DNA of 64,000 bases from Candidatus Izemoplasma sp. (lineage in GTDB: Bacteria > Bacillota_I > Bacilli_A > Izemoplasmatales > Izemoplasmataceae), in assembly GCA_021736205.1 (NCBI GenBank), contig JAIPGF010000001.1, positions 62,001 through 126,000 on the forward strand, read 5' to 3'. This document shows, in pieces, positions 1 through 64,000 of the stretch. The notes beneath the pieces were generated by a model. The model was not told the origin of the DNA. It made no database searches and saw only the letters and a program-made list of their open reading frames with translations. Each line of letters begins with the position of its first letter. Position 1 is the stretch's first letter. Position numbers and translations under genes: made by a program.

Positions 1-629
1 CATTTGTGACCAAAGCTAATCGCACCTATCATAATATCTTCAGCAACTTCTTTAGCACTAGATTCAACCATGTTTACGGCTTCTTTAGTTCCTGCGACTG
101 TTAATTCAACTTCAGTGATTTCTAGTTGTTCTAAGGTAGGGTTTAAGATGTACTCGCCATCAATATATCCAACGTTTACACCAGCAATTGGTCCTGAAAA
201 TGGAATATCACTAATGCAAAGTGATAATGAACTACCAAACATAGCAGTCATTTCTGCTGAATAATCTTCATCGGCACTCATTACATTATTAATAACTTGC
301 GTATCATACTTAAAACCTTCAGGAAATAACGGGCGAATCGGTCTATCGATAAGTCTCGCTGTTAGTGTTTCATTATCGCTTGGTCTTCCCTCTCTTTTTA
401 AAAACCCACCTGGAATTTTTCCGGCAGCATACATTTTCTCACGGTAAATTACCATAAGTGGAAAAAATGGCAAGGTACTAGGTTCTTTTCCAACTGCTGT
501 TACACTAAGCACGGCTGTATCTTCATATCTTATTAGTGCCGCACCTGCAGCTTGTTTTGCCATTTCACCAACTTCAACGACTAAATTACGTCCATTGAAG
601 TCCATCTTAAATGTCTTCACTTCTGACAT
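1..629 (-). CDS. pnp: Polyribonucleotide nucleotidyltransferase, N-terminal part (cut by window edge)
   Basis: PNPase degrades RNA from the 3' end by phosphorolysis in the cytoplasm and is part of mRNA turnover. The visible first ~210 residues are the first RNase PH-like domain: after [14 protein letters not shown] come the family signatures [33 protein letters not shown], and [22 protein letters not shown]. The ATG at 627-629 is preceded by GAGGAAAA at good distance. The stop lies outside the window, so the catalytic second core, KH and S1 domains are not seen. In many Firmicutes pnp follows rpsO directly; here rpsO is ~2.5 kb upstream with three genes between them. Identification is certain from the motifs; completeness cannot be judged. 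Confidence 0.95.
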
Positions 630-679
630 ATTTTTTCCTCTTTTCTTCTATTTCTCTTCATTGTTTTATCCAATTAAAT

Positions 680-688
680 ATAATACCA
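680..688 (-). promoter_or_regulatory. Probable pnp promoter, extended -10
   Basis: On the minus strand the sequence reads TGG-TATTAT about 50 nt before the pnp start, an extended -10 element. No convincing -35 box lies 16-18 nt upstream. It sits in the gap between the end of the YebE-like gene and pnp, so pnp may be transcribed independently. Confidence 0.45.
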
Positions 689-728
689 TAAAAAAGTATA
701 AATTAATAGTCAGAAAGCTTAAAACTTA

Positions 729-1250
729 TTATTTTCTAAAAGAATTATACCCACCATATATTGGGGTCACATTTTTTAGTGTAATAACGGAATTTTGTTC
801 AAAAGAACGAATCAACTTAATGGTATGGCTAGCGTATTTTCTCCGTGTGTTGATTAATAAAATCTCTCTACTATCTGTCATCCCTTTTGCATCAACTGTG
901 GTTACACCAATGTTGTTTTCACGAAGGGCATCTGTTAATTCTTGGCCATCTGTTTTACTAACAATTGCTTCAATACTAACATTTCCAATCGCTAGTTTGT
1001 TCTCTAAATAACTACCAACATAATTACCTACTGCAAATGCTAAGGCATAGATAATAATTTGAAAGGGATCTTTCGCTAAATCACTTAAAACTTGGGAAAC
1101 TAAAAACACCCACAGAATCACTTCGAAAAACCCTAAAACAGCTCCTAAGAGACGCTCATTTTTGGTAATTAAAACCATGCGCAACGTCATTAGCGCTACT
1201 TCAAGTACTTTTAAGAAAAATATTACAGCATAAATCATCATATTTGGCAT
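729..1250 (-). CDS. UPF0316/DUF2179 (YebE-like) membrane protein
   Basis: A 173-residue protein with an N-terminal membrane part (three hydrophobic segments in roughly residues 5-85) and a soluble C-terminal DUF2179-type domain (from about KLAIGNVSIEAIVS to the end, with the IGVTTVDAKG and RRKYASHTIKLIRS stretches typical of the family). Biochemical role is unknown; the family is widespread in Bacilli. I place the start at the ATG at 1248-1250 (MPNMMIYAV): an in-frame GTG at 1257-1259 lies only one base after the AAGGA ribosome-binding site, too close. The first 17 coding bases are an exact inverted copy of the promoter spacer upstream (see repeat entry). Convergence or operon with pnp is possible but a gap of ~100 nt with its own -10 separates them. 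Confidence 0.85.
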   Translation of the reverse strand: MPNMMIYAVIFFLKVLEVALMTLRMVLITKNERLLGAVLGFFEVILWVFLVSQVLSDLAKDPFQIIIYALAFAVGNYVGSYLENKLAIGNVSIEAIVSKTDGQELTDALRENNIGVTTVDAKGMTDSREILLINTRRKYASHTIKLIRSFEQNSVITLKNVTPIYGGYNSFRK

Positions 1251-1308
1251 GTGAACCACGTCCTTATTAAATTTTCACAAGGATTATTGTAATGCCAAAT
1301 ATGATGAT
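1234..1308 (-). repeat. Exact 17-bp inverted repeat joining promoter spacer and start codon region
   Basis: Plus-strand bases 1234-1250 and 1292-1308 are perfect reverse complements (arm on the coding strand: ATGCCAAATATGATGAT). The downstream arm starts exactly at the ATG of the YebE-like gene; the upstream arm is exactly the 17-nt spacer between the -35 and -10 boxes. Neither end extends by a further pairing base. The 41 nt between the arms hold the -10, the predicted transcription start and the ribosome-binding site. Seen directly; function unknown. Confidence 0.9.
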
Positions 1309-1314
1309 AGTCAA
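1286..1314 (-). promoter_or_regulatory. Promoter of the YebE-like gene
   Basis: Minus strand TTGACT (1309-1314), 17-nt spacer, TACAAT (1286-1291). Transcription would begin near 1279, about 30 nt before the ATG, so the upstream repeat arm that forms the spacer would not be in the mRNA from this promoter. Confidence 0.65.
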
Positions 1315-1346
1315 CTCTTTTTTTAATAAATATTTCTATGGCTTCT

Positions 1347-2420
1347 TTAAGCCTTTAATTCAGTAAAATATTCTACAGAAGTTTTAATTGTTCCAACAAT
1401 TGGTATCGCCAGTATAACGCCACTTATTCCAAACAAACTTCCAAAGAAAATAAAACTACTTAAAACGAGTAATGGATGAATTTTTACTTCTTTACCCATA
1501 ATGAATGGTTGTAAAATATTGCCCTGGAATCCTTGTAAAACAAAATTACCTATAATAATAGCAATGAAGGCATAATTCCCAAATAATAATTGTTCAGAAA
1601 CAGTAAATGAATTTAATATAGGAAGTGAGATTGCAATGAATCCACCAATATATGGAATAATATCTAAAAATCCAACTAAAAACCCAAAGAAAATACTTTT
1701 TTGGATACTAAACCCAAAAATAATGAACATAATAGAAAACATGATACTCATAATAAACATCGAAATAAATCGGCCATTAAAATAATTGGTAATAACAACG
1801 TCAGTTCGTTTACCTAGTTCTTTTAAATGACTTTGATATTTTTTAGGAAATACATTCGTAATTCCTTTAAAAATAGTTTTTGAATCATGTAGTAAGAAAA
1901 ATAAAAATACCGGGATTAACACAATGACGACTATAATTCCTATAATATTTCTAAAGACACTTATAAAATTAATAATAACAGGCTCAGCTGTTTCTAATGA
2001 TATAAAATTACCCAGTTGGTTATAAATATCACTTAATGTGGTATCCTGGTTTATATTGTCATTAATAAAGTTTACAATATTATCCCAATCATTTTCAAAA
2101 AATCGGGTTGCTTCTTCATAAATGATTGAACCGATAAACCATCCAAATACGATTAATACCAGTGTTACTATCACTAAGGTAATACCCACAGATAACCATT
2201 TATAGGGTATTTTAAATCTCTTTTCTAACAGGTTAAGTAATGGTTTAAATAAATAACTTAAGAATAACGCTATCCCAAAAGGGACTAAAATAGCGTTAAT
2301 TGCTATTTTTAGTGTGTGTATTTGTGTTGAAAATAGTTGGTTAATATAATATAAACTAATTATTGTTAATGCGAAAATTCCTAAATAATGGAGCGTCTTA
2401 ATTCTCTTTTCTTTGGACAT
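1347..2420 (-). CDS. AI-2E family transporter (permease), paralogue 1
   Basis: A 357-residue polytopic membrane protein of the AI-2E/UPF0118 family (PF01594). Several transmembrane helices are visible, with the family features GIALFLSYLFKPLLNLLE near the N-terminus, the FFLLHDSKTIFKGI segment mid-protein, and the C-terminal IIPYIGGFIAISLPIL and GNILQPFIMGKEVKIHPLLV block. Members have been linked to autoinducer-2 export or to sodium/proton antiport; the substrate cannot be told from sequence. A second, 376-residue paralogue lies at 32877-34007. The start is well supported by GAGGTGATAAA directly before the ATG. Transcribed divergently from the flavodoxin-like gene. Confidence 0.9.
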   Translation of the reverse strand: MSKEKRIKTLHYLGIFALTIISLYYINQLFSTQIHTLKIAINAILVPFGIALFLSYLFKPLLNLLEKRFKIPYKWLSVGITLVIVTLVLIVFGWFIGSIIYEEATRFFENDWDNIVNFINDNINQDTTLSDIYNQLGNFISLETAEPVIINFISVFRNIIGIIVVIVLIPVFLFFLLHDSKTIFKGITNVFPKKYQSHLKELGKRTDVVITNYFNGRFISMFIMSIMFSIMFIIFGFSIQKSIFFGFLVGFLDIIPYIGGFIAISLPILNSFTVSEQLLFGNYAFIAIIIGNFVLQGFQGNILQPFIMGKEVKIHPLLVLSSFIFFGSLFGISGVILAIPIVGTIKTSVEYFTELKA

Positions 2421-2468
2421 TTTATCACCTCTTTTCTATTTTATCATACTTTTGTCTATTTTTTCACC

Positions 2469-2497
2469 TTTAAATAAGTCTTTTAATGCAGTATAAT
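2469..2497 (+). promoter_or_regulatory. Promoter of the flavodoxin-like reductase gene
   Basis: TTTAAA (2469-2474), 17 nt, TATAAT (2492-2497), only ~18 nt before the ATG at 2515, with AGGTGA as the ribosome-binding site. The leader would be very short. Confidence 0.5.
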
Positions 2498-2514
2498 AAA
2501 ATTTAGGTGATAAT

Positions 2515-3120
2515 ATGAACGTTTTAGGAATTGTTGGATCAAAACGAAAAACAGGTAATACAATGACATTAATGCAAGAAACATTAAAGGTATTTAAACA
2601 AAATAATATTGACACAAATCTCATTCAGATTAGTGATTATAATTTCTCTGGTTGTACTGGATGTGAAGGATGCAAAGGCTCTTTTACCTGTATAATTAAA
2701 GATGACATGCAACAAATTTACGAGGCAATTAATCGGTGTGATGTGCTTATATTGGGGTCTCCTACTTATTTTTACAATGTGTCAGCTGACATGAAAAAAT
2801 TAATTGATCGATTTTATGCTTATAATATATTTGATCCCAATGATAGATCCGTTTGGACATCAAAGTTCCATATTGAAGGCATGAAACTCGGTGCGACTAT
2901 TAGTATTTCGGAGCAAAACTCCTATGAGGATATGGGCTTCACACCAAAAGCATTAGAACTTTCCCTTAAAGCAATTGGTGTCCGTGTTATACAAAACTTA
3001 AAAGTCTTGCATCTGTTTGACCAAGATGCTGCAAAACAACATAAACAAGCCATGCAAGATGCTAAAGCGCTTGGAGAAACGTTGTTAAAAAATATCAAAA
3101 TAAATAAAAAAAATCTATAG
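2515..3120 (+). CDS. NAD(P)H-dependent FMN reductase / flavodoxin-family oxidoreductase
   Basis: A 201-residue flavodoxin-fold protein. The N-terminal GSKRKTGNT loop is the FMN-phosphate binding signature, and GSPTYFYNVSADMKKLIDRFY is the flavin/isoalloxazine region of the NADPH-dependent FMN reductase family (PF03358). It carries the CTGCEGCKGSFTC cysteine cluster common in the iron-sulfur-flavoprotein-like branch, although the spacing does not prove a cluster. It would be cytosolic and reduce a flavin, quinone or other electron acceptor; the acceptor is not deducible. It stands alone on the plus strand between minus-strand genes and shares a bidirectional terminator with rpsO. Confidence 0.85.
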   Translation: MNVLGIVGSKRKTGNTMTLMQETLKVFKQNNIDTNLIQISDYNFSGCTGCEGCKGSFTCIIKDDMQQIYEAINRCDVLILGSPTYFYNVSADMKKLIDRFYAYNIFDPNDRSVWTSKFHIEGMKLGATISISEQNSYEDMGFTPKALELSLKAIGVRVIQNLKVLHLFDQDAAKQHKQAMQDAKALGETLLKNIKINKKNL

Positions 3121-3137
3121 CTAAATGCTATAGATTT
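3111..3137. terminator. Bidirectional terminator between the reductase gene and rpsO
   Basis: Eleven-base stem AAATCTATAGC / GCTATAGATTT around a TAAAT loop, with A and T runs on both sides. It can end transcripts of both convergent genes; the stem overlaps the last codons of the reductase gene. Confidence 0.85.
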
Positions 3138-3146
3138 TTGTTTGTG

Positions 3147-3416
3147 TTATCGTCTTAGTTTTAAACGTTTAATTAATGAACGGTAACGTTCAATATCGTT
3201 GTTTTGTAAGTATTTAAGTAAATTACGACGATGTCCAACTTTTTGAAGTAATCCGCGTTTTGAACTGTAATCATGCTTGTGTTCTTTTAAATGCATATTT
3301 AATTCTTCGATTTCAGCTGTTAATAACGCAACTTGTACTTCTGGACTTCCTGTATCGTTTTCTTTTAACTTAAAATTATCAACGATTTCTTTACGTTTTT
3401 GTTTTGTTAATGCCAT
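3147..3416 (-). CDS. rpsO: 30S ribosomal protein S15
   Basis: An 89-residue protein of the usual length, beginning [15 protein letters not shown] and containing the S15 signatures [12 protein letters not shown] and [23 protein letters not shown]. It binds 16S rRNA in the central domain of the small subunit. A strong GGAGGA site precedes the ATG. It has its own promoter and a leader of about 75 nt; S15 often represses its own translation through such leaders, but I could not identify a known fold here. Confidence 0.98.
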
Positions 3417-3499
3417 AGTATTCCTCCTTTTATTTTTTCTTATCTAAATCCTAGTAATACGTTGGAGAATCGTAAAACAAAGACTTAGACGCACATACT

Positions 3500-3527
3500 A
3501 TAATAGCATAATTTTTTATTTATGCAA
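3500..3527 (-). promoter_or_regulatory. rpsO promoter with a dyad in the spacer
   Basis: Minus strand TTGCAT (3522-3527), 16-nt spacer, TATTAT (3500-3505) preceded by TGC (extended -10). The spacer region is a dyad, GCATAA...TTATGC at 3506-3525, which could instead be a weak terminator for ribF; both readings may hold. Confidence 0.6.
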
Positions 3528-3530
3528 GTA

Positions 3531-4427
3531 TTACTTTAATATATTAAGTGTGTTAACTTTGTCTTGATCTATTGTCTCAATTAAATCATCTACAGTATCA
3601 AACTTAAGCTCATCTCTGAGGCGTTTAACAAATTGTATTTCAACGGTTTCACCATAAATTTCTTCATCAAATTCAAAGATGTTTGACTCCACACTTAAAT
3701 CCACTTGACAATTAAGTGTCGGATTGTGTCCAATACTACTCATTGATTGATATTTTTTACCATCGACAATTGTGTACGTGGCATAAACCCCTTTTTTAGG
3801 AACAATATAATTATCATAATCAATGTTGGCTGTAGGATACCCAATCATACGACCTTTTTTCTCACCGTGGATAACTTCGCCTTTAATTGCGTAGTAACGA
3901 CCGAGTATTGGTTTAATCTCAGCTACATGTCCAGCGTTAATTAAATCCCTTAGATGGGTGGAACCAATTTTATACCCGTCAAATCTAATTTCTTCAATTA
4001 CTTTCAAATCAAATAATTTAGCATCTTTGAGCGTTTTAACTGTTCCACTCGCTCTTGCACCAAATTTAAAATCAAAGCCACACACAAGTGTGTGAATATC
4101 ATTTAAATAAGTATTGATGAATCGTTTCGGATCCATGTTTGCAATTTTTTTTGTAAATTCAATAATATATATCGTATCGAAATTAAAGGATTTTAAAATA
4201 GCAAGTTTTTGTTTAAGCGGCGTAATGTAATGATAGTCTAAATCAAACAACACACTTTTGGGATGAATATCAAAGGTAATAACAGCAGCTTCTTTATTTA
4301 ACGTGCGCGCTATATCTATTGTTTCATTTAGTAATTTTTGGTGTGCTTTGTGTACACCATCAAAAAAACCAATTGCTGCAATTGAGTCTTTTTTTACTTT
4401 GGTGCCGTTTAAGTAAATTATCTCCAT
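3531..4427 (-). CDS. ribF: Bifunctional riboflavin kinase / FAD synthetase
   Basis: A 298-residue protein, usual length. The N-terminal nucleotidyltransferase domain shows GFFDGVHKAHQKLL (HxGH-like site), VITFDIHPKSVLF and the VCGFDFKFGARASG segment; the C-terminal flavokinase domain starts near GHVAEIKPILGRYYAIKGEVIHGEKKGR and has GYPTANI and KKGVYATY. It converts riboflavin to FMN and then FAD in the cytoplasm. It lies four bases after truB and upstream of rpsO, the classic truB-ribF-rpsO order, so truB-ribF are surely co-transcribed. Confidence 0.96.
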   Translation of the reverse strand: MEIIYLNGTKVKKDSIAAIGFFDGVHKAHQKLLNETIDIARTLNKEAAVITFDIHPKSVLFDLDYHYITPLKQKLAILKSFNFDTIYIIEFTKKIANMDPKRFINTYLNDIHTLVCGFDFKFGARASGTVKTLKDAKLFDLKVIEEIRFDGYKIGSTHLRDLINAGHVAEIKPILGRYYAIKGEVIHGEKKGRMIGYPTANIDYDNYIVPKKGVYATYTIVDGKKYQSMSSIGHNPTLNCQVDLSVESNIFEFDEEIYGETVEIQFVKRLRDELKFDTVDDLIETIDQDKVNTLNILK

Positions 4428-4431
4428 CTAA

Positions 4432-5310
4432 TCAATCCTTGTGAAATATATTTTCTGGAACCATTTTGGGTTCTTTTGGGTGTTTTTTATAAATACCGCG
4501 TAGATCACCTTGGTCATCTACTATTTTAATACGTGTTTCATCATTAAAATAATCTAAACTAATGGCCATCCCATGTTGGATGTGTTTCTTATAGTCATCT
4601 ATAACCGGGTACGTTGGTATAAACGACAAGGCATCGCTCAAGGATATAATTTTATACTGATTTGCCTCTATTTCTTTTAATGTATAACTTTGTTCTATCG
4701 AAAATTCGCCTGCTTGTAATCGCTCTAAATTATAATTATGTGCGGGATATCCTAGTTTTTTACCAATATCATATGATAAGGTGCGGACATAAAGACCTTT
4801 AGATGCTTTAACGTAGTAGTTAAAATAAGCATAATCGTTATCATAACTAATTTCACTTGTTCGTTTTATATTATCAACCTGTATTTCGCGTTTAGGTCGG
4901 TCTGTTATTTCAATCCCTTTTCTCGCATACTCATAAAGTCGTTTACCTTTATACTTTACTGCTGAATACATGGGAGGTATTTGCACATATGGGTCCATAA
5001 ATGTCTTTAATATAGCATCGACGTTTTTGAGTTTCTTAACACGTTTTTCTTCAAGTACTTCTCCTGTTTTATCTAAGGTATCGGTTGATTTACCAATACA
5101 GATTTCAGCGTTGTATACTTTTGTGTCATTATTAAGGTATTTCATTATTTTAGTACCTTTGTTAATACCACACACAAGTAACCCTGAAGCATCGGGGTCT
5201 AATGTCCCCGTGTGGCCAATTTTTTTCGTGTTTAAAAAGCCTCTTAACTTGTTGACAATGTCATGTGATGTATAGCCAACAGGTTTGTTTACAAGTAAAA
5301 TACCATCCAT
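4432..5310 (-). CDS. truB: tRNA pseudouridine(55) synthase
   Basis: A 292-residue TruB. It makes pseudouridine 55 in the T-loop of tRNA. The catalytic motif GHTGTLDPDASGLLVCGI holds the active-site Asp, and KASKGLYVRTLSYDIG and VKYKGKRLYEYARKGI are typical family stretches. I use the ATG at 5308-5310 (MDGILLVNKPVGYTS) because AAGGTGAT lies six bases upstream; codons before it have no better site. The C-terminal part after residue ~240 is a short PUA-like region. Confidence 0.96.
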   Translation of the reverse strand: MDGILLVNKPVGYTSHDIVNKLRGFLNTKKIGHTGTLDPDASGLLVCGINKGTKIMKYLNNDTKVYNAEICIGKSTDTLDKTGEVLEEKRVKKLKNVDAILKTFMDPYVQIPPMYSAVKYKGKRLYEYARKGIEITDRPKREIQVDNIKRTSEISYDNDYAYFNYYVKASKGLYVRTLSYDIGKKLGYPAHNYNLERLQAGEFSIEQSYTLKEIEANQYKIISLSDALSFIPTYPVIDDYKKHIQHGMAISLDYFNDETRIKIVDDQGDLRGIYKKHPKEPKMVPENIFHKD

Positions 5311-5343
5311 CGTTATCACCTTATTAAATTATAGCTTAAAAGC

Positions 5344-5370
5344 AAAAAAAAACCAAGTAAGAACTTGGTT
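5344..5370 (-). terminator. trxA terminator
   Basis: Stem AACCAAGT / ACTTGGTT with an AAGA loop (5351-5370) followed on the minus strand by a run of T (complement of the A run at 5344-5350). It sits between trxA and truB, so trxA is a separate transcript. Confidence 0.85.
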
Positions 5371-5376
5371 TTTGTT

Positions 5377-5685
5377 TTATGCGTTGTTTACCCAATCTAG
5401 TAGGGCATCTTTAGGCATGAATCCTGCCTTGTTAGCAACTTGTTCTCCATCTTTCATAATCATAATTGTAGGAATTCCACGTACGCCAAATTTTTGCGCC
5501 AGTGGTTGATTTTCATCAACATTCACTTTTACAATTTGAAAATCATGATCTTCGCCAGCGATTTCCTCTAAAACTGGTCCTAACATACGACATGGTCCAC
5601 ACCAATCAGCATAAAAATCTACAAGAACTTTTCCGTCTTTCACTTTGTCATCAAAATTCTCTTCTGTTGCATAAATAATAGCCAT
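5377..5685 (-). CDS. trxA: Thioredoxin
   Basis: A 102-residue thioredoxin with the WCGPC redox site (cysteines 29 and 32) and the cis-proline loop GVRGIPTIM. It is a general cytosolic dithiol reductant for enzymes such as ribonucleotide reductase and methionine sulfoxide reductase; msrA occurs elsewhere in this window. The start MAIIYATEEN is fixed by AAGGAGG seven bases upstream of the ATG at 5683-5685. Flanked by terminator and by mutS2 upstream. Confidence 0.97.
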   Translation of the reverse strand: MAIIYATEENFDDKVKDGKVLVDFYADWCGPCRMLGPVLEEIAGEDHDFQIVKVNVDENQPLAQKFGVRGIPTIMIMKDGEQVANKAGFMPKDALLDWVNNA

Positions 5686-5773
5686 AATTGACCTCCTTGT
5701 TTTTATTAAGTCTTTTTTATTCACACTCATATTATACATAGGTTGTTAAATTCTTTCAAATCATTTGACTATA

Positions 5774-8098
5774 TTATTCAAAATACACAACAGTTACGCC
5801 TTTACCGCCTTCACTTCCTTCGCCATCACGATGGTTTTTAACTTGGGGATGTTTATCTAAGTATTTTTTTACGAGTTTACGTAACGTAAGTGTCCCATAG
5901 CCGTGAATAATGGTTGCAAAGGGTTTATTAGCCAGCAAACAATCATCAATGTATTTATCAACTTTAGCCTGAGCTTCTTCATAACGGAGACCTCTTAGAT
6001 CGAGTGTAGATGAAACATACTTCGATTTTTTTCTAGATTTTTTTGGGGCGGAAGTAGGTGTTTTTTTCTTGCGTCCGACAAACTCAAACTCTTCCTCGGA
6101 AAACTCACTTTTTAAAGCCCCCATTTCGATGAGCCATTTCCCACTTTTCAATTGTTCAAGTAAGGTGCCATTTCGGTTGAATTTCAAGATGTTGACTGTA
6201 TCCCCGGGGGAGTAGGTATGATTTGTTGTAGAGGATGATTCATATTCTTCTTCATGTAGGGTTTTAATTTTGTATTTTAATTTAGCTAGTTCATGTTCTT
6301 TGATTTGATCTTTTTTATGGAGTGCTTCTATTTCTTCAATTAAATTTTCGGCTTTTTCTTTTGTTTCTCTTAGTAAGTCGCTTTCTTTGACTTTAATTTT
6401 TTCTTTTAATGTACGCTTTTCTGCCTCTAATTCTTTTCTTAAATCCGTTGTGTCTTTGATCTTATTTGCTAGTTCACGTTCTTTTGCTTCTAGTTTACGA
6501 CGTTCTTCTTCTAATTTATTGCCTTGTTTTTCAAGTTTATTAATTAAATCTGACACTTCTGTTTGCGAAGTCAAAACATTGCTTTTGGCATTTTCAATGA
6601 TTGATTGGTTTAATCCTAGTCGATCACTGATTAACAGCGCGTTTGATTTTCCTGGTGTCCCCAGTAATAATTTATACGTAGGACTAAGTGTATCGACATC
6701 AAATTCAACAGACGCATTAAGGATTTCTGCTTTATCATAGGCATATGCTTTCAATTCAGGATAGTGTGTTGTAGCAATAATATAGGCCTTTTTAGGAATT
6801 AAATAATCGAGTATAGCAATCGCTAAACTCGCACCTTCTTTGGGGTCGGTCCCACTTCCAAGTTCATCGAGTAATACCAAACTATCTTCTGAGATATGAT
6901 CAATAATATTTATAATATTACTCATATGAGATGAAAACGTACTTAACGATTGTTCAATCGATTGTTCATCCCCAATATCAGCATAAATATTTTCAAAAAT
7001 AATTGTTTTACTATCTTGTTGCACAGGGATCAATAGACCACTTTGCACCATAATTGAAAGTAATCCCAGCGTTTTTAAGGCAACGGTTTTACCCCCTGTA
7101 TTGGGTCCTGTTATAATCATAATACGTTCTTGCTTATTGAGTCTAATATTATTAGGAACGACTTCTTTTGGAGGAATAAGGGGATGTCTTGCCATATTTA
7201 ATCTAACTTCTTCTTTGGTAATAATCGGTAACGTACATTCAAACTCAAACGCAAATTGTCCTTTTGCGAACACTAAATCTAAATAACTTAATGTATCAAA
7301 ATTATGTTTTAAAATATCATGTTCTTTCCCGATTTTACGGGTTAATTCTCTCAGTATACGATCAATTTCTTGACGTTCTTCTAATTCTAACGTTGATATT
7401 TTATTATTAATTTCAGCGACACTGTAGGGCTCCATATAAACTGTTTCACCGCTACTAGAATAATCTATAATAGCACCTTTGAAATTATTCTTCTCAGATA
7501 ATTTAACAGGCACAACAGCACGATCGTGGCGCATGGTGATAAGTTGATCTGCTAGTTTAGATGACTCTTTTGATAAGATACTATCAAGTTTTTGATTCAC
7601 GCGGCGTCTATTTGTTTGAATACTGTTGCGAATGTTTTCCAGTGTTTTAGACGCATTACTTTTGATTTCACCATCAACTGTAATAACGCGATTAATATCA
7701 TCTTTTAATGCTTTTGTTGGTTTTAGACTTTCATAATACGGATCTAAGTTTTCTTCTTGAATCTCGTTTTCTTTGACTTGTTTGTAAAATCTGATATTGG
7801 TAGAAACCGCATCAATAAGTCCAATAATATCTAAAAAGTCTTTTGCTAAGAGTTTAGAATCGATTTTTGCTTTTTTTAATGTATCACGAATATCTCTTAT
7901 GCCACCAAATGGTGCTTTTTGATAAACATTAATAATGGTTTTCGCATGGGCTGTTTCACCTAAAAGTTTATTAATCTTTAAGGGGTTAGAGCTTGGGGTA
8001 ATCGTATCGATTAATGCACTACCCTGTTTTGTTTCTGTATAAGATTTTATGAGTTTTTTTATTTTATCAAACTCTAATCGTGTTGTGCTAAATTCCAT
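5774..8098 (-). CDS. mutS2: Endonuclease MutS2 / ribosome-collision factor
   Basis: A 774-residue protein with the MutS core ATPase, Walker A GPNTGGKTVALKTLG near residue 330, Walker B VLLDELGSGTDPKEGA, and ATTHYPELKAYA. A long charged coiled coil follows (about residues 510-630) and a C-terminal Smr domain shows LDLRGLRYEEAQAK and IIHGYGTLTLRKLVKKYL. It lacks the mismatch-recognition domain of MutS1. In Bacilli MutS2 has been tied to suppression of recombination and to rescue of collided ribosomes. Start at ATG 8096-8098 after GGAAGTGATAATT. Divergent from rnhC. Confidence 0.96.
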   Translation of the reverse strand: MEFSTTRLEFDKIKKLIKSYTETKQGSALIDTITPSSNPLKINKLLGETAHAKTIINVYQKAPFGGIRDIRDTLKKAKIDSKLLAKDFLDIIGLIDAVSTNIRFYKQVKENEIQEENLDPYYESLKPTKALKDDINRVITVDGEIKSNASKTLENIRNSIQTNRRRVNQKLDSILSKESSKLADQLITMRHDRAVVPVKLSEKNNFKGAIIDYSSSGETVYMEPYSVAEINNKISTLELEERQEIDRILRELTRKIGKEHDILKHNFDTLSYLDLVFAKGQFAFEFECTLPIITKEEVRLNMARHPLIPPKEVVPNNIRLNKQERIMIITGPNTGGKTVALKTLGLLSIMVQSGLLIPVQQDSKTIIFENIYADIGDEQSIEQSLSTFSSHMSNIINIIDHISEDSLVLLDELGSGTDPKEGASLAIAILDYLIPKKAYIIATTHYPELKAYAYDKAEILNASVEFDVDTLSPTYKLLLGTPGKSNALLISDRLGLNQSIIENAKSNVLTSQTEVSDLINKLEKQGNKLEEERRKLEAKERELANKIKDTTDLRKELEAEKRTLKEKIKVKESDLLRETKEKAENLIEEIEALHKKDQIKEHELAKLKYKIKTLHEEEYESSSTTNHTYSPGDTVNILKFNRNGTLLEQLKSGKWLIEMGALKSEFSEEEFEFVGRKKKTPTSAPKKSRKKSKYVSSTLDLRGLRYEEAQAKVDKYIDDCLLANKPFATIIHGYGTLTLRKLVKKYLDKHPQVKNHRDGEGSEGGKGVTVVYFE

Positions 8099-8134
8099 AA
8101 TTATCACTTCCAGGTATTATTTTATCAAATTATA

Positions 8135-8143
8135 TGCTAAAAT
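8135..8143 (+). promoter_or_regulatory. rnhC promoter, extended -10
   Basis: TGC-TAAAAT at 8135-8143, about 30 nt before the rnhC ATG; AGGAGTG at 8162-8168 is the ribosome-binding site. No clear -35. Confidence 0.5.
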
Positions 8144-8173
8144 GATAGTGAAAATAATAACAGGAGTGTTTTT

Positions 8174-9088
8174 ATGAAAACTGTACTTAAATGCACCAAT
8201 CATGAGATAAAGAAGATTATTAATTTTTACCGAGATTATGCCAAGGAACCAGCCAACGACTACATTATGTTTTTAGCAAAAACAAAATACCTTACAGTCA
8301 ATGTTTATTCATCAAATAAGGTGGTTTTTCAAGGACAAGATGCAACCGAAGAATACACGATGTGGCGCCATCTCTTAAATAAATCTGAACCACAGACTAA
8401 AAAAACTGTCACACCTGCATCTACTTCAGACTTTTTCGTACCTTCAATTGGTAGTGATGAAGTTGGAAAAGGTGATTTTTTTGGACCGGTGATTGTCTGT
8501 GCTGCTTATTTAGATCCACGTCATAAAGAAACACTAAAAGAACTAAAACTAACAGATTCTAAACAATTAAGTGATGACTATATTAGTTCTATTGGTCCCA
8601 AACTTGTAAACTTAGTAACCTATAGCTTACTAAAATTACCCAATAAGAAATACAACGATTTATATATGTCAGGCATGAATATCAACAAACTTTTAGCATA
8701 CATGCATAATAAAGCGTTATTGAATGTCAAAAAGCAAGTCGATTCTTCTCCTAAAATTTATATTGATCAGTTTACACCAAAAGCTTCTTATTATAAGTAC
8801 CTAAGTGATGAAAAAGACGTTTTAAATGATATAATCTTTCTTACCAAGGCCGAAGAACAGATTGGATCTGTGGCACTAGGTAGCGTAATCGCTAGATATC
8901 ATTTTATTAAAGAGTTCGATAAACTAAGTGAAGAAACAGGTTTTCATTTACAAAAAGGGGCAGGGAAAGAAGTTGACAAAATTGCGGCACGTATCATCAA
9001 ACATAAAGGTGAAGCATTTTTGCAGGACATTGCAAAAGTAAACTTCAAAACACTTGATAAAGCAAAAGCGTTGGTACGAACGCTTTAA
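8174..9088 (+). CDS. rnhC: Ribonuclease HIII
   Basis: A 304-residue RNase HIII, which cuts the RNA strand of RNA-DNA hybrids. The first ~90 residues form the TBP-like substrate-binding domain special to RNase HIII; the catalytic domain begins at SIGSDEVGKGDFFGPV with the Asp-Glu pair and continues with LTDSKQLSDD, YIDQFTPK and SVIARYHFIKEF. Length matches the family. Head-to-head with mutS2, a common arrangement in Firmicutes. Confidence 0.96.
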   Translation: MKTVLKCTNHEIKKIINFYRDYAKEPANDYIMFLAKTKYLTVNVYSSNKVVFQGQDATEEYTMWRHLLNKSEPQTKKTVTPASTSDFFVPSIGSDEVGKGDFFGPVIVCAAYLDPRHKETLKELKLTDSKQLSDDYISSIGPKLVNLVTYSLLKLPNKKYNDLYMSGMNINKLLAYMHNKALLNVKKQVDSSPKIYIDQFTPKASYYKYLSDEKDVLNDIIFLTKAEEQIGSVALGSVIARYHFIKEFDKLSEETGFHLQKGAGKEVDKIAARIIKHKGEAFLQDIAKVNFKTLDKAKALVRTL

Positions 9089-9101
9089 AAATGCTAGTAT
9101 G

Positions 9102-9130
9102 TTGTTTAAAACAAAAATATACTGTATAAT
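9102..9130 (+). promoter_or_regulatory. Ferritin promoter with a 6-1-6 dyad over the -35 box
   Basis: TTGTTT (9102-9107), 17 nt, TATAAT (9125-9130). The -35 box is the left arm of a dyad TTGTTT-A-AAACAA (9102-9114), which could be an operator for a metal or redox regulator; it does not match the 7-1-7 Fur/PerR box closely. Confidence 0.6.
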
Positions 9131-9160
9131 AAAGGTAACGAATGATAAGGAGATGATATA

Positions 9161-9667
9161 ATGAATAAAGAAATCGAAAAAGCATTAAACTCACAATTAA
9201 ATTTTGAAATTGAATCAGCACACATTTATCTAGCAATGGCTGGATATGCAAGTTCTATTGGACTTGACGGTTTTGAAAATTGGTATATGGTGCAATATGA
9301 AGAAGAACTTGCTCATGCCAAGAAATTTATCAATTATATGAATGATCGTGGTGCAAGAGTTAAAATTACAGGATTTGATGATCCAAATAACACGTTTGAA
9401 AGTATCTTAGATACCTTAGAAATATCCTTAAACCATGAAAAGAAAGTTACCAAACGCATTAATGATTTAATGGATTTAGCACAAGAAAAACGTGACCATG
9501 CGACAGTTAGTTTGTTACATTGGTATGTTGATGAACAAGTTGAAGAGGAAGATAACTTCAACAATTTAATTGATAAAGTTAAATTGGTAAAAGACGCTGG
9601 ACTTTATATATTAGACAAAGAATTAGAAACGCGTACATTTGTTCCAATCAACACAGAAGAAAAATAA
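9161..9667 (+). CDS. ftnA: Ferritin (non-haem)
   Basis: A 168-residue bacterial ferritin that oxidises Fe(II) and stores iron in a 24-subunit shell. Ferroxidase-centre ligands can be seen: Glu in NFEIESAHIYLAM, Glu and His in YEEELAHAKKF, and glutamates in WYVDEQVEEEDNF. Length is standard. It has its own promoter, a GATAAGGAGATGAT ribosome-binding region and a strong terminator, so it is monocistronic. Protection from iron-driven oxidation is the likely role. Confidence 0.95.
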   Translation: MNKEIEKALNSQLNFEIESAHIYLAMAGYASSIGLDGFENWYMVQYEEELAHAKKFINYMNDRGARVKITGFDDPNNTFESILDTLEISLNHEKKVTKRINDLMDLAQEKRDHATVSLLHWYVDEQVEEEDNFNNLIDKVKLVKDAGLYILDKELETRTFVPINTEEK

Positions 9668-9677
9668 CTTAAGACAT

Positions 9678-9712
9678 AAAAAAGGCTTAGTGCTAGACAC
9701 TAAGCCTTTTTT
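9678..9712. terminator. Bidirectional terminator, ferritin / sugar-binding protein
   Basis: Stem AAAAAAGGCTTAGTG / CACTAAGCCTTTTTT with a CTAGA loop. It ends both the plus-strand ferritin gene and the minus-strand sugar operon. Confidence 0.93.
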
Positions 9713-9727
9713 AGTTGCGATTAAATT

Positions 9728-10987
9728 TTAGTCAATACTTTCAATTTCATCTGTTAATTGTCCAACAAAATCTGCTTTGTTAATACCTTGTTCACCATCA
9801 GATGTGATGTATTGAGCAAATAAATCATAGATTGCCCCAATTTGTCCCATACCGAAGTTTGAAGGCATATCGTTTTGCCACCATGCATATTTCTTATTTG
9901 CTTGAACCCATTCAACAACAGCAGCACTATAAGGCGAATCTGGTACTAACTCAACACTGGCAAATGCTGGTACCATTTTTGCTTCTTCTACCATATATTT
10001 ATGTCCCGCTTCAGTTCCTGCTAAATCTTCTAGGTATTGACGTGCTTCTTCTACATTATCTGAATCTTTGTTTATAACGTAGAACGATGGCGCACCAATA
10101 AAGATAGAGTCATTAACACCACTAGTTGCTGCATGTGGTGCAACGCCAACTTCAAATTGAATGTTTGCTTCTAGTAAGTTAGGATCAATCCAGTTTCCTT
10201 GATGGATGAATGCTGTATTTCCTTCAGCAAAATCTGCAACTTGTGTAGTATAATCTCCTTCAAGAAGTGAATCAGTAGAATACATAAATAACAATTCTAC
10301 CCAATTAGCTAAATCTTCTAAACGATCAACGTGAGCAACGCCGTTATTAAGATCATCAATAACTGTTGAGTCATCGTATTCTAAACCAGCACTTAAATAG
10401 CCATTAAAGTTATGAAGTCCTGTTACCCATGCAAGGCCAGTTCCGGCTCCCATCGATACAGGTGCTTCAATACCAAGTGAAGCTTTTTGACTCTCTAACG
10501 TTTGAAATGCTGTTTCATACGCAGATAAAGTTGTTAAATCATCTGGATTAATACCCGCTGCATCTAAGATATCAGCGTTGTATGCCATACCCCAAGCTTC
10601 AACTGATACTGGAAACCCATATACAGCGTTATCAACTGTGAATTCTAATGATGTATCTTCTATCCAAGCATCTCCATCAAATTCATAGATGATTTCTTTA
10701 TACTCATTGTATCCGCTCATACCTTCAATAACAAAGATATCAGGTTGATCATCAGATTGTAATTCTGCCAGAAGTTGTGTTTGATACCCACAGGTACTTC
10801 CACCACATGAAACAACTTCTGTATCAACACCTGTTGTTTCTGACCATGAAGCCGCATAAGCTTTCATTGGTTCATCAATTTCTACTTTGTTTTGAAAAAT
10901 ACGTAGTGTTGTGTCGTTTGACCCACCACATGCTGTTAAAGTTACTACTAAAACAACTGTTACTAAAACTAATAATAATTTCTTCAA
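9728..10987 (-). CDS. Sugar ABC transporter substrate-binding lipoprotein
   Basis: A 419-residue extracytoplasmic solute-binding protein of the carbohydrate (family 1/MalE-like) type. A signal sequence ends in the lipobox LTAC with lipidated Cys20, so it is tethered to the outer face of the membrane. Typical stretches are DIFVIEGMSGY, YGFPVSVEAWGMAYN and AFIHQGNWIDPN. The start codon is TTG at 10985-10987, supported by AGGAGGAG directly upstream; no in-frame ATG fits. It is the last gene of the malF-malG-GH65-binding-protein operon, an unusual order. Ligand unknown; the enzymes next to it suggest an alpha-glucoside. Confidence 0.92.
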   Translation of the reverse strand: MKKLLLVLVTVVLVVTLTACGGSNDTTLRIFQNKVEIDEPMKAYAASWSETTGVDTEVVSCGGSTCGYQTQLLAELQSDDQPDIFVIEGMSGYNEYKEIIYEFDGDAWIEDTSLEFTVDNAVYGFPVSVEAWGMAYNADILDAAGINPDDLTTLSAYETAFQTLESQKASLGIEAPVSMGAGTGLAWVTGLHNFNGYLSAGLEYDDSTVIDDLNNGVAHVDRLEDLANWVELLFMYSTDSLLEGDYTTQVADFAEGNTAFIHQGNWIDPNLLEANIQFEVGVAPHAATSGVNDSIFIGAPSFYVINKDSDNVEEARQYLEDLAGTEAGHKYMVEEAKMVPAFASVELVPDSPYSAAVVEWVQANKKYAWWQNDMPSNFGMGQIGAIYDLFAQYITSDGEQGINKADFVGQLTDEIESID

Positions 10988-10999
10988 ATTTTTCTCCTC

Positions 11000-13210
11000 C
11001 TATTTTTCTTTTTTTATTTTTAACGCACTGTATGCGTTTGAAGATAATTTTAACCGAGTTTTATCTGAAATAAGATATTTTTTACCATATATTTCAAGTT
11101 GAATTTCTTTATCGGTTTTGATTGTAATTAAGTCTTTTATACTAATAGTTAATGAGGCTCCTCGATACCGTAGTTTAATTGTATATTCAGGTAATTCCTT
11201 TGGAACTTTAGGTGCAATAGATAAACCACTAGAACTAATGTGCAATCCCAAGAAACCATATACAATCGTTAGATATGTTCCACCCATATTCGCAATATGA
11301 AGTCCTTGTTCAGTATTATTATGTGTGTTATCAAGATCAGTTAAAAGTTGTTGTTTAAAATATTTATACCCCTTTTCAAGATCACCTAGACGGCTATTCA
11401 TTACGCTGAAAATACATTTTGATAAGCTTGAGTCATGAATCGTTATACCTTCATAATAAGCAAGTGAGTCACACATAGTGTCATAGGGTTCATCATTTAA
11501 TAACATATGTGCTAAAATTGTGTCAGCTTGTTTACACACTTGATAACGATAAATAGTTAGAGGATGCATATTAAGTAATAAGGGCTTTCTAACACTGGTT
11601 AAATCCAGCGGTTTCTTGGATAAAAACTGACTATCTTGCGGATTAATATTACGGGTTTTATCATATGGAATAACCATTTGTTCAGCAGCTTTTTTAAGTT
11701 GTTTGATTGCTGTTGAATCATAGTTTCTAAACCGTCTTTTATGTTTACTATAAAGCTCCAACAACATTTTAATATGATATTGTGCTAACTTATTAGTGTA
11801 ATAATTATTATTAACTATTGCACTATACTCATCTGGTCCTGTGACCGTATTTATATGAAATTCATTGTTATGAAAACTACCAATTTCTAAATAAAGTAAG
11901 GCAGTTTGATAAATAACATCCATTCCTTTTTTTAATAAAAAATCTAAATCATTTGTTACAAAATAATAATTTAAAAATTGAATCGCTATTATTCCGTTAA
12001 TATGATACTGTGCTGATCCAGCTGGATAATAAGATGAAACTTCTTTACCATCAATTGTTCGCCATGGGAACTTAACACCTTGATCATGATTTAAATTAAG
12101 CGCTTCTTGTCGGGCTTCTTTTAATGTGTTATACCGAAACAAAAGTATTTTTTTTGCTTCTTTTGGTTTTGTTAAAAGAAAATAAGGAAACATATACATT
12201 TCAGTATCCCAAAAGTAATGTCCTTCATATCCTTTTCCACTAAGTCCTTTTGCAGGAATACTATGATACTCATCTGCTGGTCCACTTGCGTTTAATTGAT
12301 ATAAATTATAATTCAAAGCTGTTGTAATCAATTTATTGTCTTTAACAAAAATAGATTGATCAACAGTATTTTTATAAGCTGTAATTGATGTATTTTTGAT
12401 TGAATCAATCATCTGTTGATTTTGCGAATAAGGATTCGTTTCATAAACAGAACTTGTAATGATGACATATTTTGTTAGGGTGACTGTGTTTTTTGGCGTT
12501 AGTTTTTGGGTAGTTTTAGCAATCATTGTTTCCGTTTGATCATTGTATGAATATGTCATATTGATCGAATGATGAAGTCCAAAATAAACATGAAAATTTG
12601 TATGAATTGTGGATACTTTACAAATGTTTTTATCAATCAATTCAAATGTATGTGTGAGTTGATCAGTTTCAATAAATCTTGGATCATGTTCGTATTTATT
12701 TTTTTTATGTTGGTTAGTTAAAGTTGATATAATGTCTATTTCACCAATAAAATTATTCGTTTTTATATCATATTTAGCAATATATAAATTAGGATTATCA
12801 AAAGGTGTTATCCGTTCTTCTTTAATTGTAAATTCATAGATATCATTCAGCAGGTATTTTGTTGTTCTTATGGTATGACCATTTGTTGTGTTAAATTCAC
12901 GCTTAACTGCTTTAATATCTGCAGTATCATAATTTAACTTTTCACCATTGATTACGACATATATTGTTTGGAAATCCGGGAGTGTAATAATGAACTCGCC
13001 TCGGTTTGGATACCCATATCCACGTTCACCATAACAGTACGGATACGTTTCATAAACACCATTTAAGACGCATTCTCGATATGTTTTATAAATGGATTTT
13101 GTGCCCTCTGCAAATGTTCCGCGAACACCAAAACGTTTGTTAGATGTTGTAAACAAACTTTCATCAATGAGTAAGTCTTGTTCTGTCACCTTTCTGTATG
13201 TTTTTATCAT
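11000..13210 (-). CDS. Glycoside hydrolase family 65 phosphorylase (canonical type)
   Basis: A 736-residue inverting alpha-glucoside phosphorylase of the kojibiose/maltose/trehalose phosphorylase family, releasing beta-glucose-1-phosphate in the cytoplasm. Visible motifs: FWDTEMYMFPYFL (sugar site), the GPDEY motif carrying the general acid Glu (here GPDEYSAIVNNNYYTN), and the phosphate-site region NTEQGLHIANMGGTYLTIVYGF. The usual His after GPDEY is Ser. Length fits the family. The ATG at 13208-13210 follows GAGGTGAATTCA. Located between the permease genes and the binding protein, so it acts on the imported sugar. Substrate (maltose, kojibiose, nigerose, trehalose, turanose...) cannot be read from motifs. 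Confidence 0.9.
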   Translation of the reverse strand: MIKTYRKVTEQDLLIDESLFTTSNKRFGVRGTFAEGTKSIYKTYRECVLNGVYETYPYCYGERGYGYPNRGEFIITLPDFQTIYVVINGEKLNYDTADIKAVKREFNTTNGHTIRTTKYLLNDIYEFTIKEERITPFDNPNLYIAKYDIKTNNFIGEIDIISTLTNQHKKNKYEHDPRFIETDQLTHTFELIDKNICKVSTIHTNFHVYFGLHHSINMTYSYNDQTETMIAKTTQKLTPKNTVTLTKYVIITSSVYETNPYSQNQQMIDSIKNTSITAYKNTVDQSIFVKDNKLITTALNYNLYQLNASGPADEYHSIPAKGLSGKGYEGHYFWDTEMYMFPYFLLTKPKEAKKILLFRYNTLKEARQEALNLNHDQGVKFPWRTIDGKEVSSYYPAGSAQYHINGIIAIQFLNYYFVTNDLDFLLKKGMDVIYQTALLYLEIGSFHNNEFHINTVTGPDEYSAIVNNNYYTNKLAQYHIKMLLELYSKHKRRFRNYDSTAIKQLKKAAEQMVIPYDKTRNINPQDSQFLSKKPLDLTSVRKPLLLNMHPLTIYRYQVCKQADTILAHMLLNDEPYDTMCDSLAYYEGITIHDSSLSKCIFSVMNSRLGDLEKGYKYFKQQLLTDLDNTHNNTEQGLHIANMGGTYLTIVYGFLGLHISSSGLSIAPKVPKELPEYTIKLRYRGASLTISIKDLITIKTDKEIQLEIYGKKYLISDKTRLKLSSNAYSALKIKKEK

Positions 13211-13234
13211 TGAATTCACCTCATTTGTGCCATA

Positions 13235-13259
13235 TCAAGAAGCGCATAGCGCTTCTTGA
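13235..13259. repeat. Short perfect palindrome between permease and GH65 genes
   Basis: Eleven-base stem TCAAGAAGCGC / GCGCTTCTTGA around an ATA triloop. No T run follows on the minus strand, so it is not a standard terminator; an mRNA-stability or processing hairpin is likelier. It resembles the palindrome at 47243-47273 with paired base changes. Confidence 0.85.
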
Positions 13260-13298
13260 GACACATGAAAAAATTATTATTACTATATAAAAGAAGGA

Positions 13299-14156
13299 TT
13301 ATTTAATCGCACCAGATGTCATACCTTGAATGATGTATTTCTGTGCGAAAATAAATAGAACTACTGCGGGTAGTGCAGCTAATAATACCGCTGTTAATAA
13401 TAAATGCCAAGGGACAACATAACTACCAGCAAGTGACATAATTCCCATTGGGATTGTTTGCAGGTCTCCTCCGGTACCAATAACCAACGATGGCAAGAGG
13501 AAATCATTCCATATCCACATACCATTTAGAACAAGTAATGTAACAAAAATAGGTTTTAAAATTGGTAATACAATTTTAAAAAATACTTGTGGTTTAGAAC
13601 ATCCATCAATAATAGCTGCTTCTTCAATATCGATTGGGACTGATTTAATAAAACCGTGAAATAAGAAAACACTAAGTGGTGCTCCAAACCCTATATAAGC
13701 AAGAACTATCCCCCATAATGTATCTTTAAAAGATATTCCTGTTATAGCTTTGAGTTTTGTGAGTTGTTGAACCAAAGGAATCATTACCACTTGGAAAGGA
13801 ATAACAAGTCCAGACAGGAAAAACATAAAGATGAAAAAAGAATATTTTGTTTTTCTTCTAACTAAAACCCAGGCAGCCATCCCACTAAGAACACCGATGG
13901 CCATTAAAGAAGTTGATGTAATAAGTAGTGAGTTGAAGAACGATTCAACATATCTCACAGTATCATCATTTAAAATTTCTCCAATATTTAAGAATATTTG
14001 TCCCCACGTTGCAGGTAATAACATTACCTCATTTGGGCTAACATAAGCTTTTGCGGCATTTAGAATAACAAGAACAAATGGTAGAAAGAAAATAACTAAC
14101 AATAAAAATGTCAATACTTCCAATATAAGACGTTTGGTAGTTTTGCGATTTTTCAT
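13299..14156 (-). CDS. Sugar ABC transporter permease (MalG/MsmG type)
   Basis: A 285-residue inner-membrane permease with about six transmembrane helices. The coupling-loop motif EAAIIDGCSKPQVFFKIVLPIL (EAA-x3-G) that contacts the ATPase is clear, as is PFQVVMIPL. It pairs with the upstream permease and overlaps it by one base (TAATG). It imports sugar with the binding protein at 9728-10987. No ATP-binding subunit gene is nearby, so a shared MsmK-type ATPase coded elsewhere is presumably used. Confidence 0.93.
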   Translation of the reverse strand: MKNRKTTKRLILEVLTFLLLVIFFLPFVLVILNAAKAYVSPNEVMLLPATWGQIFLNIGEILNDDTVRYVESFFNSLLITSTSLMAIGVLSGMAAWVLVRRKTKYSFFIFMFFLSGLVIPFQVVMIPLVQQLTKLKAITGISFKDTLWGIVLAYIGFGAPLSVFLFHGFIKSVPIDIEEAAIIDGCSKPQVFFKIVLPILKPIFVTLLVLNGMWIWNDFLLPSLVIGTGGDLQTIPMGIMSLAGSYVVPWHLLLTAVLLAALPAVVLFIFAQKYIIQGMTSGAIK

Positions 14157-15397
14157 TATAACTCCACCTCTCTTTTCTTATTGTAATAAACTTGAAATAA
14201 AGATATTACAAGTAAGACAGCAAAGAATAATATTGCTTTCGCCTGTCCTAGACCAAAGTTTTTAAACGCAAATGCTTCATTATAAATATTAACTGCCATC
14301 AAATCAAGTGATCGAACACTGATAGGATTTACATTAAAGATTTTTTGTAAGAATTCAGGTAACGTTCCTGTTGGGCCGCCTCCAGTCATGGAGAAGACAG
14401 TATCGAATTGTTTAAAACTTGTAACAAGCGTTAAAAACATTGCAACAGTAAATGCTTGTGCAACAAGCGGTAAAGTAATATGACGTAAGCGTTGTAATGG
14501 TGATGCACCATCTATTTTTGAAGCCTCAATAAGCTGTTTAGGTACATTTTGTAATGCTGCGACATAAATCATCATAATATATCCTGAATACTGCCACGTT
14601 ACAACAAGTAAAATAGCAATCATAGATTTAGAAGCACCATCAGCAATCATACTTTTTTGAAAATATGGAATAGATGGACCTAATGCGACAAAGACTTTCG
14701 AAAAAATAAATTGAAAAATAAATCCTAAAACGAGGCCACCAATTAAGTTAGGGAGAAAAAATCCAGCACGTGCAAAGTTTTTAATCCTTGTTTTTTGTGT
14801 CACAAGTAATGCAAGGCCAAAGGCAACTAAGTTAATAATGACAATATTTAAAAATGAATAAATTACAGTACGGTAAAATGAATAATAAAATCTTGGTGTT
14901 GATAAAATTCCTTTATAGTTATCTATTCCAACATAGTCAGCTGATCCAATGCCACCAAAGTCTGTTAATGAAAAATAAATACCCCAGAAAAAGGGGACAA
15001 TAACCATTAAAACAAAACTAAGTAAGGCAGGTGCCAAGAAAAACACAAATACGCGGTTGTTTTGAGCACGATCCCCACGTCCTGTAAAAATGGAATTTAT
15101 CCAATGCGATGTTTTTGGAGCTATTTTTTCACAAAATCTGAAAAGCTTTCCATGTGTAATTTCTTCTTTTCTAATTTCATTTCTTAATGCCGATTCATCC
15201 GCACCCCCTACATAATATTCTCCTTTAATTTTAGCAACAATCCATCCGAAACCATAACGTAAAAAATGGGCTATATGGTAAATACTTTGAACGATTGTAT
15301 AAACTATTACTACTAAAATTAAAACACCAATTCTATAGATTGGAAGCAATCCTTTATGTAGGATTAATTGTCCAAAATTAAGTTTGTCTTCTTTCAT
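14156..15397 (-). CDS. Sugar ABC transporter permease (MalF/MsmF type) with long N-terminal extension
   Basis: A 413-residue permease; the C-terminal ~290 residues are a normal MalF-type subunit with the EAA loop (EASKIDGASPLQRLRHITLPLV) and multiple helices. The first ~115 residues are extra: one transmembrane helix near residues 20-45, then a charged, soluble stretch (KGEYYVGGADESALRNE...) before the first canonical helix. I take the ATG at 15395-15397; a GTG nine bases upstream is possible. First gene of its operon, behind a promoter with operator and cre site. The extension may regulate assembly or bind a partner; that is inference. Confidence 0.88.
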   Translation of the reverse strand: MKEDKLNFGQLILHKGLLPIYRIGVLILVVIVYTIVQSIYHIAHFLRYGFGWIVAKIKGEYYVGGADESALRNEIRKEEITHGKLFRFCEKIAPKTSHWINSIFTGRGDRAQNNRVFVFFLAPALLSFVLMVIVPFFWGIYFSLTDFGGIGSADYVGIDNYKGILSTPRFYYSFYRTVIYSFLNIVIINLVAFGLALLVTQKTRIKNFARAGFFLPNLIGGLVLGFIFQFIFSKVFVALGPSIPYFQKSMIADGASKSMIAILLVVTWQYSGYIMMIYVAALQNVPKQLIEASKIDGASPLQRLRHITLPLVAQAFTVAMFLTLVTSFKQFDTVFSMTGGGPTGTLPEFLQKIFNVNPISVRSLDLMAVNIYNEAFAFKNFGLGQAKAILFFAVLLVISLFQVYYNKKREVEL

Positions 15398-15418
15398 AAA
15401 TGACACTATCCTTTCATT

Positions 15419-15436
15419 TGTGAAAACCTTTCCACA
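15419..15436 (-). promoter_or_regulatory. Putative LacI-family operator O1
   Basis: Minus strand TGTGGAAAGGTTTTCACA, an imperfect palindrome placed five bases after the -10 box, so over the transcription start. Seventeen of its bases recur exactly at 21806-21822, at the same distance from another -10 box. The LacI gene next door is the obvious candidate regulator. Confidence 0.75.
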
Positions 15437-15441
15437 TTTTT

Positions 15442-15470
15442 ATTTTATCAAAGATTGTAAGCGTTGTCAA
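15442..15470 (-). promoter_or_regulatory. Permease operon promoter
   Basis: Minus strand TTGACA (15465-15470), 17 nt, TAAAAT (15442-15447). Near-consensus sigma-A promoter driving permease-permease-GH65-binding protein. Confidence 0.85.
15456..15469 (-). promoter_or_regulatory. CcpA cre-like site in the permease promoter
   Basis: Minus strand TGACAACGCTTACA fits the Bacillus cre consensus TGWNANCGNTNNCA at every fixed position. It overlaps the -35 box and spacer, where bound CcpA would block RNA polymerase. Carbon catabolite repression of uptake is inferred; no ccpA gene is in the window. Confidence 0.65.
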
Positions 15471-15491
15471 TATCTTTAATGAAATATTGAA

Positions 15492-16472
15492 TTATGTTGT
15501 ATCTCCTTCATTAAATTTTACTGGTAAAACTATGTCTTTAACAGGTTGATTATCGGAGAAATTAAGAATCATATCTCTGAGAGCCTTAGCTATTTTTTTA
15601 GGTGATTGAGCGATGGAACTTAGTTTTCTACCATAATCAAAAAATTTACTTCCACCATCAAATCCAATTACTTTAACATCTTTTGGTACATTTTTTCCCA
15701 ATGCTTCAAGTTCTTTAATCAAAGTGAATCCAACGGCATCACTAATGGCAAATATGCCATCAACATCCGGATATTTAAGTAAAACTTCACGCGCTTTTTC
15801 TGGTTGGATCAAATAATTACCTAATGGATACTCAAAATTATAGATTTGTTTTTTTCCACGTTCTTTTAAACGTTCATTAAATCCGATACGCCGTTTAGAA
15901 ACTTCTGTATTAACCGGTGTGTTAACACCTTGCGCATCATCTCCTATAAAAAGAAATTTTTCACATCCTTTATCAATTAGAATATCAGCTGCCATTTGGC
16001 CTCCTGTGTAGTTATCAGATGTACAAAGTGGAACATTTTCAATAATACGGTCAAAAGAAATAATTGGTAATTTAGAATCAATTTCATCTTCAATGTCATT
16101 GTTTGTCAGTAAGATCAATGCATCAACTCTATTATTTTTCAACATGTTTAAAAACTCAATTTCTTTGTAAGTTTCTTCACTTGAATTACAAAGCATAACT
16201 TTATAATCATCTTCAAAAAGTATTTGTTCTAATTCATATAATAATTCACTGAAGAATACATGCTTATTATTTGGTAAAACGAAGGCAACAATATGGTTTT
16301 TTTGTCGTGTCATCGAACGGGCTATTTCATTGGGATGATACCCTATTTCATCAATAACTTTTAATACTTTTTCTTTTGTTTTTTTTCCAACATATCCTGA
16401 ATCGTTAATGACACGCGATACTGTGGCAATTCCTACACCTGCTTTGTTAGCTACATCTTTAATTGTTGGCAT
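15492..16472 (-). CDS. LacI/GalR-family transcriptional regulator
   Basis: A 326-residue repressor-type protein. The N-terminal helix-turn-helix with hinge is TIKDVANKAGVGIATVSRVIN followed by KVIDEIGYHPNEIARSM; the remaining ~270 residues are the periplasmic-binding-protein-like effector domain (FVLPNNKHVFFSELL, VIGFDGGSKF). It is the last gene of the GH65-pgmB-kinase-glycosyltransferase operon and lies just upstream of the permease operon, so it most likely senses the imported sugar or a product and binds the two shared operators. ATG after AGGAGATGTATTT. Confidence 0.93.
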   Translation of the reverse strand: MPTIKDVANKAGVGIATVSRVINDSGYVGKKTKEKVLKVIDEIGYHPNEIARSMTRQKNHIVAFVLPNNKHVFFSELLYELEQILFEDDYKVMLCNSSEETYKEIEFLNMLKNNRVDALILLTNNDIEDEIDSKLPIISFDRIIENVPLCTSDNYTGGQMAADILIDKGCEKFLFIGDDAQGVNTPVNTEVSKRRIGFNERLKERGKKQIYNFEYPLGNYLIQPEKAREVLLKYPDVDGIFAISDAVGFTLIKELEALGKNVPKDVKVIGFDGGSKFFDYGRKLSSIAQSPKKIAKALRDMILNFSDNQPVKDIVLPVKFNEGDTT

Positions 16473-16483
16473 AAATACATCTC

Positions 16484-17944
16484 CTATTCTGTTAAATATT
16501 CTTTACGTAATAGTTCTTTATCTAAATCTTTTTCACTTCTTGAATAAAAATAGTTTGGGATGTGGACGGTTTCTCTTTTTTTTGATAGTGTTTTAATTTT
16601 CTCTAAGTATTTTTTGGCTGCTATTTGCCATGTATAGGTTGTCATTACACGTTTTCGCCCTTGAGTTTGATAAAACTTGTAATTGTTGAGTAATTTAATA
16701 AATCCTAGTGCAATATCATTCAAATCTTTAACATCGACTAAAACACCAAATTCTTCATTGTTTTCTTTTAAGACATTGCTTGGTCCACCATATTTTGTTA
16801 CAACAACTGGAAGTCCAGTACTCATGGCTTCGATTGGGGCTAGCCCAAATGGTTCATAGAGTGCCGTTAAGGTGAAAATGCCTTTTTTAGTAGTTAAATA
16901 TCGATACGTATCAGCAAGGAGAATTTGAGAGTTTATATTTATAAAAGAGACTTTTCCTTTTAAATCATATTGTGTAATAATCGTCATTAATTCATCTAAA
17001 ATTGCTTTTTCATCATCTGAAGCAAACGAATACGTATCGAAGGCATTTTCAATACCTCTAAGCGAAATTAATATGTTCGCTTTTTTTTGTAATTCTTTAT
17101 GCATTCCGTACGCTTTTAATAATCCAACATGGTTTTTTTTAGGATCTAGTCGACTTGCAGAAATAATCATTGATAAATTCTTTCGATTAGTTGCTATATC
17201 TCGTTTTATGACTGTTTCAACTTTTTGTTTTGTTTCTTGGGATACTGGGTGTTCATTTAAAGGAGCAAAAACTTCTGTATTTGCTCCTGGAGGTACAACT
17301 TTAAATGATTTATTTTTAGAATATTCTTTATAAAGGGGATGTGTGTATTGTTCAGTTTTTTCTTGATTTGTAGATACAAATATAACATCACTATAACGTA
17401 TTGCTGTGCGTTCAGCAAGAAGTCGTTGTGTGAAGTTGTATTTTTTATCAAGTAAGTGGTATGTCTCTAAAGAACCTTCTAATTTATCAAATTTTTGTGC
17501 ACCAAGTGAATGACCTGTAAAAGAATATGGGATATTTTTTTTATCTTTTAGCATAGCACATGCGAGTCCACCGTCACCGTAATGACCAGTCGCAAAATCG
17601 ATAGAATTGTTCGCATTTTCATAAAATTCTATAATGTTATCGACCCATTCTTCTAAATAAGGCCAAAGTTGTTCTTTGTTTAAATAAGTATTTGTAATAC
17701 CACAAGGGAGACGAACAATTCGCAAATTATCAAGTCCTTCATACATATCAAATTGTCCTTGAAGAGCAGGAAAATTATCATCTTTTATCAACCGAGTAAC
17801 AATATCTACTTTATGACCCAGTTTAGAAAGTTCACTTGCAATTTCTTTTACATAAACTAATTGCCCACCAAAATCAGGGTGTTCAGTCCAGTAGGAGTCA
17901 TGTTTATCAAAATTTCCTTGTGGATTTAAAAATAAGATTCTCAT
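16484..17944 (-). CDS. Sucrose-phosphate-synthase-like GT4 glycosyltransferase
   Basis: A 486-residue GT-B enzyme of family GT4. The N-terminus FLNPQGNFDKHDSYWTEHPD with FGGQLVYVKE closely recalls, from memory, the Halothermothrix orenii sucrose phosphate synthase; GHYGDGGLA and FTGHSLGAQK follow. The donor-binding half has RLDPKKNHVGLLKAYG and the EX7E motif EPFGLAPIE. Likely reaction is UDP-(or ADP-)glucose plus fructose-6-phosphate to sucrose-6-phosphate, or the related sucrose synthase reaction with fructose. No sucrose-phosphatase domain is fused. It overlaps the PfkB kinase gene by four bases, which fits fructose or fructose-6-phosphate as partner substrate. Direction in the cell is unknown. 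Confidence 0.85.
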   Translation of the reverse strand: MRILFLNPQGNFDKHDSYWTEHPDFGGQLVYVKEIASELSKLGHKVDIVTRLIKDDNFPALQGQFDMYEGLDNLRIVRLPCGITNTYLNKEQLWPYLEEWVDNIIEFYENANNSIDFATGHYGDGGLACAMLKDKKNIPYSFTGHSLGAQKFDKLEGSLETYHLLDKKYNFTQRLLAERTAIRYSDVIFVSTNQEKTEQYTHPLYKEYSKNKSFKVVPPGANTEVFAPLNEHPVSQETKQKVETVIKRDIATNRKNLSMIISASRLDPKKNHVGLLKAYGMHKELQKKANILISLRGIENAFDTYSFASDDEKAILDELMTIITQYDLKGKVSFININSQILLADTYRYLTTKKGIFTLTALYEPFGLAPIEAMSTGLPVVVTKYGGPSNVLKENNEEFGVLVDVKDLNDIALGFIKLLNNYKFYQTQGRKRVMTTYTWQIAAKKYLEKIKTLSKKRETVHIPNYFYSRSEKDLDKELLRKEYLTE

Positions 17945-18867
17945 TGTTCCTCCTCTTGATCTTTTATTATTTGCTCAATAGTTGGTAGGTTGGATAAAGC
18001 ACCAATTTGTTTCAGATTATGCGCACTACATTTTAACCCTACAAGACATGACTTTTTAACAGACATATTTTTAAGTATACCAGCATATAATCCACTCCAA
18101 AATGCATCCCCTGCTCCTGTGGCATCGATGACTTCTTTAGCATGGGTTTTAAGCATAAATCTTTTTTTATTATGTGAGACAAAAATACCATCTTTACCTA
18201 ATGTTAAAATAATTAAATTAATATTTAAAGATTCATATTTATCCATTAAGTCTTCTTTGGATAATTTTTTTCCAAATAAGCGTTTGGAGTCATCTAAGCT
18301 TGGTTTGATGATATCAATTTTATCTTTAATTTCTTCTATAATCGAAAGAGGAGATATATCAGTAGTAATTAAATCTGGATGAAAGTTCGGATCAAACCCA
18401 ACTAAAACATCATTTTCTTTAGCTGAGTTCAGTAACGAAATAATTGTTTTTTTTGTCTTGTTTGTTGAAAGAGGCCAAAATGTAAAATGAAGTATTTTAC
18501 TTTGCTTTAAATGATTCATAAGTTTGTTTGACAATCTGATTTCCTTATCAGCTTGCCGTTTAAATATAGGAGTTGGTGTTTCTTTTGTCTGATTAAGTTT
18601 TACAATTGAAGTCGCTTGATTTACACGCCTTATAAATTTAAGTGATACATTTTCTGCTTGTAAAACATTTTTTAAAAACGTCCCATAATCATCGGTTCCA
18701 ATTGTAGCACATAAATAAGGGTTAAACCCAAGCTTTTTTAAGTTGATAGTAATATTGGCTGGGCTCCCTCCAAAAACAATATTTGAGGCGGTCTTAGATT
18801 CAATGATATCAATTAAAATTTCTCCAACAAGTAAGATATCATAAACTTTGTCTCGATTAATAATCAT
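17941..18867 (-). CDS. PfkB-family sugar kinase, probable fructokinase
   Basis: A 308-residue ribokinase-fold kinase. The N-terminal GGSPANITINLKKLG and the C-terminal DATGAGDAFWSGLYAGI (anion hole and catalytic Asp) are the two PfkB signatures; VGFDPNFHPDL is also typical of fructokinases. It would phosphorylate free fructose to fructose-6-phosphate with ATP. The order GH65, pgmB, kinase, sucrose-type synthase points to fructose as a released moiety, but 2-keto-3-deoxygluconate or other sugars are not excluded by sequence. Confidence 0.88.
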   Translation of the reverse strand: MIINRDKVYDILLVGEILIDIIESKTASNIVFGGSPANITINLKKLGFNPYLCATIGTDDYGTFLKNVLQAENVSLKFIRRVNQATSIVKLNQTKETPTPIFKRQADKEIRLSNKLMNHLKQSKILHFTFWPLSTNKTKKTIISLLNSAKENDVLVGFDPNFHPDLITTDISPLSIIEEIKDKIDIIKPSLDDSKRLFGKKLSKEDLMDKYESLNINLIILTLGKDGIFVSHNKKRFMLKTHAKEVIDATGAGDAFWSGLYAGILKNMSVKKSCLVGLKCSAHNLKQIGALSNLPTIEQIIKDQEEEQ

Positions 18868-18870
18868 CGG

Positions 18871-19503
18871 TTAATCCTGTAAAACGACATCTATTAATTG
18901 TTCAAAGTCGTAATCTTTTTCCTGTGAGTTTTTGGCATTCCCTGTAGCGAACGCTGTCATATGTGCTTTTTTAGCTGCTAAAATACCGCTTTTAGCATCC
19001 TCAACAACTGCAAGATTAATCGGCAGTAGATCTAGTTTTTTAGCTGCAATTAAAAAGACTTCTGGATGGGGTTTTGACTGCGTAATATTTGTCCCATCAG
19101 TGATGGCAGCAAATTGATTATATAATTCTATTTTTTTAAGAATTTTTTTGGCATTTTTACTAGAAGAGCCAATGGCTATTTTTATGTTATTTTCTTGTAA
19201 AGTGTTTAATATGTCTGTTATCCCCGGTAGAATATCATCTTTTGTTAAAGTTTCAAGCAATTGTCTGTAATAAGTGTTCTTATAATCTGTTAGTTCTTTC
19301 TTCTGAACATCCGTATAGTCTTTTTTTGCTTTTTCAAGAATTATTTCTAAAGAAGCCTTGCGTGAAATACCGCGCAACCTATTGTTAATTTGTTTATTAA
19401 ACTCGATGTTTTCTTTATCAGCCATTTTCTTCCATGCTTTGTAATGAAGATTGTCTGTTGAGACAATAACACCATCCAAATCAAATATTACACCTTTAAT
19501 CAT
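18871..19503 (-). CDS. pgmB: Beta-phosphoglucomutase
   Basis: A 210-residue HAD-superfamily mutase. Asp8 and Asp10 in FDLDGVI are the nucleophile and acid/base; LRGISRKAS is the cap-domain substrate loop, GSSSKNA motif II, the Lys and Pro of SKPHPEVFL motif III and VVEDAKSGI motif IV. It turns beta-glucose-1-phosphate, the product of the GH65 enzymes, into glucose-6-phosphate. The ATG at 19501-19503 is preceded by GGAGTGATACGA, inside the end of the upstream GH65 gene, so translation is coupled. Confidence 0.94.
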   Translation of the reverse strand: MIKGVIFDLDGVIVSTDNLHYKAWKKMADKENIEFNKQINNRLRGISRKASLEIILEKAKKDYTDVQKKELTDYKNTYYRQLLETLTKDDILPGITDILNTLQENNIKIAIGSSSKNAKKILKKIELYNQFAAITDGTNITQSKPHPEVFLIAAKKLDLLPINLAVVEDAKSGILAAKKAHMTAFATGNAKNSQEKDYDFEQLIDVVLQD

Positions 19504-21781
19504 TCGTATCACTCCTATAAGATATAGTTAGACTAGTTGTTAATGTATATGTATTATCGTTGATTATAAGTTGTATGTGTTCTTTAGTTGGTTTTTTAAG
19601 TGCGATTGTAAGTGTTGCATGCGTAATTGTAATTGTTGTTAAAGAATCATCTAGTGCTAAATTAAATGACAATTCATTGATCGATTCTGGTAAATGTGGG
19701 TCAAAGTATAATGTGTCTTTTGTTCGGCTAAATCCGGCGATACCAAAAACGAATATTTGCCAAGCAGCGGCATTTGCTGCTGTGTGCATACCCCCAATAA
19801 AAGTTCCACCACTCGTTGCCTCATTGGTATTCATTATGTCAATAGATAATGATTTTTTCATATAGGTTCCCAAATCATTTTTTTTATTGAGTCGAGCAGC
19901 AAGTAGGGCATGAATTGATGGGCTTAAAGAGGAAAAATGTAGTGTTCTTGGTTCATAATAGTCATAGTTTGCTTTCTGAATGTATTTATTGAAAAGATTG
20001 GGATATAAATGGAAAAGTTGTAAAACATCTGGTTGTTTGATGCATTGTGTATAAACAGTAATTCCATTAGGCCAACCATAATATTCATTATCATCAATAA
20101 GTCTTTTTTTTACATTTGTTGCTGGGAGGATTGTTTCTAACTCATAATATCCATCAAATTGTTCGATGATTCCTTTATTATTAGGTTGTGGTAAATATAG
20201 ATTATCATGAATGTCTTCCCATAGTGTTATTTCTTCTTGTTTTAGATTCAGTTTTTGTTGAAGACTTTCAATTATTAATTTATCAAACATATTTAAATAT
20301 GTCAGAGCATTATTTAGTGTAAATACTGCTTGATAATTGGTGAAAGCATTGTTGTCAATGTTCTCATGATATTCATCCGGACCTTGAACACGGATGATTT
20401 CATAGCGTTTACGGCGTGGTTTATAAACAACTCGTGAAGCGATAAAGCGGGCAATTTCAATAGTAAGTTCAATGCCATATTGTTCCATAAAGGAACGATC
20501 ATTGGTTGTTGTATAGTAAGTATCAATTGCATAGGCAATATCGGATGATATATGAATTTGCCAAACATTAAAGTGATTACGAATATCGCGATTTGTAATC
20601 ACATCTTTAAAAAATAAATCAGGACATAACTCTTTACCCGTTTTTCCACTTATCCACGCGAAGAATGCACCTTCAAAACCGTGTTTATTTGCTTTTGATT
20701 TAGCACCTTTTAGTGTATTATATCTATAAATTAAAATATTTTTTGCTATAGTAGGGTTTGTGTGTAAATACATGGGCAAATTATATATTTCTTGATCCCA
20801 GAATGCAGCACCTTGATAAGCTTGACACGATAATCCTCGTGCACCGATTGGAAGTGATTTATGCATAGGTGTTGCGATAATTGCATGGTATGTATTAAAA
20901 CGGCAAGCAACTTGATAAAATGTGTCGCCTTTTATAGCAATATCATAATGATTCCAAAGAACTTCCCATGCTTGCTGATGTTTAATTAATTCCTTTTCAT
21001 AAGAAGGGAGTTTTTCGTATAATTTTTTTGCATAATATACTGGATCTTCTGCATCATTAGAAGATAGTGTTATCATATATTTATATACGCTAATTGGTGT
21101 GTCTTTTTTTAGTGTTATTGTTTTTTGTTTAAATAAGTCATTCGTCGTTTTAAAGTCTATGTTGTCAGATACTGTCTTTTCTAACACTACAACATCATTT
21201 TTATAGGTATTTGTGGTACCGACAAAAAGCGTATCATTATGGTGTTTCATCAGTGTCTTTTGTTTAAAATGGTTACCATTAATACTCCATATATCAGTAT
21301 CTAATCCTGTTTTTAATAAGACATCTAAGTTTTTATCACTTATTAAAACATATTTTAATAAAATTACTTCTTTATGAATTAAACTAGCAAACTTCTCTTC
21401 CTTAATTGTCAGTTTTGTATCACCAAATTGATGCGTTGTTTCGCGTTTGGTCACACCATGTTTTAAATCAAGTGTGCGCGTGAAATGTTTGAGGTTTGTA
21501 TTAACAGTTACAGGAATATTTTTAACTGATACTTCTATGTAAAGCGCATTAGGTACAGTAGAAAGTTCTTCCCATTTACCGTCAGCATTATCCCAGGTAT
21601 CACTAACAATACAACCAACATAATTATCTTTTTTATCTTCAGCAAATGTTCCTCTATATCCTAAGAACCCATTACCAATCATAAAATTACTACCATCGTT
21701 AATAACTTCTTTTTTATAAAAATCATTTTTAAGGATTTGCCAATTATCAATTGTATATAAATGTTTACCTATTGTTTTCAT
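19496..21781 (-). CDS. Glycoside hydrolase family 65 phosphorylase (divergent type)
   Basis: A 761-residue GH65 enzyme, first gene of the pgmB-kinase-GT4-lacI operon. FWDQEIYNLPMYL and VQGPDEYHENIDNNAFTN (general acid Glu) are intact. The C-terminal phosphate-site region reads GTFIGGMHTAANAAAWQIF in place of the usual eGihlAamgGtw pattern seen in the other copy, so it belongs to a different subgroup and probably has another acceptor preference. I use the ATG at 21779-21781 with AGGGGA upstream; longer readings start with TTG inside the operator. Probably cytosolic, producing beta-glucose-1-phosphate for pgmB. Confidence 0.88.
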   Translation of the reverse strand: MKTIGKHLYTIDNWQILKNDFYKKEVINDGSNFMIGNGFLGYRGTFAEDKKDNYVGCIVSDTWDNADGKWEELSTVPNALYIEVSVKNIPVTVNTNLKHFTRTLDLKHGVTKRETTHQFGDTKLTIKEEKFASLIHKEVILLKYVLISDKNLDVLLKTGLDTDIWSINGNHFKQKTLMKHHNDTLFVGTTNTYKNDVVVLEKTVSDNIDFKTTNDLFKQKTITLKKDTPISVYKYMITLSSNDAEDPVYYAKKLYEKLPSYEKELIKHQQAWEVLWNHYDIAIKGDTFYQVACRFNTYHAIIATPMHKSLPIGARGLSCQAYQGAAFWDQEIYNLPMYLHTNPTIAKNILIYRYNTLKGAKSKANKHGFEGAFFAWISGKTGKELCPDLFFKDVITNRDIRNHFNVWQIHISSDIAYAIDTYYTTTNDRSFMEQYGIELTIEIARFIASRVVYKPRRKRYEIIRVQGPDEYHENIDNNAFTNYQAVFTLNNALTYLNMFDKLIIESLQQKLNLKQEEITLWEDIHDNLYLPQPNNKGIIEQFDGYYELETILPATNVKKRLIDDNEYYGWPNGITVYTQCIKQPDVLQLFHLYPNLFNKYIQKANYDYYEPRTLHFSSLSPSIHALLAARLNKKNDLGTYMKKSLSIDIMNTNEATSGGTFIGGMHTAANAAAWQIFVFGIAGFSRTKDTLYFDPHLPESINELSFNLALDDSLTTITITHATLTIALKKPTKEHIQLIINDNTYTLTTSLTISYRSDTND

Positions 21782-21805
21782 TATTCCCCTCATTTCATTA
21801 GTATA

Positions 21806-21822
21806 GTGAAAACCTTTCCACA
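21806..21822 (-). promoter_or_regulatory. Putative LacI-family operator O2
   Basis: Minus strand TGTGGAAAGGTTTTCAC, identical over 17 bases to the operator at 15420-15436 and likewise five bases downstream of the -10 box. Confidence 0.75.
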
Positions 21823-21827
21823 ATATT

Positions 21828-21856
21828 ATAATATCAAGTCAAAAGTCTGATGTCAA
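21828..21856 (-). promoter_or_regulatory. Promoter of the second GH65 operon
   Basis: Minus strand TTGACA (21851-21856), 17 nt, TATTAT (21828-21833). Unlike the permease promoter it has no cre-like site. Confidence 0.8.
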
Positions 21857-21924
21857 TAAGAACTATTACAAATTTAAAAGGAATTTGTCAAGTGCTTAAA
21901 GGTCATTGAACAATCTATTTCTAG

Positions 21925-21953
21925 TTGTTTTTACCTGAAAAAAAGAGTAAACT
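21925..21953 (+). promoter_or_regulatory. Possible promoter of the 21977 gene
   Basis: TTGTTT, 17 nt, TAAACT. Both boxes match only four of six consensus bases. Divergent from the GH65 operon promoter. Confidence 0.35.
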
Positions 21954-21976
21954 AAAATTAGTAAGGAAGTGATTTA

Positions 21977-22840
21977 ATGAAAAATTTAATCATTATTTTG
22001 AGTATTGTCCTGATTACTGGCGTTGTTGCTTTTCAACCAGTTAAAGCGGATATGGGACCTAAACCAAGTGTCTCTGTTACAATAACTGGTGTGACTGAAC
22101 CATATTCATTTGACTTGTTAATTAAAAACGAGACATTAGTTGTTGGATCTCCTGAAGAGTATTTGTTAGAGAATTATTACAATGGTGTCTATCCAGATGA
22201 ATTAATTTCTTATCAAGAAGATGGGTTTGTTTCTTATTATTTGTATAACGGGATTCCCAGTCATATCGATCAAGTAAGTGAGCACACATATGAAATGAAT
22301 TATATTGCCCCGAGTAGTTTCAAAATTGTCATTGTAACAGAAGCTGGTGCTATTATTACATCAGACTATATTACGACCTCTATTTTCGAAGCGGATATTA
22401 CATGGGATTTAGCAGACGTTGATTTAACTACTTCACAAGATAATGTGGGTGAACTTACCGGAAATATTGACGGACAAGATAATCAATTTTGGACAATTGC
22501 TACACAATTAATTTACCGTGTGATTGGAACACTTATTATTGAACTTGGTATTCTTTTCTTATTTATGTACCGTGCGAAAAGAACATTTAAAATAGCTACT
22601 TTTACAAATATTGTCACACAAGTCTCCTTGACACTTCTTACTGTTAATGCCTATATCTATGGGGGAACTTTCTTATTCATACTGGCATTACTTTTAGGTG
22701 AATTAATCATTTTATTTATTGAAGGGATTGTCTATGTTTTATCATTCAAAGAAAAACCAAAATGGCTTGCTATTATTTATACCGTTGTAGCTAACTTCTT
22801 ATCACTTCTACTTAGTATTATACTGACTGGTATGATTTGA
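21977..22840 (+). CDS. Secreted/membrane-anchored protein of unknown function (ADMGPKPS N-terminus)
   Basis: A 287-residue protein I cannot assign a function. A signal peptide (residues 1 to ~24) is followed immediately by ADMGPKPSVSVTITG, a conserved-looking mature N-terminus I recall from other Firmicutes proteins of unknown role. Residues ~25-165 would be outside the cell; from ~170 there are four hydrophobic helices with short loops (RVIGTLIIELGILFLFMY onward). Overall an exported domain on a C-terminal membrane module. AAGGAAGTGA precedes the ATG; it ends in TGA and has its own terminator, so it is a single-gene transcript next to, but not obviously part of, the sugar island. Confidence 0.75.
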   Translation: MKNLIIILSIVLITGVVAFQPVKADMGPKPSVSVTITGVTEPYSFDLLIKNETLVVGSPEEYLLENYYNGVYPDELISYQEDGFVSYYLYNGIPSHIDQVSEHTYEMNYIAPSSFKIVIVTEAGAIITSDYITTSIFEADITWDLADVDLTTSQDNVGELTGNIDGQDNQFWTIATQLIYRVIGTLIIELGILFLFMYRAKRTFKIATFTNIVTQVSLTLLTVNAYIYGGTFLFILALLLGELIILFIEGIVYVLSFKEKPKWLAIIYTVVANFLSLLLSIILTGMI

Positions 22841-22918
22841 TTAACGAGTTGAAAAGCGCTCTTTTAAGATCTTCTTTTAACTGGTTAATAACTATTTCTT
22901 TTAAATTAGATGTATTAT

Positions 22919-22948
22919 AAAAACGGTCAATCATAAATGACCGTTTTT
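22919..22948 (+). terminator. Terminator of the 21977 gene
   Basis: Eleven-base stem AAAAACGGTCA / TGACCGTTTTT with an eight-base loop, ending in T run. Works in both directions. Confidence 0.88.
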
Positions 22949-23185
22949 ATAGGGTTTAAACGTTAGTTTTAAATATATTTAAGCATTTTTATTTTGTTTT
23001 TAATGAAACCCAGAAATATGGTGTGAATGAGTAAATTCCTAAATTAAAACGGACGTTTTTGATACATAACATGCGATTTTATTAATTTTGGTCAATCATT
23101 ATTAGGTTTGAAATGCTTATTTAAAGGTATTTATTAATACACGTTAATAATCAGTCATTTTTGTTCATCATTCTTTGAAGAAAAC
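22949..23185. other. Intergenic stretch without recognisable content
   Basis: About 240 AT-rich bases between two terminators of convergent genes. No open frame of useful length with a ribosome-binding site, no repeat and no RNA fold that I recognise. Confidence 0.6.
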
Positions 23186-23223
23186 AAAAACGCTAGTTTG
23201 ATCCTATCAAATAGCGTTTTTTT
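23186..23223 (-). terminator. Terminator of the uvrX-yolD operon
   Basis: Stem AAAAACGCTA / TAGCGTTTTT enclosing an inner stem TTTGAT / ATCAAA, just after the YolD-like stop codon; the minus strand ends in a T run. Confidence 0.85.
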
Positions 23224-23224
23224 C

Positions 23225-23557
23225 TTATAGTAATTCAATGTCAACGATTTGTTGAGCAACAACTTGTTGATTGTTAAGAAATAAGAGTTTATTTGATACA
23301 TCAATTTGTGAAATTGTGCCTTGAACTGTTTGATACTGTTGGTCTGAGAACAGTGTTAGTTTAATAGGTGTTTGTGTGAGGTAAGCTTCTTCTAGTTTAT
23401 AGTTAAGTTCTTGATAATGGTCTTCAAGGATGACTGGTTTTTGTTGTTGGTGCTTCTTTTGCAGAAGATCTTGTAAGTATTCGCCATGTTCTAACAAGGC
23501 ATTAAATGGCATCCACTTCATCATCTTACGATCATGATAAACATACTCATTCTGCAT
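23225..23557 (-). CDS. YolD-like protein
   Basis: A 110-residue protein of the YolD-like family (PF08863), with RKMMKWMPFNALLEHGEYL near the N-terminus, the usual motif, and a small beta-rich C-terminus (GTISQIDVSNKLLFLNNQQV). Such proteins are encoded next to Y-family polymerases of the UvrX/UmuC type in Firmicutes and are thought to act as an accessory, UmuD-like partner; the mechanism is not settled. It overlaps the polymerase gene by 11 bases, so the two are translationally coupled. Confidence 0.85.
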   Translation of the reverse strand: MQNEYVYHDRKMMKWMPFNALLEHGEYLQDLLQKKHQQQKPVILEDHYQELNYKLEEAYLTQTPIKLTLFSDQQYQTVQGTISQIDVSNKLLFLNNQQVVAQQIVDIELL

Positions 23558-24821
23558 TATGTCCACCTACCATCATATTACGATCTCTAATCGTTGATTT
23601 ATCAAATAAACTAGAGGCACGTAAAACGGCGTTTTTGCCGTGTCGGAAATTAATTGTGTCAATAGTACTTCTTACTTTGTGCTCTTCAATCACTTTATTC
23701 ATATCTTTAAATAGATTGAGTTGAACATAGTATTCTTTAACAACTTTAGACGCGCGTAAGCTTACTTTGCGGATGGGGGCCTTTGTATCATAAAATTCAT
23801 CAAACAACCGAACCGCTGTATTATAGATTTCTGCTTCACTGTTTGTGGGGAAGGGTAACGTAATTTGTCTGTGAAAGCCCCCACCACCCACATCTCTGGA
23901 ATACGTTATACCAAGATGAATGGTGTAGGCTTTTTTATCAGATTCTCTTAGACGTTTTGCCACAGCGTCTGTGAGTTCTAATATAATTTGCAACACATCA
24001 TCGCCATAATAATCTTTAAAGAGTGTTTGACCATGTCCATAACTATGATTAACTGGCTTGTAAGCAAATTTTTCACTAATGATTGATTGATCAATTCCAT
24101 GGGCATGATGATAGAGCTCTTCTCCCATAATACCAAAGAAACGTTGTAATTTTTCTAGGGGATAATGGGCCAGATCATAAACTGAATGAATACCCAGGTG
24201 ATTTAAATGTTTTTCCATTTTATTGCCAATTCCCCACATTTTAGATAATGGCGCTATTTTCCAAAGTTTTTTTGGCACATCTTCATATGTCCACTTTGCA
24301 ATAAAGGTCGGAGATTTTTTACTTTCAACATCAAGGGCAATTTTACTTAACAGTAAGTTAGGACCAATGCCACATGTCGCTGGAATATGTGTTTGATCTA
24401 AAATATCCTGTAAGATAGTTTCTGCGAGTTCTACAGGTGTTTTTTCATAGTAATTTAGATAAGTGGTCAAGTCTAAAAATACCTCATCTACGCTATAAAT
24501 ATGAATGTCATCTATTGCAACATAGTCTAAATAGATTTCAATAATTTTTGTTGAGACTTTTAAATATTCTTTCATCCGTGGTTTGGCGAAAATAATGTCT
24601 GGATTATTCGGTAGTTCAAAAACGCGACATCGACTCTTCACACCACGTCTTTTTAAATAAGGGGTAACGGCTAAAACAACACTGCCATTACTTCTAGAGC
24701 GGTCTGCGACTACTAGCGGAGTAGTAAAGGGATTAAGCCCTCTTTTAGCGCATTCTACAGATGCATAAAAACTTTTTAAATCAATGCATAAGATGTTCCT
24801 ATGTAGTTTGTATTCATCCAT
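23547..24821 (-). CDS. Y-family DNA polymerase (UvrX/DinB type)
   Basis: A 424-residue translesion polymerase. The catalytic acidic residues sit in CIDLKSFYASVE and SVDEVFLDLT; VVADRSRSNGSVVLAV and YLKRRGVKSRCRVFEL are the fingers region; a helix-hairpin-helix (IAPLSKMWGIGNKMEKHL) and little-finger domain follow. A beta-clamp binding motif QLNLF occurs near the C-terminus. The YolD partner and lack of the shorter DinB layout place it in the UvrX branch. It has a good promoter but I see no Bacillus-type LexA box (GAAC-N4-GTTC) near it. Roles: damage bypass and mutagenesis. Confidence 0.92.
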   Translation of the reverse strand: MDEYKLHRNILCIDLKSFYASVECAKRGLNPFTTPLVVADRSRSNGSVVLAVTPYLKRRGVKSRCRVFELPNNPDIIFAKPRMKEYLKVSTKIIEIYLDYVAIDDIHIYSVDEVFLDLTTYLNYYEKTPVELAETILQDILDQTHIPATCGIGPNLLLSKIALDVESKKSPTFIAKWTYEDVPKKLWKIAPLSKMWGIGNKMEKHLNHLGIHSVYDLAHYPLEKLQRFFGIMGEELYHHAHGIDQSIISEKFAYKPVNHSYGHGQTLFKDYYGDDVLQIILELTDAVAKRLRESDKKAYTIHLGITYSRDVGGGGFHRQITLPFPTNSEAEIYNTAVRLFDEFYDTKAPIRKVSLRASKVVKEYYVQLNLFKDMNKVIEEHKVRSTIDTINFRHGKNAVLRASSLFDKSTIRDRNMMVGGHNAE

Positions 24822-24852
24822 AATTTCACTCCTTTTTTAGTTAGTGTTATTT

Positions 24853-24881
24853 ATTATAGACCGCAATTTTCAAACTTTCAA
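24853..24881 (-). promoter_or_regulatory. uvrX-yolD promoter
   Basis: Minus strand TTGAAA (24876-24881), 17 nt, TATAAT (24853-24858); AAGGAGTGAAATT precedes the ATG. No SOS box found. Confidence 0.75.
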
Positions 24882-24942
24882 GTGACAAAAAATTGATAAA
24901 TTTACCGCTTTTCTTTTACTGGTTTGATAAACGAGCAATATA

Positions 24943-24973
24943 AAAAAATACAACTTTTTTTGTTGTATTTTTT
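24943..24973. terminator. Terminator-like hairpin without an assigned gene
   Basis: Twelve-base stem AAAAAATACAAC / GTTGTATTTTTT with a seven-T loop. It lies 140 bases beyond the terminator of the minus-strand operon, with no coding region between, so it may end a small RNA or catch read-through. Confidence 0.7.
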
Positions 24974-24981
24974 GCTGAAAT

Positions 24982-25112
24982 ATGCTTGTTTTTTAAGTTG
25001 TTATTGACTACTAAATACTAAAATCTATTTGTAGGTTGCGACTAGGTCAATCACTCTATTGACACATTTAAAATAGGGTGTTTCTGTTTAAAAAATTACT
25101 ATTTTTTAAAAA
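24982..25112. other. Intergenic stretch with an inverted repeat, no gene seen
   Basis: The 24822-25149 gap holds the uvrX promoter, the orphan hairpin and this stretch. At 25046-25063 it has a perfect dyad GTCAAT-N6-ATTGAC; a further ATTGAC occurs at 25003-25008. On the minus strand TTGACC-17-TAGATT (starting at the dyad) could be a weak promoter for a short RNA ending at 24943. No coding frame. Confidence 0.4.
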
Positions 25113-25140
25113 AACTTCTAATTTGCAAAAATTAGAAGTT
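25113..25140 (-). terminator. Terminator of the msrA-to-phospholipase-like operon
   Basis: Eleven-base stem AACTTCTAATT / AATTAGAAGTT with a TGCAAA loop, followed on the minus strand by seven T. Confidence 0.88.
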
Positions 25141-25149
25141 AAATGATTA

Positions 25150-26100
25150 TTATTTTTTTGTGAAAATATTAAAATATTGCATTTTATTCAGAGTGTTACA
25201 CTTAACACCTGAATTAAATGAGAGATTCGTGAAGACATCTTCTAATTTAACTGTGTCTGTATTAGTTAAAAAGCGGTCGGTTTCTTGGATGAGTGTTAGC
25301 GCAAATGATTTAGCTTGATTGAATAGTTCTAAGACACTCTCTGTGTGTGGGGTGTTGGTTGTTGGGTTATACCACTGTGCCTTTTGTGTATTTAAGACAT
25401 CAACATTAAGTCCGTGATTAAAAAAAGAAATATCTTGAATAAACATATCTTGTTGATGAAATAGATCGATAAATTTATACAATAGTTTTTTGATTCCAAA
25501 GCGGTCAGGAATGAAGTATTTCATGTTTTTAACCATCTTTTTAACGGCATGTTTAAAGTATATGTCTCCGTTTGGATTATTGAATTTTTCCAGAATCAAG
25601 TCCTTATATAAGTTAGAGACACCGGGGGGAACTATGTTTTTGGTAATGTATCTTTTGGTGAAATTAAAGCGTGCGGGGGCAATGTTTTGTTCTTTTTGAA
25701 TCAGTGCCGCATCCATTGCGCGTTCAAATTTTAAATGGAGTCCGCGGTAGATATCTGTTTCTTTATTAGTTTCATCATAAATACCGACATTATTATAAAC
25801 ATAAGGGTGAACTTTCACATCAAGGGCATAATGACATATAAACCCGATTAAATAGGCATATAACGACTCACTGTAGTGTTTTTTTGTGTAGTTTAACATA
25901 AAGATAAACATTGCTTGTGTATCGGTGTCGTGCAGTCGATCGGCGATGTGACGCTCGGTTTGATGTGTTTTACTGAAAATGTTGTAATAAAGGGGATCGG
26001 GTCCCTGGGCTCCTAAATAATAAGGATATGATTTTATCTCTTTATTGAATGTTTTTTTTACTTCTTCTGCAAGACGCAAATGCATATAAATATCTGGCAT
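25150..26100 (-). CDS. Zinc-dependent phospholipase C-like protein
   Basis: A 316-residue protein of the zinc-dependent phospholipase C family (PF00882 type). It starts MPDIYMHLRLAEEV, and shows LGAQGPDPLYYN and GFICHYALDVKVHPYVY, where the His and Asp residues are likely metal ligands. No signal peptide is visible, unlike secreted phospholipases, so it is probably cytosolic; substrate unknown. It closes the long operon that starts with msrA and follows the rluD-type gene by nine bases. Confidence 0.8.
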   Translation of the reverse strand: MPDIYMHLRLAEEVKKTFNKEIKSYPYYLGAQGPDPLYYNIFSKTHQTERHIADRLHDTDTQAMFIFMLNYTKKHYSESLYAYLIGFICHYALDVKVHPYVYNNVGIYDETNKETDIYRGLHLKFERAMDAALIQKEQNIAPARFNFTKRYITKNIVPPGVSNLYKDLILEKFNNPNGDIYFKHAVKKMVKNMKYFIPDRFGIKKLLYKFIDLFHQQDMFIQDISFFNHGLNVDVLNTQKAQWYNPTTNTPHTESVLELFNQAKSFALTLIQETDRFLTNTDTVKLEDVFTNLSFNSGVKCNTLNKMQYFNIFTKK

Positions 26101-26109
26101 AAAATTACC

Positions 26110-27012
26110 TCACTCTAGGGTCTCTAAATACTGAGTAAAATACGTAGGTAACGGTTGCTCAAAGGTCATTTTCTTGTGTGTTTTGGGATGGATGAATCCC
26201 AAGGTTTCTGCGTGTAAAAATTGTCCATGACTTTTGACTGTTTTTCGATGGCCATAGGTAGGATCTCCAACTAATGGGTGTTTAATATATTGCATATGAA
26301 CACGAATTTGATGTGTTCTACCAGTTTCTAATTGACACTTAATGAGTGTGTTTTTTTTATATCGTTTAGTTACTTGAAAATGCGTAACTGCTTCTTTACC
26401 ATCTTTAACAACAGCCATTTGTTTGCGGCGTTTAGGGTTACGACCAATTGGGGCATTAATTTTCCCCTTATTATGATCAATAACGCCTTCTGTTAAGGCA
26501 ATGTAAGAGCGGGTTGTTGTTTTGGCTTTGAATTGATCAGACAGGTGTTCTAATGCAGCGGGTGTTTTAGCAACAACAAGTAATCCCGATGTATCTTTAT
26601 CAATGCGGTGAACAATGCCAGGTCTAATTTCGCCTTTAATCGCTTTAAAATCTTTAATATTATAAAGCAAGCCATTCACAAGTGTCCCACTAGGGTTTCC
26701 AGCGCCGGGATGCACCACAAGTCCAGTTGGTTTATTGACAACTATAATTTCATCATCTTCATAGACAATATCGAGTGGAATATCTTCTTTAAGCAAGCTA
26801 CTTTCTTCTTCATCGTAGTCTTCTAAGGTAATATGATCAGTTGTTTTCACGTTATAACTAGCTTTTGTTGGTTCGCTATTGACTAAAATATGATTATCTG
26901 CGATTAGTGATTGGATGGTACTCCTTGAATGGGGGGTCTTCTTAGCTAAAAATTTATCAATTCGGATTTTTCTTTGTTTTTTCTCAATCACAAACTCAAT
27001 TTTTTTTGCCAT
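26110..27012 (-). CDS. rluD: RluD-type 23S rRNA pseudouridine synthase
   Basis: A 300-residue RluA/RluD-family synthase: an N-terminal S4 domain (about residues 10-65, KIRIDKFLAKKTPHSRSTIQ) and the catalytic domain with the active-site Asp in HRIDKDTSGLLVVAK, plus GRTHQIRVHM near the C-terminus. It isomerises uridines in large-subunit rRNA; which uridines cannot be told because Firmicutes carry several paralogues. The ATG at 27010-27012 has GAGGAGAAAATTT upstream, inside the end of lspA. The lspA-rluD pair is a standard Firmicutes arrangement. Confidence 0.93.
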   Translation of the reverse strand: MAKKIEFVIEKKQRKIRIDKFLAKKTPHSRSTIQSLIADNHILVNSEPTKASYNVKTTDHITLEDYDEEESSLLKEDIPLDIVYEDDEIIVVNKPTGLVVHPGAGNPSGTLVNGLLYNIKDFKAIKGEIRPGIVHRIDKDTSGLLVVAKTPAALEHLSDQFKAKTTTRSYIALTEGVIDHNKGKINAPIGRNPKRRKQMAVVKDGKEAVTHFQVTKRYKKNTLIKCQLETGRTHQIRVHMQYIKHPLVGDPTYGHRKTVKSHGQFLHAETLGFIHPKTHKKMTFEQPLPTYFTQYLETLE

Positions 27013-27484
27013 AAATTTTCTCCTCAAATAGTAAATCGATCACAAATAATATCATTCCAATGACTAAGAAAATATCTGCGACATTAAACACGGGCCATGT
27101 TGTATAACTAAATATATCGACATCAAGAAAATCTACGACGTGTTGATAAATAATACGATCGATTAAGTTTCCAATCCCACCTGACATCATTAAGATCACA
27201 CCAAACCCAAACCAGTTACTTTTGTTAAAGTCAATTTGTTTGATTAAGTAAAACATTAATAATCCGGCAAAGGCGCTTATCACATAAAAGAAGACCATTT
27301 GGCCACCAAATAAGTTGCCAAATCCGCCATCGTTATACAACTTGGTAAATGTGAGAAAACCTTTTATTATGACACGTTGTTCATATAGTTCAAATGTGTT
27401 TTCAACAATTTTTTTAGTTAACTGATCAATAAAAACTAAAAAAAGTGTTGCGCTAATGATAATAGATGTTTTATGTTTTTGCAT
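26996..27484 (-). CDS. lspA: Lipoprotein signal peptidase (signal peptidase II)
   Basis: A 162-residue membrane aspartyl protease with four transmembrane helices. The catalytic aspartates lie in GGIGNLIDRI...VVDFLD and FNVADIFLVIGM, the two conserved LspA motifs. It cleaves prolipoproteins before the lipidated Cys; the sugar-binding protein at 9728-10987 is a likely substrate. The ATG is preceded by AAGGA at a rather long distance. Ends in TGA and overlaps rluD by 17 bases. Confidence 0.95.
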   Translation of the reverse strand: MQKHKTSIIISATLFLVFIDQLTKKIVENTFELYEQRVIIKGFLTFTKLYNDGGFGNLFGGQMVFFYVISAFAGLLMFYLIKQIDFNKSNWFGFGVILMMSGGIGNLIDRIIYQHVVDFLDVDIFSYTTWPVFNVADIFLVIGMILFVIDLLFEEKIYGKKN

Positions 27485-27501
27485 TAAGAATCACTTGTCC
27501 T

Positions 27502-27834
27502 TTATATAGAGAAATAAATGGTTATGATAACAATGAATATGAGGGTGATACCAACAATGTTTATAAGATTAATGCTACGTTTTGTTGTGAGTGGCGTTTG
27601 TGCTTCATTATAATGTTTTAGTGTTTCAATATAACGATTTGTCGCGTAGATAAATATAGATGAAATAATCACAAATAACCCGATTAAAATAATGGTTAGA
27701 TACTGAATGGCAAAGATACTTAGATTAATCGCAAGTATGACAATAAAAGCCGTTGGAAAACTAAAAAATAACAAGCCAACCACAATTGCTAATGTGAGTT
27801 CTTTATTTGAATAATGTGGGATTATTTGTTTCAT
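27502..27834 (-). CDS. Small membrane protein of unknown function
   Basis: A 110-residue protein with three hydrophobic helices (about residues 12-35, 38-62 and 88-108) and a polar loop between the second and third. I recognise no family. It overlaps the SepM/YlbL-like gene start-to-stop by four bases (ATGA) and precedes lspA, so it is part of the operon and may serve membrane protein handling. Confidence 0.7.
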   Translation of the reverse strand: MKQIIPHYSNKELTLAIVVGLLFFSFPTAFIVILAINLSIFAIQYLTIILIGLFVIISSIFIYATNRYIETLKHYNEAQTPLTTKRSINLINIVGITLIFIVIITIYFSI

Positions 27835-28829
27835 TCTTCTAACCTACCTTGTAAGTATTCAAGTGCTTCATTAAACGTAGAAACACCTACTAAAATCATA
27901 GATGAATTTGTTTCATCTAGTGTTTGTTTTGCTTTAATATAATTATCTGAAGGATCATTTGATAAGTGGGGCACAAAGAAAATATCAATGTTATTGTTGA
28001 TTGCGGTATATACTTTTTGTTCAACGCCACCAATATATCCAACATTACCATCTAAATCTAAGGTGCCTGTTCCAGCTATTTTTAATCCTAAAGAATAGTC
28101 TACTTCTGTTTCTAAGTTATAAATATAAAGAGCTTGCATTAAGCCACCACTAGGGCCACCTGTTTTATTGTTGTTTAAGTCTAGATCTTCATCATTTAAG
28201 ATAACATTTGTTGATAGTTGTATACCAAATAAGCAAGTGTCTTCAAGTTCTTTTTTTTCAACATAATAAGATAGTTGTGTATCATCACGTTTTACAATAA
28301 ACTCATGATACATTCCACATGTTGCATTGTACACTTCTGTCAACGGGTCTTCTCCGTTTACACTTAGGACAATGTCGCCTTCTTTAAGTGTGTTGTTTGT
28401 TAATGAGGGGAAAACTAATGATACTTTAGTTTCAATGGTATAATCGACTGTTATACCAGCTTGTTCAAGTGCGTAGATATAACTAATTGTCAGGCTGTTT
28501 GTTTTTTGTTCATAGCCAATTTCATCTAATTTATCTGCGTTAATATTTTGTAAGTAATCCGGTATTTCATAGATGCGTGTTGTAGACACAAATTGACCGA
28601 TGATATATTGTAAACTAGTGGCTTTTTGTGGGGCAAGAACACTTGTTGTATGAAATGATCCGGTTTGTTTATAAGGGGAGTTAAGGGAAATAAATTCAGC
28701 AACGTTATTATTAAATCCGGGACTAATAGAACGGTAATTTACTTTTACAATGCCCATTGCACTAATGGGAAGGGCAATGACAAAAAAGAGAATTATCGTT
28801 AAAAGATGGGCATAAATTGTTTTTCTCAT
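27831..28829 (-). CDS. SepM/YlbL-type PDZ and Lon-protease-domain membrane serine protease
   Basis: A 332-residue protein: one N-terminal transmembrane helix (about residues 7-28), a linker, a PDZ domain (around FPSLTNNTLKEGDIVLSVNGEDP) and a C-terminal S16 Lon-type proteolytic domain with the catalytic Ser in GGPSGGLMQAL and Lys in GVEQKVYTAI. Topology places the protease outside the membrane. Relatives process a competence peptide in streptococci (SepM) or cell-surface substrates (YlbL). It overlaps the dCMP deaminase stop (TAATG). Confidence 0.88.
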   Translation of the reverse strand: MRKTIYAHLLTIILFFVIALPISAMGIVKVNYRSISPGFNNNVAEFISLNSPYKQTGSFHTTSVLAPQKATSLQYIIGQFVSTTRIYEIPDYLQNINADKLDEIGYEQKTNSLTISYIYALEQAGITVDYTIETKVSLVFPSLTNNTLKEGDIVLSVNGEDPLTEVYNATCGMYHEFIVKRDDTQLSYYVEKKELEDTCLFGIQLSTNVILNDEDLDLNNNKTGGPSGGLMQALYIYNLETEVDYSLGLKIAGTGTLDLDGNVGYIGGVEQKVYTAINNNIDIFFVPHLSNDPSDNYIKAKQTLDETNSSMILVGVSTFNEALEYLQGRLEE

Positions 28830-29296
28830 TAAGGTAGTTCAATCGCTTTCTTAGGGAGTTGTTTGTATTGAACACCAGCACTATCAAACATCTTTCGCGA
28901 AGCGACAAACATGTCTCTATCATGATATTTATCTTGTAGATAGATGACTGTTTTAATGCCGCTTTGAATAATTAGTTTTGCGCATTCGTTACACGGAAAT
29001 AATGTAACATACAAGGTAGCGCCATCAAGTGAGACAGTTGAATTAAGGATGGCGTTAGGTTCTGCATGAACGACGTAAGGGTATTTAGAATTTAACCAAT
29101 TTTTATCTTTTTGCCAGGGAAATTTATTATCTTCCACGCCAATAGGAAATCCGTTATACCCAATGCCGACAATCCGTCTTTTTTGATTAACAATACAAGC
29201 ACCAACTTGTGTTGCTGGATCTTTTGATCGCATGGCACTTAACCTTGCTACTCCCATAAAGTATTGGTCCCAAGAAATATAATCTGTACGTTTCAT
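28829..29296 (-). CDS. comEB: Deoxycytidylate deaminase (ComEB-like)
   Basis: A 155-residue zinc deaminase: HAEPNAI and PCNECAKLI hold the zinc-binding His and two Cys and the catalytic Glu. It converts dCMP to dUMP for thymidylate synthesis. N-terminus RTDYISWDQYFMGVARLSAMRSKDPATQVGA is typical. It starts one base after psuG ends. Together with cdd at 60651-61043 the organism can deaminate both nucleoside and deoxynucleotide. Confidence 0.93.
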   Translation of the reverse strand: MKRTDYISWDQYFMGVARLSAMRSKDPATQVGACIVNQKRRIVGIGYNGFPIGVEDNKFPWQKDKNWLNSKYPYVVHAEPNAILNSTVSLDGATLYVTLFPCNECAKLIIQSGIKTVIYLQDKYHDRDMFVASRKMFDSAGVQYKQLPKKAIELP

Positions 29297-29297
29297 A

Positions 29298-30218
29298 TTA
29301 ATCCCTCATTTCATTGTATGAAACAGCAATTTTTGCGGCAAGTTCACAGTTGTTATAAACAAGGGCAATGTTTGCTTCTAATGATTTTCCTTTTGTCAAT
29401 TCTACAATTTTTTCTAGTAAAAAGGGCGTTGTTTCTTTTCCTTTGATGCCTAAGTTCGTCATTTCTGCTAGGGCATTTTCTATAGCTGAATCTATTTTTT
29501 CTTTACAAAATGATTTATCTTTGGGAATTGGATTGGTAATGAGTGTTCCCTCAGGTAAATCAAGGGTTTCTTTTGTGTGGATGAATCTTGCTATTTCGCT
29601 TGGTGTTTTTAAGTTGAAATCAACTGTATAATCACTTTCACGTGTATAAAAAGCTGGCAACATAAATGTATTATATCCAATAACCGATATACCATTTGTT
29701 TCTAGGTATTCTAGGGTTTTTCCTAAATCTAAAATGCTTTTTGCACCAGCGCATACAACATTGACAGAGGTGGTTTTAAATTCTTCTAAATCGGCACTAA
29801 TATCAAATGTGTCTTCTGCATTTCTATGCACACCACCTATACCACCTGTCGCAAATAGTTTAATCCCTGCTAATGCGGCAATATACATTGTGGCACTTAC
29901 GGTTGTTGCGCCTGTTAGTCGTTTTGAAATAACGTGGGCTAAATCACGACGTGATGTTTTTTGAACAGCTTGTCCTTCTTTGCCTAAAAATAACAATTCA
30001 TCATTGGTTAATCCCACTTTAAGTTTACCATCAATAATCGCTATAGTTGCTGGTATTGCACCATTATCACGAATGATTTGTTCACAGTGTTTTGCTGTTT
30101 CAACGTTTTTTGGATAAGGCATACCATGGGATATAATGGTTGATTCTAGTGCCACGATAGGTAAATTGTTGGCTTGTGCCTCTTTTACTTCAGTTGATAG
30201 TTCTAAATAGTTATTCAT
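29298..30218 (-). CDS. psuG: Pseudouridine-5'-phosphate glycosidase
   Basis: A 306-residue PsuG that splits pseudouridine-5'-phosphate to uracil and ribose-5-phosphate. Family stretches are VALESTIISHGMPYPKN, GLTNDELLFLG, SRRDLAHVISKRL, FATGGIGGVHR and TNPIPKDKSF; the catalytic Lys and Mn-binding Asp regions are present. It overlaps the kinase gene psuK by eight bases, forming the complete pseudouridine salvage pathway. Confidence 0.95.
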   Translation of the reverse strand: MNNYLELSTEVKEAQANNLPIVALESTIISHGMPYPKNVETAKHCEQIIRDNGAIPATIAIIDGKLKVGLTNDELLFLGKEGQAVQKTSRRDLAHVISKRLTGATTVSATMYIAALAGIKLFATGGIGGVHRNAEDTFDISADLEEFKTTSVNVVCAGAKSILDLGKTLEYLETNGISVIGYNTFMLPAFYTRESDYTVDFNLKTPSEIARFIHTKETLDLPEGTLITNPIPKDKSFCKEKIDSAIENALAEMTNLGIKGKETTPFLLEKIVELTKGKSLEANIALVYNNCELAAKIAVSYNEMRD

Positions 30219-31095
30219 AAGACACCTCTTTTAGATTAGTTGTATTTGATGTGGTTGACTGCATTGTTTTAGTTGCACACTCAATCGCAAGATTTAGTTG
30301 TTTTTCTGGGGAATAATTTTTCAAAAGTCCCGCGATTATCCCAGATAAAAAGGCATCTCCTGCACCGGAAGTGCTTTTTATGTTAGAGACCTTTTTTGGT
30401 GTTTTTGTGTAGAGATTACCGTCTTTATGATAATAAATTTGTTGGTTTTTGTTGGTGATCACGAAACTTTCTAAGTCATTTTGTACTAAGGTATCTATCA
30501 CGGTATCAAATGCTTTTTTATCAGTTAAAGTCAAGGCTTCTTCTTTGTTCATTTTCAATAAATTAATTTGCGATAAATTGTCTTTGATTTTATAAATCTT
30601 TTTAGTACTAACCCCATCCATCACAATGATACTGTCCTTGTAAGTGGTTAATAAATAATTAATCACTGTTTGTTCTAAGTTATTATCAATAACGAGTGTA
30701 CTAAATTGTTTAATATAGTCGTGTTCTTTTTTTAAAAAAGGCACGGTGATAAAACGCGTGATTTTCATATCATTGAAACCGACAAATAAATCATTCTCAT
30801 CATCCATTGTAGCAAGGTAAACACTGTTTTTATGATGGACTGTTTTGGTGTGTGATAAATCAATTTGTAACTGTTTAAAATGAGATTGCGCAATGTCACC
30901 AAATAAGTCATTACCAAAAACAGTTATAAACGATACAGATAGTCCTAAGTTAGCTAGATTGCTAACGATATTACCACTGACACCGCCTACACCTAGTTCG
31001 ATATTAGCTAAGTTAGAATCATGTAGTACAATTTTTTCATCATTATAAGCAAAAATATCAATGTTTTGTGCCCCGATGACTAATATATTACTCAT
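30211..31095 (-). CDS. psuK: PfkB-family kinase, probable pseudouridine kinase
   Basis: A 294-residue PfkB kinase with GVGGVSGNIVSNLANLG near the N-terminus and STSGAGDAFLSGIIAGL near the C-terminus. Its close coupling to psuG makes phosphorylation of pseudouridine at the 5' position the likely reaction, giving psuG its substrate. Sequence is clearly distinct from the fructokinase-like enzyme at 17941-18867. Confidence 0.88.
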   Translation of the reverse strand: MSNILVIGAQNIDIFAYNDEKIVLHDSNLANIELGVGGVSGNIVSNLANLGLSVSFITVFGNDLFGDIAQSHFKQLQIDLSHTKTVHHKNSVYLATMDDENDLFVGFNDMKITRFITVPFLKKEHDYIKQFSTLVIDNNLEQTVINYLLTTYKDSIIVMDGVSTKKIYKIKDNLSQINLLKMNKEEALTLTDKKAFDTVIDTLVQNDLESFVITNKNQQIYYHKDGNLYTKTPKKVSNIKSTSGAGDAFLSGIIAGLLKNYSPEKQLNLAIECATKTMQSTTSNTTNLKEVSYE

Positions 31096-31579
31096 TGTCT
31101 ATCTGCTTATAAGAAGCCAAATTGACATGACAATACCCATTTTTATTTTTGTCTAAATAGTCTTGATGTTCGTCTTCTGCTTTAAAGAAAGGTAGATTTG
31201 TTTTAAGTTCGATTTGCAAAGGATTATCATAATCATTTTGTTTCACTTGCAAATAACTTTTAATAAACGGCAGATCTTCAGGTTGATAATTATAAATACC
31301 AGTTCGATACTGGACACCCTTATCATTGCCTTGTTTGTTAATACTTGTGGGATCAATTATGTTAAAGAAATGATCCAGTATTTTTTTCAATGAAATAACC
31401 TCTTCATCAAACTCAATTACTACAGCTTCTGCATGGCCACTTCCGTTGCATACTTGTTCATACGTGGGTTTGAAGTCTTCTCCAATATATCCAACTTTGG
31501 TATTGCTAACGCCATCTAGTTGTTTAAAATAGGCTTCTACTCCCCAAAAGCATCCGCCGGCTAAAATAATTGTTTTCAT
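31088..31579 (-). CDS. msrA: Peptide methionine-S-sulfoxide reductase
   Basis: A 163-residue MsrA with the catalytic Cys10 in GGCFWGVEAYF, the GYIGEDFKPTYEQVCNGSGHAEAV core and DKGVQYRTGIYNY. It repairs oxidised methionine, drawing electrons from thioredoxin. First gene of the long operon to 25150; overlaps psuK by eight bases. GGAGGCAACA lies just before the ATG. No MsrB is fused or adjacent. Confidence 0.96.
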   Translation of the reverse strand: MKTIILAGGCFWGVEAYFKQLDGVSNTKVGYIGEDFKPTYEQVCNGSGHAEAVVIEFDEEVISLKKILDHFFNIIDPTSINKQGNDKGVQYRTGIYNYQPEDLPFIKSYLQVKQNDYDNPLQIELKTNLPFFKAEDEHQDYLDKNKNGYCHVNLASYKQIDNE

Positions 31580-31709
31580 TGTTGCCTCCTTCGTTTAAAA
31601 CACGTGTTTAAGTTTATTTATGATACTATGATGTAGCTTCTATTTAGTATTAGTAGTAGAGATAGTATGATAATTCTATGATACCTTTTACAAGTCTACT
31701 TTTCTATTT
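31580..31709 (-). promoter_or_regulatory. msrA operon leader with imperfect dyad
   Basis: 130 non-coding bases. TTATGATACTAT (31618-31629) and ATAGTATGATAA (31662-31673) form a 12-base dyad with one mismatch and a 32-nt loop. I see only a weak promoter candidate (TTGTAA-17-TCATAC on the minus strand). A regulatory hairpin or operator is possible. Confidence 0.4.
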
Positions 31710-32411
31710 TTATGCGTTAAAAGAATCATCAATTAGTTTATTAAATACATAACTTGCACAAAGTATTCCAGCGCTTGCTGGAACAAATGCATTTGATGTG
31801 GGTGTTCGTGAATTAGTTGTTTGATGCACGGGTAATTCGCTTGAAAAAACAACTGGTACGTGCGTTAAATCAATCTTTTTATCTCTTAATTTTTTACGCA
31901 TAATGCGTGCAATAGGATCGTATGTTGTTTTATCTAAGGTGGTAATCATTAAGCATTCAGGATGACGCTTATTCCCCATGCCTAATGAAGTGATCATGGG
32001 AATATCTCGTTTGTGTGCTTCAACAATTAAATCTATTTTGTATGTTGTTGTATCAATACAATCAATGATAAAATCAATATCATTGTCTAAAATAGATGCT
32101 TTTGTTTCATCACTATAAAACAAGGGATAAGTAATGACTTGACAGGCGGGATTAATTTTCTGAATCCTATCTTTCATCAGGGTTGTTTTAGGTTGATTAA
32201 TCGTACTTGTCAAAGCGATAATTTGCCTGTTAATATTGCTTTCTTCAACTCTGTCAGAATCAACGATATACAGGGTACCTATGCCACTTCTAGCGAGTGC
32301 TTCAATTGCATGTCCACCGACACCACCAATGCCTAATACTAAAACAGATGATGTGCTAAGTTTTTTAAATTTTTGTTTACCTATTTGTTTAATTAAGCGG
32401 TCGAAGATCAT
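31710..32411 (-). CDS. tcdA: tRNA threonylcarbamoyladenosine dehydratase (ThiF/MoeB fold)
   Basis: A 233-residue E1-like ATP-binding enzyme: GIGGVGGHAIEALARSGIG is the nucleotide-binding Gly-rich loop, followed by DSDRVEESNINRQI and DCIDTTTYKIDLI. This TcdA/CsdL branch cyclises t6A to ct6A at position 37 of tRNA. ATG at 32409-32411 follows AGGTGATTAAA. It lacks the two Cys-X2-Cys zinc pairs of MoeB/ThiF, consistent with TcdA. Downstream of the second AI-2E gene. Confidence 0.9.
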   Translation of the reverse strand: MIFDRLIKQIGKQKFKKLSTSSVLVLGIGGVGGHAIEALARSGIGTLYIVDSDRVEESNINRQIIALTSTINQPKTTLMKDRIQKINPACQVITYPLFYSDETKASILDNDIDFIIDCIDTTTYKIDLIVEAHKRDIPMITSLGMGNKRHPECLMITTLDKTTYDPIARIMRKKLRDKKIDLTHVPVVFSSELPVHQTTNSRTPTSNAFVPASAGILCASYVFNKLIDDSFNA

Positions 32412-32429
32412 TTTAATCACCTGTTGAAA

Positions 32430-32449
32430 ATGGCTACCTAGGTAGCCAT
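32430..32449. repeat. Perfect 20-bp palindrome between the membrane protein gene and tcdA
   Basis: Ten-base arms, ATGGCTACCT and AGGTAGCCAT, with no spacer, immediately after the stop codon of the upstream gene and ~19 bases before the tcdA ATG. The short T stretch behind it on the minus strand makes it at best a weak terminator; it may instead separate translation of the two genes or bind protein. Confidence 0.8.
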
Positions 32450-32877
32450 TAGTTTTGTATTAATGAAACATTGTAGTATCGTTTACCTAGAAAATACAAC
32501 CCCGTATACACACTAATAAATAGTGGGAATAACACATGTGGGATATAAAATACTTGTCCTCCGATATATGTGAATATAATACCAAACCCAAAATTTCCAA
32601 TACCACAAATAAACAGTAGTATAGAAAACTCTTTTTGATAAGACGGTTTAATACGTCGTTCAAAATAATCGCGTTTTAGTAAGAGATAACTTAATCCAAC
32701 AACAAGATATATGATTAATATAATGGTTGCGATAAAGATAATAATATTTCTAGATGTGTAAGTTGATAAATTAAATAAATACGCAACCACAACGATTATT
32801 GGGACTAACATAAACGCTGTGATGTAAAATGAAATGAGTTTTATTTGAAACTCACTATAAACTTTTTTATGGGTCAT
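32449..32877 (-). CDS. Four-helix membrane protein of unknown function
   Basis: A 142-residue protein with four hydrophobic helices (around residues 12-35, 43-67, 85-108, 110-130). No domain recognised. It starts at the TAATG overlap with the second AI-2E permease, so it is co-translated with that permease; a link in function is possible. Confidence 0.7.
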   Translation of the reverse strand: MTHKKVYSEFQIKLISFYITAFMLVPIIVVVAYLFNLSTYTSRNIIIFIATIILIIYLVVGLSYLLLKRDYFERRIKPSYQKEFSILLFICGIGNFGFGIIFTYIGGQVFYIPHVLFPLFISVYTGLYFLGKRYYNVSLIQN

Positions 32878-34007
32878 TATGGGGAATTACCGAGCGATAA
32901 TTCTTTTTCTTCTCGCTCTTTTTTCTTCTCCTTGTAAAAATTGATTAACACCCTAATCACAGCAGCAATTGGGGCAGCAAAAACAACTCCAACCGCACCA
33001 AATAGCGTCCCAAAGAACATAATTGATGTGATAATGATAATCGGGTGAATTTCTAATTGCCTTCCCATAATAATCGGTTGGAAGACATTTCCTTCAATCA
33101 TTTGTAGTCCAACATTGACTAAGACGACCACAACTGGGGAAGGTCCAACATCATTTGTGATGACGGCATATATAACAACCGGTACCATGGCAATAATCGC
33201 TCCAAAATAAGGAATGATGTTTGTTAGACCAACAATCAATCCAAAGATGAAGAAATATTGTAAATCAATCAACCGGTAAATAACAGTGGCAACTGCTCCA
33301 ATAGCAAGCATTAAGATTAATTGCCCACGGATATAAGCACCCACTGTATTATTTAATTTAGAACCTAGTTCTGAGGTTGTTTTTTCATATTTTGCGGGAA
33401 TAATACTACGAATTGAATCATTAATTAGTTCGTAGTCTTTTAAATAATAAAATAATAAAACAGGTAAGACCACAAAAATAGAAATGATATTGATCAGTGT
33501 ATTAGAGAAAGATGCTACCATCGTAGTGGCAAATGATGATAAAAAGCTTTCAAAAAATTGACTCTCATTAATATTTTGGATAATCCAATCCCAAACCTCT
33601 TGTGGGAGGGGGATTTCTGTTTGAATATCATTTTCAAAATAGTCAATGATAGCTTTTAAATCGTTGGCTAAAAATACTTCTAATTGATTGTAGATATAGG
33701 GAACTAAATACACAATAACTAAGAAAAACAGTGATACACTAACTGCGTATACAACCCCTACACTAAGCCCTCTCGGACCCACGCCTCGATGTTCTAAAAG
33801 TTGGATTAATGGATACATCAAAAGCGATATAAGCCAAGCGAGCGCTATTGGAATAATTGCTCTACTTATCGCAGAAATGATTTTTTGCCATATATACCCA
33901 AATTGTGAGGCTAATAGTAATATACCGAGTGTCAAAAAGACAACCACTAAGATTCTGATTGTTTTGTTTAAAAATTTGTCTGTGAGAAATTTATGTTTAC
34001 CTTCCAC
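32877..34007 (-). CDS. AI-2E family transporter (permease), paralogue 2
   Basis: A 376-residue AI-2E/UPF0118 permease with the same landmarks as the 1347-2420 copy: IALAWLISLLMYPLIQLLEH, YLKDYELINDSI, NIIPYFGAIIAMVPVV and GNVFQPIIMGRQLEIHPIII. It has a charged C-terminal tail (KEKKKEREEKELSLGNSP). The start is GTG at 34005-34007 with AAGGAAGTG upstream. Its promoter lies in the gap after aspS, so it starts an operon with the small membrane protein and tcdA. Confidence 0.9.
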   Translation of the reverse strand: MEGKHKFLTDKFLNKTIRILVVVFLTLGILLLASQFGYIWQKIISAISRAIIPIALAWLISLLMYPLIQLLEHRGVGPRGLSVGVVYAVSVSLFFLVIVYLVPYIYNQLEVFLANDLKAIIDYFENDIQTEIPLPQEVWDWIIQNINESQFFESFLSSFATTMVASFSNTLINIISIFVVLPVLLFYYLKDYELINDSIRSIIPAKYEKTTSELGSKLNNTVGAYIRGQLILMLAIGAVATVIYRLIDLQYFFIFGLIVGLTNIIPYFGAIIAMVPVVIYAVITNDVGPSPVVVVLVNVGLQMIEGNVFQPIIMGRQLEIHPIIIITSIMFFGTLFGAVGVVFAAPIAAVIRVLINFYKEKKKEREEKELSLGNSP

Positions 34008-34031
34008 GTAATCACTTCCTTACTTCGCTTA

Positions 34032-34040
34032 ATTATACCA
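34032..34040 (-). promoter_or_regulatory. Promoter of the AI-2E/tcdA operon, extended -10
   Basis: Minus strand TGG-TATAAT, about 25 nt before the GTG start; the -35 region (TTTAAT) is weak. Confidence 0.55.
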
Positions 34041-34066
34041 TATAAGTTAGCTAAATTAAAATTATT

Positions 34067-35812
34067 TTATTTTGATATTTTAATTCCTAAATCACTGAGT
34101 TGTTCGTCACTTAATGGACCTGGTGCTTTTGTTAATAAGCATTGTCCACTTGCTGTTTTAGGAAATGCGACAACGTCCTTAATATTTGTTGTATGAACTA
34201 ACACCATAATAAGTCGGTCAAACCCTAAGGCAATTCCCCCGTGTGGTGGTGTTCCATAATTTAATGCATCGAGTAAGAAACCAAACTTTTCACGTTGGTC
34301 TGCTTTTGATACACCCAGTACGTCAAAGACTTTATTTTGTACCTCCTTGTTATGAATTCGGATGCTTCCGCCACCGAGTTCATATCCTTGAACAACCAAG
34401 TCATAAGCGTAAGCTAACGCTTTTTCTGGATCTTTATCGAGTAATTCTAAGTCTTCATCTTTTACCATTGTAAAGGGGTGATGAAGTGAGTAATATTTTT
34501 TATCTTCACGTTGTTCAAACATTGGCCAATCAACAACCCATAAGAAGTCATAATCTTCATCACTTGTTAAGTTTTGTTCTTTGGCAATGTGTGCTCTTAA
34601 TTGTCCTAATGTTTGATGGACAACTTTTTCTGTGTCACTAACGACTAATAATAAATCATTATCAGTTAAATCAAACTTACTTTCTAACTCAGTTAATTGC
34701 TCATCAGTAAAGAATTTGGTAATACCGCCGTTGAAGGCATTATTTTGATAACGTAAGAAGGCGAGTCCTTTGGCATCAAATTTTTTAGCGAATTTGGTTA
34801 GTTTATCAATACCTTTACGTGAATAAAGATTCGCGCCATTTTTAACGTTAATGGCTTTTACAATCCCGCCGTTATCAATGTTTGAAGTAAAGACTTTAAA
34901 ATCCGTTTTAGCAGCAATATCTGTCAGCGATACAAGTTGCATGTCAAAGCGTGTATCAGGTTTATCAGTTCCATATTTATTCATTGCTTCTTTGTAAGTA
35001 ATAATCGGGAAATCGTCTTTAAATTCTAGATTTTTCACTTTTTTCATGACGTGTTTCATCATGCGTTCTGTAATATCCATAATCTCTGCTTGATTTAAAA
35101 ACGATGTTTCAATATCAATTTGTGTGAATTCTGGTTGGCGATCACTTCTTAAGTCTTCATCTCGAAAACATTTAGCGATTTGATAATATTTTTCAAATCC
35201 ACCGACCATTAGAAGTTGTTTAAAGATTTGAGGAGATTGAGGTAATGCATAAAATGCGCCTTTATTCACGCGTGATGGCACAACGTAATCACGAGCTCCC
35301 TCAGGAGTTGATTTGGTTAAAATAGGTGTTTCGATTTCTAAGAATGATTCGTTGTTTAAAAACTCACGAACAGCTTGTGCTGTTTGATGTCTAACTTGAA
35401 AGTTTTGTTGTAAGGTGGGACGTCTTAAGTCTAAATAACGATATTTAAGCCGTGTATCTTCTAGTGTGTCAGCGTCATCTTTAATGTAAATTGGCGGTTG
35501 CTTAGAGGTATTTAAAATAGTTAATTTTGTAACGGTTACTTCAATGTCCCCTGTTGGTAACTTATCGTTTTTACTTTGTCGTTCAATGACGGTTCCTGTC
35601 ACTTCAATGACATATTCGTTTTTCAATGTTAGAGCTTTTTCGTATAGTGTAGATGAGGGATTAAATGCAAGTTGTGTTATCCCAGTACGATCACGTAAAT
35701 CAATAAATAGCAAGCCACCTAAGTCACGTTTCTTAGCGACCCAGCCTTTTAAAACAACGGTTTCTTTTGTATTGGTTAGTCTTAGTTCATTGTTTGTGTG
35801 TGTTCGTTTCAT
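34067..35812 (-). CDS. aspS: Aspartyl-tRNA synthetase
   Basis: A 581-residue class II synthetase of the bacterial type: an OB-fold anticodon domain (residues ~1-105), the motif 2 region FRDEDLRSDRQPEFTQ, the bacterial GAD insertion domain (about 280-415), and the motif 3 region GGIALGFDRLIMVL. It charges tRNA-Asp; whether it also charges tRNA-Asn is not visible here. It follows hisS by nine bases, and both are controlled by the T-box upstream of hisS. Confidence 0.97.
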   Translation of the reverse strand: MKRTHTNNELRLTNTKETVVLKGWVAKKRDLGGLLFIDLRDRTGITQLAFNPSSTLYEKALTLKNEYVIEVTGTVIERQSKNDKLPTGDIEVTVTKLTILNTSKQPPIYIKDDADTLEDTRLKYRYLDLRRPTLQQNFQVRHQTAQAVREFLNNESFLEIETPILTKSTPEGARDYVVPSRVNKGAFYALPQSPQIFKQLLMVGGFEKYYQIAKCFRDEDLRSDRQPEFTQIDIETSFLNQAEIMDITERMMKHVMKKVKNLEFKDDFPIITYKEAMNKYGTDKPDTRFDMQLVSLTDIAAKTDFKVFTSNIDNGGIVKAINVKNGANLYSRKGIDKLTKFAKKFDAKGLAFLRYQNNAFNGGITKFFTDEQLTELESKFDLTDNDLLLVVSDTEKVVHQTLGQLRAHIAKEQNLTSDEDYDFLWVVDWPMFEQREDKKYYSLHHPFTMVKDEDLELLDKDPEKALAYAYDLVVQGYELGGGSIRIHNKEVQNKVFDVLGVSKADQREKFGFLLDALNYGTPPHGGIALGFDRLIMVLVHTTNIKDVVAFPKTASGQCLLTKAPGPLSDEQLSDLGIKISK

Positions 35813-35821
35813 AGTCTCTCC

Positions 35822-37141
35822 TTAACTACAGTCATCGCAGTCATCATCTTCACATGTTTCACATTTAGATGATGGCTCCATCAGTTTGGTCATAATATAG
35901 GTATATAATTGATCTGTTTCAATGGTTTCTTGGATCCCTGATTCTTGATCTTTTATGTTAATGGTATTTGCTTCTTTTTCGTTTGCGCCATATATTGCGA
36001 CAAATCTAGCGTTGTGAGACTCAGCTTGATTAAATTTAGATTTCATACTGCGATCAAGAAAATCAGTATCCACATAAAGACCTCCAAGTCGGCAGCGTTG
36101 TATCATTTTTGCCGCATCTTCTTTTTGGTCGTCGCCTAAAATCATCATAAAGAGGTGTATGTATTCTGCATCGCCTTTATAGTCAATGCTTTCTAAGGCA
36201 AGGAGTAAGCGTTCAATACCGAAAGCAAATCCAACAGCTGGAATATCTGGTCCATCTAAGTCATTAACGAGATTGTTGTAGCGTCCACCACCACAGAGTG
36301 TTTTTTGGGCACCTAATGATGACACATTGGCATCAACTTCAAAGACTGTGTGGGTATAATAATCAAGTCCGCGTACAAGTGCTTTATCAATGGTGTAAGC
36401 AATATCCATTTGATCGAGATATTTAACAAGATTATCGAAATGTTCTTGACTTTCCTTAGTTAAATAATCAAGTGGTTTTGGTGCTTCTTTTAATACAAGT
36501 GAGCCTTTGTCTACTTTACAATCTAAAATACGCAATGGATTGGTTTTGTAGCGTGTTTGACAATCTTTGCATAAGTGTTTGACATTGGGTTCTAAATAAT
36601 TTAGTAGAGCTATTTTATAGTCTTCTTTACTTTGACTATCACCCAGTGAATTGATTTTAACCGTTACTTCTTTAAGTTTGAGTGATTTTAACACACTCAC
36701 GGCATAACTAATCATTTCAGCATCTAATAAAGGTGAGTTTGACCCAAAGGCTTCTGCGCCAAATTGGTGAAATTGGCGATAACGTCCTTTTTGGGGACGT
36801 TCATAACGAAACATCGGTCCCATATAATACAGTTTTTGTACAGGAATGTCAGCGGCATACAATTTATTCTCTATGACACTTCTGACAACACCGGCAGTTC
36901 CTTCTGGACGCAAAGTATTATCTCTGTCCCCTCTGTCTTTAAAATCGTATGTTTCTTTACTAACAATGTCTGTGTCCTCTCCGACCGAACGGTGAAAGAG
37001 TTCTGATTGTTCAAAAATGGGTGTTCTAATTTCTTTGTAGTTATAAATTTTACTAACTCGACGAATGGCGCGTTCAACAGCTTGCCAGCGACTAGATTCG
37101 CTTGGTAAGATATCGTATGTTCCTTTCATTTTTCGTTGCAT
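35822..37141 (-). CDS. hisS: Histidyl-tRNA synthetase with a cysteine-rich C-terminal tail
   Basis: A 439-residue class II HisRS. Motif 2 is RYERPQKGRYRQFHQFGAE, the His-specific motifs are ALVRGLDYYTHTVFEV and GGGRYNNLV, and a GFAFGIERLLLAL motif 3 follows; a C-terminal anticodon domain is present. After the normal end the protein carries an added tail with KCETCEDDDCDDCS, that is Cys-X2-Cys-X4-Cys-X2-Cys in an acidic context, which could bind a metal. Start ATG at 37139-37141 has AGGAGGAAG upstream. First gene of the T-box operon. Confidence 0.96.
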   Translation of the reverse strand: MQRKMKGTYDILPSESSRWQAVERAIRRVSKIYNYKEIRTPIFEQSELFHRSVGEDTDIVSKETYDFKDRGDRDNTLRPEGTAGVVRSVIENKLYAADIPVQKLYYMGPMFRYERPQKGRYRQFHQFGAEAFGSNSPLLDAEMISYAVSVLKSLKLKEVTVKINSLGDSQSKEDYKIALLNYLEPNVKHLCKDCQTRYKTNPLRILDCKVDKGSLVLKEAPKPLDYLTKESQEHFDNLVKYLDQMDIAYTIDKALVRGLDYYTHTVFEVDANVSSLGAQKTLCGGGRYNNLVNDLDGPDIPAVGFAFGIERLLLALESIDYKGDAEYIHLFMMILGDDQKEDAAKMIQRCRLGGLYVDTDFLDRSMKSKFNQAESHNARFVAIYGANEKEANTINIKDQESGIQETIETDQLYTYIMTKLMEPSSKCETCEDDDCDDCS

Positions 37142-37369
37142 ATAACTTCCTCCTAAATATAAAAAAGTCCCTAAACAAACATGTTAAGGACGAAATATTC
37201 CGCGGTACCACCTTAATTCCAAATTGGCACTTAACTCTTAACGCGAGTAAACGTCTTTTTCAAGCCCGTAGAAAGTGTCTTTCCATAAGTGTTATGGTAA
37301 TCGTTTCAGCAAGTGATTACTCTCTTTACACAACAATAATATGTACTATTCTTCCTCATAGTTTATATC
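37142..37369 (-). ncRNA. T-box riboswitch leader of hisS-aspS with GACAC specifier
   Basis: The T-box core GGTGGTACCGCGG reads on the minus strand at 37200-37212, followed by a rho-independent terminator. Stem I can be traced: base stem AGGAAG with CTTTCT, AGTA loop-E-like element on the 5' side, and GAAA-GAC-A on the 3' side, the same layout as the glyQS leader, which puts GAC (37277-37279, Asp) in the specifier position. The next two bases make CAC (37275-37277, His) in overlapping register. Uncharged tRNA binding would favour the antiterminator and switch on hisS-aspS. Confidence 0.92.
37161..37191 (-). terminator. T-box terminator hairpin
   Basis: Minus strand GTCCTTAACA and TGTTTAGGGAC arms (one bulge and one wobble pair) followed by six T (37161-37166). 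Its 5' arm competes with the T-box antiterminator. Confidence 0.85.
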
Positions 37370-37375
37370 AGTTAA

Positions 37376-37404
37376 AGTATACTATGATTTTTAATCATAG
37401 TCAA
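37376..37404 (-). promoter_or_regulatory. hisS promoter, spacer is a perfect dyad
   Basis: Minus strand TTGACT (37399-37404), 17 nt, TATACT (37376-37381). The spacer with flanks forms arms ACTATGATT / AATCATAGT around AAA. The upstream GNAT gene's stop codon lies inside this dyad, so it may serve as its terminator as well. Confidence 0.75.
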
Positions 37405-37993
37405 TAGAAACAGTCTTTTTAAAGGTCTTTAACCAAGATAATTGTTGATTGTTGTAATCTTGGATGGTAATTGAGTAAACGACATCATCAAGTGATTCGT
37501 TTGTATAGAGCAAAAAAGCATTACGCATAATCCCTTCATAGGTAAAATCAAGTTTTTGCGCCAGATGTTCACTTGTTTTATTATGCGGAAAATGACAATA
37601 CTGAATACGGCGTAATTCAAGGTGTTCAAATCCGTATATAATAATTGCTTTAGCTGCTTCTGTTATGAAGCCTTTATTCCAATAATCAGGATGTAAGACA
37701 AAGCCTATTTCTGCTTTATGTCCTTTGTAAGAATGAAGTTCGATTGTACCAATTACTTTGCTTGAAAATTTTAAGGTGATGACATAAACACCAGGTTGTC
37801 CGAATTCTTGTTTATCAAACGAAAACTTGATAAAGTCATTGGTATCTTCAATCGAATCATGGGGTTTCCATCCAGCAAGTGGACCGACATTAGGTAATTT
37901 GGCGTAGGCAAAAATAGCCTCTTTATCAGTTTTTTTAAGCGGCCTAAGTAATAAGCGTTTTGTGGTAATAATGGGTAAGGTTATTTTTTTCAT
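37391..37993 (-). CDS. GNAT N-acetyltransferase, RimJ/RimL type
   Basis: A 200-residue acetyltransferase. Beginning ITTKRLLLRPLKKTDKEAIF and HPDYWNKGFITEAAKAIIIYGFEHLELRRI are the RimJ/RimL (Acetyltransf_3) signatures, the latter being the acetyl-CoA pyrophosphate loop region. The acceptor may be a ribosomal protein N-terminus or a small amine; not deducible. It overlaps the frameshifted GNAT gene by four bases and is the last gene of the fic-nadC-relA operon; its stop sits in the hisS promoter dyad. Confidence 0.85.
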   Translation of the reverse strand: MKKITLPIITTKRLLLRPLKKTDKEAIFAYAKLPNVGPLAGWKPHDSIEDTNDFIKFSFDKQEFGQPGVYVITLKFSSKVIGTIELHSYKGHKAEIGFVLHPDYWNKGFITEAAKAIIIYGFEHLELRRIQYCHFPHNKTSEHLAQKLDFTYEGIMRNAFLLYTNESLDDVVYSITIQDYNNQQLSWLKTFKKTVSIDYD

Positions 37994-38779
37994 TTTTTAC
38001 CTGCCATGATCCAAGTTCCAAGGTCTTTAAACCCTAGTCTTTTATATATTTTTCCTGCGTCTGGGTTATCAAAAAAGAGACACAGATGTTTATTTTTTAT
38101 TGTAAAATAATGATGCATCAAGTGTGTCATTAATTGTGATGCGAGTCCTTGGTTTCTAAACTCCTTTTTTGTTGCGACGGCTACAACCATAGCATTTTGT
38201 GTTGTTTCTGCGGTGGTAGCAACTGTTGCGGCTGGGATACCATTTACTTTGTAAAGTAATGTAACCCCCATTTTTAATGAGGTTTTTTTTGAGCGATAAA
38301 CTCTTTCTTTGTTTGATTGTTATAGACGTCAAATTCCTCAATTGTTTTTAAAATATCGTGTAAATCACCCATTTGTTCCTCTGTTTGAACTTCAATAATT
38401 TGTTCATCTTGTTGGAAGGGGACAGTTAATTTGTCTGCTTTTAAAAAATAAAACAGCTCTGGATTTAGTTCAGGAAAATGTTCTAAAAGGGGTTTTAAGA
38501 CAGACTCTTTACCACTAATTTTTGTGAATTTATGCTTTTTTATCAGTGGGATATAATCGGTATTAAATTCTGCGTTTTTAGTGTAGTATATGACATTATC
38601 GCGGTAAAAAAGCCAGATACTTTTCAACACATTTTTATCGATGTCTCCATAAACTTTTTGGTAAGAATTTTCCATTCCGTTATGTTCGATATCTCCGATA
38701 AAAAAATATTATAGGTTGGTTCATTATATAGATATGATAACGTTAATTCTTTATCTTTTTCAGTTAATTGTCTAATCAT
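37990..38779 (-). pseudogene. GNAT N-acetyltransferase broken by two one-base homopolymer frameshifts
   Basis: One GNAT gene is spread over three frames. Segment 1 starts at ATG 38777-38779 (MIRQLTEKDKELTLSYLY) with AGAGGAGA upstream; it shifts at a run of seven T (minus strand, 38700-38706). Segment 2 (FIGDIEHNGMENSYQ... to EEFDVYNNQTKKEFIAQ) shifts at a run of eight A (38283-38290). Segment 3 (TSLKMGVTLLYKVNG... MVVAVATKKEFRNQGLAS) carries the acetyl-CoA loop and ends KIYKRLGFKDLG. Adding one base in each run restores a 263-residue protein of normal family length. It overlaps dtd by eight bases. Read as written it is non-functional; assembly error, decay or phase variation are all possible. 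Confidence 0.85.
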
Positions 38780-39221
38780 GGTTCTCCTCTAAAATAAGTG
38801 TCACAGGTCCGTCGTTTGTTAGTGTGATGTCCATATACTCTCCAAAGACCCCTGCTTGCGTTGGAATTTTGTATGTATCACGCAATAATTTGTTAAAGAA
38901 ACGATATAGTTCTTGGGCTTTTTTGGGTGGCATAGCGTCTGTAAATGATGGTCTATTACCTTTTTTTGTATCAGCCAGTAAGGTGAATTGAGAAATTGAT
39001 AAGATAGCTTGATTGACTTGCTTGATGTTTAAATTTAGTTTTTGGTTTTTGTCTTCAAAAATACGTAATTTACTTATTTTTTTAGCTAATTTTTCGACGT
39101 CTTCTTTTGTATCACCTTTCGCAAGACCTATAAGTAATAATAAGCCTTTATCGATCTTACTAATACAGTGATTATTTACAGTGCACGAAGCGTTTTTAAC
39201 ACGTTCAACAACAACCTTCAT
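38772..39221 (-). CDS. dtd: D-aminoacyl-tRNA deacylase
   Basis: A 149-residue DTD that hydrolyses D-amino acids from tRNA. The catalytic SQFTLLAD stretch and the cross-subunit motif NRPSFTDAMPP are both present, and GLAKGDTKEDVEKLAKKISKLRIFED is typical. Usual length. It follows relA with a TAATG overlap; the relA-dtd pair is common in Firmicutes. Confidence 0.96.
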   Translation of the reverse strand: MKVVVERVKNASCTVNNHCISKIDKGLLLLIGLAKGDTKEDVEKLAKKISKLRIFEDKNQKLNLNIKQVNQAILSISQFTLLADTKKGNRPSFTDAMPPKKAQELYRFFNKLLRDTYKIPTQAGVFGEYMDITLTNDGPVTLILEENHD

Positions 39222-41392
39222 TATTTCATCATCCTTTGAATGCTGTAGATACCTGAAACATTTTGGATTTTTTCAATAATGTCCTTTAATTGTTTAGTTG
39301 ATAAAATAGCAACTTTAACTTTGATAATTGCTTCAACGTTGTTTTGGGTTGATGCGGCAACTTGGTTTACTTTACCATCTGTTGTGGTAATGGCACTAAT
39401 AATGTCACCTAAGACATTATCTCTATTTTCAACGATGACTTTTAAGTTTACCACGAAACGATTATCGTTTTTATTTCCCCAATGTACTTTAATTAAACGT
39501 TCTTTATCAAAGGATTGGACATTGTTGCATTGTTTGCGGTGTACCGCAATCCCTGATCCTCTTGTGACAAAGCCAATAATGTCATCTCCCGGAATTGGGC
39601 TACAACAATTGGATAGTTTAACACTGGGATTATCAAGTCCTTCGACGACAATATTTTGTTCGTTGTCTGCTTCAAAGTAGGCTTGTTTATTAATTTTTTT
39701 TATGAGTTCTTCATCAGTATATATCTTATTTCCACGAAGTGCGTTAATAGCATGACCTGGTGAAATAGTATTTTTACCTATTTCATAATACAGTTGTTCA
39801 ACGGTATGGGCTCCTTTGTGAGAAAAGAGTTCTTCTACAATGTCATCTGTTACAGTAAGTTTAATATTTTCTGAGCGCATTTGTTTTTGAAAATCTTGTT
39901 TCCCAATATCAATCAAACTTTCTTTACGACGTTTATTTAAAAAGTTTTTAATTTTAGATTTAGCGTTTGATGTTTTAACAATTTTTAACCAGTTATCATT
40001 GGGTCCAAAGGAATTTTTAGACGTTCTGATATTAACAATATCTCCGGTTTCAAGTTGATAATCAAGGGGGACAATCTTTTGGTTCACTAAGGCACCAATT
40101 GTTTGTAACCCAACTTGTGTATGAATTCTAAAGGCAAAATCAATCGGGGTAGAACCTTTCGGTAAATCAATGATGTCTCCATCTGGTGTAAAGACATAGA
40201 CATTTGATTGAAAGATATCATCTTTTAATAGGTTTAATACTTCTGAATCATCTTCACTTTCTTTGGTGAATTCTACTAAGTCACCATACCATTTGAGTTT
40301 TTGTGTTGCTTCTTTGGTCATTTTACGTTGTTTCGCATTGGTTTCTTTATATGCCCAGTGTGCAGCAACACCATATTCAGCAATATGATCCATTTCTTCT
40401 GTTCTAATTTGTATCTCATAAATTTTTCCTTTAGAAATAACACTTGTATGTAATGATTGATACAAGTTTGGTTTAGGCATGGCGATATAATCTTTGAAGC
40501 GATTAGGAATTGGGGTATAATTTGAATGAATTATACCAATTGTTCGATAACATTTTTCAATATTATCAACAATGATTCTGACCGCTAAAAGATCATAAAT
40601 TTCTTCAAAATCTTTTTTACGATCAACCATTTTTTTATGCACAGAATAAATGTTTTTAATACGTCCTTTGATGTTAGACTTTAATTTATTTTCTTTAAGT
40701 AGATCTTGTAAGTCCTCTTGCATACGATTTAAATCTGCTTGACGGTTATGTTTTTTATCTGCGATTAAACGGGCGATGCGTTTGTATTTAGTCGGATTTA
40801 TATATTTAAAGCAGGTATCTTCGAGTTCTGCTTTCATGACATACATCCCCAGACGGTGTGCAAGTGGGGCATAAATCGCCATTGTTTCTTTGGCGATTCT
40901 AAGTTGTTTTTCGGGTCTAAGTGCTTCAAGTGTGCGAATATTATGAAGACGATCAGCCAGTTTTACAATCACAACACGGATGTCTTGAGCCATAGCAAGT
41001 AACATTTTTTGGTAGTTTTTCGCTTGCACATCTAGCTTTTGTTGTTCTTGATTTTGCCCGTTATATTTATATTGTCCTAGTTTAGTGACCCCTTCAATAA
41101 CAACCGCAACTTCTTCACTAAATTTTTCACTGATGTCTTCATGCGTGACATCGGTATCTTCAATCACATCATGCAATAATCCTGCGATAATGGTTTCAGG
41201 ATCACTTTGATATTCCGCTAAAATAAAGCCTACATTTAGTGGATGAACAATGTATTCTTCCCCTGATTTACGGTTTTGTCCTTTATGAAATTTTTCGGCA
41301 TACAAAAAGGCATCTTTAATTAGTTTAAGATGTTTTTTATTTTTAATATAGGTGATTTTTTCTAGTAATTTATCAATGGTGGGATCAATCAT
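39221..41392 (-). CDS. relA: Bifunctional (p)ppGpp synthetase/hydrolase
   Basis: A 723-residue long RSH protein, the stringent-response enzyme. The HD hydrolase domain is intact (HPLNVGFILAEY, GLLHDVIEDTDV, KLADRLHNIRTL), the synthetase domain has YDLLAVRIIVDNIEKCYRTIG and RFKDYIAMPKPNLYQSLHTSV, then TGS (VYVFTPDGDIIDLPKGSTPIDFA) and a C-terminal ACT domain. Both halves look active, as expected for a single Rel in Firmicutes. It follows apt by 12 bases. Confidence 0.97.
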   Translation of the reverse strand: MIDPTIDKLLEKITYIKNKKHLKLIKDAFLYAEKFHKGQNRKSGEEYIVHPLNVGFILAEYQSDPETIIAGLLHDVIEDTDVTHEDISEKFSEEVAVVIEGVTKLGQYKYNGQNQEQQKLDVQAKNYQKMLLAMAQDIRVVIVKLADRLHNIRTLEALRPEKQLRIAKETMAIYAPLAHRLGMYVMKAELEDTCFKYINPTKYKRIARLIADKKHNRQADLNRMQEDLQDLLKENKLKSNIKGRIKNIYSVHKKMVDRKKDFEEIYDLLAVRIIVDNIEKCYRTIGIIHSNYTPIPNRFKDYIAMPKPNLYQSLHTSVISKGKIYEIQIRTEEMDHIAEYGVAAHWAYKETNAKQRKMTKEATQKLKWYGDLVEFTKESEDDSEVLNLLKDDIFQSNVYVFTPDGDIIDLPKGSTPIDFAFRIHTQVGLQTIGALVNQKIVPLDYQLETGDIVNIRTSKNSFGPNDNWLKIVKTSNAKSKIKNFLNKRRKESLIDIGKQDFQKQMRSENIKLTVTDDIVEELFSHKGAHTVEQLYYEIGKNTISPGHAINALRGNKIYTDEELIKKINKQAYFEADNEQNIVVEGLDNPSVKLSNCCSPIPGDDIIGFVTRGSGIAVHRKQCNNVQSFDKERLIKVHWGNKNDNRFVVNLKVIVENRDNVLGDIISAITTTDGKVNQVAASTQNNVEAIIKVKVAILSTKQLKDIIEKIQNVSGIYSIQRMMK

Positions 41393-41404
41393 TAAATCAC
41401 GTCC

Positions 41405-41917
41405 TTAATAAGACATTAGCGTTATATATTTGTGTCCATTTAATTTTTCTTTTCCATTTAAGGCTTCTAACTCAACTAAAAAGGCGAGCCCAGCAACTAT
41501 TGCGCCAGATTCTTCAACCAGTTTAATTGTTGCTTCCATGGTACCACCGGTTGCGAGTAAATCATCAATAATCAATACGCGTTGACCTGGCTTAATATCG
41601 CCTTTATGAAGGCATAATGTATTTGAACCATATTCTAAGTCATAACTATATTCAATTGTTTCTCGTGGTAATTTACCTGGTTTTCTAACAGGGATAAATC
41701 CGATTTCAAGTTCATAAGCTAGTGGACATCCGAAAATGAATCCTCGCGCATCTGGACCAACGATAATATCGGCATCTATTTCTTTAGCGAATTTTTTAAA
41801 TTGTAAGGTGGCATATCTAAAGGCCTTTCCATTCGCAATGAGGGGGGTTATATCCTTAAATTGAATGCCTTTTTTAGGAAAGTCAGGTACGTTTGTGATA
41901 TAGTCTTTTAAATTCAT
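41405..41917 (-). CDS. apt: Adenine phosphoribosyltransferase
   Basis: A 170-residue APRT that makes AMP from adenine and PRPP. The PRPP-binding motif [16 protein letters not shown] and the [11 protein letters not shown] loop are clear. It lies between recJ and relA, the normal Firmicutes order recJ-apt-relA. GGAGGAAGCAA precedes the ATG. Confidence 0.97.
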
Positions 41918-41948
41918 TTGCTTCCTCCAAAATAATTTTTAAATATAG

Positions 41949-41970
41949 TCTATTATACGGTATTTTACGG
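41949..41970 (-). promoter_or_regulatory. Possible internal promoter before apt
   Basis: The 65-base recJ-apt gap has minus-strand TATAAT preceded by two tandem near-repeats, CCGTAAAATA and CCGTATAATA. A TTTAAA box lies about 16 nt upstream. Could give apt-relA a separate transcript. Confidence 0.4.
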
Positions 41971-41982
41971 TGCTTTAAAAGG

Positions 41983-43551
41983 TTACTTTATTAAATAATC
42001 TTCTATAATAATTTGTTTTTTTGTTTTGTTTCTAAACGTATTGGTGTCGAGTCTTCCAAGTAACGACACATAATTAACATCTTTTAGTTTGTTATAGAGG
42101 GTGGTGTTATTAAAGAAGATTGCTTCATTTTGATAATCTAAATTAAGTTTTGTGTGTTCATTTTGAATCAAAAAGGTTTTTTTAACGAATATATTCTCAA
42201 AAACAAACAAACAATCTTTTAGATCATATTTACTAAGCGCTTCGATTTGTTTGATGTCTAATGTATAAATATCAATTTTACCTTCTGCTTCTTGGACTGC
42301 GATATCGTCTGTCTGGGGGATTAAATCATTAAATCGTTGTTTAAATTCTTTGAAATAGTCTTTTTTAAATTCTAAACCAGCAGCATTCTTATGCCCACCA
42401 AAACGCATTAGAATATCTTTTAATTGACGTAAAATAAGAATGGTGTTAACGCCATTATAAGAACGAATGCTTCCTTTGTAGGTAAATTCGTCTTCTTTTA
42501 AAACGACGGCTGTTTTTAAATACTCATTGGCGAGTCTGCTTGCGACAATCCCTAGTACGCCTTCATGCATACGTTTAGAGGCGGTGATGATACTTGGCTT
42601 AGAGGTGTCTAAATGCTTAATTGTGTCGTTATACAGTACTTTGGTTAGTTTTTTACGTTTGTTGTTTAATTCTTCTATTTCACGAATCGTTCTTAGTGCT
42701 TCACGTTTTGTTTTAGAAAGCAACAGTTTAACAGCGAGTTTCGCACTTTTCATGCGACCACAGCTATTAATGCGTGGTGCTATTTTATATTGAATGTCAG
42801 ACACCGAGGGAAAATCTATCTCTAAAAATCTTAAAAGTTCTCTTAATCCGAGATTGGTCGGGAATCTCATTTGTTTGAGTCCAACATTAACAATCGCTCT
42901 ATTTTCATCGACAAGGGGCATCATATCTGCCACAGTTCCTAAGGCTGCCACTTCGTTATAAATATAGGCTTCTTCTCCAATTAATGCTTGGGCTACTTTA
43001 AATGCGACTCCTACGCCGGCGAGTGGTTTAAATGGGTAGTCACTATATTCTGTGTGTATTATAGAGAAGGCATCGGGTTGGTGTTGTGATTTATGATGAT
43101 CAGTGATGATAAAATCGACGTTATTTTCTTTGAAAATAGTCGCTTCTTCTACACTTTTAATACCGTTATCGACTGTTATAACTAACGTAAATTCATCATT
43201 AATGATTTCATACGCTTTATTGGCAGTTAACCCATAGCCATCCACAAAGCGGTTGGGAATATCAAATGAAATATTACCCCCCATGTTTTTAATGGTATCA
43301 TAAAGCAGATATGTTGAGGTAATCCCATCAACATCATAATCGCCATAGATTAATATTTTTTCATTTTTTTGAATAGCCAGTGAAATACGGTCGACTGTTT
43401 TTTTCATTGGCTGGAATAAATAGGGATCATCATAGGCTTCTTCTGTGAGTTGAAATTGTTCTTCGTAGTTAGTAATTCCCCGTGAACTATAAATTTCATT
43501 TACTAAATCAGTTTGATTTAGCTGATCGTTTTTAATGGTCCATTTTGACAT
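41983..43551 (-). CDS. recJ: Single-stranded-DNA-specific exonuclease RecJ
   Basis: A 522-residue DHH-family 5'-3' exonuclease used in recombination and repair. Motifs: ILIYGDYDVDGITSTY, VITVDNGIKS, IITDHHKSQ, GVAFKVAQAL, and the DHHA1 part RFGGHKNAAGLEF. It is shorter than the ~750-residue Bacillus enzyme and near the length of E. coli RecJ, lacking the extra C-terminal domain. ATG at 43549-43551 follows AGGTGACTAAA. Confidence 0.94.
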   Translation of the reverse strand: MSKWTIKNDQLNQTDLVNEIYSSRGITNYEEQFQLTEEAYDDPYLFQPMKKTVDRISLAIQKNEKILIYGDYDVDGITSTYLLYDTIKNMGGNISFDIPNRFVDGYGLTANKAYEIINDEFTLVITVDNGIKSVEEATIFKENNVDFIITDHHKSQHQPDAFSIIHTEYSDYPFKPLAGVGVAFKVAQALIGEEAYIYNEVAALGTVADMMPLVDENRAIVNVGLKQMRFPTNLGLRELLRFLEIDFPSVSDIQYKIAPRINSCGRMKSAKLAVKLLLSKTKREALRTIREIEELNNKRKKLTKVLYNDTIKHLDTSKPSIITASKRMHEGVLGIVASRLANEYLKTAVVLKEDEFTYKGSIRSYNGVNTILILRQLKDILMRFGGHKNAAGLEFKKDYFKEFKQRFNDLIPQTDDIAVQEAEGKIDIYTLDIKQIEALSKYDLKDCLFVFENIFVKKTFLIQNEHTKLNLDYQNEAIFFNNTTLYNKLKDVNYVSLLGRLDTNTFRNKTKKQIIIEDYLIK

Positions 43552-43573
43552 TTTAGTCACCTATCTTTTTTTA

Positions 43574-45226
43574 TTACATATGGATTGGTGCGCTTACTCC
43601 AATTAAACTTAAGGCATCTTTTAAAACGATTCTTACAGCATTAAGTAAAGCAAGACGCTCTAATGTATGTTGTTTGTCATCAACGACAATTTGTTCTGCG
43701 TTATAGTAGGTATGAAATGCTGAGGCAAGTGCAATAATGTAATTGGTTAGTTTATGGGGTTCACGTTTATCACTTGCAATGGAAATGATTTCAGGGTAAT
43801 TGGCTAGTTCTGTGATTAAATCAAAGGCTTGTTTCGATTTGATGGTGGAAAAGGTGTTTGGTAAGTCTGTGATTTTATAGCCTTCTTCTTGAGCTTTATC
43901 AAAGATACTATGAATTCTAGCATGCGCATATTGGGTATAATATACGGGGTTTTCATTGGTTTGTCTGATGGCAAGGTCTAAATCTAAATCCATTTGTGTA
44001 TTGAGACTTCTAGCCGCAAAAAAGAAACGAATAGGATCTTTTCCAACCTCATCTAATAAATCTATTAGCGTGATGGCTTTTCCACTACGTTTTGACATTT
44101 TGACTTCTTTCCCATCTTGTAAGACTTTTACCATTTGTAAGATTTCAACTTCTAAAGCGTCTTCTTTACCGCCGACCATTCTAATGGCTGCTTGTAAACG
44201 ATCAATATATCCGTGGTGATCGCCACCTAATATATCAATTAATTTGGTAAAACCACGGTCTAATTTATTTTTATGGTACGCTATATCAGGTGTTAAATAG
44301 GTATATGTTCCATCACTTTTAATAATAACGCGGTCTTTTTCATCCTCATAAAGGCTTGTTTTTAACCAAGTTGCGCCATCTTCTTCATAAGTGTATCCTG
44401 CTTCTTTTAAAGTAGCAACTGTTTTTGATACGAGTTCTTCATCATACAATGTTTGTTCAGAAAACCACACATCAAACTTCACGTTAAAACGTTTCAGATC
44501 ACGTTTTAAATTATCTAGTAAATACGTTACGCCATACTCTTTAAAGAAAGATAAATGATCGCCTGTAAGATAGGAGTCATTTTCTTGTTCTTTAATTTTT
44601 TCAGCCACTTCAATAATTTCTTTTCCATGATACCCATCTTCTGGTATATCTATCTTAATATCAAACAGTTGTTTATATCGTGCTTCAATACTTTTAGCTA
44701 AGTTTGTGATTTGATTTCCGGCATCGTTCACATAATATTCTTTCGTCACGTTATAGCCTGCTTTGGTTAATATTCTACAAAGGGCATCACCCGCTGCAGC
44801 TCCTCTTGCATGGCCCACATGGAGTGCGCCTGTTGGGTTAACACTCACAAACTCAATATTGAGACGTTCATCTGTTTTTTTAGGGGACGAGCCATAATAT
44901 GTTTGTTGTTCATTGATAATAGCAATGGTTTTTAGTAAGAATGTTTTATCGATGAAAAAGTTAATAAAACCAGGTCCAGCTATGGTTGTTTCTTTGACGT
45001 TACAACCAGTTATGTCAAGTGTTTCAATGATATCAGCAGCAACGTCTCTTGGTGATTTTTTAGCATATCTGGCATATTGCATTGCAATATTGGTGGAAAA
45101 ATCACCGTTGGTTTCATCTTTTGGTACTTCTAAATTTATTTGGACAGTTTCAGTATAATACGGTTGTTTTTTTAAACTTTCTTTGATGGCTGTGATTAGG
45201 GTCTGTTTTAGTTGTTTTAATGTCAT
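43574..45226 (-). CDS. argS: Arginyl-tRNA synthetase
   Basis: A 550-residue class I synthetase. HIGH-type motif in NPTGALHVGHARG, a KMSKS motif VKMSKRSGKAI (present here although many ArgRS lack it), the N-terminal Add-1 domain and a C-terminal DALR anticodon domain. Charges tRNA-Arg. Located between nadC (11-base gap) and recJ (13-base gap). Confidence 0.97.
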   Translation of the reverse strand: MTLKQLKQTLITAIKESLKKQPYYTETVQINLEVPKDETNGDFSTNIAMQYARYAKKSPRDVAADIIETLDITGCNVKETTIAGPGFINFFIDKTFLLKTIAIINEQQTYYGSSPKKTDERLNIEFVSVNPTGALHVGHARGAAAGDALCRILTKAGYNVTKEYYVNDAGNQITNLAKSIEARYKQLFDIKIDIPEDGYHGKEIIEVAEKIKEQENDSYLTGDHLSFFKEYGVTYLLDNLKRDLKRFNVKFDVWFSEQTLYDEELVSKTVATLKEAGYTYEEDGATWLKTSLYEDEKDRVIIKSDGTYTYLTPDIAYHKNKLDRGFTKLIDILGGDHHGYIDRLQAAIRMVGGKEDALEVEILQMVKVLQDGKEVKMSKRSGKAITLIDLLDEVGKDPIRFFFAARSLNTQMDLDLDLAIRQTNENPVYYTQYAHARIHSIFDKAQEEGYKITDLPNTFSTIKSKQAFDLITELANYPEIISIASDKREPHKLTNYIIALASAFHTYYNAEQIVVDDKQHTLERLALLNAVRIVLKDALSLIGVSAPIHM

Positions 45227-45237
45227 TTTTTTACCTC

Positions 45238-46059
45238 TTAAAATTTTAAACTAATGTCTAATGCTTCATAGGAGTGGGTTAGTTTACCAACGCTAATAAA
45301 GTCAACTCCGGTTTGACTAACAGATTCAATCCGATCAAGTGTCATATTACCACTGGCTTCAAGTTGTTTTTGGTGATCATTTAAAATTACACATTGTCGC
45401 ATTAATTCATTACTCATATTATCTAACATTATAATATCACAAGCGGTATTTAATGCTTCTTTGAATTGCGCCATTGTTTCAACTTCCACTTCTATTTTAA
45501 CGGTGTCTTTAACGGACGCTTTTATTTTAGTTACTGCCTTTGTAATACTTCCTACCGCTTTGATGTGATTGTCTTTAATCATGACTTGATCACTTAAACT
45601 AAATCGATGATTGGTGCCACCACCGTGTCTGACAGCCATTTTTTCTAAATAGCGTAAATTGGGGGTGGTTTTTCGTGTATCAAGTATTTTTGCATTCGTA
45701 TTTAACGTCTTCTTAACAAACTTGTTTGTAAGTGTCGCAATCCCACTCATGCGTTGTAAGATATTGAGTGCAAGTCGTTCTGATTTTAAAATAGATTTAG
45801 CTTTTCCTTTGATAATTGCTAATATATCTCCTGTATCCACATGTGAGCCATCACCATTAATAATTTTAATCGTCACAGAGGCATCCATAATTTCAAACAC
45901 ACGTTTGAACACCATCATCCCACTAATAACACCCGTTTGTTTAGCAATTAAAACGCCTTCATATTCTTGCTCAGCAAATAAGTTATCTGAGGTTATATCC
46001 AGCGTTGGAATATCTTCTTTAATCGCATTGTTAATAATTTCATCAATAATTAAGTCCAT
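45238..46059 (-). CDS. nadC: Nicotinate-nucleotide pyrophosphorylase (carboxylating)
   Basis: A 273-residue quinolinate phosphoribosyltransferase, which turns quinolinate and PRPP into nicotinate mononucleotide. Signatures are LNILQRMSGIAT, LDTRKTTPNLRYLEKMAVRHGGGTNHR (substrate-binding Arg, Lys, His), MIKDNH and EVEVE. The usual partners nadA and nadB are not adjacent; instead it follows the Fic-like regulator by eight bases. Quinolinate supply must come from genes elsewhere or from outside. Confidence 0.95.
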   Translation of the reverse strand: MDLIIDEIINNAIKEDIPTLDITSDNLFAEQEYEGVLIAKQTGVISGMMVFKRVFEIMDASVTIKIINGDGSHVDTGDILAIIKGKAKSILKSERLALNILQRMSGIATLTNKFVKKTLNTNAKILDTRKTTPNLRYLEKMAVRHGGGTNHRFSLSDQVMIKDNHIKAVGSITKAVTKIKASVKDTVKIEVEVETMAQFKEALNTACDIIMLDNMSNELMRQCVILNDHQKQLEASGNMTLDRIESVSQTGVDFISVGKLTHSYEALDISLKF

Positions 46060-46067
46060 TTAATCAC

Positions 46068-47135
46068 CTACAATTTTAAATCAAGTTGTTCAAAAGAGCG
46101 TTTGGTGCTTGAGCGATCTTTTAATCGTATCCACTTAGCACTTCTACCTTTGCCAGTGGGTCTTATAACACCTTCATCTCTAAGTCTTCTTAATGTTCTA
46201 TTGATCGTTGAATCAGAGATATATGGGTGTTTCTTACGAATATCATTTTTACGAAATACATCTTGTAATTTATAAATCGTGTTTTCCACATTATCAGATT
46301 TATTTAAATCTTTGTCGAATTTATAATCTCTGACTAATCCATTTAAACGGTCATATGATTTTAACGATATGTTCAAGAAATACCGATGCATCGGTAAAAA
46401 CTGAGCAAATCCTTCAATCCAGTTAAAACTAGATTTTAAGAAGGTATCATGAAACTCCTTTTTTTGATTGGCTAGAAATTCAAAAAAGTTAATATATTCA
46501 TACACTTCATAACCATTATCAAGTAATAAAATATAAAGAATGAGTATCGCTATTTCTTCATTTTTTTCTAAAAATGGTTGTATTTTTATAAAATCAATGT
46601 AAAAGGCTGTGATAATCAGCGAAATTTCATAGTTGCTGTTGTTTTTGGCTTGATTAAACAGTTTAATCATTTGTTCAAGGGATTCCCTTGTTGTTGTAAT
46701 AGAGGTATCTAATAAAGATGTTTTAATCTTTTTATCTAGTTTACGAAATCTAAGTTTGTCCTTCGTTAAAATGCCTTTGTACAAAAAGGTTAAAAGATCT
46801 TGTATTTCTGTTGCTAATAAATGAAACGAATCAAGATCGTCATGAATTTTTTTAAAAGCTAATCGAATATTTTTTACTAAACGTTCTGTGTTATTTTTTG
46901 CTTTGTTATCACGATAACAAAGTGATTTAAAGCGTGTATCACTCACATCAATATCAAAAAACTTGGCAAAATAATAGGTATTATTTAGCACAGTCTGTTG
47001 ATTAATTGCGTCATAATCTTTTTCTAATAGTCGGTGGTTATGAGCGTTAATCCCAATCGATTTATAAAGTGTTAAATAATTTTTTATCACATCATTGGGG
47101 ATTTGCATCTTATTTAAATTTGTCAAACATTTCAT
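46068..47135 (-). CDS. Fic-fold protein with degenerate active site and C-terminal winged helix
   Basis: A 355-residue protein. Residues ~170-260 follow the Fic core: a helix (ISLIITAFYIDFIKI), then QPFLEKNEEIAI where active AMPylators have HPFxDGNGRxxR, then LYILLLDNGY. The catalytic His is Gln and the GNGR phosphate loop is KNEE, so nucleotide transfer is very unlikely. The C-terminus (about 290-345) is a winged helix, ISDSTINRTLRRLRDEGVIR followed by a basic wing. It probably acts as a DNA-binding regulator. It starts the operon with nadC next, which suggests a link to NAD supply or autoregulation; this is inference. Confidence 0.75.
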   Translation of the reverse strand: MKCLTNLNKMQIPNDVIKNYLTLYKSIGINAHNHRLLEKDYDAINQQTVLNNTYYFAKFFDIDVSDTRFKSLCYRDNKAKNNTERLVKNIRLAFKKIHDDLDSFHLLATEIQDLLTFLYKGILTKDKLRFRKLDKKIKTSLLDTSITTTRESLEQMIKLFNQAKNNSNYEISLIITAFYIDFIKIQPFLEKNEEIAILILYILLLDNGYEVYEYINFFEFLANQKKEFHDTFLKSSFNWIEGFAQFLPMHRYFLNISLKSYDRLNGLVRDYKFDKDLNKSDNVENTIYKLQDVFRKNDIRKKHPYISDSTINRTLRRLRDEGVIRPTGKGRSAKWIRLKDRSSTKRSFEQLDLKL

Positions 47136-47167
47136 CCTGTCACCTCAATTACTCCATAGATATCTTC

Positions 47168-47196
47168 ATTTTACTATATTAATGTCTATTTTCCAA
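47168..47196 (-). promoter_or_regulatory. Promoter of the fic-nadC-argS-recJ operon
   Basis: Minus strand TTGGAA (47191-47196), 17 nt, TAAAAT (47168-47173). GAGGTGACAGG precedes the ATG. Confidence 0.7.
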
Positions 47197-47242
47197 TTAA
47201 TTTAGTGTTTTTTTATAGTCATTTAAAGTCAACTGAACATGA

Positions 47243-47273
47243 AAATTAAGAAGTGCTCAGCACTTCTTAATTT
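47243..47273 (-). terminator. Terminator-like palindrome after parC
   Basis: Fourteen-base stem AAATTAAGAAGTGC / GCACTTCTTAATTT around a TCA triloop, one base after the parC stop. The T run is short (four). Its core resembles the palindrome at 13235-13259, AAGAAG-Y-GC...GC-R-CTTCTT, with the variable pair changed on both arms. Confidence 0.75.
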
Positions 47274-47274
47274 G

Positions 47275-49788
47275 TTAGTCAAAGAGTTTTTGTTGTATAT
47301 CTTCTTTATCGTCTTGTCTTGTGTAGGCACTAAGCGGTGGATAATCGGGATTTTCTTCAAGTTGTTCTAAGTTAATAAACCTCGGTGTTCCTGCTTTTTT
47401 CTTAATAAATGTTCGACCATTTTCTGTGGTATCTGTTTTAAACTTAAAGGCATTAAATTTAACGGCTGTATTCGTTGTAGTAACAACAACTGATGCACGG
47501 TCTTTATACTGTGTTTCATTGAGTAAACTGGCATCAACCACGTAATAGGGATTAGATTTAACGACTTTGTATAACTGTACGCCTTTGTTTGTTCGTTTTT
47601 TCTTTTCAATATCAGATAGACTCATTCGTTTAATCGTTCCTCGGTTGGTGAGCAATAGCAAATCATGAAAGTCTTTTAAATAAAGTCCCACAGTTAATTC
47701 ATCTCTTGGAGACATATTTTGTGCTTTCATTCCTTTAGCGATCGTTGAGGTGATTGAGATATCTTCGGCATTGAAACGGAGTGCTTTACCGCGTTTTGAA
47801 ATAATAAGTAACTCACCGTTATGTTCTTTGGTAATATCAATGCTCACTACTTCATTACCCTCATCTAGTTGAATGGCTTTAATTGGACGGGTATAGCGTG
47901 CAACATCAAAATCTTTAAGTTTTGTTTGTTTAATTAAATTGTCTTTTGTGACAAAGAGCAAGGTTTTATCTGCTTCAAAATCAGACACTTGAATAATTTT
48001 TATAATTTTTTCTTCTTGTTCAAGTTCGACAATGTTATTAATGTGAGTTCCGAGTTCTTTCCATTTATAGCGAGGAATTTTATAGACCGGAAGATAAATG
48101 TAATTTCCTAAGTTGGTAAAAATCAGCATCGTATCTAAGTTAGATACGACGTCTTCAAATAAGAAGGAATCATTTTCTTTCAACATCGTTGATTCAGTTG
48201 CGCTATGTGAACGTTTAGATGCTGCTTTAATGTAGCCCTCTTTTGTAATTCCTACAACAACGTGTTCTTCAGAAATTAATTTTTCTTCAGCTACTTTAAA
48301 GGTTTCAATTTCTTCTTCTATTTCGCTTCTACGTGTAGTATCTAGTTGTTTTTGGAATTTTCGTAATTCTTTGATAATAACTTTTTCTAATTCCAATTCG
48401 GTATTTAATATTTTATTGAGTTGATCTATTTCTTTATTTAAAGCTGATTTTTCACTTTCTAAAGCTTTAATATCAGTACTTGATAAACGATATAATTGCA
48501 ATGTCACAATTGCTTCTGCTTGTTCTTCTGAAAAATCAAATTCTTGTTTGATTTTAGATTTAGCTTGTTTTTTATTTTTAGAAATACGAATTAATGCAAT
48601 TACTTGATCAATGACTTCCATAAGACGGATAATTCCATCGACAATATGCAGACGTTTTTTTGCTTTTCTGAGTTTGAAATTAGAGCGATTGGTAATCACT
48701 TCTTTTTGATGTAAAATATAAGCATCTAAAATTTCAAATAAACTCATTAACTTCGGTCGTTTATTATCGATTGCAACCATATTGTAATTGTATGTTTTGG
48801 TGAGATTGGTTTTGCGATGTAAAAACTTTAAAATTGCTACAGGATCAAAATCTTTTGATACTTTAACAACGATTCTAAGTCCTGTGCGGTCTGATTCATC
48901 ACGTACATAATCTATCCCGTCAATTTTCTTTTTTAGACGAATATCATCAATTTTTCTAACCAGGTTCGCTTTATTTACTTCATACGGTATTTCTGTAACA
49001 ATAATCAGTTGATCGTCAATTGTTGCTTTTGATTTAATTTTGATACGTCCGCGTCCTGTTTCAAACGCTTTTTTTATTTGTTTTTTTCCTTGGACAATTG
49101 CCCCAGTTGGAAAATCTGGCCCCTTAACAATCTCAAGTAATGCATCAAGTTCCATTTTAGGATTTTTCAAACGTTTGATAACGGCTGTGATTATTTCATC
49201 GGTGTTATGCGGGGGAATTTCTGTGGCATATCCTGCCGAAATTCCTGTTGCCCCATTGAGTAATAAATTGGGAATACGTGCTGGTAGCACAGTTGGTTCG
49301 TATTCTTCATCGTCAAAGTTTGGAATAAAGTCAACCGTTTGAAATTCTATGTCTTTAAGTAACATTTCACTTGTTTTAGACATGCGTGCTTCAGTATAAC
49401 GCATTGCTGCTGGGCTATCACCATCGATTGATCCTTTGTTACCATGCATATCAACTAATAAATTGGATGTTTTCCAATATTGTGATAAGCGAACCATTGC
49501 GTTATAAACAGATGTATCACCATGTGGATGATACTTCCCAATAACGTCCCCAACAATACGAGCACTTTTCTTAAAGGGTTTATTGGAAAACATCCCGAGT
49601 TTATACATAGAAAAAAGGATGCGTCGTTGTACGGGTTTCAACCCATCACGTACATCGGGTAACGCACGGTCTTGAATAATATATTTTGAATAACGACCAA
49701 AACGATCGCCAACAATTTTTTCTAAGTTTTCATTTTGAATATTCTTATCTACAAAATCATTGATGTCTTTAATTACTTTGCTTGCCAT
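47275..49788 (-). CDS. parC: DNA topoisomerase IV subunit A
   Basis: An 837-residue type IIA topoisomerase subunit, the DNA-cutting half. The N-terminal winged helix domain has RALPDVRDGLKPVQRRILF, HPHGDTSVYNAMVRLSQ, the ParC-type GNKGSIDGDSPAAMRYTEAR with the active-site Tyr, and DFIPNFDDEEYEPTVLPARIPN, which separate it from GyrA; a C-terminal beta-pinwheel follows. At the two quinolone hot-spot positions it has Thr and Asn instead of the usual Ser and Glu/Asp. It follows parE by 12 bases. Confidence 0.95.
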   Translation of the reverse strand: MASKVIKDINDFVDKNIQNENLEKIVGDRFGRYSKYIIQDRALPDVRDGLKPVQRRILFSMYKLGMFSNKPFKKSARIVGDVIGKYHPHGDTSVYNAMVRLSQYWKTSNLLVDMHGNKGSIDGDSPAAMRYTEARMSKTSEMLLKDIEFQTVDFIPNFDDEEYEPTVLPARIPNLLLNGATGISAGYATEIPPHNTDEIITAVIKRLKNPKMELDALLEIVKGPDFPTGAIVQGKKQIKKAFETGRGRIKIKSKATIDDQLIIVTEIPYEVNKANLVRKIDDIRLKKKIDGIDYVRDESDRTGLRIVVKVSKDFDPVAILKFLHRKTNLTKTYNYNMVAIDNKRPKLMSLFEILDAYILHQKEVITNRSNFKLRKAKKRLHIVDGIIRLMEVIDQVIALIRISKNKKQAKSKIKQEFDFSEEQAEAIVTLQLYRLSSTDIKALESEKSALNKEIDQLNKILNTELELEKVIIKELRKFQKQLDTTRRSEIEEEIETFKVAEEKLISEEHVVVGITKEGYIKAASKRSHSATESTMLKENDSFLFEDVVSNLDTMLIFTNLGNYIYLPVYKIPRYKWKELGTHINNIVELEQEEKIIKIIQVSDFEADKTLLFVTKDNLIKQTKLKDFDVARYTRPIKAIQLDEGNEVVSIDITKEHNGELLIISKRGKALRFNAEDISITSTIAKGMKAQNMSPRDELTVGLYLKDFHDLLLLTNRGTIKRMSLSDIEKKKRTNKGVQLYKVVKSNPYYVVDASLLNETQYKDRASVVVTTTNTAVKFNAFKFKTDTTENGRTFIKKKAGTPRFINLEQLEENPDYPPLSAYTRQDDKEDIQQKLFD

Positions 49789-49800
49789 AAAATCACTGCC

Positions 49801-51720
49801 TTATAAGGTAAAATTGTCTTCGTTTGTAAAGACGACATTTGTTTCAATCCAATCACGTCTTGGTTCAACTTTATTGCCCATCAGAATATTGATTTGTTGA
49901 TCCGCTTCTGCTAAATCATCAATATTAACCTGAATTAATGTGCGTTTGTTTGGATTCATTGTCGTTTCCCAAAGTTGATCGGCATTCATCTCTCCGAGTC
50001 CTTTGTAACGTTGAATATTAAACGATTTATATTTGTTTGTTAATTTTTCTAGTTGTTCGTCATTCCATAAATAATCTATATACGTTTTACCTCGCCATTT
50101 ACGCGTGAATTTATAGAGTGGTGGTAAAGCAATATATACTTTTCCAGCTTCAACGAGTTCGCGCATATAACGGAAGAAAAAGGTTAAAAGTAATACTTGA
50201 ATATGTGCCCCATCTGTATCGGCATCTGTCATGATAATAACTTTATCATAATTACATTTTTCAATATCAAAATCAGGACCAAGTCCTGCACCTATGGTGT
50301 GGATAATGGTATTGATTTCTTCATTTTTTAACACATCTTCAATTTTAGCTTTTTCTGTATTAATAACTTTACCTCGCAAGGGTAAGATGGCTTGAAAACG
50401 ACGGTCTCTACCTTGTTTAGCACTACCGCCAGCACTATCTCCCTCAACTAAGTATAGTTCATTTTTATCTTTATTTTTGCCTTGAGCAGGGGATAATTTA
50501 CCACTTAAATTAGGTTCTTTCCGACGCTTTTTCTTTTCGAGTCGTGCTTCTTCACGTGCTTTTCTAGCTGCATCGCGTGCATTTTGGGCCTTAATTGCTT
50601 TTTCGATTAACGTATAAGTTAAATTACTGTTTTCTTCAAAAAAGTATTTAAGTTTTTCTCCCACAACTTGTTCAACCGCTGTACGAGCAACGGGGGTTCC
50701 TAATTTATTTTTTGTTTGTCCTTCAAATTGAAGTAATTGTTCGGGGATACGGATACTGAGAATGGTTGTTAATCCTTCTCTAATATCTGCCCCATCTAAT
50801 TTATTACCATTTTTAAGTAGTTCAACACGTTCACCATACTCATTAAATAATTTAGTGAAGGCTGATTTATACCCTGTTTCATGGGTTCCACCATCTTGTG
50901 TACGAACATTGTTCACAAATGAAATTATTTTATTAGAATAGGTTTTGGTAAATTGGAAGGCAACTTCGACTTCTATATCGTGTGCTTGACCTTCAAAAAA
51001 CTTTGGATCATGAATGACTTTTCGATCGTCATTTAAGAAATCTAGATACGAGATGATACCATCTTCATAATGATATTCTTCTTCTAATCCTGCGCGTTCA
51101 TCTATCAGTTTTACGCGTAAGCCTTTTAATAAAAAGGCGCTTTCTCTTAAACGTTCAGATATCGCTTGAAAATTAAAAACCGTTGTACTGAAGATCTCAC
51201 TGTTTGGTTTAAACCAGACGCTTGTTCCCGTTTTACGGGTATTTTTAATTTTCGTAAGTTTAGATACTTTTCGGCCACCATCTTTAAAACTAATCTGGTG
51301 TGTTTCACCATTACGGTTGATTGTAACATCAACAAAATCACATAACGCATTGACAACACTTGCACCAACACCATGTAATCCGCCAGAAACTTTATAGCCA
51401 CCTTCTTGGCCAAATTTACCTCCAGCATGTAATCGTGAAAAGATAATTTCAACAGCACTTTTACCCGTGTTGTGTTGTCCAATTGGAACACCACGTCCAT
51501 TATCTTCTATGATGATTGAATTATCTTCTTTTATGGTTACTTCAATATAATCTCCATAACCAGCAAGTATTTCATCAATTGAATTATCTAATATTTCCCA
51601 CACTAAATGATGCAGTCCTCGACCATCTGTTGAACCAATATACATTCCGGGTCGTTTTCTAACTGCGTCTAATTCTTCTAGTATCTGAATTGATTCTGCT
51701 GTGTATGTTGTTTGTTCCAT
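49801..51720 (-). CDS. parE: DNA topoisomerase IV subunit B
   Basis: A 639-residue GHKL ATPase subunit. RKRPGMYIGSTDGRGLHHLV, EILDNSIDEILAGY, DNGRGVPI and GGLHGVGASVVNAL form the ATP site; the TOPRIM domain has YLVEGDSAGGSAKQGRDRRF and TDADTDGAHI, and the C-terminus shows QRYKGLGEMN. The SAKQGRDRRFQAILPLRGK sequence fits ParE better than GyrB. Decatenates daughter chromosomes together with ParC. AAGGAAGTGA lies before the ATG. Confidence 0.96.
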   Translation of the reverse strand: MEQTTYTAESIQILEELDAVRKRPGMYIGSTDGRGLHHLVWEILDNSIDEILAGYGDYIEVTIKEDNSIIIEDNGRGVPIGQHNTGKSAVEIIFSRLHAGGKFGQEGGYKVSGGLHGVGASVVNALCDFVDVTINRNGETHQISFKDGGRKVSKLTKIKNTRKTGTSVWFKPNSEIFSTTVFNFQAISERLRESAFLLKGLRVKLIDERAGLEEEYHYEDGIISYLDFLNDDRKVIHDPKFFEGQAHDIEVEVAFQFTKTYSNKIISFVNNVRTQDGGTHETGYKSAFTKLFNEYGERVELLKNGNKLDGADIREGLTTILSIRIPEQLLQFEGQTKNKLGTPVARTAVEQVVGEKLKYFFEENSNLTYTLIEKAIKAQNARDAARKAREEARLEKKKRRKEPNLSGKLSPAQGKNKDKNELYLVEGDSAGGSAKQGRDRRFQAILPLRGKVINTEKAKIEDVLKNEEINTIIHTIGAGLGPDFDIEKCNYDKVIIMTDADTDGAHIQVLLLTFFFRYMRELVEAGKVYIALPPLYKFTRKWRGKTYIDYLWNDEQLEKLTNKYKSFNIQRYKGLGEMNADQLWETTMNPNKRTLIQVNIDDLAEADQQINILMGNKVEPRRDWIETNVVFTNEDNFTL

Positions 51721-51801
51721 CGAGTCACTTCCTTCATCTAATTACCTGTTTAATTATATCAAAATCATTTTGTTTTTTGTAGTGTAAATTTTAATTTGGT
51801 A

Positions 51802-51810
51802 TGTTATAAT
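51802..51810 (+). promoter_or_regulatory. plsY promoter, extended -10
   Basis: TGT-TATAAT at 51802-51810. Transcription would start near 51817, so an upstream in-frame ATG at 51816 would be at or before the first base, supporting the start at 51846. Confidence 0.6.
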
Positions 51811-51845
51811 ATTTTATGTTATTCAAAAATATGGAGTTGATTAGT

Positions 51846-52457
51846 ATGTTCTTAAAATTCGGACTCTTAGTGATAGCCTATTTTATTGGAGCTATTCCGT
51901 TTTCGATTATTTTAGGGAAAAAATATAAGGGAATTGATGTTAGAAACCACGGTAGTGGTAATCCAGGTGGTACCAATGCACTACGATTTTTAGGACGACA
52001 TGTTGGGCTCTTGGTTGTTATATTAGATGTATTTAAAGGCGGAATTATTGTCTTGCTTGTTAATTTAAATGTCTTTGGAGCTGATATGTTACACCCTCTA
52101 GCTTATGGGGTTGCAGCTGCACTGGGACATGTGTATTCAATTTATATTAACTTTGGTGGTGGAAAAGCCGTCGCAACAACGGTGGGATCAATGATTGCAT
52201 TTAATCCACTGTATGCATTAATTATGGCTGTGTTTTTCTTTAGCACCCTTAAACTCACAAAATATGTTTCTCTTGCTAGTATGATTGGAGCCTTTAGTGC
52301 AATTTTAATTGCACTTGTGTTTAATGAATATGGTCTACCTATCTATGATACCATGTTATTTTATGTTGTGTTATTCTTTATTTTAATTATTTTTAGACAT
52401 CACACAAATATTAAACGCTTATTAAATGACGATGAAACAAAGACATATTGGCTTTAA
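51846..52457 (+). CDS. plsY: Glycerol-3-phosphate acyltransferase PlsY
   Basis: A 203-residue membrane enzyme that transfers the acyl group from acyl-phosphate to glycerol-3-phosphate, the first step of phospholipid synthesis. The three conserved loops are visible: GSGNPGGTNALRFLGR, GHVYSIYINFGGGKAVAT, and RHHTNIKRL. I use the ATG at 51846 because GGAGTTGA lies six bases upstream. Divergent from parE, a usual Firmicutes arrangement (plsY next to parE). Confidence 0.95.
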   Translation: MFLKFGLLVIAYFIGAIPFSIILGKKYKGIDVRNHGSGNPGGTNALRFLGRHVGLLVVILDVFKGGIIVLLVNLNVFGADMLHPLAYGVAAALGHVYSIYINFGGGKAVATTVGSMIAFNPLYALIMAVFFFSTLKLTKYVSLASMIGAFSAILIALVFNEYGLPIYDTMLFYVVLFFILIIFRHHTNIKRLLNDDETKTYWL

Positions 52458-52460
52458 AGA

Positions 52461-52486
52461 AAAAACCTTTCAATCGAAAGGTTTTT
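52461..52486. terminator. Bidirectional terminator plsY / yneF
   Basis: Eleven-base stem AAAAACCTTTC / GAAAGGTTTTT with an AATC loop, between two convergent genes. Confidence 0.9.
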
Positions 52487-52495
52487 ATTTTTGCA

Positions 52496-52717
52496 TTATT
52501 TTGCCTGATTCATTGATTTCATGACTTGTCTTACTTGTTTCTCAGATGGTTTACGTCCCATTTGTGACATCATTGCACGAATCATGTTTTCATTAACTGG
52601 TGGGTTTTTCTTTAAATAACGTTTAAAATACCATTGTGATATGAAAAATCCAATCACACCACCCGCTAGTAATGCGAGTACTAAGTAAATAATAAATACC
52701 CATACTTGTAGTTCCAT
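52496..52717 (-). CDS. yneF: UPF0154 small membrane protein (YneF)
   Basis: A 73-residue protein with one N-terminal transmembrane helix (about residues 6-28) and a basic cytosolic tail ending in the conserved [19 protein letters not shown]-like stretch typical of YneF/UPF0154. Function unknown; it is found across Bacilli and Mollicutes. The ATG at 52715-52717 has AGGAGTG seven bases upstream. Confidence 0.92.
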
Positions 52718-52856
52718 AATTATCACTCCTATCAATTAATAATTGTACAAGATAATTCTCTTAAAAACAAGTGTTAAAGCAAAATACTTTATTTGGAACA
52801 AACCGTAAATTATATCTAAAAAAGATATAATTAATCAATATTTTCAATAAATAATG

Positions 52857-52885
52857 TTTACATTTTTGTTTATTTGCGTTAAAAT
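52857..52885 (+). promoter_or_regulatory. Ferredoxin promoter
   Basis: TTTACA (52857-52862), 17 nt, TAAAAT (52880-52885). Confidence 0.75.
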
Positions 52886-52916
52886 TATAGTGAATTTAAA
52901 GATAGGAGGAATAAAT

Positions 52917-53084
52917 ATGGCAAGAAGAATTTCAGATGAATGTATTGCATGCGCAGCATGTGTAGCTGAATGTCCTGTTGATTGTATTGAAGAAGGAGAT
53001 ATTTTCGTTATTGACGAAGATGCTTGTATCGATTGTGGGGCATGTGAAGTAGTTTGTCCTGTAGAGGCTATCTCAGAAGTATAA
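52917..53084 (+). CDS. 2[4Fe-4S] ferredoxin
   Basis: A 55-residue clostridial-type ferredoxin with two full cluster motifs, CIACAACVAECP and CIDCGACEVVCP. It is a low-potential one-electron carrier for enzymes such as pyruvate:ferredoxin oxidoreductase or hydrogenase, pointing to anaerobic or fermentative metabolism. A GATAGGAGGA site precedes the ATG at 52917. Single gene with its own promoter and terminator, which usually means high expression. Confidence 0.97.
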   Translation: MARRISDECIACAACVAECPVDCIEEGDIFVIDEDACIDCGACEVVCPVEAISEV

Positions 53085-53097
53085 ATCAAACAAAACT

Positions 53098-53127
53098 AAA
53101 AAAAAAGACTCTTGGAGTCTTTTTTTT
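53098..53127. terminator. Bidirectional terminator ferredoxin / nif3
   Basis: Stem GACTC / GAGTC with a TTG loop extended by A and T runs of eight or more on each side, between convergent genes. Confidence 0.9.
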
Positions 53128-53898
53128 CTATTTTAGTTCAAATGGATTGGTGTTAAAAGTACTTATAAGTATAGTTTGTTTAAGTCCTGCTTCTTGCAGG
53201 GTTTTTTTAATGGTTGGTAACCCTAGTGTTTCAACGTGGTGTCCAACGTCTATTACAGTTAAATCGAGTGAATTAGCAAGTAAGGCATCATGGTGTCTAA
53301 TATCCCCTGTAATATAAACATCTACTTGTTTGTTATAGGCCGCTTCAATCAAAGAATGGCCACTGCCACCACAAAGAGCGACGGTTGTGATGCTTTGTTG
53401 TTCGTTGTTGGTGATGAGTTTAAGATGTTCTAAATTAAAGGCGTTTTTAACGACTTTAATAAAGTCATTAAGTGGTTGTTCTTCAATTTCTCCAATGAGA
53501 CCTATGCCATCTGTTTCAGTTTCATACTCTAAGATTTTTAGATTGTTGAGTCCTAATAGATTACTTAAAGTATGATTTAATCCACCGCGGGCAATATCAA
53601 AATTAGTATGCATGACATAAAGTGTAATATTCGCTTGGATTAGTTCATGGATCATTTTACCTGTTGGGGTATTATAATCAATTTGTTTGATGGGGGTAAA
53701 CAACAAGGGATGATGTGTAATAATTAATTCTGCGTTGTTATCTTTGGCTTCCTTAATCACATCAGGGGTTAAATCTAAACTTAATAAAATCGTTGTTATC
53801 TCTTTATCAAACGTCCCAATTTGTAAACCAACATTGTCCCAATCATTGGCGAGTTCTTCGGGAAATTTTTTATTTAAAATATGACGTATTTCACTCAT
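53128..53898 (-). CDS. Nif3-like dinuclear metal centre protein
   Basis: A 256-residue NIF3/YqfO-family protein. LITHHPLLFTPIKQI holds two of the metal-binding His, and DIRHHDALLANSLDLTVIDVGHHVETLGL the others. At this length it lacks the PII-like insert of Bacillus YqfO (~370 residues). Members have been proposed as metal-dependent hydrolases (GTP cyclohydrolase-like fold), role unclear. It overlaps trmK by four bases; nif3 and trmK are nearly always paired in Firmicutes. Confidence 0.92.
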   Translation of the reverse strand: MSEIRHILNKKFPEELANDWDNVGLQIGTFDKEITTILLSLDLTPDVIKEAKDNNAELIITHHPLLFTPIKQIDYNTPTGKMIHELIQANITLYVMHTNFDIARGGLNHTLSNLLGLNNLKILEYETETDGIGLIGEIEEQPLNDFIKVVKNAFNLEHLKLITNNEQQSITTVALCGGSGHSLIEAAYNKQVDVYITGDIRHHDALLANSLDLTVIDVGHHVETLGLPTIKKTLQEAGLKQTILISTFNTNPFELK

Positions 53899-54548
53899 GA
53901 AAGCACCTCTTTTATTTCCGTGATTTGTTGTTGGATGGGCTTCTTGTCTTTGGCTTGTTCAATTTGCGTTAAAATTGATTCGTAATTCTTTAGTTCTTTT
54001 TTATAATATTCTTTAAAAAAGTGTGTTTTTTCTTTTAAATTGACGGGTCCAAATAATACTTCTTGTTTTGTTAAAGGGGTAAAACTTGGTTCTAAAACTA
54101 TAAGAAAATAATATTTACCTGCTTCTTTAATGACAAGTTCATCGATAATGTGATAATCGATTTGGCTTAAAATAGCGCGGACTTGGTAAGGATTATTGTT
54201 GGCATTAAGGATAATGCGTTTCAGTGATAAATTAGCTTTAGCCAATAAAATATCACGCATAGTAGACCCTCCAAGGCCACTAACGACTGCGACATCGGTG
54301 TCTGCTTCTATTTTTTCTAATCCGTCACCAAGTTTAACTTTAATTTTATCTTTTAAGTCATAAGCTTTTACGTTTTTGGTGGCACGGAGAAAGGGTCCAT
54401 ATTTATTATCAATTGCTTGTGCTTTATACACATACCCTTCTTTAACGGCTTCGATTGGTAAAAGAGCATGGTCGGTGCCAATGTCTGCGAGATTATTAAA
54501 TTTTCTTGTATAGTTTAAACATGCTTGCAGGCGTTTTGACAATTTCAC
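53895..54548 (-). CDS. trmK: tRNA (adenine(22)-N(1))-methyltransferase
   Basis: A 217-residue Rossmann methyltransferase of the TrmK family. KRLQACLNYTRKFNNLADIGTDHALLPIEA contains the SAM-binding motif I, and VSGLGGSTMRDIL and ILNANNNPYQVRAIL the later motifs. Methylates A22 of tRNA-Ser and others. The start codon is GTG at 54546-54548, right after the rpoD stop, with GGGTGA upstream. Confidence 0.93.
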   Translation of the reverse strand: MKLSKRLQACLNYTRKFNNLADIGTDHALLPIEAVKEGYVYKAQAIDNKYGPFLRATKNVKAYDLKDKIKVKLGDGLEKIEADTDVAVVSGLGGSTMRDILLAKANLSLKRIILNANNNPYQVRAILSQIDYHIIDELVIKEAGKYYFLIVLEPSFTPLTKQEVLFGPVNLKEKTHFFKEYYKKELKNYESILTQIEQAKDKKPIQQQITEIKEVLS

Positions 54549-55787
54549 TTATTTGTCACCCATAAAGTCTTTGAGTTTTTTACTGCGTGATGGGTGGCGT
54601 AATTTACGGAGTGCTTTGGCTTCTATTTGTCTGATGCGTTCACGTGTGACGCCAAACTCACGTCCGACTTCTTCGAGTGTACGTGTTCTACCATCTAGTA
54701 GACCAAAGCGCATTCTTAGTACTTTTTCTTCACGGTCTGTGAGTGATTCCAATACATCATCTAATTCGCGTTTTAATAATTCTTTTGCGGTTTCTTCCAT
54801 CGGTGTAAGCGTGTCATTATCGGGGATAAAATCACCGAGTGATGAGTCTTCTTCTTCACCAACAGGCGATTCTAAACTGATGGGTTCTTGGGCGACTTTC
54901 TGAATGACTTGTACTTTATCAACAGAAATGCCCATTTCTTCAGCAACTTCTTCTGGTTTAGGTTCTCGTTTAAGTTCTTGAACGAGTTGACGTTGCGTAC
55001 GAACAAGTTTATTAATTGTTTCAACCATATGTACAGGAATGCGGATTGTACGTGCTTGATCGGCAATCGCGCGGGTGATTGCTTGTCTAATCCACCAGGT
55101 GGCGTATGTTGAAAATTTAAATCCTTTGGTATGATCAAATTTTCCCACAGCTTTCATTAGACCCATGTTTCCTTCTTGAATTAAATCTAAAAACTGCATG
55201 CCGCGTCCCACGTAGCGTTTAGCGATTGATACCACAAGACGTAAGTTTGCTTCAATTAATTTAGAGCGAGAGAGTTCTCCTTGAAAAATAACTTTTTCAA
55301 GTTGTTTTTTCTTGTCACTTGAGATGTCTTCTCCGCCTTCTTTTAAGGCTTCAAACTCTGCTTTTGCTTGCACAGCTGCTTCAATAGCTGAAGCATATTC
55401 CACTTCTTGTTCAGCTGTTAGTAGCTCGACACGTCCTATTTCTTTTAAGTACATTCTAACAGGGTCATCGACTTTAATAGATATTTGGTTATCAAATGAT
55501 TTATCATGTAATAATTCTTCTTCTATTTCTTTATTGAAGTCTAAATCAAGGACAATACCGGGATCTAATTCTTCGCCAAGCTCATCATCGTCTTCTTCAA
55601 CCTCATATTCATATGTCACCATTTCATCTTCACTAACGACAGATATTTCTTTTGATTCGAGTAGGTCTATTAATTCTTGGTGTTTATCGGTACCCTTGTC
55701 AGCATACTTTTCGATTTCTCTTTTCTCGACATAGCCTTTGACCTTACTAATACCGACTAATTCTTGAATAATTTTACGTTTATCCAT
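54549..55787 (-). CDS. rpoD: Primary sigma factor (sigma-70/SigA)
   Basis: A 412-residue RpoD with sigma regions 1.1 (N-terminus), 1.2 ([20 protein letters not shown]), 2 ([40 protein letters not shown] and the -10-binding [19 protein letters not shown]), 3 and 4 ([25 protein letters not shown]). A glutamate/aspartate-rich stretch lies between 1.1 and 1.2 (residues ~60-80). It directs housekeeping transcription; the promoters listed here fit its specificity. Overlaps dnaG by eight bases in the classic dnaG-rpoD macromolecular synthesis operon. Confidence 0.97.
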
Positions 55788-57546
55788 GTTTGTCCTCCTT
55801 TAATAATAAATCACGATATTCAGCGAGTTTTATCTTTTCAGTATTACTCGTTGAAAGTTGTATTTCTTTTTCATAATCTGTTATTTTAACGTTAATAATA
55901 TATTTTTTTAACACATCAATAAAATCTTGATATTCTTCGTCATACAGTTCTACTTGATGATGATTTTTTATTTTTATGTTGTAGAAGTTTAGTTGTGCAT
56001 CATCAAAATAAGCTTTGGGATCAACGTCAACTAGGGAGTCTACATCATCTCCCATTTCAAGATAATATTCTTCAATTTTATTTTTTAGTTCATAGACCCG
56101 TTGATCAATAAAAAACATTTCTTCAAACTCATTATGATAATTAACAATATATTTTTTATTCTTAATAAAATAATTAATTAACTTCATTTCTGCTTGTTTG
56201 TATTTATCTTCAATCTCAATTGTCACAACTTGTGGACGGGTGATATTTTTGTAGTTACGTTTGGTATATTGAGAAAAATCTTGTTTGATTGATTCAACTG
56301 AAATACCTGTATCAGTGGCTAGTTTTTGTATGTAGCGTTCAATGATACTGTGAGATGTGTTTTTAATTAAATCAAATATGGTTTTTTTAAAGCGCTCTAT
56401 ATCAAGCATCTTAGAAAAATCAATGTCCATATTTTCTTTTTGATAATTAAATTCAATTGGATCAAGCCAGTTGTTTTCTATGTAGGTATTAAGAGCTTTT
56501 TTACCGTGTTTCTCAATATAATCATCAGGATCTAATTTATCAGGTAAAACAACTACTTTTATTGATAAATTAACACTTTTACACAGTTTAATCGCGCGAC
56601 CAGCGGCTTCTATACCTGGGGGATCGCCATCGTAACAAATTACGATATTATCCGTATAGCGTTTAATTAATGAAACTTGATTGCGTGTAAGCGATGTTCC
56701 CATTGAGGCAACTGCTTCTTTTAAATCTGCTTTGTAACTGGCAAACACATCCATATATCCTTCGTATAAAATTGCCCGATTATTTTGTTTAATGTGTTTG
56801 ATCGCATTGTTTAAATTATATAAAACATCACTTTTCGTAAACACTTTTGTTTGCGGTGAGTTTATATACTTAGGTGCGTTATCTTTGTTTGTGTATATTC
56901 TCCCACTAAAGGCGACGGTGTTATTTTTTTCATCTTTGATGGGAATCATGATGCGTTCTCTAAACAAATCATAAAATTCATCTTTATCATTTTGTTTGAT
57001 TAATCCTAAATCAAATAAATCAGCATGTAAGATGTCTTTTTTTGTCAGTGTTTTAGTGAGAACGTCATACGCATTAGGTGCCAGACCTAAATCAAAATAA
57101 TCAATCATTTCCTCAGTGATGTCGCGTTGTTTTAAGTAAGACCTAGCCGTTTTACCTTCTTTGGTTGAATTTAAAAACATTTTATAGAAATTCAGTGCTT
57201 CTTGGTTAATGGTGTAATACGGTTTATTGGGATCTTCTTTTTGATAGGTATCGATGTCTAGTTGCACATTTGTGCGTTCGGCAAGAGCATCGACCGCTTC
57301 AACGAATGAGAGATTTTTTGTTTTTTGTAAGAAGGTAATAGCGTTCCCTTTTTCACCACAGGAAAAACAATTAAAGATTTTTCGGTTGGGTTCAACGGAA
57401 AAACTCGGTGTGTTTTCTGAGTGAAATGGGCACAAACCAAAATAACTCTTTCCCTTCTTTGAAAGAGCTACTTGTTCGCTGACGAGATCAACGATGTCTA
57501 TTTTAGACAGTATTTCATTAATAGTGGATTCGCTGATTCTAGGCAT
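55780..57546 (-). CDS. dnaG: DNA primase
   Basis: A 588-residue primase that makes RNA primers for replication. The CHC2 zinc ribbon is [17 protein letters not shown]...[13 protein letters not shown], the TOPRIM core holds [16 protein letters not shown] and [17 protein letters not shown] with the metal-binding acids, and a C-terminal helicase-binding region follows. GGAGACTTAG precedes the ATG. Between glyS and rpoD. Confidence 0.96.
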
Positions 57547-57556
57547 CTAAGTCTCC

Positions 57557-58939
57557 TTATTGATAGCGTGTTTTTTTAATTAAATATGGGACTAAGTCAG
57601 CTTTTTTCAATTTGACTTGTTCCATGGTATCTCTATCTCTAACTGTAAATATATCATTGTCTCTACCATCATCATCAATTGTTATAACAAACGGTGTTCC
57701 AATCGCATCTTGACGTCTATAGCGTTTTCCAATATTTCCACTTTCATCGTATGTTGTTGGGAAGAAATCACTAATAAACGTAAATATTTCTTCTGCTTTT
57801 TCACGGTGATACTTTTTAATGAGTGGAAAAACAGCTACTTTATAGGGCGCTAGGTGCGCTGGAAGTTTCATATTAATACGTGTTTCACCATCAGCAAGTG
57901 TTTCTTCTTTATAACTTTCGAGTAAAACACTTAAAAATAGACGTTCTACCCCAAGTGATGGTTCAATGACATAGGGTAAATAACGCTCGTTTGTTTCTTG
58001 ATCGTGGTATGTGAGCGTTTGTCCAGAAAGTGTTTGATGTTGTTTAAGGTCATAATCTGTACGTGATGCGATGCCCCAAAGTTCATCAAATCCCCAAGGA
58101 AACTTGTATTCAATATCTGTTGTCGCATTTGAATAATGCGATAGTTGTTCAGGCTTATGATCCTTTAAGCGAAGATTTTCTTCGCTTAAGCCTTGTTTTA
58201 ACAAGAATTCTTTGGATGTTTTTTTCCAGTAATCAAACCACTTAAGTTCCGTGTTTGGTTGACAGAAAAATTCTAATTCCATTTGTTCGAATTCTCGTGT
58301 ACGAAAAATGAAGTTACCAGGGGTAATTTCATTTCTAAATGACTTTCCAATTTGTCCGATACCAAAGGGCAGTTTTAAACGCATTGAACGTTCAATGTTT
58401 TTAAAGTTTAAAAAGATTCCTTGCGCTGTTTCTGGACGCAAATAGATATCACTTTTTGAATCATCCACAACACCTTGTGTGGTTTTAAACATTAAATTAA
58501 ACTTGCGAATATCGGTATAATTAAGTGCACCACAGTTAGGACATACAACGTTATTTTGGTTGATATACTCAAATAATTTTTCTTCTGACCAACCATCAAC
58601 TTCAATCTCTTCTTCTGCGTGTTCTTCAATTAATTTATCAGCGCGGTGACGGGTATTACATGCTTTACAATCAAGTAAGGGATCGCTAAATCCATCAATA
58701 TGTCCGCTTGCTTTCCACGTATCTGGATTTAATAAAATTGAGCTATCTAACCCAACGTTATAAGGTGATTGTTGGATAAATGTTTTCCACCAAGCAGTTT
58801 TTAAATTCTTTTTGAGTTCCACACCAAGTGGACCATAATCCCAGGTATTTGCCAGCCCACCATAGATTTCTGAACCTTGGTAAACAAATCCCCATTTTTT
58901 TGCGTAATTAACTAAGTCTTCCATTGTAAATTTACTCAT
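57557..58939 (-). CDS. glyS: Glycyl-tRNA synthetase (dimeric type)
   Basis: A 460-residue single-chain class II GlyRS of the alpha2 type. It shows YGPLGVELKKNLKTAWW, a Zn-binding-like CKACNTRHRAD...CPNCGALNYTD insertion, RPETAQGIFLNFKN, RNEITPGNFIFRTREFEQMELEFF and the C-terminal anticodon domain. It heads the glyS-dnaG-rpoD-trmK-nif3 operon. No T-box is present in its ~80-base leader, unlike many Firmicutes glyS genes. Confidence 0.96.
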   Translation of the reverse strand: MSKFTMEDLVNYAKKWGFVYQGSEIYGGLANTWDYGPLGVELKKNLKTAWWKTFIQQSPYNVGLDSSILLNPDTWKASGHIDGFSDPLLDCKACNTRHRADKLIEEHAEEEIEVDGWSEEKLFEYINQNNVVCPNCGALNYTDIRKFNLMFKTTQGVVDDSKSDIYLRPETAQGIFLNFKNIERSMRLKLPFGIGQIGKSFRNEITPGNFIFRTREFEQMELEFFCQPNTELKWFDYWKKTSKEFLLKQGLSEENLRLKDHKPEQLSHYSNATTDIEYKFPWGFDELWGIASRTDYDLKQHQTLSGQTLTYHDQETNERYLPYVIEPSLGVERLFLSVLLESYKEETLADGETRINMKLPAHLAPYKVAVFPLIKKYHREKAEEIFTFISDFFPTTYDESGNIGKRYRRQDAIGTPFVITIDDDGRDNDIFTVRDRDTMEQVKLKKADLVPYLIKKTRYQ

Positions 58940-58983
58940 AGTTGCCTCCTGTTTTAATCGTTAGACAGATTTATGCAGTTTAT

Positions 58984-58992
58984 ATTATAACA
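58984..58992 (-). promoter_or_regulatory. glyS operon promoter, extended -10
   Basis: Minus strand TGT-TATAAT about 45 nt before the ATG; no -35 match at 16-18 nt. ACAGGAGGC is the ribosome-binding site. Confidence 0.6.
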
Positions 58993-59020
58993 CAGATTAT
59001 TTAAAAAAGAGACACGCTAC

Positions 59021-59740
59021 TTAGTATTTTTTAATTTGTTTGAGTATTTTTCGTGCTCTTGTATTAAAACTAATAAATTCACTGTATAGGATATCAATTG
59101 TTTGTCTAATAGTTATACGGTCTTTTTGTGTGATCGTTGGTAAGGCATGTTTATCCACGTCAATCAGATAAAGGTATTGCATTTGTCGGTAGGTTGTTTT
59201 TAAGAGGGTGAAATTACTTGGGTTTAAGTGTGTTTTACACGTCACCCCACCACTGCTGGGATGAAACACTAAGTTAGTGCTTTTTCCACAGACCATGCAT
59301 TCTTTAAAATTTAGACCATAGCCTAAAAAATAAAGTAGCTTTAATTCAAAGATAAAGGATAAAATTTCTGGATCTTTGCCGGTGTTTAACAAATTGTACA
59401 CTTTATCAACAAAGTGATACATCTTTGCATGATCACTTGTTTGATCTATGGTATGTCTGATGAGTTGGTTAATATGGGTTAAGAAGGTAAAACATTCTAA
59501 GTCTTCTTTGATATGGGGATAATCATTAATAAGTTCCCCATCTTTTAAAATTGGAAATTCTTTACTGCTTTTTTTAAATTTTATTTTCGTGCCGGTTTGA
59601 CTTAAAAAACGGTTGACACTGTTATGTTTTTTTACCGAGTAAGCACGCATACTAAGGTGTCCATTTGGTGTATAAAGATATAATATTTTACTAGAATCTT
59701 TATAGTCAATGGTATGTAAGACAAATCCTTCTTGGTCCAT
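59021..59740 (-). CDS. recO: DNA repair protein RecO
   Basis: A 239-residue RecO, which helps load RecA by annealing strands and displacing SSB. N-terminal OB-fold (GFVLHTIDYKDSSKILYLYTPNGHLSM) and a zinc site ECMVCGKSTN...GGVTCKTHL. I take the second of two adjacent ATGs (59738-59740) for its better distance to GAGGG. It follows era by about ten bases, the usual order. Confidence 0.94.
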   Translation of the reverse strand: MDQEGFVLHTIDYKDSSKILYLYTPNGHLSMRAYSVKKHNSVNRFLSQTGTKIKFKKSSKEFPILKDGELINDYPHIKEDLECFTFLTHINQLIRHTIDQTSDHAKMYHFVDKVYNLLNTGKDPEILSFIFELKLLYFLGYGLNFKECMVCGKSTNLVFHPSSGGVTCKTHLNPSNFTLLKTTYRQMQYLYLIDVDKHALPTITQKDRITIRQTIDILYSEFISFNTRARKILKQIKKY

Positions 59741-59751
59741 CATATCCCTCT

Positions 59752-60651
59752 TTATTCGTCTATTTTATAACCAAAATCATCTAGGTGATAGTCTTTGTTG
59801 CGCCAATCTTTAACGACTCTTACATGCAAGTCTAAAAAGATTTTTTCGCCAAGTAAGTTTAAAATATCTTGACGGGCTTTTGTCCCAATACGTTTAATCA
59901 TTTTGCCACCCTTACCAATAATAATCCCTTTTTGGGAGTTGCGTTCGACAATGATTGAGGCATGGATATTTAATAACCCATCGCGTTTCTCATCGCGTTC
60001 AATATGATCAATCTTACAGTTGACACTGTGGGGAATTTCATGACGCGTGAGGTTAAGAATTTTTTCTCTAATATATTCTGTCACCAAAAACATATCTGAA
60101 TGATCAGTAATCATCTCATCAGGGTAATATTTAGGTCCTTCAGGGAGTTCTTGTTCAATATCTTTCACAATGCGTTTTAAATTGGTTTTTTTTAGGGCAC
60201 TAATCGTAAATACGCCTTTAAACGGGTATTTACTTTTATATGACTGAACAATTTGTTTCAGTTTGTCAAAGTCTTTGATTAAATCTACTTTATTAATCAA
60301 TAAAAACACAGGTGTCTTCGTTTGATTAAGTTCATTGACAATAAAGGCTTCTCCTTTACCAAATGATTCTGTCGCATCAACCATATACAAGATTAAATCA
60401 ACACTTTTGAGCGTGTTGATTGCTTCTTTTGTCATGTACGTGCCTAATTTATGTTTGGGTTTATGGATACCTGGGGTATCAATAAAAATAATTTGTGATG
60501 TTTTTGTGGTTAAAATCCCTGATATTTTGTTGCGTGTTGTTTGTGGTTTATTGGATGTAATCGCCACTTTTTCATCTAAAACACTATTCATAAACGTTGA
60601 TTTACCAACGTTTGGACGCCCAATAATGGTACAAAATCCACTTCTAAACAT
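59752..60651 (-). CDS. era: GTPase Era
   Basis: A 299-residue GTPase needed for 16S rRNA maturation and 30S assembly. G1 GRPNVGKSTFMNSVL, G3 DTPGIHKPKHKLG, G4 NKVDL, and a C-terminal KH domain (ERNSQKGIIIGKGGKMIKRIG). Starts in a TAATG overlap with cdd. Full length. Confidence 0.97.
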   Translation of the reverse strand: MFRSGFCTIIGRPNVGKSTFMNSVLDEKVAITSNKPQTTRNKISGILTTKTSQIIFIDTPGIHKPKHKLGTYMTKEAINTLKSVDLILYMVDATESFGKGEAFIVNELNQTKTPVFLLINKVDLIKDFDKLKQIVQSYKSKYPFKGVFTISALKKTNLKRIVKDIEQELPEGPKYYPDEMITDHSDMFLVTEYIREKILNLTRHEIPHSVNCKIDHIERDEKRDGLLNIHASIIVERNSQKGIIIGKGGKMIKRIGTKARQDILNLLGEKIFLDLHVRVVKDWRNKDYHLDDFGYKIDE

Positions 60652-61043
60652 TACATGTCCTCCTCGGTAAATCCATGTGGTAATAAGTCTTTGTTTATGA
60701 GTGTTTTTGTGCGTCCATCTTTGGTGCTTAAATGCACCTTCGCCTCAGCTGGCATTAATTCTCGCATTACCTGGCGACAAGAACCACACGGAGAAACAAA
60801 GTTATCTTTATTTGTTGTGATGAGTATCTCTTTTATATCTTCTTTGCGATACCCGTTTGTATACGCAGTAAATAAAGCTGTGCGCTCAGCACAGTTGGTG
60901 AGTCCATAAGCGGCGTTTTCCACATTTACTCCCGTAATGATAGTGCCATCTTTTAATTTAAGTGCAGCACCAACAGGAAAGTTAGAATAACGAGCGTAAG
61001 AATTTTTAATCGTTTTTCTTGCTTCTTCGAATAACTTTTTCAT
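60651..61043 (-). CDS. cdd: Cytidine deaminase
   Basis: A 130-residue zinc enzyme that deaminates (deoxy)cytidine to (deoxy)uridine. SNFPVGAALKLKDG, NCAERTAL (zinc Cys and catalytic Glu) and SPCGSCRQVM (two zinc Cys) are present. Four bases after ybeY, in the normal ybeY-cdd-era order. Confidence 0.96.
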   Translation of the reverse strand: MKKLFEEARKTIKNSYARYSNFPVGAALKLKDGTIITGVNVENAAYGLTNCAERTALFTAYTNGYRKEDIKEILITTNKDNFVSPCGSCRQVMRELMPAEAKVHLSTKDGRTKTLINKDLLPHGFTEEDM

Positions 61044-61047
61044 TGTT

Positions 61048-61476
61048 TCACGACCTTTTTAAATTAGCGTTTTTTAATAGTTTATTTTGTAAAGAAAACA
61101 TGGTGTCTTCTGTGTCTTTTGTGTCATGGGTGTACCCGAGTGTATGGAGTAATCCATGCACAATTAAGAATCCCAGTTCTCGATCAAATGAATGATTGTA
61201 GGTATTTGCTTGTTCTTTTGTTTTATCTAGGCTCACAAATACATCGCCTAAATGGTTAAGTTCCCCATCAACAAAGGTAAGGACATCTGTGGGCATATCT
61301 TTGTCTCTAAACTGTTTGTTGAGACGTGTTATTTCTTGATTGTCCACTAAAATAAGAGATAATAATTTGTCTGTTACAGCTAAGTGTTTATCTGCGACGT
61401 CAGCGATTTTTTTAGTAATACTTGAATAATCTTTTTCATCATAAGAGTTTGTTATAGTTATTTTCATAGGTTTCAT
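61048..61476 (-). CDS. ybeY: Endoribonuclease YbeY
   Basis: A 142-residue rRNA maturation and quality-control nuclease with the zinc motif HGLLHTLGYTHD and the RLNKQFRDKDMPTDVLTF stretch. The ATG at 61474-61476 lies inside the end of phoH (38-base overlap), and has only a weak GAAGAA site; an internal Met nine bases downstream is an alternative start. Confidence 0.94.
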   Translation of the reverse strand: MKPMKITITNSYDEKDYSSITKKIADVADKHLAVTDKLLSLILVDNQEITRLNKQFRDKDMPTDVLTFVDGELNHLGDVFVSLDKTKEQANTYNHSFDRELGFLIVHGLLHTLGYTHDTKDTEDTMFSLQNKLLKNANLKRS

Positions 61477-62425
61477 ATTTCTTCAATACTTTTTGGACGA
61501 GTGGATGACGAATCACATCAACGCGTTCAAATTGAATGATTGAAATACCTTCAACTCCTTTTAACAGATTTATCGCATGAACTAACCCACTGTGGGTTTT
61601 ATGTGGTAAATCAATTTGTGTAATATCACCTGTGACAACCATTTTTGAATCAAACCCTAGACGGGTTAAAAATAGTTTCATTTGGTTTTTAGTGGTATTT
61701 TGCGCTTCATCTAAGATAACATATGCTTTTTCTAATGTGCGTCCGCGCATGTAAGCAAGGGGCGCAATCTCAATGATGCCGTTTTCAATTAAGTCATCGG
61801 TTTGTTTGTGACCTAATGCTTCATACAACGCATCGTATAACGGTCTTAAATAAGGATCGACTTTTTCTTTTAAATCACCGGGTAAAAATCCTAATTTCTC
61901 TCCTGCTTCAACCGCAGGGCGCGTTAGGATTATTTTTTTAACTGATCCTGATTTTAATGCTTTAACGGCATTTAATACTGCCACATATGTTTTTCCAGTA
62001 CCAGCAGGACCAACACCAAACACAAGATCATTTTTATTTATTGATTTAATGTAGTGCTTTTGATTAATTGTTTTGGCATAAATTGGCTTACCTTCAACTG
62101 TATTTGTGATGAGTAAGCGATGAATATAAATATCAATAATTGCTTCTTGGGTTTTTGTTTCTGCGAGTTTAGCAATATAAATAACATCGCGTTCGCTTAA
62201 AACAACGTTGTTGTCTGCAATAGCTATTAAACTAGAAAATATTTTCTCGAGTTGTTTTTTGGTTGTTTCATCAGCTTTTTCTAGTAAGATATCGTCGCCT
62301 TTTGTATGGATATCAACGTTAAAAAGAGATTTTAGAATCTCCAAGTTTTTATCATTATTCCCAATAACCATACGAAATGTATCTAAGGTATTGAATGTTA
62401 TATCTAGTTTGATTAAATCAGCCAA
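61439..62425 (-). CDS. phoH: PhoH-like ATPase
   Basis: A 328-residue PhoH family P-loop protein with Walker A VGPAGTGKTYVAVLNAV, RPAVEAGEKLGFLPGDLKEK, Walker B VILDEAQNTT and VTGDITQIDLP. Probably an RNA-related ATPase linked to YbeY function. The start appears to be TTG at 62423-62425 with AAGGA about ten bases upstream; no ATG is available. It ends in TGA. Confidence 0.94.
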   Translation of the reverse strand: MADLIKLDITFNTLDTFRMVIGNNDKNLEILKSLFNVDIHTKGDDILLEKADETTKKQLEKIFSSLIAIADNNVVLSERDVIYIAKLAETKTQEAIIDIYIHRLLITNTVEGKPIYAKTINQKHYIKSINKNDLVFGVGPAGTGKTYVAVLNAVKALKSGSVKKIILTRPAVEAGEKLGFLPGDLKEKVDPYLRPLYDALYEALGHKQTDDLIENGIIEIAPLAYMRGRTLEKAYVILDEAQNTTKNQMKLFLTRLGFDSKMVVTGDITQIDLPHKTHSGLVHAINLLKGVEGISIIQFERVDVIRHPLVQKVLKKYETYENNYNKLL

Positions 62426-62446
62426 TATATCACGTTCCTTATATAT

Positions 62447-62455
62447 AGTATACCA
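62447..62455 (-). promoter_or_regulatory. phoH-ybeY-cdd-era-recO promoter, extended -10
   Basis: Minus strand TGG-TATACT about 22 nt before the TTG start. No terminator was seen between mtaB and phoH, so some read-through from mtaB is likely. Confidence 0.5.
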
Positions 62456-62495
62456 TAAATAGCTCTTTTAGTGTGCTTAAATATTAACAAATTCT

Positions 62496-63791
62496 TTAAG
62501 GGTTGTAAAGGGAAGCTGTTGTGTTATTGTAGGCGAGTTGTTTTAGTTTAACAGGGCGAATGGTGTTATGTAATGATTCATCTTTTTTAACTTTAACACT
62601 TATATAATTTTCTGTATGTCCATAAGTGTATTTATCGTCACTACTTTCAAATAACACATGAAGGATCTGATCTTTATTGCTTTTGATAAAATGCTCCGCA
62701 AGTGTCTCGTTTAACGCAAGTAAATCGTTGCGTCGTTTTGTTTTGATAATCCCGTTTACTTTAGGGGTTAATTTAGCTGCCTTTGTGCCACTACGTTTTG
62801 AGTAAGGAAAGACATGTAGTTCACTAAAGGCAATGCGCTTAACATTTTTTAATGTTTCTATGTGATCTTCATCTGTTTCTGTGGGAAATCCAGTGATGAT
62901 GTCGGTTGTGATCGCTATATTTGGTAGTTTTTCCCTAATTTCATCAATACGGTCTTTAAAAGTTTGAATGGTATATTTGCGTTTCATTTTCTTTAATATT
63001 ATATCGGAACCTGCTTGCAATGGTATATGGAGATGATTGACAAATACGTCACTTTCTGCCATTAAACTGATAATCTCATCACTTAATTCATTGATTTCTA
63101 TCGATGAAAGTCTGAGTCGTTTAAGATGCGGGATGGTAGCACATTCTACTAATAAGTCAAACAACGAATAATCCTCTAAATCTAGACCATACCCCCCTGT
63201 ATGTATCCCCGTAAGAATAATTTCTTTATAGTTGTTGTTAACAAGTTCTTTTATTTCTTTAAGAATGACTTCTTTAGGGCGGGAACGAACAGGACCACGT
63301 GCATAAGGAATTATACAATAAGAACAAAAGTTATTACATCCATCTTGTATTTTTACATAAGCTCTTGTTTGTTCTTTAAAGTTGGTTACGTGTATTTCAT
63401 CAAAGACTTTGTATTTAGAGACATCTTCGACATTGATATACTGCGCACGTTTTCTTAAAGAATCTTTTATGTAGGTGACAAGTTTTTCACGATGGGTGGT
63501 ACCTAATATAATATCAACACCCCTTATCGCTTCAATTTCTTCTGTACTTACTTGTGAATAACACCCCATAACAGCAATAACGGCGTCCGGATTTTGCCGG
63601 TTTAGTCGTCTAATGATTTTACGACTTTTCGCATCGGCGTTGTTAGTTACTGTGCAAGTATTGATCACGTAAGCATCTGCTTGGTCTGTGTAATCTACTA
63701 TGTCAAAGCCTGCTTTGACAAATAAATTTGAAATACTTTCTGTTTCATAGGTATTAACTTTACAGCCCAGGGTATAAAAGGCAATTTTCAT
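62496..63791 (-). CDS. mtaB: tRNA threonylcarbamoyladenosine methylthiotransferase MtaB
   Basis: A 431-residue radical-SAM methylthiotransferase that makes ms2t6A at position 37 of tRNA. N-terminal UPF0004 domain with three cluster cysteines (GCKVN, NTCTVT, GCYSQ), radical-SAM motif CNNFCSYC followed by IIPYARGPVRSRP, and a C-terminal TRAM domain. GGGAGGT precedes the ATG. Located after dnaJ-like sequence, as in Bacilli where mtaB (yqeV) lies downstream of dnaJ. Confidence 0.95.
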   Translation of the reverse strand: MKIAFYTLGCKVNTYETESISNLFVKAGFDIVDYTDQADAYVINTCTVTNNADAKSRKIIRRLNRQNPDAVIAVMGCYSQVSTEEIEAIRGVDIILGTTHREKLVTYIKDSLRKRAQYINVEDVSKYKVFDEIHVTNFKEQTRAYVKIQDGCNNFCSYCIIPYARGPVRSRPKEVILKEIKELVNNNYKEIILTGIHTGGYGLDLEDYSLFDLLVECATIPHLKRLRLSSIEINELSDEIISLMAESDVFVNHLHIPLQAGSDIILKKMKRKYTIQTFKDRIDEIREKLPNIAITTDIITGFPTETDEDHIETLKNVKRIAFSELHVFPYSKRSGTKAAKLTPKVNGIIKTKRRNDLLALNETLAEHFIKSNKDQILHVLFESSDDKYTYGHTENYISVKVKKDESLHNTIRPVKLKQLAYNNTTASLYNP

Positions 63792-63889
63792 AGTGTACCT
63801 CCCGTCTTTATGAATGAACTAATAGGGTTGTTTATGCAGGATACATCTGATTCTTATTTACTTAATGATCTATAAATATCGTTATAACT

Positions 63890-63898
63890 AGTATAACA
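63890..63898 (-). promoter_or_regulatory. mtaB promoter, extended -10
   Basis: Minus strand TGT-TATACT, giving a leader of about 90 nt before mtaB. No structured RNA recognised in the leader. Confidence 0.5.
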
Positions 63899-63906
63899 TA
63901 TATCAA

Positions 63907-63930
63907 AAAAAGGTTTATAAAAACCTTTTT
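63907..63930 (-). terminator. Terminator after the dnaJ-like gene
   Basis: Ten-base stem AAAAAGGTTT / AAACCTTTTT with an ATAA loop, overlapping the stop codon, with a T run on the minus strand. Confidence 0.82.
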
Positions 63931-64000
63931 TAAGATGTGAATGCATTTTTTACTTTATCGAAAAACGAGTCATCGTTTTGTAAGTTTGTTTGATCGAGTT
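63930..64000 (-). CDS. C-terminal end of a gene, probably dnaJ (cut by window edge)
   Basis: The last 23 codons read LDQTNLQNDDSFFDKVKNAFTS before a TAA stop. A charged linker ending in FFDKVKNAF is common at the end of DnaJ proteins, and dnaJ sits upstream of mtaB in Firmicutes. With so little sequence the assignment rests mainly on context. Confidence 0.5.
   Translation of the reverse strand, partial: LDQTNLQNDDSFFDKVKNAFTS

Follow-up and report, generated by a model that had tools for sequence, protein, structure and literature searches.

The spacer of a promoter and the start of the DUF5698/DUF2179 membrane-protein gene behind it form an exact 17-bp inverted repeat, which was probably left behind by a single short-range template switch of the replication machinery. 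In such an event the polymerase would have strayed from its template inside the promoter spacer, taken a reverse-complement copy of 17 nt from the gene start close by and then returned. The old spacer would have been replaced by a mirror copy of the start-codon region, leaving the -35 and -10 hexamers of an existing promoter untouched. The repeat lies in a stretch of 64,000 nucleotides that was analysed as a whole (the window, to which the coordinates in Table 1 refer). Its source genome, G000, is represented by one assembly (92% completeness, 1.56 Mb).

Geometry of the repeat

On the minus strand the elements follow one another in the order TTGACT, ATCATCATATTTGGCAT, TACAAT, 35 nt and ATGCCAAATATGATGAT. 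The two arms (1234-1250 and 1292-1308) are reverse complements at 17 of 17 positions, lie 41 nt apart and cease to pair beyond 17 nt on both sides. The spacer arm ATCATCATATTTGGCAT is the entire 17-nt gap of TTGACT-N17-TACAAT, and the coding arm ATGCCAAATATGATGAT begins at the A of the ATG. An earlier, sequence-only reading of this DNA had described both the perfect complementarity and the coincidence of the arm borders with functional borders, and our comparison bears it out on both counts.

We take the gene to be of the UPF0316/YebE-like kind; its product is matched by the NCBIfam PRK04164 models under their cut-offs. The ORF program placed the start at a GTG (1259). On our reading the ATG at 1250 is probably the better start, since AAGGA lies 10 nt upstream of it, whereas the GTG leaves hardly any room after AAGGA. 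A search of positions 1-8000 of the window against Rfam (E <= 1) gave four sub-threshold matches. The only one at the repeat was Histone3 at 1314-1358 (18.0 bits, gathering threshold 34), which touches the -35 hexamer and was taken as a chance match.

Table 1. Features of the window that bear on the promoter repeat and on the second repeat in parC.
Feature	Position	Strand	Basis
DUF5698/DUF2179 membrane-protein gene, ATG at 1250	729..1250	-	ORF; Pfam PF18955 (E 2.7e-22), PF10035 (E 9.4e-6)
Coding arm ATGCCAAATATGATGAT, probable source of the copy	1234..1250	-	exact reverse complement of 1292-1308
Shine-Dalgarno-like AAGGA, 10 nt 5' of the ATG	1261..1265	-	sequence reading
UCCUUGU, predicted partner of AUAAGGA (1261-1267) in the large hairpin, near the expected transcription start	1277..1283	-	RNA fold; start placed from the -10 hexamer
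-10 hexamer TACAAT, 35 nt 5' of the ATG	1286..1291	-	promoter scan; similar -10 boxes in 11 relatives
Promoter-spacer arm ATCATCATATTTGGCAT, probable derived copy	1292..1308	-	exact reverse complement of 1234-1250
-35 hexamer TTGACT	1309..1314	-	promoter scan; TTGACA at the corresponding place in 11 relatives
Upstream gene, AI-2E family transporter	1347..2420	-	PF01594 (E 1.4e-54)
Changed arm in parC, encodes YWKTSN (genus relatives PWKTRT)	49465..49479	-	second probable template-switch scar
Partner arm in parC, encodes MFSNKP, relative-like	49581..49595	-	second probable template-switch scar

An old promoter with a peculiar spacer

The DUF5698/DUF2179 gene is present in 46 of 61 genomes and, within the family of the source genome, in 43 of 49; this family includes Candidatus Izemoplasma acidinucleici. 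Four genomes make up the genus (G000, G001, G002 and G003), and the best full-length protein identity among relatives is 56%. The upstream region was compared at 35 loci, those of G000 and 34 others. These represent 30 plus a few more of the 46 matched genomes, the remainder belonging mostly to other families of the order. In one of the 34 (L021) the contig breaks off a little way upstream and no start is callable, leaving 33 with a callable start. Loci L065-L067 were read by eye only.

At 11 of the 34 other loci (L002, L003, L004, L009, L010, L011, L013, L016, L017, L064 and L070) the gene has a sigma-70-type promoter: TTGACA is separated by 16-17 nt from a -10 box that lies 33-46 nt upstream of the start. 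The 11 include all three remaining genomes of the genus. At most of the loci without such a promoter the upstream gene ends within ~30 nt of the start. Since the same kind of promoter is found at nearly the same distance in 11 relatives, we regard it as ancestral. The sequence of its spacer is, as far as this comparison reaches, new in the G000 lineage: the spacers of the 11 relatives agree with it at 6-9 positions (shifts of up to 2 allowed) and resemble it no more than they resemble one another. The sequence-only reading had suggested comparing orthologous upstream regions for conservation or covariation of both arms. The 17-nt repeat is absent from all 34 other loci and no complement between upstream region and start exceeds 9 nt at the 33 with a callable start.

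These data are consistent with a stretch from close by having been copied exactly, as its reverse complement, in place of unrelated sequence while the flanking boxes stayed as they were, judged against relatives that are distant. The same earlier reading had considered that a template switch made the promoter; such a switch is indeed the explanation we favour, but the promoter predates it. As to direction, the gene start of L003 is identical to the coding arm at 13 of 17 nt, including the first 11, and that of L014 at 12 of 17. This likeness points to the gene start as the source and the spacer as the copy. Codons 4-5 of the coding arm (ATG ATG) are unusual compared with the relatives, and over this 3' third the direction of copying is therefore uncertain. 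Spacer sequence is of minor importance provided that the length is 17, and the promoter therefore probably still works. An exact landing between the boxes is also what selection would be expected to leave behind, because boxes and spacing are intact after it and landings that broke the promoter would have been lost. Counted against a template switch are the distance of the relatives, the fact that the ancestral spacer of this lineage is unseen and the lack of a short branch on which the event could be placed. The exactness of the arms could, in addition, reflect selection.

A promoter with two copies of one site in opposite orientation might also carry a paired operator, through which a repressor would hold the stretch from spacer to gene start in a DNA loop, as had been proposed from the sequence. 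However, relatives bearing the same promoter have no such arm, and the single arms are not palindromic. The 17-mer has 37 sites in G000 at up to 3 mismatches, both arms included, with no further copy at up to 1 mismatch. All 35 other near-matches lie inside ORFs, so that similar sites at other promoters were not found; we rejected the operator on this ground and give it next to no credence. A cruciform that switches the promoter was another option of the earlier reading. The arms are rich in A and T, the loop measures 41 nt, and the promoter persists in relatives that have no such repeat; our data speak neither for nor against this option.

A miniature invertible promoter, in which the 41 nt between the arms would flip and remove the -10 box, resembles known invertons in having inverted repeats around promoter parts. 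The repeats here flank the -10 box and the ribosome-binding site, AAGGA is present in both orientations, and the genome encodes tyrosine recombinases, the nearest ~8 kb away on the same contig. Unlike invertons, this element has a loop of just 41 bp, very short for two recombinase sites, and one of its arms is inside coding sequence. A junction search of the consensus assembly, with a pattern that also matches the native plus strand, returned the native site as its single match, whereas a flipped copy would have produced a second one. Such an arrangement is not seen in relatives either, and we consider an inverton extremely unlikely.

Long inverted repeats and a second case in parC

From the base composition of the window, 0.067 repeats with an arm of at least 17 nt and a loop of 13-150 nt are expected per 1.56-Mb genome and 0.019 per 435 kb, or, scaled from the latter figure, ~0.003 within the window alone. 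The promoter repeat exceeds in length every other exact inverted repeat with a loop of 13-150 nt in the 435 kb of G000 that were sampled. It also ranks first among 369 gene starts for the complement between upstream region and start (17 nt, followed by 14, 12, 11 and 11), and none of these runners-up covers the start codon. The complement in 3,678 mismatched gene pairs does not exceed 14 nt. The match had been called far beyond chance. For a single gene this holds, and the repeat is not a product of chance. At the level of the genome the claim is too strong, since 0.067 such repeats are expected and G000 has an excess of repeats; here the repeat is compatible with chance, if only weakly. The expectation of 0.07 per genome was accordingly counted against a template switch. 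The alignment of the arms with functional borders gives the repeat further weight.

The excess is seen with long-loop exact repeats of arm at least 13 nt, 12 of which are present in the 435 kb of G000, whereas 10 first-order Markov simulations of equal size contain 2.2 on average. Five long-loop exact repeats, one of them of 18 bp, were found in 200 kb of G003. No long-loop repeats were found in 200 kb of a further relative (G011). The excess is thus not general in the family, which also counts against a template switch. The 18-bp repeat of G003, a genome of the same genus, is intergenic, with arms at 6217-6234 and 6320-6337 of locus L123 and an 85-nt loop. In G000 itself, a 16-bp exact inverted repeat (19587-19602 and 19627-19642, 24-nt loop; L053) sits between an ftsZ-like gene, named by eye, and its neighbour. 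This repeat and two other long-loop repeats (L044 and L052) were examined for gene context alone.

A 15-bp exact inverted repeat with arms 101 nt apart lies within parC in the same window, and thirty parC loci were compared. ParC of G000 reads SQYWKTSNL, whereas all three other genomes of the genus have SQPWKTRTL. The core TGGAAAACA is common to G000 and two of the three genus relatives. Its flanks have changed from CCA to TAT and from CGN to TCC, giving TAT-TGG-AAA-ACA-TCC, and these are exactly the changes that extend the match to the other arm, with P to Y and R to S replaced at once. The partner arm encodes LGMFSNKP and resembles its counterparts in relatives (LGMFHDKP, LGMFHNKP and LGMFSDKP). 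The same two stretches are complementary over at most 3-6 nt at the remaining 29 loci. In its sequence, the parC repeat has the form of a quasipalindrome correction by template switching, and one event would account for as many as six changed bases and for both replaced residues. The presence of the same kind of event in the same genome favours a template switch at the promoter as well. A chance match in AT-rich DNA at a favourable position would fit the figure of about 0.07 per genome, but the expectation for the window, the rank among gene starts, the mismatched pairs, the repeat excess and the clear second case in parC together make it very unlikely.

We found no match to SbcD (TIGR00619) in the genus (four genomes), although the same search matched 13 of 14 control genomes; three of the four genus members have XseA. 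The absence of SbcD may bear on the persistence of hairpin-forming repeats. This link is suggestive only, as arms of 17 bp are perhaps too short to matter.

Read-through RNA and comparison with known systems

RNA that reads into the gene from -35 onwards is predicted to fold with -29.8 kcal/mol (z -6.0), and a slightly shorter stretch gives the same energy with z -7.3. The AUG has a predicted probability of 0.05 of being unpaired (0.95 paired) and is thus sequestered in the modelled structure. In this fold an inner 7-bp stem between UCCUUGU (1277-1283) and AUAAGGA (1261-1267) covers the ribosome-binding site. The sequence-only reading had foreseen a start codon locked in a stem with the ribosome-binding site in the loop; the first part agrees with the prediction, but the loop does not simply leave the ribosome-binding site unpaired. 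A transcript initiated at the gene's own promoter would begin at ~1279, about 7 nt past the -10 box and within the loop between the arms, and so be without the 5' arm; with that start, both arms are found together only in external transcripts. Its fold (-7.1 kcal/mol, z -0.1) is no better than that of shuffled sequences. Its AUG is likewise predicted to be largely paired (0.02 unpaired), within a local stem of low stability, and the contrast between the two RNAs consequently rests on energy and not on pairing. Read-through RNA from the AI-2E gene would, in this model, hide the start codon in a stable 17-bp stem and be poorly translated.

A terminator scan found no minus-strand site between 1250 and 1347 in G000, from the AI-2E gene to the promoter. 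One script recognised an intrinsic terminator upstream of the promoter in 8 of the 11 promoter-bearing relatives, and the other three (L002, L011 and L016) have neither a recognised terminator nor the hairpin. At L009, L013 and L017 the end of the upstream protein is, by eye, much like that of AI-2E.

The hairpin could accordingly be a fold-back insulator under selection, which would block translation of AI-2E read-through RNA and leave own-promoter RNA free. In a variant of this reading it may have arisen by template switching and then been kept after loss of the intergenic terminator. The difference in energy and z between the two predicted RNAs, the sequestered AUG of the read-through RNA, the terminator that is recognised in most promoter-bearing relatives and not in G000, and the exactness of all 17 pairs argue for an insulator. 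Against it are the conservation of the hairpin in 0 of 34 other loci, the AUG of the own-promoter RNA, which is mostly paired too, and the three relatives that manage with neither terminator nor hairpin. On balance we think an insulator under selection unlikely. Quite unlikely, too, is a lock on read-through made in one step, in which a template switch would have replaced a lost terminator and been kept by selection. If it were true, external RNA would be shut over the start codon and the ribosome-binding site while own-promoter RNA stayed open, and the promoter would be unharmed because the spacer alone was overwritten.

Read-through mRNA of the IS10/Tn10 transposase is subject to fold-back inhibition. 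There, as here, an inverted repeat straddles promoter and start, and RNA from outside alone has both arms and hides the start. The present gene differs in being an ordinary chromosomal gene with no IS element, and its fold is a prediction. No description of the IS10 precedent was found in the portions of the literature that our search covered, PMC8450116 and PMC5006887 among them.

A scar of template switching remains the preferred reading of the repeat. Quasipalindrome template switching is established in E. coli (PMC7202029), and template switching has been shown to give rise to hairpins (PMC8794818). The titles and abstract beginnings returned by our searches on template switching in bacteria and promoters describe no promoter-spacer case. 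A quasipalindrome core is not demonstrable at the promoter repeat and is visible in parC. The promoter and parC cases together suggest that this wall-less Bacilli lineage is a good place to measure natural template switching, and the promoter repeat illustrates how a single step can give rise to an RNA hairpin across a start codon. It shares with short-range template switches (quasipalindrome correction and the four-point model) the one-step, exact reverse-complement copy of a nearby stretch with the rest of the site intact. It differs from known cases in that the copy falls exactly in a promoter spacer and its probable source is a start-codon region. It is a readable case in which a replication slip would have rewritten a whole promoter spacer with the promoter boxes untouched.
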